Assembly: GCA_024220525.1 (NCBI GenBank)
Contig: JAMYWO010000056.1
Location: forward strand, 56,081-113,601
Direction: 5' to 3'
Origin: Cochliopodium minus
Taxonomy: Eukaryota; Discosea; Himatismenida; Cochliopodiidae
Length of the DNA stretch: 57,521 nt
Every line of letters starts with the position of its first letter. The stretch's first letter is position 1. The notes below the pieces were generated by a model. The model was given only the letters and a program-made list of their open reading frames with translations. It was not told the DNA's origin and did not search any database. Below are positions 1-57,521 of this stretch, piece after piece. Made by a program: the position numbers and the translations under genes.

Positions 1-77
1 GATTTTTTGTGCAATATTTTTTCAAAAATAATTTTAAAAACATTTCTTTCCTCAATTTTTTTAATTTATTTTTTGTT
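1..77. repeat. 77-nt segment shared with 47774-47850 (inverted)
   Basis: The first 77 bases equal the reverse complement of 47774-47850 base for base, then the two sequences diverge at once. Both lie at the same place in paralogous THH1/TOM1 genes, in the intron before the exon at 423 and the exon at 47633. Exact identity of fixed length at two sequence ends is the pattern left by a de Bruijn graph assembler (k = 77 is a common setting) where contigs leave a shared node. I read it as an assembly signature on top of a real gene duplication. Confidence 0.85.
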
Positions 78-422
78 TAACTTCGTAATATTTTTGGTGC
101 TTTTTTTTTTAATTTGATTTCGAAAAATGAATTATTTTTAAATGATTCAACATTAATAAAAAATGAATTAATATTGTTTTTTTTTTTTTTTCAAATTGAT
201 GAACATTTACTTTTAAAATAGAATTTTAAATTTAATGCTTATATTGCCTTATTACGATCTTCTTGAAAAAATTAAGATTAAAAAAAATTCACTTTTAAAT
301 TATTATCTCTCACCAAAAAACATTTAATAAGTAAATTCATTTGCAATTTTAATTTTCAAAGAGTTGTTTTTCTATTTTTTTCTTTTTGTCAACAAAAAAT
401 TTTATTAAAATTCTCTTTGTAG

Positions 423-1405
423 CAATTTTCGTCTTGATAATAGTCCTTTCAAAAAAAGCAATTTATAAAAAATTCGAAAAAACTACATCTATTGTGTTGA
501 CAGGTTTGTTTGGGATTCTCGTCGGGTTTTTGTCGTACTATGCCATCAAAGGATCCAAAAAAGTTTCTGTTTTGATGCCTAAAGGATTCAACCAATTAAA
601 GTTGACAATATTGATCGTCATGGTCATACTGATCTTTGTGTCCAGAACAGTTTTTGATTTTTTGAATATTTTTGGAATCGCAAAACTTTATATCACGTAA
701 AAGAATTTTTTTCATTTTTTTTTTTAAATTTATTTTGTTTAATTTATTTTTTTCTTATTATTTTGAGTTTAATTTTTATTAATAAACTCAATTTTTTCAA
801 TTTACAAATTTTTCTTTTTTTTCTTATTTTCTTTTTTCATTTATTTTAAACATTATTTTTTAAAAATTTTCAAAAATAATTAATAAAATTTTATTCCAAC
901 AGGTCTACCATTTCTGTCAACAACGTTATTATATTTATTCTATTTTTAGTTTGGGAGATCATACCTATTTTATTGTTCATAATATTTTTTTGGAGTGTAA
1001 GAAAAACAAAATCTTTGATGTTAAACAAATTAATTCTAATTTTTTTTTTTTTTTGATTTATTTTTAAATTTATTAATTTTGAAAAGATCAATTCTGGTTC
1101 ACCTTTAGTTTTGAGTGAACAATCTACTTTGTTGGATAAAGAAACTCCACAAAATAACACCGAGTATGAAAGTGATTCTCACATAGTAAAGAATTAATTT
1201 TTTATTTTTTTTTCATTTTTATTATTTTTACAATTATTATTATTTTTTTTTTTAATTATTTAATTATTTTTTGTTTTTCCAGTTTAATAACCCTTCACGT
1301 TATGACAGCGAAAGTGAGAATGAAAACGAAAGAAACTTGTCTGGGTACATGTACAGCCCTTATAATATAAATAACAAAAAATTCTACGCGAACAGTGTTA
1401 ATTGA
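423..1405 (+). CDS. THH1/TOM1/GPR137-like multi-pass membrane protein, C-terminal half (copy 1, 5' truncated)
   Basis: Four exons are visible: 423-696, 903-996, 1087-1185 and 1283-1405 (TGA stop). The first two encode hydrophobic helices with the stretches GFLSYYAIKG and MPKGFNQLKL and a late helix ending VWEIIPILLFIIFFW, the kind of helix-plus-Trp-Glu signature seen at the end of the THH1/TOM1/TOM3 and GPR137 families. The last two exons give a hydrophilic, Ser/Asn/Glu-rich cytoplasmic tail ending NSVN. The N-terminal helices are missing because the block starts inside the preceding intron. A near-identical exon structure (same 274- and 94-nt exons, same phases, same tail motif F-N-[ND]-P-x-R-Y-D-S) occurs at 46752-47633 on the other strand. 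The missing N-terminus is probably one of the fragments at 35240-35665 or 22289-22885. In the family these are seven-helix proteins of endomembranes. The role here is unknown. Confidence 0.75.
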
Positions 1406-1796
1406 TCTTATTTCTTATTTTTTGTCCAAATTGTTTAAATAAATTATTCAAAACAATTGGAGTTACATTTTCAAAAAAAAAAAAATTTTGATTATTTTTT
1501 TCAAATAAAAATACAACTATCCCAATAATTATAAACAACAAAAGTAAAATTTAATGTCAGGTATGAATCTAATTTTTTTTTTTTTCTTTTTTTCAAACAA
1601 ATCGGGAGTTTATTTTTATGATTCAGAAATAAAAAAATAACTAATTAAAAAGTCCCCGTTTTGAGGATGATTGAGGATGATTTGAGGTTTGAGGATATTG
1701 ATTAACTTTTAGATTATTGTCAATTAAAAATAAAAATTAAAAACATTTTAAAAATTCAAAAAAAAAAAACTGAAAACCTTCAAAACTAACAATAAA
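1406..1796. other. Intergenic, no gene seen
   Basis: AT-rich spacer between two + strand genes with poly-A/poly-T runs. A short imperfect direct repeat of GAGGATGATT and TTGAGGATGATTTGAGG units lies at about 1662-1700. No ORF with recognisable content and no RNA gene was seen. It must hold the 3' end of the first gene and the promoter of the dehydrogenase. Confidence 0.6.
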
Positions 1797-3073
1797 ATGA
1801 GCATCAATGAAAATTTAAGTAGAAGAATAAAAGTTTTTAAATTTTCATTTTAAATAATTTAAAATCTAAAGAATCTAAGACAGCTTTCATAACTGGAGCT
1901 ACTTTCGGACTCGGTGAAGCAACTGCAAAGTATTTGGCATCTGTTGGTACAAATGTTATTATCTTTGGTAGATCAGAAGAAAATGGAAAAAAAGTAGAAA
2001 ATGGTAAAAGAAATTATTTATTATAAAAAGGTCTTCTTTCACAATCTTATATAATGAAATGTTAAAGAAATCAATAATTTGGGTGTTGGAAAAGCTCTAT
2101 TCACAAAGGGAGATGTCACATCTGAAGAAGATCAAAGAAAAGCTCTCGAACAAGGAGAAAAAGTTTTTGGATCAATTAATTTTGCATTTGCTAATGCTGG
2201 AATTATGGGAAGGTAACTCTTTTTAAAAAATTTTGTTTGTATTTTAACTTTATTTACAGTAAGGACGATTTGGTTTCAACATCTTTAAACGATTTCAAAA
2301 ACCTCTTTAATGTGAATGTTTTTGGAGCTTTAATCACTCTCCAACAAGTTGCCCCATACTTTAAAAAGAACGGAAATGGAGTCATTGTTTTCAACTCATC
2401 AGGATTGGGTTTAGTTCCAAGAGTAATGTTCAAAGATAATGTAATAAACTTATAAACAAAAACTAAATTTTAAAATTAAATTTAATAAAAAATAAAATTT
2501 TTAAAAGAGTTTCTTTCCATCGTACTCAATCAGTAAATCTGCATTAGACGGTATTGTCAAAGTCGCAACCTCTTTGGAAAAGTCTCATAACATTAAAGTG
2601 TATTCCGTCAACCCTTCAACTTTTCCTTCTGGGATGAACAACGATAACATTTCACAAAATTTATTAGGAATTAATTCTGATCATATGGCTGCTTTATTCA
2701 ACGTTGTTTTCAAAAAATTGGGTAAATTTATTAATTCTCACAAAAATTCTTTTATAAAAAAATGTTATTTTTTAATTTAAAATTAGGAGATCCAAAAGAT
2801 ATTGGAAGAGTAGTTGAACATCTTTTTGATGGAACAACCAAATATTTGAGTGGACAAGGAATCTTTGTTGAAAATGAATACACTTTTGAAAGTCAGTTCT
2901 TTTATGATAACTACTCTTTGGATCAACCAATTGATTCACAGAAACTAGTTCACAACCACATTAGAGATCAAAGAGGAGATAAATTAAACGAAAAACAATT
3001 TCAAATTGTTTTTGAAAAGATCAACAAAATCAACGAAGAAAACAAAAAATTCTTTACCCAAAACACCAATTAA
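1797..3073 (+). CDS. Short-chain dehydrogenase/reductase
   Basis: Six exons (1797-1818, 1872-2003, 2068-2212, 2260-2440, 2508-2721, 2787-3073) join in frame to about 326 residues. The classical SDR elements are all present: the nucleotide-binding TGATFGLGE (TGxxxGxG), the NAG motif in FANAGIMG, the conserved Asn in NVNVFGAL, the catalytic Ser in IVFNSSG, and YSISK (YxxxK) followed by NPSTFPSGM. It should be an active NAD(P)-dependent oxidoreductase. The substrate cannot be told from sequence. The start at 1797 is chosen because the 22-nt first exon splices in phase onto the Rossmann strand. The C-terminus is longer than a minimal SDR and charged. No signal peptide is visible, so it is probably cytosolic. 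Confidence 0.9.
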
Positions 3074-3330
3074 TTCTAAATGAAAATAAAAGATAAAATT
3101 TTAATTAAACAGTATTCAATTGAAAAAACTTGTTATTCTTTTAATATCAGTCTATTTGAAATACTAACTATTAACTATTTTTTTCAAAATAAAAATTATA
3201 ATGGATTTTTTTCTCAGTATTTCTATAAAGCAATCATTTCAACGAGTATGAAAATAGTTTTGATCAAATTTGTCCAATTTTGTTTATTATTGGATTGAGC
3301 TTCAAGAGGAGAGATAATATATTAAAAAAA

Positions 3331-5424
3331 ATGAGCAATAAAAATCCAATGATGAGAGATGAAATCCAATTGGAAGAAATATTGGAGAATGATACAAGAA
3401 TAAAGAATGGTGATAATTCTAGTGAATTTAATAATAGCAAAGATAATGGCAATATTAACACAAATAAGGATGAAAATGGATTTGATGAGATAGGGGAGGG
3501 ACATGAGGATTTTGAAAGCCAGGAAGAGGAAAAGAAAGCGATAAAAGAGATAAATATACCCAAAGGAAACTATCAAATGGCCGCAGCATTGATAGATGCA
3601 GCATTCAGTGGAAGGCCATATGCCAAACAGATGATAAAGAAGGGATTGACAGGAGCCATCTGGTATAGGAGATATACAAACATGATATGGATCAGATCCT
3701 TCTTCTTGGTGGCCCTATTGATCTTTACATTCGTAGAGAGACCATCATGGTGTTATAGAACCGATTGTTCAGTGCCAAGAGATATCAGCAAAGTGATGAA
3801 GGGTGTAAAACCTATCGTATTGGATAGCAAGCTTCCCAAATTGAATTTCATGGCAGGTTTGGGCATAGAATTGGGTATCATCATCTGTTTATGGCTCATT
3901 TCTGTTTTGGGCCCATTATTTTTTATTGGTTTGCGAGACGCCTTATTGAGGCCCAGGTAAAAATTAAAATTAAAAATTATATATAATGTCATCCATTCCA
4001 ATCTTTAAAATAATCTAAAATATCATAATACAAGAAAATTATTTTTGAAAATTCATTGAATATTCAATGAATATTTGTTAATTGAAATTAAAATCTTCCA
4101 TTATTTCACTTTTGATTATTTATCTTGCATGGAAAATTAAATCAACAATATGAGGAGATATATCATGTTTTTATAAGAATAAACAATAAAATTTTTTTAT
4201 AAAATTATATAAATTGTTTCTCATCAAAATTTGCATTTTTATTGTCTTTTTATTTATTTTTGTATCCTTTTTCTAGTTGGCCTTTGTTGATCACTATATT
4301 GTGTTTTGTTAGTGTTATAGATATCATAGTCAGTTTTTTCGTGATAAGAACGTTGAGGTTATCGCAGATCATTAGACCCTTCCTTCTCTTGATCATATCG
4401 AAGTCGATCAGGAGAACACTCATTTCCATCATCAAGAGTCTTCCTCCCATCATTGAAATTTTATTGTTGTTGTTTGTTTTGATTGGTTTTTATTCATGGT
4501 TCGGGTTACTTATTTGGTTACATTTGGACGGTATAAAAAATTATAAGAAAGTTACAAATTTTATTAATTAAAATTATTTTATTTCAGTTTATTTTAATTT
4601 CAATTTTTTTTCGAATTAAAAACAGATTGAAATCTTTTCGATTATTTTAATTCATTATTAATAGTCTTATTTTTTTGTGCTCTGATTTTGCTTACATTTA
4701 ATTAGGACAAGCAATATACAACAACATTCCAAACGCATTGTCCAGCACCCAAACATTGTTAACCACCGTCAACTTTCCTGATGTGATGATTCCATTCTAT
4801 AATGAATCATGGTGGTCTGTTGTCTTCTTTTTCACTTTCATGTTGATTGGCTTTTATTTCATGTTGCCTCTCATTCTCGCTATCACCTACAACAACTATA
4901 AAGATAGTGTAAAGACAGAGGGAAAGAAGCTAGAAAAGAAGAAAAGTGAGTCTCTCGAAGCTGCTTTTAAACAGCTGGACGTCAACGTAAAAACTGTTAA
5001 AATTTTATTGTTTGTATTCCTTATATAGTTTATTTCTTGTAATTCATGAATTAAAATTTAAATTATATTTTTTTTTTTTTGATCAATTCATATCTAAATT
5101 AATTTTAATTTATTTTTTAATTAATATAGAGTAAAGGATTTATCAGTTACGAAGTTATGAAAGTTTTATTTATTGAGTTACGCCACTACTCCAAAATCAA
5201 AAAAGTTTCCAAGAGAAAATCCAAGTATTTTTTAAACGTTCTTGATGACGACAAAGACGGAAAAATCAGCTTGAAAGATTTCATGAATCTCCAAGAAGTT
5301 TTAGCAGTCACAATTTATTCCAAAGGAAGACCTTTTTTGCACCAGAAAATCAAATGTTTTTACACTACAAAATTAGGAAGAGGTTTTGTTTCTTTCATCA
5401 CCAATAGAGTCTTTGATTATTTCT
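3331..5424 (+). CDS. Two-pore-type voltage-gated cation channel with EF-hand, first domain only (3' end unresolved)
   Basis: Exons are 3331-3956, 4277-4530, 4706-4986 and 5130-5424, continuous in frame. An acidic cytosolic N-terminus is followed by S1-S4-like helices, with Arg/Lys spacing in the second exon (RTLRLSQIIRPFLLL, SKSIRRTLISII). Next comes a pore region TTVNFPDVMIPFYN that matches the selectivity filter of TPC channels, then S6. After S6 a first EF-hand is degenerate, and the second, LDDDKDGKISLKDF, has a complete DxDxDG calcium loop. The last exon ends with the start of what should be S1 of the second channel repeat (NRVFDYF). That repeat is absent: the next recognisable coding sequence, at 5701, is a carboxyltransferase. 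If the intron at 5425 is not used, a stop follows shortly. Known TPCs carry two six-helix repeats and act in vacuolar or endolysosomal membranes, releasing Ca2+ or Na+. Confidence 0.8.
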
Positions 5425-5700
5425 GTAAGAATTTTTGTTCTTTTTTGCCAAATTTTAATTTTTAAATCTTTGAATTTGTTGAATTTATTGTTTAATTTTT
5501 GAAAAATTTTTTATTTTTTATTTTTTATATTTTATTTTTTATTTTTTATTTTATTTTTTATTTTTTAAATTATTATTTAATTTTTTTTGTTATTTAAATT
5601 TTATTAGTAAAAATTTTATATCCGCTAACAAAGTTGTGATGTTTGGACATGTCTATTTTTTTTAAATTATTTTTTTTTATTTTTTATTTATTTAATAAGA
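5425..5700. other. Low-complexity junction between two truncated genes
   Basis: The stretch 5505-5580 is a run of TTTTTA/TTTTTTA units. Upstream the channel gene stops after its first repeat. Downstream the carboxyltransferase begins in the middle of its domain. One short open segment at about 5610-5647 (reading ISANKVVMFGH) has a plausible acceptor but no good GT donor, and I could not assign it to either gene. A collapsed or mis-joined repeat is the simplest explanation for losing the end of one gene and the start of the other. Confidence 0.6.
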
Positions 5701-6882
5701 TCCAACTAGCAGAAGGGAAGAGGAATTACTGCACATCATTCCCAAGAAAAAAAATGGATTATTTGATATCAGAAAACTTATCTACCTCATAGTCGACAAG
5801 GATTCATTCTTTGAAATAGGTAAACAAAAAAAAATTAATTTTTTTTGTTAATTTTTTTGTTAATTTTTTTATATTATTTTTAATTTTTTAAAAAATTATT
5901 TAAATTATTTTTCATTTATTTTTTTGTTTATTTTTTTATTTTTTTATTTTATTATTTTTTTTCAAAAAAGGGAGACAATGGGGACAAACAGTGATTGCGG
6001 GGCTATGTAGAATGGGAGGAACGACAATGGGGATCATAAGTAGTGACAACAGTCATATGGGAGGAGTTTTGAATGCCAGCGCTTCTCAAAAACTAAGAAG
6101 GCATGTAGATTTATGCAACACTTTCAACATTCCTCTTTTGTTTTTTGTTGATCAACCTGGTTAAAAAAAATATTTTTTATTTCTTTTTTTAATTTTTTAT
6201 TTTTATTTTTTTAAAATTTTTTAAATTTTTTTTATTTTATTCAACTAAATTTTTTTGGTTATTTTTTTATTTTTGAAGGAATTGCTGTTGGGTTGACTAG
6301 CGAGAAAGAAGGCACTATTCGATGGGCTGCCAGTGCTTTGTCTTCTATTTATCAATCCGATTCCCCCATTTTCACTGTAATAATTAGAAAAGCATATGGA
6401 GGTTTTTTAAAATACTTTTTATTTTTTGTTATTTTTTTTAATTTTTTTTTAAGTTGGAGGAGGCATTTTTGGAGATTCTCCTTCTGTTTTTAGAGTTGCT
6501 TGGCCTTCTGGTGATTGGGGATCATTACCTCTCGAAGTAACTGATTATTTTATTAATATCTTTTTTAAAAAAAATAAAATTGAAAAGGGAGGTCTTGAGG
6601 CAGCTTTCAAAAGAATGTTAGAAAGTAAATAAAATCAAAACTTTTTTAAATTTTTGTTATCCAAAAAAACCTTTTTTAGATAGTGATAATAAAGAAGAAA
6701 TGAAGAAAAACCTGTACCAACAATTTGAAATGATCTCTTCTCCTTTTAGAACTGCTGAAATTTTTGGTGTCGAAGAAATAATAGATCCAAGAGATACTAG
6801 ACCACTAATTTGCGAATGGCTCAACGTTTATGTCAGCAACCACAAACAAAAGAAAAAGAAAAGATACACCTTTAGACCTTAA
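5701..6882 (+). CDS. Acyl-CoA carboxylase, biotin-dependent carboxyltransferase subunit, C-terminal part
   Basis: Six exons (5701-5819, 5971-6159, 6279-6401, 6454-6536, 6588-6624, 6680-6882) give about 250 residues matching the second half of the propionyl-/methylcrotonyl-CoA carboxylase beta family. Visible landmarks are the linker LIVDKDSFFEIG, then GIISSDNSHMGGVLNASASQKL, FFVDQPGIAVG, the IIRKAYGVGGGIFG loop that forms an oxyanion hole in this family, and the C-terminal ISSPFRTAEIFGVEEIIDP (family consensus: region around the P-x-x-A-A-x-x-G-x-x-D-x-I-D-P motif). The N-terminal half-domain that binds the other substrate is missing. The first visible exon starts with two bases of a split codon, so at least one upstream exon existed. 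The family normally sits in mitochondria and transfers carboxyl from biotin to acyl-CoA. Which acyl-CoA cannot be told. Confidence 0.85.
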
Positions 6883-7067
6883 AAAAGTTTTAAAATAAAA
6901 AAACAACTTTGCTACAAAATTACTTTTAATTTATTTTTCATTTAAATTTTTTCAAATTAAATTATTTTTTTTAAAAAAAATGATATTTTAATCTGACATA
7001 AAACATGATGGTCTTTTTGTTGTTTTAAAAAGAAAAAAAATATTTGGGGTTGTTGTTAGTAAATATT

Positions 7068-8260
7068 TTAGATTGCCAAGTTTCTAATGGTTTCCATGCA
7101 AAGTTTAACGTGTTCAGTGAGTCTGGTATCAAACCAGACATTATGAAAGAATTCGTGGTTGGCGATATGCTTAAAGATATCTTCGATACGTTGAAGAGAT
7201 TTCTCGGTGACGTGGGGCTTGAGAATTTCTTTGAGGCCTTCTTGGGTTTGTTCGAAGAGGATAGCAATTACCATGAATTTTTGTTCGAGAGTTTGTTTTC
7301 TGAGTTCTTTTGGAATTGAATCAATTCTGTCATAAACTTTTAAAATCTTGTTTTTTTTTTTTGAAGAAAATAAGAAAAAAAAAGATCAGATTATGTTTTT
7401 TCAGTTGAATAAATTAATATATGATTGTATTCTTTTTGAAATTTTAATTTTATTAATTTATGTTTTTGGCAAAAAGTAATTTGAAATTATTTTTATTGTA
7501 CTCATATCAATGATTCACAATTATAAATTTATATTCTCCAATATATGGAAGTATAATTTTATAAGAGATGAGATTTTTATTGAACTATAATCAAAAAAAT
7601 ATACTCAATATAATTAATGAATTTAACTTATTTCTTTATAATTCGACCTCAAATAAAGAATTTGAAATCGACATTAATTTTCCATATTTTCTTATTTTAA
7701 AGATATAATATTCTCAATATATTTATATTTTCTTTGAACAATTTATTTTATTTATTTTTTTTACCAATTTCAATGCCTTTTTCATTGGATCATCACATTT
7801 TTTGAATTCTTCAATTTTGATATGATTACCATCAACGAGGAAATAACATTTAGTGATAATTTTGATGGTGTTTCTTTCCATATCTTCTGCAATCTATCAT
7901 ATCAATTATATTAAACAATCAAATGAAAATATAAAAAATTTTCACTGAAATATAATTTATTTATACGGTATGAAATAAAATAAAAAATTTATATATTTTC
8001 TTTATATTTTTTTTTTTTAAAACCTCTTTCTTCCCTGTTTCAACAGATATAATTTCTTTTACAGTTGAAATTAGAGTTTTCATTTCATCATCTAATACTT
8101 TATTGATAATTTTCTTTCCAGTTTTAGAAGTGATGAATTTCTCCGAGAGATTTTTTTTGGCCTTAAAAAGGAGCCCTTTCTTTTTCACCTTTTCTTCTTT
8201 GCTCTCTTCCTTTTTTTCTTTTTTGTTACTATCCACTTTTTCATCTATCTTATCTGACAT
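7068..8260 (-). CDS. TNFAIP8/TIPE-like helical protein
   Basis: Three exons (8260-8024, 7893-7765, 7346-7068) splice with exact phase-0 junctions to a 214-residue protein. After a Lys/Glu-rich leader, the segment LLFKAKKNLSEKFITSKTGK and the following helices line up with the all-helical TIPE fold: a helix ending ETGKKE, then IAEDMERNTIKIITKCYFLVDG, a cationic EFKKC...KKALKL helix, and the C-terminal block ILKPHVTEKSLQRIEDIFKH with NHEFF and the final METIRNL helix. In animals TIPE proteins bind lipids (phosphoinositides) in a hydrophobic cavity and tune inflammation and cell migration. The family assignment here rests on motif order and length (animal members are close to 190-200 residues). 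The 418-nt second intron is long for this window. It is transcribed towards the carboxyltransferase gene. Confidence 0.72.
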
Positions 8261-8588
8261 TATGTTTCTCTCTTTCCAAAAAAAATAAAAAAATAAATAT
8301 TTATCCTTTGTTTATTTGAACACCTATTTTTTTTTTATTTTATATTTTATTGTGTATTTTTTTCATTGTGAACCAAACCAAATTTTCTTTGTATGAAATA
8401 TCTTTTAATCCAAACAATAAAAAGATAAAACGTTATTTTTTTTTGATCTCTGCCAATTAAAGAAAACTATTTTGATTTTCAATTTGAAAGATTAAATCTC
8501 ATTTCTTAATCTATCAAGGAATTTAATTGAATTCTTTTACAAAAACCAATCAAAAAAATTTAAATAAAAAAAAACTGATTCAAATCTC
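8261..8588. other. Intergenic, no gene seen
   Basis: AT-rich spacer between the start of the TIPE-like gene and the stop of the next - strand gene. Contains poly-T and poly-A runs only. It should carry the promoter of the TIPE-like gene and the 3' UTR of the upstream membrane protein gene. Confidence 0.6.
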
Positions 8589-10646
8589 TTAAAAAGATTC
8601 ATAAGTGTGACGAGTTCTCTTTCTGTAAAAGTAGACAATGACACCAATAAATGCAGTGACGATGATACAAGAACCCACAACGATCAAAATGATATACTCA
8701 ACTTTGAACCCCTTTTGTATTGGAGCACAGGTGATCGCATCAGTGTTCTTCTGGTCTTCACAAACGCAAACGTGTTCCTCACATTTACCACGACCCTAAA
8801 TAAAAATATTAGTAAGAAAAATTTATAAAAATTATGAAAATATTTTTTCAACATTTTTTTTTATACCTCACAATCGTTTGGACACTCAGTGTTGACCCAT
8901 GTACCAAAAGTGACGGATTCGTTACGAGTATTGTAAACACCAACGTACCAGATTCTTTCGGTAGATTTGAGTTCAGATCTTTTAGAGGAGAACATGATAC
9001 TTTCGCTGAAAGATCTGGTAGGTAATGAAGAAGAGTCAATTCTGTTCAAACGGTTTGAGTGGGCAATCAAATCATAATTCTCTGCATCTGGAAAGTTTAT
9101 GAGTCTTCCATATACAGTTGGTGCGGTAACATTCTCTGTTGCCTATTGAAAAAAAAAAATTTATAAAATTTTAAAAAATGAAACAATTTTTACCAAAACA
9201 TAAAAAATGAAAGAGCTATTTGCATGTAAGATGTAGTATCTCCATGCACCTGCTTCCAAAACTTGTTCACCAATGTAACTTTGAGTATCAACTACTTCTA
9301 CAGGGTCACTGCAGTTTTCGCCAATAGTGTTGATTCTACAAACAGAATAATCCCAAGAGATGAACATTTGAATAGTTTCAGTATCATTAGTATTATGAAT
9401 ACCAATAACATAACTTCCTAATGCAGGATTGTTAAGAGTGACTGAAGTATCTACACCAGAGTTGATCCCTGTAACATCAAAAATTTTCAATGAAGGAGCA
9501 GCACCATATCTTTTTAATGAAGATAATAAAAAATAATATTTAAAAAGTTAAAGTAAAAGATGAGATAAAAAAAAAAAGATTGAAACAAATTTGAAATTTG
9601 ACAAAAAAACAAAGAGATGAAACAAAGAATCAGAATTCATAAATAAAAAACCAATTAATTAAAAAGTTGATAATAAAAAAAAGATATAAAATAATACAAA
9701 TTTAAAAACTCTTTCTCTTTTACCTTGCGTATGCCTCTAAAGGAGTTTCGGTGTGGTATTTAGTGTTGAGAAAGTTTTTGAAGAGAGCATAGCTCAATGT
9801 GTTTTCTGGAATGGTTATGACAAAATATAACCATTTATCTGGGTTGATGTTGTTGGAATATAATACTCCACTTGTAAGATTGTCTTATATAAAAAGGGAA
9901 AAGTTTAAAGAAAAAAATTGTAATGAAAAATATTTTCAAAAGAAAAATAATCTATATCAAATATATATCATATCTTTTCAAAGGATAATATTGAAATTAA
10001 TGAAAAATATAATCATACTGTATTGATAGCATGTTCCATCTACGTTTATGTTCCCCTTGAAACAATCCAATCCAGTTAATTTCAAATTTACATTCTCTAT
10101 ATTTGTCTCACTGGTATAGTTTGCAACTGATACTGATACGTAGATGTTTCTGTGGGTATTATCTCTGAGATTAATATCCATATCTACTCCATTTTCAACT
10201 TGGAAATATTGATTATTTGGATCTGCAGAAAGGCATCCTGATTAAAACAATATTAATTTTTTGATTCTCTGAAAAAGAAAATAAATATGAATATTTACCT
10301 TCTTTAGGCCATGTTGTAGGATCAGAATTTGGTTCAACTCCATATGATATGCATATTATGAATGTGGAATCTTCATTTTCTGGGATATCTCCCAATACAT
10401 TGATACTTACTTCACCACTTTGCTCGAGCGTAATAGATGTGGTTTGAACAACGAAATAATGATTGGTTTGATTCAATGATCCAAGTTCGTAATCTTGGTT
10501 CCATATTTGTGCACAATCTATTTATTTATTTTAGAAAAGAGTAATTTTATATAAATTATTTGGGAACATTTCAATTGTTTCTTTTTACCAATAAATGAAA
10601 ATAAAGAAATTATCAACAAAATGAAAATTGTATTCTTTGGGAACAT
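8589..10646 (-). CDS. Secreted/type I membrane protein with EGF-like C-terminal knot
   Basis: Seven exons (10646-10589, 10517-10299, 10237-10019, 9883-9724, 9509-9194, 9142-8867, 8795-8589) give about 484 residues. The protein starts with a signal peptide (IFILLIISLFSFID). The long extracellular region is rich in beta-strand and Asn-linked glycosylation sites (for example NQT, NYT, NLT, NCS, NSS). A Cys cluster, CPNDCEGRGKC followed by CVCED, resembles an EGF/tenascin-type disulfide knot. One membrane helix (YIILIVVGSCIIVTAFIGVI) and a short basic tail (YRKRTRHTYESF) close the protein. This looks like a cell-surface adhesion or receptor molecule. I do not recognise the ectodomain family. All splice junctions are GT-AG and in phase. 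Introns are A-rich on the + strand, as for other - genes here. Confidence 0.82.
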
Positions 10647-10973
10647 TCTTCTCTCTCAATTTTTTTTTATTTTCATTCAAATCAAGAAAAAAAAAATCTT
10701 TTGATTAAAAATATTCAGCAAAAATGAAAAAGAAATTGAATTTTAAAAACAAAATGGAAAGAAAAATTTTGATCTTTTTAAATCTTGATTTTGCAATTTC
10801 CATTTTCAATATGATATTTTTCTTTGCGCATTTATTTGGAATTTAAATAAGAAATAAAAAAACATAATGCAAAGAGGTTTAACAAAAAAAAATTTATTTT
10901 TTTTTTTTTTTGATTTTACAAAATTCAATTTCAAATTTTAAGAAAAAAAATTCTTTTTTTTTTTTTGAAATCA
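10647..10973. other. Intergenic, no gene seen
   Basis: Spacer between two - strand genes. Mostly A-rich with a T-run at about 10895-10910. No ORF or RNA structure that I can support. Confidence 0.6.
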
Positions 10974-11824
10974 TTAGTGAAGTCGGAACTCATAATTGTG
11001 AGGAAGATTGTCGTTATAAATAAGCTGGTTGCTGTTTTGAAAAGAAAAGAGATCGTTAGAACCGAATCCAGAAGATCCCGAAAAAGAAGGAGTGGGAAAA
11101 GAACTTTGTTGTTGATTAAAAAAAGAAGAAAAGCTAGTATTTGGCTGTTGAGTAGAAACATTTTGTTGTACAAGAAGAATGAATTGATAAAGATTGGTTT
11201 TCATAAGATGATAAGCATTTTTATTAAAGATATATTCTTCGAAATCTATTTCGGGTTCTTCTAACCAACTCAAGACACATCCGAACACCGATTTTAATGT
11301 GAATATTGGTCTCCAATCGTTCCCTAGGATTGGCACTGCTATTTTTCCTGTTGATGCACAGATATTTGGATGAATTATTTGATCACAGCATGTTATGCTG
11401 GGTGATTGATATGGATAATCGTTTGGGATGTTTATATTGAATTTATATTCTCTATTTGTATAATATCCCACCATTGGCTTGAAATACACTTGGAAATTAT
11501 TATTCACTATGCTTATATCTATCCTTATTCCTTCTTCAGATCCCATATCATTTATTTCTATTGTTTATATTGATAAGTAAAGATCAATTTATTATTATAA
11601 TAAATCAATAGGAAAAATTGAAATATAAGTAATTTTCCAAAGATTAGAAAAAAAAAATTATTATTTTGCTTTATGTCTTATATATATTAATATTTGGTCT
11701 ATATTAGTTTACCTTTTCTACATCTTAACATAGCTGAACTTTGTTTTTTGGTTGATTTTCTTTTTTCTAATATATTCGTTATGGTATTTTTAAAGTTATT
11801 TTCATCATTAGAAGTATCCATCAT
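10974..11824 (-). CDS. E2-like (UBC-fold) protein lacking the catalytic cysteine
   Basis: Two exons (11824-11713 and 11557-10974) join in phase to about 231 residues. A basic N-terminal helix ending AMLRCRKEINDM is followed by the UBC core: YKFNINIPNDYPYQSPSI, the HPN motif at IIHPNIC, and the conserved DWRPIFTLKSV with an EEPE loop, closest in style to NEDD8-type E2s such as UBC12. The position of the active-site Cys after HPNI-x-G-x-[VI] is Ala (GKIAVPIL). A Cys is present only directly after HPNI. This makes it an E2 variant (UEV-like) that probably cannot form the thioester. A low-complexity tail rich in Ser, Phe, Gln and Asn (about 60 residues) follows the fold. Two Met codons start the ORF at 11824. 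Confidence 0.85.
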
Positions 11825-12122
11825 TTTCAAAAAGATATAAAGAGATATTAATAGATTCTTGAAAGATCAAATAAAAAAAATGCTGAGAATATTTATCTTC
11901 AATTTTTTTTTATTTTTATTATTTATTTTTATATTTTATTTTTCAAGAAATTTTTTAATGAAACAAATACTGAGTATTATTTCAAATTCATCTTTTTAAA
12001 AGTCAAAAACTAAAATTTACTACCCAATTTGTATGGCTTTGAAAAAGTATAAAATTCAAATAAATGGCGGTTATTTTTTTTTAAATTTGATATTTTCGTT
12101 TCATGAAATTAAAAAAATTGAG

Positions 12123-13673
12123 ATGTATCCTTACCTCTTCACTTTATTGATCAGATTTTTAATATGTATATTTCAAACATCTTATATCCATCCTGATGAA
12201 TTTTTTCAAGGACCACAAATAGTATCAAATATAGTGATGGGAGGGATTGAAAGAATTTATATACCTTGGGAATTCGATAAATGTCCTCCAAATAGATCAA
12301 TAGTACCACCATTCCTTGTATTTGGAATTCCATTGTTGATAATAAGAGATATATTGAGAATAAAATTAAATGAAAAGATATTATTGATAGTGCCAAGGAT
12401 ATCAATGTTTTTATGTTCATTAATAGTTGGTAAAATAAAAATATATGTAATAAGAGTTTAATATCATAAAACAATTTATTGGACAGATTGCGTCATCTAC
12501 ACCATATCAAAAAAGAATACAAACACAGTTAAGAATGAAAGAAATAAGATTGATAATTTATTGATCTATTCAACAAGTTGGGTATGTCTTTCATTTCTGA
12601 CAAAAACATTTTCGAACAGCACAGAATGTATCTTCTTTTCATTGTTGATAATGTTGGTGATCAAAAACACACAAGCAATGAAGAATTACAAAGTCTCATA
12701 TTCATTAATGGGAATGGTTATTTCACTGGGAATCTTCACAAGGTTCACATTTGCATTTTTCTCTTTGATTCCAGGAATATACTTTATCTTCAAAACTTAC
12801 ACAATGAAAAAGAAAACAAAAGATTGGATTGTATCATTATTTTATGTGATAATATCTTTTGTTTTGACTTCTCTTTTAATAATAATAATAGATACAATGT
12901 ACTTTCAAAATTGTAGAAAAGTTGGTTCTTCGTTCATTCCATCTCTAACCATAACTCCCCTCAACAATTTTCTTTATAACACAGATACATCTAATCTAGC
13001 ATTGCACGGAGAACATCCGAGATATCTCCATCTATTAGTCAATACACCAATGCTATTTTTTCCAATTGTTTTATATTCATACAAGAATTTTCGATCACCA
13101 AACATATATTTTATTTGGTTTTTGTCAGGATTGTTTTTCATTTCTCTAGCTCCTCACCAAGAACCTCGTTTCCTTGTTCCTTTATTAACACCTTTGGTTC
13201 TTTCCATTCAAAACACTTCTCACTCGAAATTCCTATTCTTTTTTCACTTATTCTTCAACATTCTTTTGACTTTTTTGTTTTCATTATTGCATCAATCAGG
13301 TGTAGTTCAATCTCTCCTTTCCATTTGCCCTCTTCTTTCCGACACACATACTTTTACAAACATCTTTTATTACAAAACATACATGCCTCCTACCTTTTTA
13401 CTATCTTCTTGTGCTTCACACGTAAATTTGATAGATATCGCTGGTTCTTCCATGCACGTTGTAAAACAATATTTGGAAGAATACTCGGTTGCAAGTTTGA
13501 ATCAAACTTTGATTGTTTTTCCTTCTTCTTTTTTTGATTCTCTTTCTTCCAGCATCCCTTGTAATTTCCTTTTGTTGAAATCTTTCTCTCCTTTTCTCAG
13601 CACTGAAAATTTCCCGTCTTCTTTCTCTCACCTTTATTTAAACTTGTATAATGTAACTAATTGTTCATTTTGA
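12123..13673 (+). CDS. GPI mannosyltransferase, GT22 family (PIGZ/SMP3-like)
   Basis: Two exons (12123-12429 and 12487-13673) give about 497 residues with many membrane helices. The hallmark luminal loop TSYIHPDEFFQGPQ follows the first helix. The RxWEF-type element appears as IPWEF, and later SLAPHQEPRFLVPLLTPL carries the family's H-x-E-P-R-F motif. These features identify the dolichol-phosphate-mannose dependent GT22 enzymes of GPI-anchor synthesis in the ER. The fourth-mannose enzyme (PIGZ/SMP3) is the best match because of HPDEFFQ, but PIGB is not excluded. The ORF is open upstream to 12033. I prefer 12123 because the first membrane helix begins directly there. The C-terminus is divergent. 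Confidence 0.88.
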
Positions 13674-13869
13674 TAAATTAATTTTATTATCAAAATTATT
13701 AATTTCAATTTAAAATGGAAATATTTAAAACTTCCATTACTTATTCAATCGATGATACTTGATTAGCTGATACTTTATTCAGATTTCAATTTTCCTGTTC
13801 ATTTTCCTCTTTGTGAATCAAAAATAATTAAAAAATAAAAAATAAAATTTTTAAATCCTCATCAAACGA

Positions 13870-16800
13870 ATGAATTCTATTTTCCTTTTTACTTTTTGTT
13901 TAATCTGCTTGTATAGTTGTCAACAACCCATACCAATATCTAATTCCTCTTCATTTCTATTGTTAAATAATTCCACTGAATCATTTATAATGACACAAGA
14001 TATTGATTTCTCATCAATCAATTATACTCAAATGTTATTCTACGGAACATTAGATGGGAATGGATACTCTATCAAAAATTTGATTATTAATCCATTGATC
14101 CAAACAGCATCAATTTTTATTAGTGGGATAAATTGCACAGTGAAGAATCTAACATTGAACAATATCACCATCAGTGTTCAACTATTAAACTCATCAATGC
14201 TCCAAGGTAAAAAAAAAATTTTAGTTTTGAAAATAAATAAATAAATAAAAAATTATAAAGGCGCATTATTTGGATTTTGCGATAAGGTGAGTCTACTCTC
14301 ATTTATTATTTAATTGATTCCTATTAAAATTTACGATTGATGATTAAATAGTGCACATTGGATTATATTACTATCCAAAATTCAACGTTTTATAATGCAG
14401 CAACAAATCCTGGTATAACAATGATAATGGGCGGAATAGCTGGATCTTTCTCAAAATCATCACGAATGACAAATTCAATATCGAGGAATAATCAATTTAT
14501 ACTATCAAATATGAATCAAATTGCTTCCACATTTTTGGGAGGATTGATTGGATACACCAATGATATACCATTAAATTTTATTGAAAAATTGCACATCTGA
14601 AAATAACAGATTTGATGTTAACTTTGTTTTGAATGCGACTGGGGATACAAGTTACGTTGGAGGTATCTCCCAATATAATTCGATTTTTTGGAATATTCTT
14701 CTTTAATTTTATGATTTAGGCATTGTTGGATATAATTTGCAATCCTCTATTCAAAATTGCACATCAAGGAACAACAATATATCTTTATTGGCATCTACTT
14801 TGTGTAATTTTTATATTTTTTTTATAAATTACAAATAATTTTTGAACAAGATGTGGGAGCAATCTGTGGGGCACATTTTTCAAATCAGATTGTATCATCA
14901 AATTCAATCAATAATCTGATATCTGCAAATGGGTACGTTTGTTCTTGTGGAGGAATTGTAGGTTTCGTTTTGAATAACGGTACTTTTTTTTAAAATAAAT
15001 AAAAGTTAAATCATTAAAAAATTTTTAAAAGCAAACATATCTCAATGTTCTACTATTACGAGCACGATTCAGACTTTAGGAATTTGTTTGAAATTTTTTT
15101 TTTTTCTTCAAAAATTTAATTAACATCACATTTTTAATTACGAACAAACTTTAGATTCATCCTACTCTGGAGGAATAGTTGGTTTCTCTTCACTTTCTTC
15201 TGTTTTAAGTAATAATGCAAACAACAACACATTTTACACTACTTCTCAATCTCTATTTTTGTATTCTGGTAAACCTTTAAAAAAACTATTTATTTTTATT
15301 TAACCCTTTTTATCGATTTTATTTAGGAGGAATTTTAGGACAATGTTTTACAAGTCGTTTTCAATACAACAATGCAAATCAAAATATTTTCAATTCTAAA
15401 AGTGATTTTGTTGTAAAATTCTTCTCATCTTTATTTTATTTTTTTTTATTTTTTTTTCATTTTTTTTTATTCATTAGATTTATTCAGGGGGATTGTTGGG
15501 ACAATCTGTTGATACTGACATCATCTTCTCTTCTAGTTTTCGCAACACAATTAATTCTACCTCTTTAAACTTTTGTTATTCAGGAGGAGTTGTTGGAGAT
15601 ATGAAAAATGGAACTGCCTTCAATGTTTCTTCTTCATATAATAATATAAATTCCACAAGCATCATTTATCTCCCAAGTAAAATTATTTTTTCATATTAAA
15701 AAAATTTTTTTTTTTTAATGGCAACATGTAAAAATAACATTTTATTTATTTTTTTAGTTACTGGTGGTCTTGTTGCAAGTGTAAATATCAGTGTCATTCA
15801 AAACTGTACATCTTTCAAAAATACATTGAGATCTGAAACTTATTCAAACAACTCTGGTATTTCAAAATAAAATTTCTTTTTTTTTAAAAAATTTTGACCA
15901 ACAAAACTGATTTATTTTTTTTTTTATATTTTATATTTTAGGTTTTGCTGCAGGTATTGCTTCATTTAGTGTCAACAGTACCTTACAATATTGTTCTGCT
16001 TTCAACAATTCTATTTATTCTTCTTCTGGTTCTTCCAATGTTGTTGGAGGAATTTGTGGGATACAAGTAAGCTCCTCTATTATCAATAATTGTACCTCTC
16101 AAAATAATTTCCTACAATCTTTTTCCAACATATATTATTCTTCTGTTGGTAAAAAAATAAAAATAATTTTTTATAATTTTTTTTAAATCTTTTTTATTTA
16201 AAAAAAATTATGAGGTGGAATAATTGGTAAAACCAAAAAATATTTTATATTTTTGACAAAATTAAATAATTTAAAAAAGGATTCAATGATTATGGTAACC
16301 ACATTTAAATGTTATTAATTTTGACTTTAAATTCGTTCTCACAAATTTACATAAAAGATGCAATTGTAATTAACAGTTATTCTATCGGAAATGTTCTATT
16401 ATCAACATCCAACAACATCACGTACATGGGAGGGATCGGTGGACTGAATAATTTAACAACTGCGTCAATAACAAACTGTTATTCAATAAGTAATCAAATT
16501 AGATCGATTAGTTCAAGCGTATTCCTTTCCAAAATTATTTTCATTCTATTTTGATAATAAATCAAAATTTTCATTTTTTTGTCTACGAAAAGGCTGCAAT
16601 AATTGGAGGTATTGCTGGTTTGTGTATTTCTCCAAAAGTTATGAGAGGATGTTTATCTCAGTTCAACACCATAGAATCTTTAAATACCACTGAGTAAAAA
16701 CAACTTTTTAATTTCATTGAATTGTTTCAATAATTTTAAAAAAAAGTGTTATTTTAGGAGGGATTGTTGGAGAAGGTACGAAATATGAAAATTTTGAGTT

Positions 16801-18126
16801 TCATTAATTCTTAACATAATAATTAGGAGTTTTTGGATCTATATCAAACTGTGATTCACTCAACAATTCTATTTCTTCATCTTCAATGAGCGTTTTTTCA
16901 TTGGTAAAAGATGAAATAAATTAAATTTATTTGTTTAAATTTTTAAACAAACAATTTTTCATTTTAAAAAATCAGTCAGGAGGAGTTGCAGGGTACACAA
17001 ACTTAACATCTATCACAGGATGTTCATCAGTGGGAAACAACATCACATCAAAAGGAAACACGGTGAATTGTGCATCATCAGGAATTGCTTCATTTATTTT
17101 CAATACAGAAGTATCAAATTGTTCATCTACAAGTAATCTCATTGATTCTAACACTGGATTTGGGTTTTCTTCTTTCAGTGGAGGAATTACATNNNNNNNN
17201 NNNNNNNNNNNNNNNNNNNNNNNNNNNNNNNNNNNNNNNNNNNNNNNNNNNNNNNNNNNNNNNNNNNNNNNNNNNNNNNNNNNNNNNNNNNNAATTCTAA
17301 TTCTTTTCTTTCATTTGATTCTTTTGATTTTTGTGTTGCACAAAACAACGGAACACTTTCTGGATGTACAGACACTAGTGGATGTCAATACTTGGTGAAT
17401 AACTGTAATTTTTGCCCAAAAACAGCATTAATAGTTGATCCTTTTATTTTTGAGATCACTTGCCAACAATTTAATGAAGGATGGTCTTGGGTTTTTAAAC
17501 TAAAAACTTTCAATACTTCCATTACTTTGAGTAATAATTCTTTTTCAATTACAAACATGACAGTATTTGAAGGAAATGTTTCTTTCAGTGAAAATACAAC
17601 CATCAATTTTGTTCTTGATGATCTCTTCAACTCTTCTTTTTTGAACTTTACTGGATGCTTTCAAACACTTGGAAACATTGTTGTTTTACTCAACTCCAAA
17701 CCAAACAGTTCCGATGTTTCTCTTTTACTTGTTACTCAGAATTGTCAAAACAAAACAAATGTAAACAATTCACAAGTTACATTGGTTCCTAATTATGAAA
17801 AGTTCAGATGTGACAGAAACAAGTATTCTATTCAAAATCAGCAAAGTTCTCTTTCTCTTGCTCTTCACTTTGATCTCAACAAAAATTGTGAACCTGATAT
17901 TGGTCTTATTTTGGGTCTTTGTTTGGGAATTCCTTTGGGTTTGCTTGTCATTATTTCTTTAGTTGTTGTTCTTGCAAGAATCTCCTCAAAGAAGAGGGTT
18001 GATGAGTTTATGAGTGAACAAAACAAAATCAAAGAAAATCTAAATTCTAAAAGTTTTGTTGAAAACTCAAAGTTTGAAAATGGAACGAAATGGACAGAAA
18101 ATGATGTAGAAAATGGAAAATTATAA
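13870..18126 (+). CDS. Large repetitive surface protein with GLUG-like GG-[IVL]-[VLA]-G repeats and a C-terminal membrane anchor
   Basis: A signal peptide (FLFTFCLICLYSC) is followed by a DIDFSSINYTQMLFYGTLDGNGYSI-type block, split here only by my shortening, of the kind that starts GLUG/pectin-lyase-like adhesins (target region 13999-14090). At least fourteen short exons follow, each carrying a unit of the form [YS]-x-GG-[IL]-[VLA]-G plus an N-C-[TS]-S-x-N-N segment, which predicts a right-handed beta-helix. Introns often fall inside the Gly-Gly codon pair, so repeats and exons are in register. The last exon has a Cys-rich cap, a membrane helix (GLILGLCLGIPLGLLVIISL) and a charged tail. An apparent frameshift lies at about 14568-14590, and 100 unknown bases sit at 17193-17292. 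It is probably an adhesion or recognition molecule. Partner unknown. Confidence 0.8.
17193..17292. other. 100-n assembly gap
   Basis: Exactly 100 unknown bases inside the repetitive surface-protein gene, in the middle of a GG repeat unit (reading SFSGGIT before the gap). A standard gap of unknown length. The missing piece is likely more repeat units. Confidence 0.99.
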
Positions 18127-18280
18127 AATTTTATTAAATATTTATTAAACAAAAAAGAAAAATCATTTTTTTATCAATCTATGGATCTATAAATTTCAAA
18201 TCATGATCTATAATTCTTTTTTTTTTTTTTGAAGGAATTAATTAATATAAAAAGAAAAAAAAATTTTATATTGTTTTTTC

Positions 18281-21200
18281 TTACTTTCCCGAATTTTCAA
18301 TGGTCATGAAATTAATTAGTTTTGAGATTCTTTGAGCACCAACTTGTGGAGGTTCAGAATTATCAGATAAAGTTTCCCAAATGCCAGAAGATATAAAACC
18401 AGGAAAAAAAGTCTTTTTTTTTTTTTTTTTTTTCATTTAATTAAATTTAAATTAAAAAAAAACGAAAAAATGAAAAAATAATTTACATTAACTATTGTTT
18501 CGTTTCTTTTCCAATCTATTGAAATGTTTTTCATCAATTGATTGAGGGAAGCTAAAGACATCCTGGAGTTATAAAAATGGGAAGTAGAGTTTTCTGATAT
18601 GCTTGAAAGTCTAATGGAAAGGAAAACTATCTTGCAGTGTAAAGACTCCTCAACCAATTTCCCAAAGGTTTGTAAAATATGAATACCTGACGAAATAAGA
18701 AAATAAAAATAAAAATAAAAATAAAAAAATAAAAAAATTAAAAAAAAAATAAAAAATAAAAAAATAAAAAATAATGAAAAAAGGTACAAGGAAATAAGAA
18801 ATAATTGAGATGATAGTAAAGATGATCATTTTCTATAGAATAAAGATCTTGCGATTGGTTGTGATTTATTTTTGGAGGAGAATAAGAACCAGTGATCAAA
18901 ATGTTTATCTTGTTGAGTCCCAATATCTTCGCAGTTTCGAAAGCTTTCATGATACTTTCTTTGTTGAGAGAATCAAAGGTAATAGGGATTATTTTGTCTT
19001 TGTTTTTTTCGGAGAAAATAAGTTTCGAATACTCTGTCATGTTGTTTTCTTCGTATAGAGCAAAAACTTTGTATCCCATATTAACAAAGAGTTGTGCTAT
19101 TCAAAAAAAGATTTTAAATGTTTATTTATTATTTTTTGGTTGTTTTTATTTTTATTAAAAAAACATTAAATATTTTTAATTTTAATTTTATTCATTGTTT
19201 ATATTTAAATATTTTCAATTTTATTTGTTTATTTATTTTATTGTTTTATTTTATTGTTTCATTTTTAATATTTAATATTTTTTATATCTTATTAAAATAT
19301 TTTTTTATATTTTTGATTTCTTTTCTTTACCTGTTGCAGCTTGAAGTTGGAGATGTGCATGGGTGATTACCACAATTTTGCCAAAATGTACTTTAAACTT
19401 AAAAGAAGATTCAAGCATCTTCCTTTCTCTCATGGAAGAAAACTTCTTGTGAACTTTTTTGGAGTAAAAGAAATCCAAGTGAGGAAAGAGAGAAGTAAGC
19501 TGAGGAAACGTTTTGAAATGCTCCAAAATCAAAGAAGGAAAAGAAACAACATTTTTCAAGTGAAGCAAACACTGCGAGAGAGAAGAAGAGATCTTGTCGC
19601 AACGTAAGGAGAGGAATCTCAATGAAGAGGAGATGGGAGAAGTGGACCATCGTTTGAGAAAGTCGGGTTCAGTTTGGCACAAGTGCTTCATGTTAGCAGT
19701 GTTGTCTTCGTAACATTCTATCGTCTCGCTCTCGGAGATTTTGTTAAGTCCCGTGTTGTAGATCGTCGAAAACATCACCACCAGTTTCTTGAGTTTGGGG
19801 AGCTTCGATACGTTCTCGCACATTGTTTCTGAATCCAGGATCATTTTCATCGTTTTTAAATTCGCAAAGAAAATTTCTTTTTTGGAAGATTCTTTTGAGT
19901 AATACCCCATTTCCAATTTTTTTAGTGTAAAACTGTTTTTTTCTTGGATTGCTTCGTACGTTTGAGATCCCAAGTTTGCTTTCTTTGCTTTCATGTGTTT
20001 TATTCTCGGTTCGTTTCTCAGCATGTTTTCTATTCCTTTTTTGGTGATTGTTGTTTCGTTCAGATAAATTCTTCTTAGAGTTGGATGAAGCTTTGAAATG
20101 AAGGTACAACCCTCATCTATTAGAAAATAATTCAAAGAAAAAATAAAATTAAAATCATGAAATAAAAAAATAAAATTTAATAAAAATAATTAAATAAAAT
20201 ATAAAATAAAATAATTAATTATTGAAAGAAAAAATTAAATTTAATTGTTTACCAGTCAAAAGAGTATCGGTGATGTCGAGTATTTTTAATTTTTTGCAAA
20301 AATTAGAAATCAATCTCATCGCTTGATCAGATGTGTTGGATCTGAAGAGTTTTAGATGGATCACATTGATCAATCTTGGAATGAACTGCTGATAATCTTC
20401 TATTTGAAAGTTGCATTCGTAGATTTTGAGATACCTCATCTTGTTGAGATCGATACGAGAAAGAGATTCAAAAGAGATATCATTGACAGTGAATTCTTGA
20501 AGATTATGACATCTTTCGGAGATTTCTTGTTTGGCGGAGCTTTCTATATTCTCACAATACTTGATTCTCACACTTTTTATGCATTCAAAAGAGTTTTTGA
20601 GGAGATTAATCAATCCGAAATCAGTTATGAGGGTGGATTGAAGATCCAAGTATTCGAGATGGTTCGCAGAAAGTGATGAACAAAACTTGTCACCAATGTT
20701 CTTGCAGTATCTCAGATCGATTCTTTGGAGTGAAGGAGGCCACTTTACTTTTAATTCATCGTTCAAAAGATCCAAGCATCTTCCCTTGAAGGTGATCAAT
20801 TTATCGAAATACTGCAAAAACTTTATTCCATCGTTAGTGATTTCATAGCAATGATTAAACGACAAATGTTCCATTTGTTTGCTGTATTGGCTTGAAAGAA
20901 ATCCTATTTCTTTGTCTCCTACTTTAGAATTTTCATAGTAAAGTTTTGTGAGGTTTGGGAAATTGTTTCTGTTTATTGATTTTATGAAATCAATCTGTGA
21001 ACTGTTTTCTATTTTCAATTCTTCTAACGAAGTTATCATTGGCAATAGAACAAGTTTGGAGCATTTGATGAGTTTCAACTTTTTGAGGGAAAGGAGCTTT
21101 GTGAACGAAGAAATGACGTTTGAATCAATGAAACAAGGTCCAAGTGATAAATGTGTAAGATTAATAAATTTAGGCAAGATTTGAGAGGAAATAATATCAA

Positions 21201-22139
21201 AATTCCAAAAATTTCCTTTTTTTAAATAATAATGATTTGTTAAACAATTTATTGTTTTTAATTTCTTACCAAGAGAAAGAATATTAAGACTGGGAAATAA
21301 CAAACTCAAAAATTCCAATGTTTTGGAAGATATTTTGGAACTGTAATCCAATGAAATGGATTTGATTTCTTTGTTCACATTATCTGAAAGAAAAGAGAAG
21401 GTATCAAAAATTGTTTGATCGTCAACCTTTCCACCAATAAAATTTTCAATCTTTATTTTGCTTTTTAGACTAAAGTATTCTTGCATCTTTGTAGAGAGAT
21501 AAGGAGAAGTGCTGACAAACAATAGGAGAGATCTTATAGGAGAATGATCATGATATAATCGATCACTTTCATAAATAATGTCGAGTATTTCATCTACAAT
21601 TTCTTTGTTTTTGAAAACAACTTCAATTTCTTTTTTCTTTTCTACCAAAAAATTTGTTTTCTTCGTACAAGAGTCCCTCAAAACTTCATAAATAGATTTG
21701 GAGAGAAGAGAGTAAAGGGATCTCTTTCTATCTTCATTTTCTTCTTTATTTTTTTCTATTTTCCCGAACATTTCAACAATTTTATGGATTTTCGAAGGGA
21801 TGTCATTGTGGTCCATAATAAAAATATTTTGGATGGAAATAAGAGTGAAAAGATAGTTATATTCGAGTGGAATGTCAGATTCATTGAAAGAAGAAATGTT
21901 GCTAATTTCGTCAAAAATATTTTCTGTCCCCTTTATGTATGTTTTTATTTTCTCAAACCATTTGTTCAAGTTTTTGTTGTCGTAAACAAGTATATTTATT
22001 ATTTCGCTTCTAAGTTCTATCAACTTTAGTTTTGATGAAACATCCGTGATCGAATCGTGTTCTAAAAGATTAGTGGCCCTATCCAATAACCTTATTTTCT
22101 CTGTTGCACATTTTGCTTCCTTTGATTTGTTTCTGAGAT
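18281..22139 (-). CDS. Leucine-rich-repeat protein fused to a degenerate short-chain dehydrogenase domain (5' partial)
   Basis: One long exon (22139-20253), then 20116-19331, an exon from 19096 to about 18788, one from about 18687 to 18486, and a last one ending at 18281 are all in phase. Residues from the first exon form a helical leader and then AMN1-like LRRs (for example HLSLGPCFIDSNVISSF, LDITDTLLT spliced directly to DEGCTF). The second exon carries LRRs and then, without a break, KIVVITHAHLQLQAATAQLF, which aligns with the Rossmann start of an SDR. The following exons give the rest of the SDR fold: GYKVFALYEE, INILITGSY, KIVFLSI, FYNSRMSLASLNQ and FFPGFISSGIW. The TGxxxGxG glycines are replaced (THAHLQLQ), the catalytic Ser is gone and YxxxK reads YNSRM, so the SDR part should be catalytically dead. 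The gene's first exon(s) lie beyond the block end at 22287. Confidence 0.8.
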
Positions 22140-22199
22140 CTAAAAATTTTTAAAAAATGTTGTTAAATATTGTTTAATAAATTTTTAAATTTAAAATAA

Positions 22200-22287
22200 T
22201 AAAATAAATGATAAAAATAAAAATAAAAAATAAAAAATAAAAAATAAAAAATAAAAAATAAAAAATAAAAAATAAAAAATAAAAAAT
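22200..22287. repeat. (AAAAAAT)n heptamer tract at block end
   Basis: Nearly perfect tandem AAAAAAT units reach the single n at 22288. It lies in an intron upstream of the LRR exon. The same unit borders block 4 at 47852 and, as its complement, ends the window, so the outer assembly breaks sit in this repeat. Confidence 0.9.
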
Positions 22288-22288
22288 N
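22288..22288. other. Scaffold join (single n)
   Basis: One unknown base between an AAAAAAT tract and the middle of a coding exon of an unrelated gene. Some scaffolders write a lone lower-case n when two contigs are placed with zero or negative gap. Confidence 0.85.
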
Positions 22289-22885
22289 CTCCTAGTATGT
22301 CTATTAGAAGAAAGAAGATCGCTCTCAACAATGACCACATGAGACAGTAGACTAAAAATCCCACTTGAAACGAAAATATGTTGTGTCTATTTTTATATTT
22401 TTGATTGAAAGTATCAATCGTTGATGGGTATTTTTAAATTCAATTTAAAAATTTAAAAATTATGATTCTATTTTACAGGATATAATAAGATTATTTTAAA
22501 AAAGATCTATTTGATTGATTTCATTTTTAAGGATATATTCTATGTGTTATTTTGAATTATTATTATTTCGGGTAATTGAAATAGAACAAGAAAATTAAAT
22601 TTGAAGAAAATTATAATTTTCAAGTATATTTTAAACAAGAGAAATTTGGATTAATATGGAATTTACCTGTGATATATAATCTATGAATGTATGATATGTT
22701 AGTATTTTTCCAAGCTCAAAATTGTCTGTAATTATAACATAATGTGTAAAATATTTTACCCTTATCAATTGAAAAATGGCCAATAGGAACAGAAAAAAAA
22801 AGATAATGGTCAAAGGGAAAGTGAAACTTCGGACTTTGACCACCAATGGGATTATATTTCTAAAATATGGATCCACAAATGACAT
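22289..22885 (-). CDS. THH1/TOM1/GPR137-like membrane protein, N-terminal fragment (copy B, 3' truncated)
   Basis: Exons 22885-22760 (first ATG MSFVDPYFRNIIPL), a 14-nt micro-exon 22680-22667 and 22386-22289 join to RNIIPLVVKVRSFTFPLTII, a helix, LIRIIYHRHNIFSFQVGFL and CLMWSLLRAIFFLLIDILG. The YHRHN-FQxGFL then [CL]xWSLLRxxxF arrangement is typical of the first and second helices of GPR137/TOM1 proteins (F-Q-x-x-F-L-x-L-C-L-x-W-x-x-x-R). The reading frame runs straight into the n at 22288, so the rest of the gene is elsewhere. The downstream half is best supplied by 47633-46752 on the same strand, if block 3 precedes block 2. Its closest relative is 35240-35665, with the same three-exon structure. 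Confidence 0.8.
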
Positions 22886-23028
22886 TTATGTTGTTTTTTC
22901 AAATTATATCAAATTTTATATGCTTTGTGAAGAAAGGATTTTTTAAAGAAAATTGAAACAATATTTTTTTTTAATTTTATGTGGATTTATAATCTATAAA
23001 TTATCAAGAAAAAATAAAAATAAAAAAA

Positions 23029-24313
23029 ATGGAAAAGGATGATATGATTGAAGAAAAAATTTTAGAGAGTGAAAATAAAGATATAGAATCATCAAGTGAA
23101 GAATCATCAAGCGAGGATGATGATGATTTACTCAATGTAGAAAATACTTTGGCAGAAGCTTTAAAGAAATAGTATGACTCAATTCAAAAACAATAATAAA
23201 ATACTATAAATAATTCTCCTTTCAATATAATTCATTAATTTTGATTTTTCTTATTTTTTTCCGATAGTAAACCAGCAATCGCTGAAAAAGAAGATGATCT
23301 TCAATATGATTTATATAATTTGACCGCATCAGATTTACATCCAATTGACGAAGATAAAATGAAGACTGAAAATGGATATTTGACATCAGTATCAAGAGAT
23401 AATGTACAATTGTTGATGAATCAGATCTTTTCATTGCCAGGAGAGGGAATAATGGTAGAATTGCCAGAAATAGAAAATATAAAGATCCCAAGAGAAAAAC
23501 CATTGCCCAAAGAGAGACCACCAACCAAATGGGAGAAATTCGCCAAAGTAAAAGGTATCAAAAAGAGAAAGAAAGAAGCGATGGTCTTTGATGAGATGAC
23601 TGAAGATTATATCCCAAGATACGGTTATAAATCTGCTAAAAATGATGGAAGAGATTGGATCATCGAGGTTAATGATAAGCATGATGGAACCACCGATCCA
23701 TTCGAGACCAAACAAAAGCAGAAAAAAGAACAAATCGAGAAACAATCAAAACAAGAAAGAAGTAATAGAGCTAACGCATCCAAAAGCATTCAAAAGATTG
23801 CGGGTTAGTTTTTTTATAAATATAATTTTATTTTTTAATCATTCCTTTATCAAATTTAATTTTTTACATTAATTAGGTGATAAAAAAGCTTCCATTTTGC
23901 TTAATCCCCATAAACGTGAAGGAAAATCCAAAATCAGCGAAGATAAATTCAATGAAAACTTGAAAACTCAAATCATGCTTTCCAAACAGTCCACCGCTTC
24001 CTTCGGTAAGTTCGCTCCTGCCATGGCTGGTGAACCAAAGATGAAAAAGAGAAAAGTAAAGAAGGATTCTGTCGTCCAAGATTCAAAGCTCGAAAACGAG
24101 AAAAATCTCAAAATCTATGATCGTGTCTTTAACAAAAAGAAAAAAGATATCATCAACATTGCAAAGGCTGTTAATCAAACCATTCAAAAAACTGATTTTG
24201 ATACTCGTAGAAAGAATGTACAAGATAAGCACAGCAAAAACAACAAAGGAGGCAAAGGTGGAAAAGGTGGGAAAGGTGGGAAAGGTGGAAGCAAGAACAA
24301 CAGGAAGAAATGA
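23029..24313 (+). CDS. RRS1: Ribosome biogenesis regulatory protein RRS1
   Basis: Three exons (23029-23171, 23268-23803, 23877-24313). An acidic Ser/Glu/Asp leader is followed by YDLYNLTASDLHP, the hallmark LPREKPLPKxRPPTKWEKFAKxKGI (seen here as IPREKPLPKERPPTKWEKF), an [VD]FDEMTEDYIPRYGYK element and DWIIEV. These are the conserved blocks of RRS1, which recruits 5S RNP (with RPF2) to pre-60S particles in the nucleolus. The C-terminal half is Lys-rich with several KKRK-type nuclear localisation signals and ends in a (GGK)n run plus KNNRKK. It is a single-copy essential gene in other eukaryotes, and the architecture looks complete. It lies head-to-tail with the NMNAT gene, only about 100 nt away. 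Confidence 0.95.
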
Positions 24314-24413
24314 TAAAAAAAAATTTTGTTCAAATATGATCATCATAAATAAATTAATTTATAATTATACCATAGAAAAAAAAAAAAAATTGTTATTAAT
24401 TTTGTTATCCTGA

Positions 24414-25588
24414 ATGTCCACAAAAAAAAAGAGAGCAAATAGCCCTAGTAAGGATGAAAATAAGAGCAAAAAGAATGCCAAAACTGAATATAGTTTCCCT
24501 ACTGAACATTTGAGAACCAAAAGCAACTCTAAAGCTCGAAAATGCGTTTTGCTTCTTGCTGGGTCATTCTCTCCTATCACATTCATGCATTTGAGATTGA
24601 TGGGTAAAATAACAACATATTTATTTTCTTCATTATAAAACTCTTATATTAAATCAAAAAAGAACAAGCGAGAGATTTCTTGGAGAAAGATGGAATATAT
24701 GATGTTGTTGGAGGATATTTTTCTCCAGTTGGAGATTCTTATAAAAAGAAGGTATGAATTTATTGTAACTTTCTTTATGATATAATTGCTCAATCTTTAT
24801 AGTTCTCACCTTCATATTTTCACATTAAAAAAAAATATTTTTATAAACTCATTCAAAAGGGATTGGCAAGTGCAACTCATAGAAATAAAATGATTGAAAA
24901 ATCCATAGAGAGTTCTGATTGGTTAATGTTGGATAAATGGGAGAGTGAACAAAAAGAATATCAATACACTGCAGTTGTGATTGAACATATCCACACAGAA
25001 GTTCAAAAACATTTTAAAAAAGAAGAAATCAGAGTCATTCTTGCTTGTGGATCAGATTTGTTCAGTTCTTTGAAGAAAACTGATGTGTGGAGCGATAACG
25101 ATGTAAAAAAAAAACTAATCTTTTTATTTGATTTATTGGTACATATAATTTGTTATATCTAATCCTATGATACAAAATATAATCAATAATATTTGATCTT
25201 TGATCAATTTATCCCAAATTTCCATTTTTAAAGATTCATGGATTATTCAAATTTGGTGGAATTGTTGTCCTTGAGAGAGAAAGCTCCGTCGATGTTATGA
25301 AGATTGTTGATGAACATGACTTGCTCTATTCTTATCGCGTAATAATCAAATTTTCTTTCCTTTATAATCTTAAAGATCTTTGTTCTTTTTGCATTTTAGA
25401 AACAAATACATTATGTGAGACAAAATATTATCAATGATACGAGCTCTTCTACAGTCAGAAAATTGATTTGCCGTGGATATTCTGTCAAATATCTAATCCC
25501 TGATGGAGTTTTCGAATACATCAAGGACAATGATCTTTACAACGATAAGGCTCTCGAGAAGCAAGTTTCTATTTTCGGAAATTATTAA
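24414..25588 (+). CDS. Nicotinamide/nicotinate mononucleotide adenylyltransferase (NMNAT)
   Basis: Five exons (24414-24603, 24663-24751, 24860-25102, 25234-25338, 25400-25588) give about 271 residues. The nucleotidyltransferase signature GSFSPITFMHLRLME (GxFxPxxxxH) lies after a Lys-rich, possibly nuclear, leader. YDVVGGYFSPVGDSYKK and LASATHRNKMIE match NMNAT substrate-loop blocks, with VILACGSDLFSS and VWSDNDVIHGLFKFGGIVV in the middle. DTSSSTVRKLICRG corresponds to the (I)SSTxxR motif that binds ATP phosphate. It converts NMN or NaMN plus ATP to NAD+ or NaAD. The length is close to human NMNAT1, and all motifs look intact. The leader KKKRANSPSKDENKSKKN suggests nuclear targeting. Confidence 0.95.
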
Positions 25589-25820
25589 ACCCACGGGTTG
25601 TTTACTCTTTGCTTTTTAACTTAATAAACTCCCAATTTATTTTTCTAATATTTAGACTTTGAGGAGTTTTTTATCATCATTTTGTATATATATATTTATA
25701 TATTTCAGTGAATCTTGATTGTTTGCTCTTATTTTTATAAAAATCAAATTTTATAAACAATATAAAAAAAAAATCAAATTTGTTTAAATCTATAAACCAT
25801 TATTTTTAAAAACAAATTAA

Positions 25821-28800
25821 ATGAATAATCAAAATACAATCGATATTCGCCAAAAAGATGATTCTTTATCTGATAATAAGGAAATAGTGCAAGTTCATAC
25901 CAGAGCACCAAACTTTTTGATCACAAGTGTCGAAGGAGATTCCTTCGATCTCTACAACTACATTGAAGGAGGTTATGGTTTAATTGTATCCTTCCCAAAA
26001 GACGATATGATAGATTTGGCAGCTTTATGTGCCCATTCTCCTGATATTATGAAGAGAAATACAAGGATTATAGGTAATAAGAAAAAAATACGTTAAAAAA
26101 TTTTATAAATTTTAAATTTTATTTCACATTTATAAAATTTTCTTCATTATTTAAAGGCTTATCACCTGAATCTGAAGAAGAACTATCCATAAAACTTTTG
26201 GATCTCACAGAAAAGTATCAAATTCCCATCTCCTTTCCCATCATTTGTGATTCTGAATTGAAGGTATTGACAAAATATGGATTCGTAATGAACAAGAAGG
26301 GAAAGCAAATCATTCAAAAAGGGTTGTATATAATCAGAGGACACAATGTAGAAATGTCAGCGATGTTCCCACCATACCACACAAGGTAATAGATATTTAA
26401 AATCTTCTTTGAGAAAAGATCAATTACAAAAAAAAGAAATATTTAAATATCTGTATTTAACTTCCTCATCTTTATTTTACTTCCTCAATAAATCAAATAT
26501 AATTAAAAATTTTAATTTTTTCAAATACTTATTTTTTTCCCCATTTTTAATAATAACTATAGGAATTTCAAAATCTTGACGGATTTCATCGATAGTTTCC
26601 AATCTGATTTAATGAATGAGGAGAGAAATCTCACCGCTAGTTCCAGTGAAGTCGATAACACCATAACCAAAGAAAAGAAATCAAATAAGGACAAGGATAG
26701 TGATGAGAATCCATTCTCCAAAGAATTTGATAATCAACCAAGAAGAGGATCATTGATTGATCAAAAGAACATGTCGAAGCAGAATCCCCTCATCCCAAGA
26801 CTCAAACAAGAAAGAAGATCATTATTACAAAAGGAGAATTCTCTCCTTGATATCTCCAATTCCATCAATCATGTTGAACCTATTCATGAAAAACTTAAAA
26901 ATATCAGCGTAAAATATAAATTCTTATTTTTCGTTTACAATAATAACTTTTTTTGAATTCAGAAATCAAATTTGTATACTTTGGAATTCAGCGAAGAAGA
27001 GATGAGACAATTCTCCGAAGCAATAAAGAGGATTCCTCTCCACAAAACAAAGATAGAGGAAGATGAAGTGTTGGCATTCGAGGGTAGAATAGGATTCGAA
27101 GTGATCACTACAGAGTTGAAACTTCCATCCAGATTTCACACGGAAAACATCATGAACTTCCTTCTCGCAAAGGGATCCATTGTACCTCTGTTTCCTACCA
27201 AGTTTGGAAAGAAAGATTTCAAGAACGACAAGACTTTGTACACCCCTGTCAACTACATTTTGTCCAAGAAAGAAGATTGCATGAAGCCTTGCAAAGAACT
27301 TCTTAATCCAAAGTCCTTCGCTAGTGTCGTCAAGTTTAAAGTAACCCAAGTCAAGCACTTGGATGAAAAAAACAGCAAGTTTTTGTCAGGAAAGAAGTAT
27401 TTCTGGGAAATCATGGCCGGAAAGGACATCATTCACACCAACTCGACAGAATCTTCCGTGTTACTCGAAGAAAAGGATCATGTTGTTGTCAGCTTTCCTG
27501 TCTTCTACAGCAACCAAACCCTCAACATTTCTTTGGTCAAAAAGAAATTCCATCAATCTTCCAACTTGCACAGATTTGAGGCATCCATCGCCTTGTCCCA
27601 AATCACTCAAAATCCAAAGTCCTACTGGGTCTCCCTCATCGACAAACTCACCTTGGACACCGTAGGAAAGTTGAAGATCAACATCTACCAGACCTTCCTC
27701 CACGGAACTTCTGATGACAACACTCACGTCATTCCTGCCTTGTATCCTCCATCTTACTACGAACAGTCCCCTGTTGATCTCGCCAAGTTGACCGTTCAAA
27801 ACAACCCCAAGTACAACAAAAAGTCTTTGGTGTTTGGTGAGCCCAATCACAGATGTTGTATCGACTTTGTTATTGGCGAAGATGAAAAAGATGATGTCAA
27901 GTTGGAAGGGTTCTTCAAGTTTGGTGTCACCACTGCTTCTGCTGGCCTCTTTGTCGAGCTCTTCTTGCAAGACGGAGACACTTACATTCATCGCGGTAAG
28001 TGGAAGTCTTACGGTGTCACTGAGACCCAAAAGGGTGGCAGAGTCGAGTTCACCGTTCCTCACAGCGCCTTCTCCAAGAGAACTCGTGTTTACATGGTCA
28101 TGTTGAACGACTTTACCTATGCTCGTGGTTGTGTCTGGGTTCTTAAGAGAGGTAAAAAAAACTGTTTTAAATTTCAATTTTTATTTTTGATTTTTTATTT
28201 TTTATTTTTTATTTTTTATTTTATTTTATTTTTTATTTTTTATTTTATTTTATTTTTTATTTTTTATTTTATTTTATTTTTTATTTTTTATTTTTTATTT
28301 TTAAAGGAACAAAGGCTGTTATCTTTGATTTGGATGGTACTGTTTCCACTCACGATATGGAGTTGATCAAGACCTTGATCGGAGAGCCTCTCAAAATCCA
28401 TTATGACGGAGAAGAAAGAAACGGTGCAAGATTTTGCGTCAACTATTGGTGGGCGCTTGGTTACTTGCCTATTTATTTATCGGGAAGAGCGGGTAATTTT
28501 TTTTAAAATATTTTTCATTTTTTTTTAAATATTTATATTTTTTTTTAATAAAAGGATCTTACTATGAGTTAACCTTGAAATGGCTCGAAAACCATAACTT
28601 CCCACCAGGTCTCATCGGCCACACATTGGACAGCATCCCTACCTTGCCTATCTACAAGGTTTTGGGTTCCGAGAGATTGGGTGTCGGAACTTTCAAGCTC
28701 AGCTACCTTAACAACTTGCGTGACAAATACGGTTTAGAGTTTAGAGGTGCTTATGGTAACACTTCTACTGATTCCAAGGTAAAATTTTTTTATTTTATTT

Positions 28801-29083
28801 TAAAATTTGTTTGTATTTATAATTAATTTCTTATTTAAAGGTTTACAACAAACTTGGGGTACAAAAAGAACAAATTTTCATGTTGTCAGGAGGTGGAATG
28901 GTAAACTTTTTATTTTTTATTTTTTTTTGAACAAATTTTCTTATATTTTTTCAAATTAAGGGTTTTAGACACGGAAAAATGGATTATGTTGACATTGGAA
29001 GGGACTACATGAACCATTTCAATTATTTGGACAACTTGGAAGTCTCTCCTGTTAGAATTCCAACCACTTATGTTTCTTGGTAG
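25821..29083 (+). CDS. Cysteine-less peroxiredoxin-like domain fused to a lipin/Nir2-type LNS2 phosphatase-like domain
   Basis: Eight in-phase exons (25821-26073, 26157-26385, 26563-26908, 26963-28151, 28307-28492, 28555-28778, 28841-28900, 28961-29083) give about 869 residues. Residues 20-170 follow a 1-Cys peroxiredoxin (Prx6 type): APNFL, LIVSFPKDD, IMKRNTRIIGLSPES, ISFPIICDSELKVLTKYG, then MFPPYHTRNF. The loop that should hold the peroxidatic Cys (PxxxTxxC) is shortened and has none. After a charged linker (about 170-290) come two beta-rich regions I do not recognise. The C-terminus (about 665-869) is an LNS2-like HAD domain: VIFDLDGTVSTHD keeps the DxDxT nucleophile pattern, with LPIYLSGRAGSYYELTLKWL, TFKLSYLNNL and GAYGNTSTDSKVYNKLG. 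In lipins and Nir/PITPNM proteins this domain binds or dephosphorylates phosphatidic acid. No membrane helix is visible. Confidence 0.85.
28180..28306. repeat. Intronic T/A-rich repeat
   Basis: Intron of the peroxiredoxin-LNS2 gene, made of TTTTTTATTTTTTATTTTATT-type units (shown in shorthand) and ending in a normal TTAAAG acceptor. The sense strand is T-rich, as in other introns here. Confidence 0.85.
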
Positions 29084-29288
29084 AATTACCTTTGTGTAGA
29101 TTCTTTCTTGGGAAATAGAATTTTTCTCAAATCTTTCATTCGTTTTTGACAATGATTCAAAATATTAAAAAGTTTTTAAATCAATTAAAATTAAAATTAA
29201 ATAAATTTTTAATAATTTTTTTTTTTATGAAAATAGTAAACAGGATGAAAAGTGAAACACCATTATAGTCATAAATAAATCAATAACT

Positions 29289-32200
29289 TTATCCCCTAAG
29301 GAGAATAGTAGAGAGGCGATCTCTACTAATGACACCAATCAACGCACCTTTATAAAAATGAAAAATAATAAAAATGATAATAAAAAATAAGATCAAACCT
29401 CCTTCAGTAACAAATAGAGACTTGACACTCAAAGTTTCGAATAAACTGTGGATCTGTTGAAGGGGAGTATGACCAGAAATCCTAATGTGAGGAACACTTT
29501 GGATTTTGAGCTTGGGAGGCTGAAAAGAAATCTCGAGACGTTTCTCCGAACTCTCAAGATCATCCAAATTGATCTCATTGTTGAAAAGGGCTCTGGGGGT
29601 GGATGGAACACGGTGAATGTCGATGGTCATGGCGAAGAGATGCATGTCCTCACTCAGCTTCATTTTTTGCACGACAGAGTATTTGTATTTGCTGATAAAG
29701 TATTCTTGCAGATCGTACCACGTTACTCTTCCTATCAACCTTTTCGTTTCTGGGAAAAAAAAAAATAAAAGTAAAAAACAATAATAAAAAATAAAAATAG
29801 GAATATTGACAAAGAAAATTTTGTTTACCAACTGATTCAACTAGAGAGTTTAAATTAATATTTTTATTTTTAAATACAATTAAAAAAAAAACTTACTGAC
29901 AGGAAAGGAAGTAAAATCAGTGTTTTTGAGAACATCTGAGGCTTCTTCCAAAGTGGGCTCAGGTACAAGGTAGCAAGTATGTTTGTCCATGATGTCTCCC
30001 GCGTTATATTTGATTTGGGTAAAATCTATGTCAGGCAAGAAAGGAAGTCCATTCTCCACCAATTGTCTTAAAAAAAAAAGATGAAAAAAAAAATAATAAT
30101 AAAAAAATAATAATAAAAAAATTAAAATATTTAAAATTTTAAATTGAGATTTTTACCTGTCCCAAATGGAAAATTTCATGATTCTTTTTGAGATTCCCAG
30201 AGATATCAAACTAGAGACTAAGGCAGGTATCAAATATTGATTGGCTCCACTCCATTCGATGATCAACACGCTGGTCGTGATGATATGGTGGACACTTGTT
30301 GCAAAGGAACTAGCACCGACAATAGCTAAATAAAAAAAAAATTGATCAAGATTATAAAATTAAAAAGAAAATTTAGAAAATGACTTTATTCACAAAATAA
30401 TAAAAAATTTATTTAAAAATTGAATAGTCAAAAAAAAATAATAATTTTGAAAATAAAATTTATAAATTTAAAAATTATTTATTATGTAAAAAAAAAATTA
30501 CCAAATAATGCGGGATTAGGATTTAAAATGTATCTGATTATGTTTTTTCAGAAAATTTAATGAATTTTATTTGGAAAAAGACAAAGAAACACTTACTTTG
30601 AATGTTTCTAATTTACATATTTAAAAAAAAATTGGAATTAATATGTTTTTGGAGAAAAAAAAAAGAAATTAATTTGTCTTCTACCAAAAATTCCCCAAGA
30701 AATCTCCCACCAGTTGCTCCGAGTACTACCAACAAAAAGAATTTTAAAAAGTTGATTTTTAAAAAAAAACAAATTGTTAAGATTCTATTACCCAATGTCG
30801 GAACAAAACTTTTTTTTATTTTTTATTTTTTAATTTTATTTTTCTATTTTTTTTTAATTTTTTTTTTTTTCACCTTCCTGATGGAATCCAAGCGCTGAGA
30901 GCCAATAAGGTACCAATGAGTCTGGTGAAGAAATAAATGACGAGAGCTGCTTTGGCTGAACCAAAAGTGGTCCAATCCAAATTCTCTGTGGAGAACAAAG
31001 CAGCGGCAGCATCTAAAAAAAATTTTTGAAACAAAAAAGTATGATGTAAAAAAAAATAAAAAATAAAAAATAAAAAATAAAATAAAAAATAAAAAATAAA
31101 ATATAAAATATAAAATATAAAATATAAAATAAAAAATAGAATATGAAATATAAAAAGTAAAATTAAAAAATAAAATATAAAAAATTAAAAAATAAAAAAT
31201 AAAATATAAAATAAAATAAAAAATAAAAAATAAAATACAAATAAAAAATAAAATTAAAAATAAACAATAAAAAAATATTTTTTTACCCAAAGTTGAAAGT
31301 GCGGCAAAATCTCCCCAAAAATCAGGAAAAGTGATGATGGCGGTGACAAATGCAAGAATTCCAAGTCCAGCCCATCTGTGGACACGCAAACGAGACATTT
31401 TAGTCATCCAACCGACAATAAAAATGAAAATTGGGCCTAAAAACAATATTTTTAAATATAAATATTATTATTTGGATTTTTTTTTATTTTCTTTTATTTT
31501 TTTTTATTTTTTTGTTTTTTTTTTTGTATTTTTATTTTTTTTGTATTTTTTTTTTTAATTTTTTTTAATTTTTTATTTTTGCCTATAAACCCAAAAATGA
31601 TTCCCATCAAGATATAAATGAGCATCTGGCCGATGTGAAATCCATTTTTGATGGTTTCTGCTGGTAACAACATGATAGGGTCTGCACAGTAAGTAAAAAG
31701 AAAAAATGAAGAAATAAAAAAATAAAAATTAAAAAAATAAGAAAATGAAGAAATAAAAATTAAAAATAAAAAATAAAAAATAAAAAATAAAAGAAAATAA
31801 AAATAGAAAAAAAAAAACAAAAAAAATAAAAAAAAATAAAAACTGAATTAAATGATACAAAAAAAAAAAATTATTTTGAAAACAAAGACTAATAAATTAA
31901 ATATAATTTAAATTATTAAAAAATACCCAATAAAAATTGTTTGTCACTATAATAATGCCATAAAAGTCTAAAAAGCATGGCTCCTGGAACTGCGGCCAAA
32001 AGACTGTACCAATAGTTTTGGACGCGGTACAATGTGGATGTGGCCTCTACTGTGAACAAGATACCTCCGATGGGAGCACCAAAAATCTTTTAACAATTTG
32101 GAGTTTTTTTTTAATCAAAAATAAATAAATAAGAATGTTAATCCAGATTTTTATTTACAGATCCTATTCCTCCCGCAATACTCGCAATGTACATTCTTTT

Positions 32201-33798
32201 TTTTTTAAAAAAAAAATAGAAATACAAAAAAAAATTTAAAAAAATATTCAAAAAAAATTTAAAAAAATCATGATGAAATTGTTAATATAAATATAATTTA
32301 AAAAAATCATAATGAAATTGTTAATATAAATATAATTTATAAAAAAATTAAAAGAATTTGAATTTAATATTTTTAAAAAAATTCTAATTAAAAATATTTT
32401 TAAAAATATATGTTAAATTTTTTTTTTTTACTGTCTCTTTAAGACTTGATCGGATCTGAGAACGTTGAAAAGGGGCAACTTGAGGAGGAGATGAGAGGTC
32501 ATCATGGAAATGTGGATGAAGGGACCTTTCTTTCCTATGAACACACCACCGCACATGATAGCAAAGAGGGAGGTGATTTTGGAGATCCACGTTCTGATCT
32601 TTTTTTTTCAAAAAAAAAAAAAAATTTGAAAGAAATTTAATTTTGATCAGAAAAATTAGTTTACTGTCAATGCTCCTGGGACATGTGATCCTGATATTAT
32701 AGTTTTGACCCATGGTACTCCACTTCCAACAGATTGATGACTCAAAAATTCCTGGAATTTGAAAGGAAGGATTAAATCAATTCAAAATTTTAAATAACAA
32801 AGTTCAGATCTCAAAATTTGGATTAATGTAGATTTTTTTGGTGATTAATAATATTTTTTTTATTTATTTTATATTTTATATATTTTTTTATTTTTAATAT
32901 AATTTCATAAAATTGGGAAATGGTGATGGAAATTTTGAAAAGTGTTTATATATTTATAGAGGTTCAAAAAAATTATTGGAGATCGATATCCTGCATTTAT
33001 TGAAAATTATAATTGGAAAAAAGCTTACAATCAATGCACCTCCCACCCCAATAAACAAAAATGTCCAAACGAACCAAAGAATCAATCTTACAACCACATG
33101 AATTCCCTTATTTCTCAGATCTGTGTTGATTTTGACTTCCGTATCCCTCATTTTGGTGACCCCAACGTCCATACCAAGCCCCAAGATGGATATGATCAAT
33201 CCCAAAATTATCAAGAAGATGGTAATCAATTTATAGGGCATTTTGGAGCATGGAAAACACAATATTTTGAAACATCCTTTAATGCATAAACAATGATAAT
33301 TTTTCCTTTGTTTTGGCTTTGCTGTAAAAAATTTGAATGAAAATTAAAAATTTAAAGAGAAATATGATCCAATGGCTATTATTTTAAATTTATTCTTGAT
33401 TTTCCTTCTTACCCAAAGAATAGATGAATTCATCTTGATTTTTATTGACTGATTTCTCTATTAATTCCCCAAATGCTTTTCTCTTTATCACTTTCTTCTT
33501 TTCTTCTGGAGGTTGAAAACAAGATGAACAAGCTTTGATGTTGACATCTTCTCCACTATCACTATCATCTTGAAAGAGGATAATTTAAATTATTTTTGAA
33601 GATTGCTTATATGAAAAAAATACCTGAATCACTGAAATCTTCTTCATAAAAATGATGATTAATATCACTGAGATCTTGCAATTCAATATCATCTTTAGGA
33701 TTTATTTTTTCCCTAATAAATTCATCTTTTTCCCTTGAATCTTCTTTTATCAATTCATCTTTCAAATCATCTTTATGATCATCAATCTTTTCATCCAT
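29289..33798 (-). CDS. ClC-type chloride channel/transporter with tandem CBS domains
   Basis: Eighteen exons from 33798 to 29289 splice in phase. An acidic Ser/Asp leader with a Cys-rich CFKILCFPCSK segment precedes the helices. The family motifs follow in order: GSGVPWVKTIISG (GSGxP; Trp replaces the usual Glu/Gln), GVFIGKEGPFIHIS (GKxGPxxH, gating Glu kept), IFGAPIGGILFTVE, AWIPSG-FVPTLVLGATGGRFLGE (GxFxP with GRxxGE), and NPALFAIVGASSF. Two CBS domains form the cytosolic C-terminus (VPEPTLEEASDVLKNTDFTS and HTPLQQIHSLFETL...ALIGVISRDRL). Exons 30808-30792, 30607-30597 and 29840-29829 are only 17, 11 and 12 nt, yet each restores frame and a conserved motif. The intron after 31583 starts with GC. 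Known ClCs move Cl- (or exchange 2Cl-/H+) across plasma or endosomal membranes. Which side applies here is not decidable. The protein appears complete. Confidence 0.93.
31040..31275. repeat. (AAAAAT/ATAAAAT)n intronic repeat
   Basis: Intron of the ClC gene consisting almost only of AAAAATAAAAAT- and AAAATATAAAAT-type units. T-rich on the sense (-) strand. Long open frames here are composition artefacts. Confidence 0.85.
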
Positions 33799-33948
33799 TT
33801 GAAATCAGATCAATTTTTTTTATAATTTTATAATAATAAGGATAAATGGAAAGAATATTTGCAATCGAATACAATTCAATATGACACAATTTTAATATCT
33901 TGAAGATTAATTAATGCTGGGAGGAATAACTTTTGGCAATATGAAAAC

Positions 33949-34566
33949 TCACTTGAAATTGAACAAAGATCCAAAAGCCTCCTTGAGAGAACGCTCCTGG
34001 ATGATTTTAGCATCATAACCAGAAGCATTTCTCTCCTCCTTGGTGGCACGCTCAAGAGCATTCTCAACGAAGATGCCAGTCAATTCCATCCCCTCTCTGA
34101 CGAAATTGAGATCCATGTTATCGACGGTCTTGGGGAGATTTTGTGGTGCGAATGAAGGTTTGAAACGAGACCATTTCTGAGTAGATTCGGTAGGTTTATC
34201 ATTCAAGTTGTCTATCTCATCCATATCCTTTATCCTTTGCTCCATCTTCTCGAGCACACGCTTCTTTGAATTGATTGACAATTCATCGTTGATTTTCTTT
34301 AAATCCTCCTCTGTGACGATCTTTCCAGACTTCATATCAGAGATGAGCTTCTCTTTGTTCTCTCTCTGCTCTTTCTTGATGATTTCTCTCTCCTCTTTCC
34401 ATAAGGCCCTCAATTTATTGATCCTCGTCTCCTCCTCTTCGATTTTCTTTAAAATTTCCTTCTTTTCTTTCTTTCCTATCTCATAATTCTTTTCTATCAA
34501 CTCTTTATTCTCATCTTTGAATTTTTCAATCTTATTTTGTACTTCTACTTTATCTATATTATTCAC
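33949..34566 (-). CDS. Lys/Glu-rich coiled-coil protein of unknown function (5' end unresolved)
   Basis: One open frame of about 205 codons with stop TGA at 33949. The N-terminal 110 residues are almost entirely charged and heptad-like (KELIEKNYEIGKKEKKEIL, KIEEEETRINKL, EERE-KKEQRENKEKL), predicting a long coiled coil. Then comes a less charged part with WSRFKPSFAPQNLPKTVDN and LTGIFVENALERATKEE. No known domain is recognised. There is no ATG at the beginning of the frame: the first Met codon is far inside at MKSGK, and an AAAAAG acceptor precedes the frame at 34567. A short upstream coding exon is therefore likely but I could not find it. It lies 131 nt downstream of the MAT1-like stop, on the same strand. 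Confidence 0.6.
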   Translation of the reverse strand: MNNIDKVEVQNKIEKFKDENKELIEKNYEIGKKEKKEILKKIEEEETRINKLRALWKEEREIIKKEQRENKEKLISDMKSGKIVTEEDLKKINDELSINSKKRVLEKMEQRIKDMDEIDNLNDKPTESTQKWSRFKPSFAPQNLPKTVDNMDLNFVREGMELTGIFVENALERATKEERNASGYDAKIIQERSLKEAFGSLFNFK

Positions 34567-34696
34567 CTTTTTGTATACTATACATTAAAATTAATTATCA
34601 GATTATGAAAGCTTCTTTCATTAATTTTGTTCTTGATTATATATTTGAATTTTCTGATATTCCAATATATTTATTTATATTTCGTTTTTTTTATCT

Positions 34697-35116
34697 TTAT
34701 TCTTTACATATTTCTTCTACTTCTTCCAAATAATTGTCATATTCTTCTTTTGTATTGAAATTATCTCTTGTCAAATTAAAGCTATTGAAGATTGAATTGG
34801 TTATTTTAAATTAATGATTATAATAATGATTATCTTCACCATTCCTCCAATAGAGATTGCCTTGTCTTGATTTCATTTTCCAATCTTTTCTCAATAGCAC
34901 CCAATTCAAAACTTTCTCTTCTCAATATAATCGAGCATTCAAGACATTTGAAGACATTGGATTTCTCCAAAAGAAGATCCAAACACTTTTCGCAACTATC
35001 AGCTTGAAATTATTCAAAAAAAAAAAAATGAAAAAAATTCACTATTTGTGTCCACATATTCCAATCATGAGCTTGAAATCTTTATTGCAACTCGCACAAT
35101 ATGTTAAATATGACAT
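34697..35116 (-). CDS. Short MAT1/TFB3-like RING-finger protein
   Basis: Three exons (35116-35043, 34995-34840, 34781-34697) give only about 104 residues. The first half is a C3HC4 RING: CASC, then CGHKYCEKC, then CLEC with spacing C-x2-C-x10-C-x-H-x2-C-x2-C-x12-C-x2-C. It is followed by ILRRESFELGAIEKRLENEI, which parallels the 'LRK-x-x-F...F(E)D-x-x-v-E-K-E-V' linker of MAT1, and by NFNTKEEYDNYLEEVEEI, very like the MAT1 segment 'F-x-x-L-x-[ED]-Y-N-D/N-YLEEVEDI'. The stop TAA comes right there, whereas MAT1 continues for about 200 more residues that bind and activate CDK7-cyclin H. MAT1 helps anchor the CDK-activating kinase to TFIIH. The truncation may be real, or an additional intron is missed. 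Confidence 0.72.
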
Positions 35117-35239
35117 GATTTGATTGATTATGAAATGCTCTCAATTTTTTTTATTTTTAAATTCTTTTTAATAAATAAATCAATGCATTGATTGAATCTT
35201 TCTGAAGAATTTTCAAAAAAAAAAAAAAAATTGTTCATA

Positions 35240-35665
35240 ATGTTTATATCAACAGTTATCATCAGAAATATAATCCCTTTGGTGATTAAAGTGAGGAGTC
35301 TTACTTTTCCACTGACAATTCTTTATTTTCTGCTGGTTATATTGAGCGCATTCCAATTAATAAGGGTATATAAGATAAAATATTAACTCATTTCTTTTTT
35401 TATTTTTTGAAATAATTATGGATACAAAATCAACAATTGACTATCAACAATTAGATTATTTATCACAGGTAAAGATTTAGTACCAATAATATAAAAACAA
35501 ATTTTAATTAAAATCAAAATTTTTTCATTTTGATGATTTTAACTTTCAATCAAAAATATAAAAATAGACACAACATATTTTCGTTTCAAGTGGGATTTCT
35601 ATTTTCTTGTCTCATATGGTCATTGTTAAGAGCGATCTATTTTCTTCTAATAGACATACTAGGGA
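35240..35665 (+). CDS. THH1/TOM1/GPR137-like membrane protein, N-terminal fragment (copy A, 3' truncated)
   Basis: Exons 35240-35365, the 14-nt micro-exon 35455-35468 and 35568-35665 parallel copy B exactly. Start MFISTVIIRNIIPLVIKV, then SLTFPLTILYFLLVIL, LIRIIYHRHNIFSFQVGFL and CLIWSLLRAIYFLLIDILG. The open frame reaches the n at 35666 within two bases of the point where copy B stops, i.e. both genes are cut at homologous codons. The downstream half could be 423-1405, which is on the same strand and would be joined if block 1 follows block 2. It belongs to the seven-helix THH1/TOM1/GPR137 group. Confidence 0.8.
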
Positions 35666-35666
35666 N
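35666..35666. other. Scaffold join (single n)
   Basis: One unknown base where the open frame of the THH1/TOM1-like copy A stops and a YchF-GTPase exon starts in another frame. The two coding segments belong to different gene families, so this is a join and not an ambiguous base. Confidence 0.88.
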
Positions 35667-36569
35667 AGAACAAAACCCTATGCCATCCTGCATCTGTTGA
35701 TACAATAGAAACAAGTGGTTCAAAGGAGGTTTTTATTTTTTTTTATTTTTTATTTTTTAAGATTTTTTAGTTTTTTTTTTTGATTTTTAATTTCTTGATA
35801 TTATCTTTTTAACAGGAGGGAAAGAAGAAGCTCCTTCCTCTCGACGAGAAAACCAAAAAAAAATTGGAAAGCATAAGAGACATGATAATGGATAGGTTTG
35901 GCTCGACAGGAATTCAACAAGGTATGATTTTTCAATTTTATATTTTCCATTTTTTATTTTTTTTATAATTTTTTTATTTAAAATTTAAAATTTAAAATTT
36001 AAAATTTCAAATTTTTTGTTTTTATTTTTATTTTTTATTTTTTTATCATTTTTTTTTTATTTTTTATTTTTTTTTTTCCAGCAATTGTGAGAGCTGTCGA
36101 AAATTTGGGATTTGTCCCAGTTTATCACGTGAGAAATATCACCAACTTTACTTCTGACGAGTCTGGTTTCGTTTTTCGTGACTGTAGGCTGATCAAACAA
36201 GGAACCACCGTCAAAGATTTTGCTTTGAAGGTAATTTTAAATTATTTTTTTTTGAATTTTTTTTTGAATATTTTATTTGATTTTGATAATTTTTTTTAAT
36301 TTTTTTTAAATTTATTTTTCTTATTTTTTTTTTTAATAAAGATAAACAAAGAATGGGGTGATTTTTACCAATACGCAGAAGCAATAGTGGGAGACAGACT
36401 CAAGCAGTTGGGAGAAGAGGAGGTAATCACCCACCAGAACAACATCATCAAGTACCACATTGATGTCAGCGCCCTCGTCTTGTCCAAGGGAGGGAAGAAG
36501 TCTTCTGGAAACAAAAAGGACAAGGGCGAAAAGGGAGACAAGGAGGACATCAATGAAAAAATCAATTAA
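35667..36569 (+). CDS. YchF/OBG-type GTPase (archaeal-like subfamily), C-terminal part
   Basis: The frame is open from the first base: exons 35667-35728, 35816-35921, 36082-36230 and 36342-36569 (TAA). Products in order: NKTLCHPASVDT, LESIRDMIMDRFGSTGIQQA, IVRAVENLGFVPVYHVRNI, SGFVFRDCRLIKQGTTVKDFA, INKEWGDFYQYAEAIVGDRL, then a Lys/Gly/Asp-rich tail (SKGGKKSSGNKKDKGEKGDK). The middle blocks follow the end of archaeal YchF and the fungal Ygr210c group: GSTG-[VI]-Q-A, [VI]-x-VYPV-(E/R)-(D/N), LxKxGSTxxDxA and the TGS-like end. The GTP-binding half is absent here but present at 55507-57234. About 30 residues between the two halves are not in the window. Likely ribosome-associated translation factor. 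Confidence 0.88.
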
Positions 36570-36713
36570 ATATTAATTTGTTAATTAATATTTTTGTTTA
36601 AATTATTCAGACCTTATGTGAAGAAAAAAAATTTTATTATCAAATCATTAATTTTTTCTCGGGTTAAAACAAGCTATTTATTAAAAAAAATCAAAAAATT
36701 ATTAGAAACAAAT

Positions 36714-37374
36714 TTATTTTTCAATGACCAAAAGATAAGTCTCTTTGTGTTGGTCACGAATATTCTCATAGGTCAAACACAAACGCTCATGCCACTTATT
36801 CAAATAATTAGCGATTTTCTTCCTCTTGATTTTTTTGCCAGAGTGTGTGTCCCGAGAGGTCTCCATCACTTCCTCACTTATATAGTTGTTCATTTCGTGC
36901 AAAACAGACTTTTCGTCGAATTCCACGAAGAAGTTGCTGGGACTTTCTTTACTGAAGGGCACACCACACTTGACTAGAAACTCTTTAATTCTCAAATACG
37001 AGATTCTTTGGTCCAATGTTCTGCAAGAGAATCCAAAGACAGCACCTAGTATCAATCAAAAAAAAAAAAAGATTAATTTTGTTTATTTTATTGTTATTAA
37101 AATAACAAATTAATTTTTTTTTTTTTTATTATTTTATCTTTTATTTATTTTTATTTTTTATTTATTTTTTATTTTTTGCATTATTTTTAATTTTATTTGA
37201 ACTCACCTTGATGGCAGCCTAAAATAACTTCCTCTTCGATTATAATGCCCTTATCTTGAGGATACTTAGGAAAAACGGGAGCATGAAAATAATAACTAGG
37301 TAGTGGTTCGTGAGGGTACAGTGCCAAAACTTTTTTGAGACAAAACACTTTTGACAGATCTAAAAAAAAAATAA

Positions 37375-37411
<37 letters not shown>

Positions 37412-38592
37412 AAATAAAAAATAAAAAATAATTAGAAAAATTTACCAAAACATTTATTTACGGTCGAAATACCAGTAAAATCAATTTTTCCGATTGAGAT
37501 GGAATTTCCAGGAACAGGATCGAACAACATTAAGTTCATTTCTATTTTACACGTTCCGAATTTTTTTTTGTCGATTTTCTGTTGAATTTTTTTGGCGAGG
37601 CTGCAAATTTAAAAATAAAAAATAAAAATAAAAATAAATAAAAATAAAAATAAAAATAAAAATAAAAATAAAAATAAAAAAATGGTGATAATAAAAATAA
37701 AAATAAAATAAAAATATATAAGTAAATATAAAAACTAATAATAAAAATATATAAGTAAATATAAAAACTAATAATAAAAATAAAATGAAAATGAAAAATT
37801 TTACAGCATGCAAGCCATTCCTCCACGAGAAAGGCCGACGGAGGTGACTTTAAGCGTATTACAGTGTTTAGAAAACTCGCCACAGAATTTCAATACCTTC
37901 TCACATTGCTCTGCTAACCCAGCTGCAAATACAGTTCCTGAAAGTCCGTTTGTTACTCCACTGATGAAAAAAAAAAAATGAAAAATTGAAAAAGAATTTT
38001 AAAATTTAATTGTCCAAAAAATGCTTTCAAGAAAAATTGAAAGAAGCATTATTTATTTTTTTTAAATTTTTTTTTTAACACTATCAATTTTTTTTAAAAT
38101 AAAAATTAATTTTCAAAATTATTCAGATTTGGTTCATCAATCATTTTTGAGTGTGATGGAAAAAATGTCTTCTTTTTTTTTCTATAAATAATTATGTTAT
38201 GAATTCTCAAGTGAACAAAGGATTTTTGAAAATTAAAAAATTTTTATTATATTAAAGATAATTAAACATTTTGAAATGATATAATTTATCATAATCCCCT
38301 TGGAAAGAAATATATGCGTAATATAATGAAAAGGGATGATCTTTTGAATCCTTTAAAAAAATGATTACCATCCATCAAAGAGGAGTTTATAATGTTTGTT
38401 ATTCATCAATGATTCTTTGTGTATTTGGTATGATAAATCTTTCAATTCTATTGCTTTGGTCCAGATCCCAAACAATTCGATCTGCGTGGTGTTATTTCTG
38501 AAGCTGGATGCTGTGCCGCCAAAATATACAATGATACACAATTCGTCTATCAGTTTATCTTCCTTTTTGTGGATCAGTTCATTTGGGTCCAT
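36714..38592 (-). CDS. Alpha/beta-hydrolase-fold protein with GLSRGG elbow (DUF2235-like)
   Basis: Five in-phase exons (38592-38369, 37960-37805, 37600-37446, 37359-37207, 37045-36714) give about 339 residues. The N-terminal strand IIVYFGGTASSF and HYKLLFDGCGVTNG precede VTSVGLSRGGMACMLLAKK, a G-x-S-x-G nucleophile elbow. A catalytic-acid candidate sits in NLMLFDPVPGN and a His candidate in VILGCHQGGAVFG, giving the Ser-Asp-His order of DUF2235/Tle1-type hydrolases. The C-terminus has a helical region with RIKEFLVKCG and many charged residues. Substrate unknown (phospholipid, ester or thioester). The introns contain AAAAAT/ATAAAAAT repeats in which spurious long ORFs arise. Confidence 0.72.
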
Positions 38593-39061
38593 ATTATCAG
38601 TATCTTCACTGTATTATTATTTTTCAAATAAGAAAAGTGTATTATTTTAGGCTTATTTTTTTCTTTATAATAATATTTCTTCCTCCTCATATTTAGGAGG
38701 GTATTAAATAAAGATATCATATGGGTTATTTGAGAAGAAAAATCAACAAATTTGTTGGATAAATATTTTCACACATAAAAATTGTTTTTGGATCAATTAT
38801 ACCTGAACATTCTCAATAAATATAGTTATTTTACAATTTTTTTTATTTATTTCACCACTCGGGTTATTCTCCTTGAACAAACAGGGATTTTAGAAATTTC
38901 ATTTATCTTAAAAATTTGTCAAAAGGAATCATATCCATTCTGGATTCTATTGCTGCTGAAGGTTAATTAAAAACAAAAGAAAACGAGCTCTTTTGAAATT
39001 TTCCTCACACAATCAAATGTTCTTTTTATTTGATCTTGGCTGTGATGTAAATTAAAAAAAA
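38593..39061. other. Intergenic (divergent genes), no gene seen
   Basis: About 470 nt between divergently transcribed genes, so it should hold two promoters. No ORF with recognised content or RNA structure was seen. Short T-runs only. Confidence 0.6.
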
Positions 39062-42735
<3,674 letters not shown>

Positions 42736-42846
42736 ACATTCTCTTTTGAATTGAATTTTAATTAATAAAAAAAATTCTTTTTTTCAAAAGAATATAAATT
42801 TTCATTTGTGTTTATTTGATACATCTCAATAATATTAATAAAATCA

Positions 42847-44672
<1,826 letters not shown>

Positions 44673-44920
44673 TTTGATTTTTTATTTTTTATATATTATT
44701 TTTGAATTTAAAAAATATAAAAGAAAAAAACAAAAAATAGATACTCATAAAGAATTAATTGTTGCATGATTATAATTGATGTAACCAAATAAAAAAGTAC
44801 TGAAATGAATATATTGCTTCATTATTTCAATTTTTGAACTAACAAATAATTTAAAAAAAAAAAATTGAGTATAAAAGTTTAAAAAGTTAAAATAACAAGG
44901 GATACATAAATTCCAATTAT

Positions 44921-46584
44921 ATGAGCGAAAAAGATAATTTCGAAAAAAGTGTGAATACGAGCGATAATTCATTCTCCCCATTGTTAAAGTATAACAATGT
45001 AGAAGTGCTATCACCTAATAAACCAATTCCACCAATCAAACCCCCCAACAATAAGTTGTTGAGGAGGAAACATTCCAAATCACTCCGAATAGAAAATACG
45101 AGCTCAGATTCTCATTTGATGGTCAATGAATTGATATTAGATGATCATACAGCCCCTTCCCTTCCAATAAGACCCAAAACACCCCCTCCAAACAAAAATC
45201 TGGAGAAATTGGTGCAATATAAGAATATTGAGAAGTTGCCAGTCAAAATTACCATCACATCCAACAAATATGATAACAATATCAGTCCCAATGGAAGCAA
45301 TGATAAGAATAACACATCCCAACCTTTATTCATTAATACCAATATCAAACCATCCAGCAGGAAGAAATCTAAGTCAATCATTTCTAAAAATTCCATTCAA
45401 AAGCTACAAAAATTCAAAAAGAAGCTTTTCAAGGTTTAAACAAAAGTCACAAATATATTTTCTGTTAAAAAAAAAATTTATTAATTTCCATACATATATA
45501 ATCCGAAAAATCCAGATACATTCAAAAATTTTTTTGAAAAATGAATTTATATTGCAAAATATATGATCTCATTAATATCGAATCCAATTTAAATATTTCA
45601 TTCAGTATATAAAACTAAAAATAATAAAATTTTGAATAAAATTAAAAAAAAAAAATCTAAATTTAATTTAAATCATTTCAAATGATAATTTGAAAAAAAC
45701 CTTACTTAAATTTTAAAAAGAAAGGACTGATGAACCTCATAAAAGACAGAACTCACAACCTCAAGAGATACAAGTCAGTGATAACAGGATGTGACATGGT
45801 GCAGTTTCTAATGGAAAAGGGAAAGGTAAACAACATGATGGAAGCAGTAGAAGTGGGAAACCAAATGATCTTCTTCGACCTGATGCATCATGTGGATGAC
45901 GAGCTCAATTTCAAGAACGAATACATTTTTTATCGTTTTCGTGAGCATGAATCTTCCACTCCCAGGAATAATCGTGTCAACATTGATGATTATGAGTTAC
46001 AGCTTGCTCAGGTTGACGCTTTAAAAGAGAGGTTGTTCAAGGTATACACAAAAAAAAAAATTTTGAATACATATTTTTTTGTTTTGAAAGTTTATTTTTA
46101 ATTTAATAAGATTTATTATCTTAAAATTTTGAGATTCTGAATTTCTTGAAATTAAATTAATTTAAACAAATTTATTTTTACCAGTTATAATTCTTCCGTG
46201 ATTATTTTTCGTGATTGACTTCATTATTTCCTTCCAAAATTTTTACACAAAAAACATTTTTTTTTTTAGAAAGGATTTCGCTCGAGGATTAAGGAGAGCA
46301 TCCTCAACTTTTCTTTCACCAACGTCTTTCTTTCTTCTGACCTGATCGACTTTATGATCACTAACAAAGAGGCACGGGACGTCTCAGAGGCCATCCAATT
46401 AGGAAACCTCCTCTTGGACTTTGATTTCATTCACCACATCAACGATCAACACAATTTTAAAAATGAATATCTCTTTTACAAATTTCGCGATGATGAAGTC
46501 AAAGAACCTGCTGTTGGTTTTGTTGGTTTGCATAAACAGTTCGGTGAGCAGTTGGAGAACCTTAAATCGAAAAACCTCAATTAG
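44921..46584 (+). CDS. Tandem DEP-domain protein with Pro/Lys-rich N-terminus
   Basis: Exons 44921-45433, 45721-46041 and 46270-46584 give about 383 residues. The first 165 residues are disordered, with PIPPIKPPNNK, LPIRPKTPPPNK and Lys/Ser-rich patches that could bind SH3 domains or membranes. Two DEP domains follow, each on its own exon: LIKDRTHNLKRYKSVITGCDM-type (shown up to CDM), then IKESILNFSFTNVFLSSDL. Both contain DxxxHHxxDxxxFKNEYxFYxFR. Both exon joins fall in the identical context F-K|K-G, so the second domain looks like a duplication of the first exon unit. DEP domains target regulators of G-protein and Rho signalling to membranes. A Rho GTPase gene lies in block 4, but no direct link is implied. 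Confidence 0.88.
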
Positions 46585-46751
46585 ATTCTTTTTTTTTATT
46601 GTTGTGAAGTAAACACAAAAGAGTATTTATTTGTATATTAAAAATGATTGATATGTTTATTTTTGACCTGTTCATTTATTAGTTAATTCAAAACAAAAAA
46701 AAATTACTTTAAAATTAATCACAAAAGAACTTTTATTTTACAATTAAAAGT

Positions 46752-47633
46752 TTAATTAACACTATTAGTGATAAATTTCTTTTTTTCATTGGTGGGGGTG
46801 ACAGAGTAAGCGATGTAGGGGTTTGGTTTCTTGTTATCTTTTTTAATTTTATTGGAATTAATGTTATTGTTTTCGCTTTCTTCGTCACTGCTGTCATATC
46901 TCGTGGGATCGTTAAACTAAATTAAAAAATAATAATATAAAATAAATTGTACAAAAAGAATTAAAAAAATAATTTGAGAAAAGAAAATTTTTTATTTTTT
47001 TTACAATGTAAGAATCACTGTCATCAGAAATGTTCTCATAATTTCTAACTTCGCTACTGACATTCATCAATGTCTCACTTTCTACGATTTGAGTTGAGGA
47101 AGGAACATACGAGTTCATCTTTTTAAAAATAAGAAATATTTAAGCCAAAACATGTTTTAAAAATACTTTCTTACACTCCAAAAAAATACTATGAACAAAA
47201 ATATAGGTATGATCTCCCAGATCAAAAAAAGAACAAAAATGATGACATTGTTGATAGAAATGGTAGATCTGTTGTTAAATTAAAAAAAATTAAAGAAAAA
47301 ATAAAAAAATAATGATTGAAAAAATAATAAAAAAATTAAAGAAAAAAATTTTTGAATACGTGATATACAACCGAGCAACTCCGAATATATTTAAAACATC
47401 GAAAACAGCACGAGAAATGAAAGTGAGAATGATGAAAATTAAAAGAACGGACAATTTGAGCTGAGAAAACCCCTTAGGCATCAGCAAAGATAACTTTTTA
47501 TATCCTTTGATGGCGTAGTAAGACAGAAACCCTACTAGGACGCCGAACAAGGCCGTTATCACTAATGAGTTCATTTTCACCAAATATTTGTGTGCATTTG
47601 AATTTGTTAGTACTATTATCAATACGTACATTG
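46752..47633 (-). CDS. THH1/TOM1/GPR137-like multi-pass membrane protein, C-terminal half (copy 2, 5' truncated)
   Basis: Exons 47633-47360, 47268-47175, 47118-47005 and 46916-46752. The first two have the same lengths (274 and 94 nt) and phases as copy 1 at 423-996 and closely similar protein: GFLSYYAIKGYKKLSLL, MPKGFSQLKLSVLL, LNIFGVARLYIT, LIWEIIPIFLFIVFFWS. The tail exons diverge more but keep NDPTRYDSSDEE and end FITNSVN, matching copy 1 (FYANSVN). The intron before the first visible exon runs to the block end at 47850, and the N-terminal exons are absent. The most economical 5' partner is 22885-22289, in the same orientation. Confidence 0.78.
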
Positions 47634-47773
47634 CTGTTAATCCAAAAAAAAAAGAGTTAAAAATGAAAAATTTAATATCTTTAAAAAAATAAAAAAAAAT
47701 CAAATTTTATTAATTATAAATTGAAAGAAATATTTTAAAAATTATTTTGAAAAAAAAATCAACCAAAAAGTTT

Positions 47774-47850
47774 AACAAAAAATAAATTAAAAAAATTGAG
47801 GAAAGAAATGTTTTTAAAATTATTTTTGAAAAAATATTGCACAAAAAATC
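47774..47850. repeat. 77-nt segment identical to 1-77 (inverted)
   Basis: Partner of the repeat at the window start. It ends at the single n at 47851. See 1-77. Confidence 0.85.
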
Positions 47851-47851
47851 N
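47851..47851. other. Scaffold join (single n)
   Basis: One unknown base between the intron of the THH1/TOM1-like copy 2 and a (TAAAAAA)n tract that lies at the 3' end of the ABC transporter gene. Confidence 0.88.
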
Positions 47852-47940
47852 TAAAAAATAAAAAATAAAAAATAAAAAATAAAAAATAAATAATAAAAAA
47901 TAAAAAATAAAAAATAAAAAATAAAAAATAAAAAAAATAG
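47852..47940. repeat. (TAAAAAA)n heptamer tract at block start
   Basis: Tandem TAAAAAA units with one TAAATAA variant. This is the intron after the last visible exon of the ABC transporter and the outer edge of block 4. Confidence 0.9.
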
Positions 47941-47944
47941 TTAC

Positions 47945-50900
47945 CAAGAGTGGCATCTTCAAAAGAAATTTCGCCATTGATAGGCCAATTTTTGTCGAAA
48001 GAAGAAATCTCTTCTTCGGAGTATTTCTTCTCCTGTTCGAGTCTGGAGAAGTGGACGATTCTTTCGACGGAGTTCATGTTGGACTCCAAGGACGCGAACG
48101 ATTTGATCAGCCAGTTGATTGTTGTTGCGCAGTTGGTTGAATAGCTCAATGCAAGTCCCACTATTTAAGAATCATTAAAATATAATAAAAAAATAAATAA
48201 AAATAAATTAAAAAAAAATAAATAATAAAAAATAAATAATAAAAAATAAATAATAAAAAATAAATAATAAAAAATTGAAATAAAAATAAAATATGAAAAC
48301 CGAAAAAATAAAAACCGAAAAAAATATAAAAAAAAATCAATAAAAATAAATAAAAATAATTTAAAAATAAAAATAAAAATAAAAAATAAAATAAAAATCA
48401 TTTTTTAATTAAAAGATTTTACCATAAGAAGGGTTAATATGATCTTTGTTTACAATAGAATACAACGAAATAAATAAGAGTGCAAAAGTGGAAATGATGC
48501 TTGAGCGAAAACTGGGTTTTTAAATATTCAAAATTTTAAAAAAAAATTTAAAAAAAATTCAAAAAAATTAAAAGTAAAATTGAAAATTTAAAAAAGAAAA
48601 ATTTTTTTTTAAAAATGAAAAATAAAAAACGAAAAATAAAAAAATAAAAAAATAAATTAAATTACGTCAACCAACGTTCGAGACTTGTATTAATAAAAGT
48701 ACATTTGCTGAAAATGTCAACTCTCTCATCAATTTTGTTGATGAAAATTTTTTCAACATTACGAATACCTTATAAAAATTAAATCAAATTTCTTTGAATA
48801 TTTTTTTTGAATATTTTTTTAAATTATTTTACCAGAATTTCTGATGATTTTGAGTCCGTTTATTGTTTCGTTCAATTTACTCGTGATGTCTGTTTGAGCA
48901 ATATTTTTTAAACGAACAATCTCCCTCGAAGAGCGACGAAAATATCTTGAAAAAAAATTTTAAAAATAAAAATTTAAATAAATTAATAAAAAAAAAAAAA
49001 AATCAAAAAAAACTTTATAAAATAAAAATAAAAAATACCTTTGTTGAAAATAAAAGAGGGAGAGAATCAATAAAACAGCGTAGATGCCCAGAGAGCTGGT
49101 GGTGATGATAATAATGATGGTGGAGATGATTTGGAGGATACGGTCTTGGGTGTCTCGAGCTGCTTCGGAGAGGACATTGTCGATGTGGTCAATATCCGTC
49201 GAAAAACGGGACTGGAAGCGCCCAAGTGGAATTGATTCGAAAACTAAAAAAATTGGAAAATAAAAAATTTTAATAATAAAATAAAGGTAAAAATAAAAAA
49301 TAGAGCAATAATAAATAAAAAATATAAAAATTTTAAAAAATGAATGAAATAAAAAATAAACGTAGATAAAATAAAATATTAAAATAAAAATTTTAAAAAG
49401 ATGAATTAAATAAAAGGGTTTACCAGTCTTTTTGATTCTGAAGACAGATTGGATGAGAACGTCATGGAAATAAGTGGAGGAGGTGATGGAAGCAAAAGAG
49501 TTGGAGATCAAGTGGATGAGCAAAGAGATGGCGAGGCCAGAAGCGTAAAGAAAGTAGATGAAGAGGTTGTTGGAGTTTTGGTACTTGTTGTGGCTCGACA
49601 CACTCTGGGCCCACTGAGACAAATAAAAGTTCTGATAAAGCCCAAAAGCAGAACTGATGGCGATGAAGATGAAGCTGGAGGACCAATAGAAGGGGGAACT
49701 TTTGAAATAGTTCCAATAATTTCCGAGCTTAACTCCGCCATACTCCCTCCTCTCCTTTATGAACTGGTTTTCTTCGATATCTCCTTTCTGAGGCAAATCC
49801 AGAATTTCGCTCGAATCCGACCTTTGTACTTTGGGTGTTTTGGTTCCTTCGATGTTGCTTTTTGTTTCGGTGTTGAGCTCGGAGATGAGCGAGGTGAACA
49901 GTTGTGAATTTTTAGTGAGTTCTTCAAATGTCCCTTGGGCCTCGATCTCTCCGTTGTTCATCAAGATGATTTTGTCTGCTTTGAGGATCAAGTTGATGTG
50001 GTGGGTCACCAACACACGTGTTTTTTTAGATAATATATTTTCTATACACTCCCCGTAAACATATTGTGCAACGTTTACATCTTTTTTAAAAAAATGATTA
50101 AAAAAATTAATTAAAAAAAATAAATAAAAAAATTAATTGAAAAAAATAAATAAAATTTATAAAAAAGATTTAAAAAAGATAACCAAGTGAAGAAAAAGGA
50201 TCATCCAATAAATATAAGTCAGTGTTAGAATATAAAGTTCTAGCAAGACTGATTCTCATTTTTTGCCCACCGCTCAAATTCTTCCCACCCTCCCCAAGAA
50301 AGTTTTGGTCGCCGTTAGGAATTTTAGAAAAGTCGGCGTCTAACGCACAAGCCTTGATTACTCTTTCGTATCTCTCTTTGTCATACGGTATTCCTAGTGT
50401 GATGTTGTCTCTGATTGTGTCGAAGAACAAGAAGGGTTTCTGTGACAAAAATGACAAGTTTTCTGAAATTTCGATTTTGGAATTGGAGGAAGGGACCAGC
50501 TTCATTTCCATCATTAAAGCATGTAACAATGAAGATTTTCCAGACCCAACTTTTTCAGAAATTAAAATGAAAAATAAAGAAAATTTTATTATATATAACT
50601 TTGAAAAAAAAAACGTCAATTTATATAACGAAAAAAAAAAATAATCAAAATAAATAGATTTTTTTACCTTTTCCTACAATAGCAACTAAGTCACCCTTTT
50701 TGATCTCAAGATTAACATTTTTGAGAGAAAATTTATTTCCATTTGAAAACTTGTTATCTTTTTTTTCGTCTTCACGAAAGTCCCAAGTGAAATTTCCATT
50801 GAGAACTCTGACAGAGTACTGATCAGAAGGAACAATGCTGATGGGTTGCTTCTCTTCGATGTTGATAAAGTCTTCCAACCTTTTGATGGCGATGGAAGCC

Positions 50901-52404
50901 TCGACCATAGAAGAAAGGACACTGTTCATCTGTGTGAAGGGGAGCTTTAAAATGGAGATAAGAGAAATGGTGGTGAAAGCGGTGACGGGATTAAGTATTC
51001 CCCCCGTCAAAACAAAAATGAGAAAAGATACACAGATGGTTCCGGGGATGGTGATGGAGTTGATGAAAGTGTGGATTGCTTTGGTGATTTGGTACATTTT
51101 GATTTGTTGCAACTCCTTTTCCCTGATGTTCAAAACTTTGTCCAGAAAATACTCTTCGATGACGTAAAGCTTGATGGTCTCCATGCAGTGCAAAACCTCC
51201 GAGGACTTACTGACCCTCTCATCCGTCTTCTTTACGATGTTCTTTCTCAAAATATTGGATCTGCGAGCAAAAAAGATGGACAAAGGAATTGAAAGTGAAA
51301 AGAACATAAACGATCCCACTGAAGGAAGAAATCCAAGCAAACTGACCGAAAAAATGAAGGCAAAGATGATCAGAAGGGTCGTTGCCCACGTGAAGTGCAA
51401 GTATCTGTACGCATTCTCGAGCCTCAATGTGTCATTAGATAGCAAGTTGATGATCTGACTCTTCTCCGATGTGTTCATCACTTTGCTGCTCACCCTCAGA
51501 AGTTTAGAGTGGAGGAAACTCATCATTCCTGTTCTTATTTCTTGACCCACTTTGTTCTATTATTTTTAAATAAAGAATCAATCTATATTCTCACCAGATA
51601 TCCGATATAATCGTAAGGTAATTATTATTTGTTGGAAGCGAATTATAAAAGCATAAATCATTCGCTTTAATTTTTTTGAGTATATGCATATTATTGTTGG
51701 TTTTCTTTTTTGATATTAAAAAGGGGTGAATGATATTTTATGTTTATATATTAAAGTGATTAATTTTTGCGACTGTGAAAATAAATTATCAATCATTTTT
51801 TTTTTGATGATTACGTAATCCAATTTAATGAGAACAAAAATACTTTCTCTATTAATAATTTTTACCGTTTGGAACCAAAATCTTTGGAGAGTCAATGTTC
51901 TGATGGTTGGGATCGTGATGATCAAGAAGATGATCAAAAGGGGATTATATGAAGGTTTATCTTTCAATTGAACATAACTGATCACCATTTTGATCACATA
52001 TGGGATAAATATCTCCACAATGGCATAAACCAATCTATCAGGAATAGCTCTAAAAAATTGATATTTGAATGTATTCCATAAACAATTAAGAAGATTATTT
52101 GATTTGGAAGATGATGATTTATTATTCCATTCTCTTTCTATATTCTCCCTTATCACATGTGTTTTGGGCTCTAATTCATACATATCATCAAATTCCAAGG
52201 GTCTTTGATTCCCCAAATTCAATAATGGCGTTAGCCAATTAACCATCCATCTTACAAATAAATGAACATTTAAATTAAAAATTATTAAAAAGAAAAAAAA
52301 AAGAAAATATATGGTCTTGAATGTTGAATATATGTTAAATTGGAAATGATCTACCCTGTGAGGAAGGAATTATCAATTTTTCCCTTATTATTTTCTATAT
52401 TCAT
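47945..52404 (-). CDS. ABCC/MRP-type full ABC transporter, second nucleotide-binding domain missing (3' truncated)
   Basis: Starts at 52404 (MNIENNKGK) and continues with GWMVNWLTPLLNLGNQRPLE, the ABCC 'S/F-x-W-x-[TS]-P-L-[LI]' entry. The first membrane domain includes VGQEIRTGMMSFLHSKLL, LLSNDTLRLEN and LKLPFTQMNSVLSSM. NBD1 has Walker A split by an intron (IVGK-VGSGKSSLLHAL), the NLSGGQKMRISLART signature, LYLLDDPFSSLG (Walker B) and a switch His in VLVTHHINLI. A linker (EEREYGGV-like) leads to membrane domain 2: FKSSPFYWSSSFIF, GRFQSRFSTDIDHIDN, LKNIAQTDITSKLNETINGL and SLERWLT. The last exon ends FDKNWPINGEISFEDATLG at 47945, exactly where NBD2 should begin. The rest is beyond the block edge. 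It would export organic anions or conjugates. Confidence 0.92.
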
Positions 52405-52836
52405 TTTTTTTTTTGATTTGGATTTGAAATACACTGACATCAAATTTGTGATCACAACAAAGTTTGATATATACGAGATAGGATCCAATTCGATTTTTAT
52501 TTTTTGATATTTAAAATTTACAGATATGTCTTAAATAGGAATATTAAAATATTATTGAAAAAAGGGAGTCATTCCAGAAGAAATAAGTTAAGAATGATTG
52601 TTTTTTTTTAAATTTAATTTAACCAATAATTTTTTTCATTCTAATGAACGCGTGTGATCAATTTTGAAAATATAATAAAATATAATAAAAAAGATTTTCA
52701 ATCTACCAACAATTGAAATTCAATATAAATAATGATGATCAAAATGATCAAAGATTGTGAACCATATATATAAAAGAAAAAAATAATTTTCGAAAATCGA
52801 AAAAAAAAAAATTATATATAATAAATAAACTTTTTT
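52405..52836. other. Intergenic, no gene seen
   Basis: About 430 nt between two - strand genes, holding the ABC promoter and the 3' UTR of the monooxygenase. Contains a long T-run and several TATAATAAAA-like AT words. No supported gene. Confidence 0.6.
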
Positions 52837-54470
52837 CTAAATCATTTTCAATGAAATCATTTCCTTAATGATCAGTTCTTCAATATTCTCACCAGTATTA
52901 GAATTAATCCCTTTACTACGGACCAAATCAAGGAGGTTTTGGTTGATCTTCCTCTCCTTGAAGCTCTCAGAATTCAAAATATTGGGATGATGAAAAGTAT
53001 CCACTCTTTCTCTATAAATCAAAATAAAAAGTATGAGTGCTTAGAAAAATTTTCAATTAAAATACCCTGATTTACTTACCTAGATTTCATGACTTTGGGA
53101 CTGACTCTGGCCAACATTTCTCTTTCGAAATTGTACACACCTTGCTCAACACTCCCCGATTTCAAAAGAACTTCGCAAAAATGAACACCATCTATCATCG
53201 CTTGATTAGCTCCCTGACCCTTAAACGGAAGCATTGGGTGCTAATAAAAGTTTTAGGTTTTTGATTTTAATAAAGTTTTTGATTTAATTGAAAAAAAATT
53301 GTCATACCATCGCATCACCCAACAAAACAATCTTGTTGTTAAGAGAATTATCTGGATTTACTAATTCTCGGTCATATGCACAAACTCCCATAATATTTTC
53401 CAAAGAAGTGGAGTGTATCATAGAAGGTACAGGCTCATGCCAATCAGCACATCTAAAAAAAATTCACATTAAAAACAAAAAAACTAAAACTAAAAACAGT
53501 ACTTATTTTAAATAAAAAAAAAAAACAAACCAAACTTTTTTTAAAAAAAGTTGAAAATAAATTTACCTTTTTAAAATTTCTTCCTTTAATTTATTTGGAT
53601 TACTTTTGAGTTCCAAAGCTTCTTTTTCTTCAATGGGAAAAGATATCTGCCACATGATGTTTTTGGATGGATCGTCCCCCAGAAACGGCATGGCGAACAA
53701 CCTAGTGTTTCCATTGACTGTTTGGAATATTCTTTTGTTCGCTAGGAAATGGTCGGAAGAGGTGATACCCAACACCAGAATCATCTCCAAATAATTTAAT
53801 TTTAGATCTTTAGATTGATCATACTTGAATTTCCTTGTCGAACTATAAATCCTTTTTTGAAAGCGGAGATTATTTAATTTAATGATTATAATTGCCAAAT
53901 ATAGTTACCCATCACATCCTATGACGAGATCTGCATGTACGTCTTCATCTTTGAATTGTATTTTCAAAGCATTTTGATCATACTCGTTGATATCCACCAA
54001 TTCCTTATTCCAATGGATATCAAGTTGGGAAATGTGCTTATATTCTTCATAGAGAATCCTCCTCATATTTTGCCTGCTGATATGCAGATTATGATTCCTT
54101 GTTTTGGAATCATTATTAGGCCAAAAAATAGTGCCAAAAAAAGAAACAAGATCACCTTTATAATCGAAAATGAAATGGCTTCGAGAAGGAGTATCCAATT
54201 GATAGACTTTTTCGAAAACATTAGGTCCAAAACTTCTTATAGCTTTGATTCCTAGTGATGAATATTTGATTTTGAAGAGTACATGTTTTTATCATTTATT
54301 TGCTTACCTTGTTGAATTGTGAGCCCATATCCCTGTCTCCTTGAATTGAAGGTGGGATCTCTCTCGAATATCTTTATGTTCTCAAAACCATTCTTTTTCA
54401 GCATGATTGCCGATGATAAGCCTGAGAGACCTCCACCAATGATAGCGATTCTTATCTTTTTGTCTATCAT
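52837..54470 (-). CDS. FAD-dependent monooxygenase (aromatic hydroxylase type)
   Basis: Start at 54470: KIRIAIIGGGLSGLSSAIML is the GxGxxG Rossmann entry, followed by a charged strand end IFERDP. HNLHISRQNMRRILYEE, VHADLVIGCDGIYSSTR (DG motif) and NNKIVLLGDAMHPMLPFKGQGANQAM (the second FAD-binding GD-[AS]-x-H-x-x-x-P-x-x-G-Q-G-x-N-x-[AG] motif) are intact. Splice joins at about 54255-54198, 53914-53870, 53581-53454, 53308-53240 and 53078-53022 were checked only for frame at the CDG/IYSS join. It probably hydroxylates an aromatic or polyketide-like substrate using NAD(P)H and O2, but that cannot be told from sequence. No membrane anchor is visible. Confidence 0.88.
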
Positions 54471-54663
54471 CCTTTAATAATGTTCACGTATAATTAAATA
54501 GGGATCAAAAGGGAAAGTAGTACACAATATCTTGTTTGATGATAGATTGAAAAGATTTCTTTGATTTTTTGATTTTCATTTTTTTTTATTTCAAATAAAG
54601 AAGGAATGATATGGGACAATAGATTAGTATCATTTGACAAATTTATTTATTCATTTACATTCC

Positions 54664-55353
54664 TCAAAAAATATAGCAACCACCTTTGTTGCTCTCTATC
54701 TTTAAATCTGTTAAGAAATATTCAACGATATCTTGGAATACTTTTGACAAATTCTTTTGTGTGAGAGAAGAACATTCCATATATTTGATAGCTCCTATCT
54801 CTTTGCTCATAAGCAATCCTCTTTCATAAGTGATGGGACAAGTGTTCTTTTGGGACATTTCAACGATAATATTCGGATCATCCCTCAAATCCAATTTTGT
54901 CCCAACAAGAAAGATTTTTGGATTTGGATCATATTCTCTCAATTCTTTTATCCATTTTTCTTAAAATGTGGAAATATCTTAATAAATTTGAATAGAAGTA
55001 AAGAATTTCAAAAATGGATTGTTATTTTTAGAATAAAATTTCTATTTATGTTTTGAATTACCTTTTACATTATGGAAAGAGTTTGGATTGACCAATGAGA
55101 AACAAATGAGAAAGATCTCTGTTCCAGGATATGAAAGGGGTCTCAATTTATCATAATCTTCTTGCCCTGCAGTATCCCAAAGGGATAACTCAATTCTTTT
55201 GGGATCAACCATAACTCCCGGAGAATAATTATCGAAAACAGTAGGGATATATTCAACAGGAAAAGAATTTGTGGTATAAGTGATCAACATGCAAGTTTTA
55301 CCAACTGCTCCATCTCCAACAAGAACTGTTTTGATTATCTTTAATCTGTTCAT
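54664..55353 (-). CDS. Rho/Rac-family small GTPase
   Basis: Two exons (55353-55062 and 54959-54664) make about 195 residues. G1 GDGAVGKT, switch [12 protein letters not shown] (the Rho effector region), G3 [21 protein letters not shown] (Rho-type), G4 in [11 protein letters not shown] (TKLD), and [10 protein letters not shown] (G5-type CSAL equivalent). The end is KGGCYIF, a CaaX-like box of sequence C-Y-I-F, preceded by few basic residues. It is probably prenylated and would rely on weak electrostatics for membrane binding. It should act as a molecular switch on actin and vesicle traffic. It is divergent from the YchF gene, 153 nt apart, so the promoters may be shared. Confidence 0.95.
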
Positions 55354-55506
55354 TCCAGTTTTTTTTATTTTTAGTTATAAAATTCCATAATTAGAAATTC
55401 CTCAGCATCAAATTTTAGAGTTCTGCTTATATCAGATCATTTCAAAGTATGGTGATTACTTGTATAATTGAAATCACTTCATCTTTATGATTCAAAAAAA
55501 AAAAAA

Positions 55507-57234
55507 ATGAGTGGAGATCATTTTCTGATAGGCTTAATTGGAAAACCAAATGCTGGGAAAAGTAGTTTTTTGAATGCTGCCACTGATGCATCGAATATTG
55601 CCAAAGTGGGAAATTATCCCTTCACCACCATCGAGCCTAACATTGCAGTATCATTATATAATGTGAGTTGGATTTACTGGAATATAATATTTATAGATGA
55701 ATCTAATACATCAAAAGAATATATTAACCATCATAAATATAAAATCCTTTTATAAACTCCTTTTTTTTTATTTCTTTTCTTGATCATCAACCCATAGGTT
55801 GATTGTCCATGCAAAAAATATGGAAAAACTGATAAATGTGGGCCAATGTATGGGAAATGTATAGATGGCAAAAGATCTATCCCTGTGTAAGAAAAGAATA
55901 AAAAAATATGTGAGTGTAATTAATTACTTACCTTTTTGTTTTATTAATAAATGATCAATCAATAAAGAAAATTATTGGATGTGGCAGGTAAAAAAAAAAG
56001 AATGAAAAGTATTTATTAAAAAAAAAGTGTTTTTAAAAAAAGAATGGATACATAAAGAATAAATTTAATATTTTTGTTTTAGTCCTTTTTATTTTTAGGC
56101 TGTTTGTTTTTATTTCTTTATTATTTATTATTTATTACTCATTATTATTTATTTATTTTATTATTTTTTTTATTTATTATTTTTAAAGTTTTTTTTTTAT
56201 TTTTTATTTAAAAAAGGACTTGTTCCAGGAGCTTCAGAAGGACTGGGATTGGGGAACAAATTTCTGGACAACTTGAGAACAGCGTCTGTCCTTCTCCACA
56301 TCATTGACACTTCAGGTAACACCAACGAAAAAGGAGAGCCCACTAAGGGATATGATCCTATGAAGGACATTTACTGGTTGAAGGAAGAAATAATAAAGTA
56401 AAATTTTCATTTTTATGTAAAATATTATAATATTTTTTATTTTTTTTTTAATTTTTAATTTTTTTTATTTTTTATTTTATTTTTTTTTTATTTTTTATTT
56501 TATTTTTAATTATTTTTTATTTTTTATTTTTTTATTCATTATTCAACTTTTTTTATTTTTTTATTGTTAGCTGGATTTATAATAATTTATGGACAAAGTG
56601 GTCTTCAACAGCCAGAAGACATGAAGCTTCGAGTAATTGGACTTTTTTTTAATTATGTTTAAGTTTAACAAACAATTTTTTCATTTCTCAAGGTTTTTAA
56701 TTTTTATTTTTAATAATTTTCATTTTTCTTCATTAAAAATTTTTTTCATTATTTTTTTATTTAAACAAAAAAAAATTTTTAGAAATGAATTATCATCAAA
56801 TTTGATTTTTGATAGTTAACATTTTTTACGATTATCATTTTCTTCATTTTTATCCAAAGTTTTATTTTTAAATTTTTGATTTTTTATTATGATTTTTTGA
56901 TATTAAAAATGATTTTTATTTTCATTGTTTGAATTTTATTTTCATTGTTTCATTTTTTTTTTTTTTTTTTTTTTTTATTCTAGATGCAAAAATAATTGAC
57001 ACGATGCAAGGACAATTATCAGGTTACGGAACGCAAGTGATCCAAACGCAAAGGGTGTTAGACAAACTCAAACTGGCAGACCCCATAACCCTCAAGGACT
57101 GGGATCAAGAGCGAGTGCGATCTTTCGCCGAGGCTTTCGTCGATGAAAGATTCCCTACCATTCTCGTCCTCAATAAGGTTGATAGAAAAGAATCCACCCA
57201 GAACATTTCCAATATCTGTGACAAATTTGGTGAC
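55507..57234 (+). CDS. YchF/OBG-type GTPase (archaeal-like subfamily), N-terminal GTPase half
   Basis: Starts [20 protein letters not shown] (G1). Then [13 protein letters not shown], an insert [20 protein letters not shown] typical of the archaeal YchF group, [20 protein letters not shown] (G3 DVAG; the KLLDVAG part is a 20-nt exon at about 55967-55986), [35 protein letters not shown] and [11 protein letters not shown]. The last exon has [36 protein letters not shown] (G4 NKVD) and DKFGD. The gene runs off the block edge, and its C-terminal half is at 35667-36569. YchF proteins bind ATP or GTP and associate with ribosomes. Exons are separated by T-rich introns. Confidence 0.9.
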
Positions 57235-57279
57235 GTAAAGATATATTTATTTTAATTTGTTTTTTATTTTTTTTACACA

Positions 57280-57521
57280 TCATTGCTCACCTTTTTTGTT
57301 TTTATTTTTTGTTTTTTATTTTTAATTTTTCATCTTTTATTTTTTATTTTTTATTTTTAATTTTTAATTTTTTTGTTATTTATTTTTATTTTTTATTTTT
57401 TATATTTATTTTTTATTTTTTATTATTTATTTTTTAATTTTTTTTTTATTTTTTATTTTTTATTTTTTATTTTTTATTTTTTGTTTTTTATTTTTTATTT
57501 TTTATTTTTCATTTTTTATTT
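57280..57521. repeat. (TTTTTTA)n tract at window end
   Basis: Tandem TTTTTTA/TTTTATT units up to the last base, inside the intron after the last YchF exon. Its complement lies at the block 1 end (22200-22287) and the block 4 start (47852-47940), suggesting the assembly stops wherever this repeat exceeds read length. Confidence 0.85.

Follow-up and report, generated by a model that had tools for sequence, protein, structure and literature searches.

A gene of Cochliopodium minus was found to encode an 869-residue protein in which a peroxiredoxin 6 (Prx6)-type domain, dead as an enzyme on sequence evidence, is fused to an LNS2 domain whose active site looks intact. The predicted domain order is pseudo-Prx6, linker, DEP, C2, Ig-like β-sandwich, and LNS2. 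A second, diverged gene copy with matching architecture is present elsewhere in the genome.

Gene Structure and Genomic Setting

The gene lies within a 57,521-nucleotide stretch of DNA (G000:C56:56081-113601, hereafter the window; 27.4% GC) from a 44.65 Mb assembly of 598 contigs. It occupies positions 25821–29083 of the forward strand and contains eight exons (25821–26073, 26157–26385, 26563–26908, 26963–28151, 28307–28492, 28555–28778, 28841–28900, and 28961–29083). When the exons were joined computationally from the window sequence, 869 stop-free codons were obtained. All seven introns have GT..AG borders, exon GC (0.34–0.45) exceeds intron GC (0.04–0.17), and a TAA stop is located immediately upstream of the start ATG at 25821. 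The open frame, the intron borders, and the second copy bear out the single in-phase gene model proposed in an earlier note on this DNA. The GC content was 0.34–0.36 in exons 1–3, 0.43–0.45 in exons 4–6, and 0.37 in exons 7–8; a comparable rise along the exons was seen in the second copy.

The gene immediately upstream (24803–25588, forward strand) matched Pfam CTP_transf_like (E 8e-5) in its first piece, while the second piece had no match; reading it by eye, we take it to be nicotinamide mononucleotide adenylyltransferase (NMNAT)-like. Elsewhere in the window, the forward strand encodes ribosome biogenesis factor RRS1 (23245–23808, Pfam E 3e-52) and an Alg9-like mannosyltransferase (12462–13673, Pfam E 8e-35), and the reverse strand encodes a papain-type cysteine protease with a propeptide (43652–44110) and an ABC transporter membrane region (50645–51556).

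A Second Copy and the Reality of the Fusion

The LNS2, N-terminal, and middle parts of the protein were used in turn to search the C. minus genome, and each search listed one further gene, in every case the one at C19:121549-125545. These match lists are lower bounds, and the genome thus contains at least one further copy of the fusion. The C19 gene has 11 exons and codes for an 874-residue protein with an identical domain order from end to end. The two proteins are identical at 417 of 848 positions overall. Identity is 146/197 (74%) in LNS2, 71/106 in the sandwich, 120/288 in residues 277–566, and 59/145 (41%) in the Prx domain. The linker (residues 177–276; 26609–26908, forward strand) is the least conserved part, with 16 identities over about 99–103 aligned residues.

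Four of the seven window introns (before residues 85, 161, 735, and 810) coincide with C19 introns in both alignment column and phase. The phase is also common to both copies for the intron at the linker/DEP junction (277), which is displaced by three columns where the alignment is poor, and for the intron preceding LNS2 (673), which is four columns off. One intron (830) is specific to the window copy, and four are specific to the C19 copy. Since two diverged copies have introns in common in Prx as well as in LNS2, the fusion is most likely older than the duplication that produced them. The upstream neighbours of the copies differ, being the NMNAT-like gene in the window and a gene that, by eye, we take to be zinc-finger-like on C19.

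It is highly improbable that the gene is an artefact of misjoined neighbouring genes or of a chimeric assembly. Such an origin would agree with the lower GC content of exons 1–3 relative to exons 4–6, and with a synonymous divergence between the copies that is lower in the Prx part (dS 1.03) than in other parts (2.9 or saturated). However, the C19 copy, on a different contig, has the matching domain order and common introns in both Prx and LNS2, which is a strong argument against either artefact. The same-phase intron between linker and DEP spans merely 54 bases in the window copy and 90 in the C19 copy, leaving little space for a gene boundary, and the last Prx helix shares one exon with the linker. 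Moreover, the linkers are stop-free in both copies, whereas only 3 of 5000 dinucleotide shuffles of the window linker (104 codons) and 2 of 5000 of the C19 linker (121 codons) were stop-free in that frame. Both artefact readings were rejected on the basis of the second copy, the common introns, and the open linkers, and the Prx–LNS2 fusion is, as judged from the two gene sequences, real.

The Peroxiredoxin Domain Has Lost Its Catalytic Residues

The N-terminal domain (approximately residues 23–176; 25887–26073, 26157–26385, and 26563–26608, forward strand) matched Pfam AhpC-TSA over residues 26–145 (E 6e-9, 36.2 bits, cut-off 26). Against the same cut-off, the C19 copy scored 26.5 bits when its segment was searched alone but 22.5 bits when the complete protein was used. 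A two-row profile of the domain matched peroxiredoxins in PDB, the best match (E 1.7e-13) being 5ovq, whose title reads only “Peroxiredoxin”. The likeness to Prx6/1-Cys peroxiredoxins (5ykj, 1xcc, 2v2g, and 1prx) extends along the domain, in agreement with the earlier assignment of a Prx6-type fold. The earlier claim that the peroxidatic cysteine is lost also held in both copies: the loop that carries it is replaced by a four-residue gap, which lies between D62 and M63 of the window protein (26001–26009, forward strand). Of the five phmmer alignments to PDB chains that were shown, three (5ykj, 1xcc, and 6p0w) span the active-site loop and two begin downstream of it; in all three, the peroxidatic cysteine falls inside the gap, the register of which is TPVC in two cases and PVCT in one. 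When aligned by MAFFT with the Prx6 that the genome encodes on contig C140, both fused copies had the gap over TPVC, and the cysteine of the PxxxTxxC motif is absent from both.

Other catalytic positions are changed as well. The C140 Prx6 is intact, retaining TPVC, TSWG, the HEW histidine, and the VRC arginine. In both fused copies, the SHP histidine (the H39 position of Prdx6) is replaced by Phe, and the arginine at the R132 position, which we assume to be that of VRS/VRC, is replaced by Lys. The SWG serine is changed to Gly and the tryptophan to Tyr or Phe, so that the counterpart of GDSWG reads EGGYG in one copy and NDGFG in the other; the HEW histidine (H26 type) is Tyr or Glu. The D140 position, counted from the arginine, is not Asp even in the intact C140 protein, and nothing was therefore drawn from it. 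The lists of Prdx6 peroxidase and phospholipase residues in the portion of PMC8102515 consulted include H26, S32, and W33 for the phospholipase. All three positions are altered in both copies, and a Prx6-type phospholipase A2 activity, which had been offered as a link to lipids, was rejected. Redox sensing, the other role suggested for the domain, fared no better: the window Prx domain has two cysteines, C70 and C115, and the corresponding part of the C19 copy (residues 1–160) has none. Neither cysteine is therefore conserved, and thiol redox sensing was rejected as a function common to both copies. By these residue-level comparisons, the Prx domain is dead as an enzyme in both.

Between the copies, the Prx part has a dN of 0.57 and a dS of 1.03. 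The resulting dN/dS of ~0.55 points to weaker constraint than that on LNS2. Such moderate constraint fits a scaffold that can dispense with catalytic residues, though as evidence of function it is not strong.

The Middle Region Comprises Three Predicted Domains

The approximately 400-residue middle region, described in the earlier note as unrecognised, was resolved by domain search and structure prediction into DEP, C2, and a PITPNM-type Ig-like sandwich. The putative DEP domain (approximately residues 284–373; 26984–27253, forward strand) matched Pfam DEP with E 0.084 in the window protein and E 4.2e-6 in the C19 segment, both under the curated cut-off; the predicted fold is backed by an AF2 model and by the top rows of a VIA-align structure search. 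Dvl2 and RGS7 also contain DEP domains. In comparison with DEP proteins such as Dishevelled, pleckstrin, RGS7, and DEPTOR, the fusion DEP falls below the Pfam curated cut-off and has a different protein context. A C2 β-sandwich (approximately residues 391–527; 27305–27715, forward strand) was predicted by structure searches with an AF2 model; the segments of both copies were without a Pfam match to C2 at E up to 10 and without a PDB profile match. Confidence in the AF2 models was modest for both DEP and C2. The third domain, an Ig-like β-sandwich of the PITM1-3 type (residues 571–666; 27845–28132, forward strand), was placed by Pfam PF24695 (E 0.0037 with the whole window protein, 4e-4 with its segment, and 2e-4 with C19, all under the curated cut-off) and by alignment with PITPNM1 (9jtz). 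A plasmid search for relatives of exon 4, which encodes the three domains, produced none.

The LNS2 Domain and Its Active Site

The C-terminal LNS2/HAD phosphatase-like domain (residues 673–869; 28307–28492, 28555–28778, 28841–28900, and 28961–29083, forward strand) matched Pfam LNS2_PITM1-3 (PF24694) over residues 677–824 with E 9e-20 and 71.4 bits (cut-off 27.7). The general LNS2 family, PF08235, scored slightly under its cut-off (31.3 against 32.3 bits), and a weak match to PNKP phosphatase (E 0.055) was also under cut-off. A two-row profile of sandwich plus LNS2 had one clear match in PDB, human PITPNM1 (9jtz, E 9.7e-19), which covers both domains (profile positions 11–260); the remaining two PDB rows listed had E values of 0.29 and 0.85. 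The two-domain C-terminal module is thus common to the fusion protein and PITPNM1/Nir2, but in the fusion it is preceded by pseudo-Prx, DEP, and C2. At E up to 1, Pfam searches of the fusion protein returned no IP_trans and no DDHD match, and the presence of a PITP or DDHD domain was rejected; no Lipin_N was among the families listed at the same threshold.

The catalytic motif reads DLDGT (D680, D682, and T684; 28327–28341, forward strand) in the window protein and also in the C19 copy, upholding the earlier report of an LNS2 domain with DxDxT kept, whereas PITPNM1 has the non-catalytic SIDGS. In the lipin-type phosphatase Tt Pah2 (PDB 6tzy), the active site consists of D146, N268, and the D148 carbonyl on Mg2+, plus K244, S191, and R193, and the D146A substitution abolishes activity, according to the part of PMC7066176 consulted. 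All six Pah2 positions are retained in both fused copies (D680, D682, S731, R733, K782, and N803 in the window protein). In human PITPNM1, D146 is replaced by Ser, S191 by Thr, and N268 by Ser or a gap. The LNS2 active site of the fusion thus looks intact, in contrast to that of PITPNM1, the nearest human protein of solved structure. With lipin/Pah proteins it has in common DxDxT and the active-site Ser, Arg, Lys, and Asn, but it differs from them in its weaker PF08235 match and in its flanking domains.

LNS2 is the most constrained part of the protein (dN 0.19, dS 2.9). Within it, residues 735–782 (window 28492–28697) are identical between the copies at 47 of 48 positions, which, given the dS of 2.9, argues for selection and against recent gene conversion. 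In both copies, seven residues that PITPNM1 and both lipins compared lack are inserted after DxDxT, near the active site, and could change the substrate. A second insertion, located before the lysine within residues 735–782, amounts to 12 residues relative to PITPNM1 and three relative to the lipins.

Related Genes

The C. minus genome also contains a separate lipin-type LNS2 gene on contig C50 (locus L039, G000:C50:10500-18000), in which five of the six Pah2 positions are retained and the serine is replaced by Thr. This gene has the motifs DIDGTITKSD and GFGNRHTD; its catalytic half contains a long poly-Asn tract, and a run of N is also present. Ordinary Prx genes are located on contigs C30 and C140; the C140 Prx6 (locus L042, G000:C140:58500-61000) appears to consist of numerous small exons, of which some may be just three bases in length. 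Since an intact Prx6 gene and a lipin gene are present, the fused gene is not simply a substitute for either. A PITP-type gene on contig C68 was the sole IP_trans match listed, and two DDHD matches were found, both under cut-off, with the best (E 9e-4) on contig C67. Exon-wise profile searches of the genome are incomplete, as those with PF00578 and PF08235 failed to list even the window gene.

One scan of genome contigs returned no relatives of the fusion. A search of viral contigs returned one locus (L038), a 176-residue ORF with a DLDGT motif and 31% identity over 81 residues, which was taken as another HAD phosphatase and set aside. In the mainly open-access literature searched, we found no paper joining LNS2 with peroxiredoxin or with a DEP domain, and none that treated LNS2 together with phosphatidylinositol transfer proteins and phylogeny in protists. 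The architecture, which the earlier note had likewise not recognised as a known one, is likely novel, as judged from this literature.

Proposed Function

In the reading that we consider moderately probable, the fusion protein would be recruited to a membrane, where it would work as an Mg2+-dependent HAD phosphatase on phosphatidic acid or a closely related phospholipid, its Prx fold being a scaffold without catalysis. Docking on an anionic membrane would be the task of DEP and C2. Together, the sandwich and LNS2 would make up a catalytic face like that of lipins, which would meet its lipid substrate at the membrane. The dead Prx would be neither an enzyme nor a thiol sensor, serving instead for dimerisation or for binding of a partner. 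Titles cited in PMC7555651 report binding of phosphatidic acid by the DEP domains of Epac1 and Dvl-2, which would fit the putative docking role of DEP. That the gene is transcribed as a single unit, that its product is active on the proposed substrate and binds membranes, and that Prx is a scaffold are inferred here from sequence and predicted structure. The six retained Pah2 positions, the strong constraint on LNS2, and the occurrence of the same design in two copies favour a phosphatase, though retention of DxDxT is, by itself, no proof of catalysis.

The main rival is that the protein senses phosphatidic acid as Nir1 and Nir2 do, LNS2 binding the lipid without hydrolysing it and the other domains organising a contact site or signalling complex. 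We regard this as rather unlikely, although several observations point that way. The best family and PDB matches are to PITPNM-type LNS2, and the portion of PMC12419160 consulted suggests that Nir proteins sense phosphatidic acid without dephosphorylating it, so that kinship points to a sensor; the separate lipin gene may, in addition, already fill the basic phosphatidate-phosphatase task. However, the same portion of PMC12419160 describes Nir LNS2 as keeping lipin features but lacking the catalytic DxDxT Asp and a further Mg2+ ligand; both copies of the fusion have retained these residues. A membrane-bound phosphatase might also act on a substrate different from phosphatidic acid, such as a phosphoinositide or phosphoprotein. 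The weak PNKP-phosphatase match and the seven-residue insertion near the active site would agree with this, and HAD folds vary in substrate, but the overall kinship is with PITPNM and lipin modules, for which phosphatidic acid is a ligand or a substrate, and we consider a different substrate improbable.

Significance

Tentatively, the two genes may define a new phosphatidate-type phosphatase family, which would combine a PITPNM-type LNS2 domain that has kept or regained a full lipin-like site with DEP/C2 targeting and with a Prx fold as a pure scaffold. If this is true, the fusion would be the catalytic counterpart of the Nir2 phosphatidic-acid sensor, and a Nir/PITPNM C-terminal module with an intact active site would provide a natural test of the relation between phosphatase and sensor and of the residues that separate them. 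The Prx fold has been kept in two diverged copies after loss of the residues needed for both known Prx6 activities, and it is therefore probably doing something other than these.
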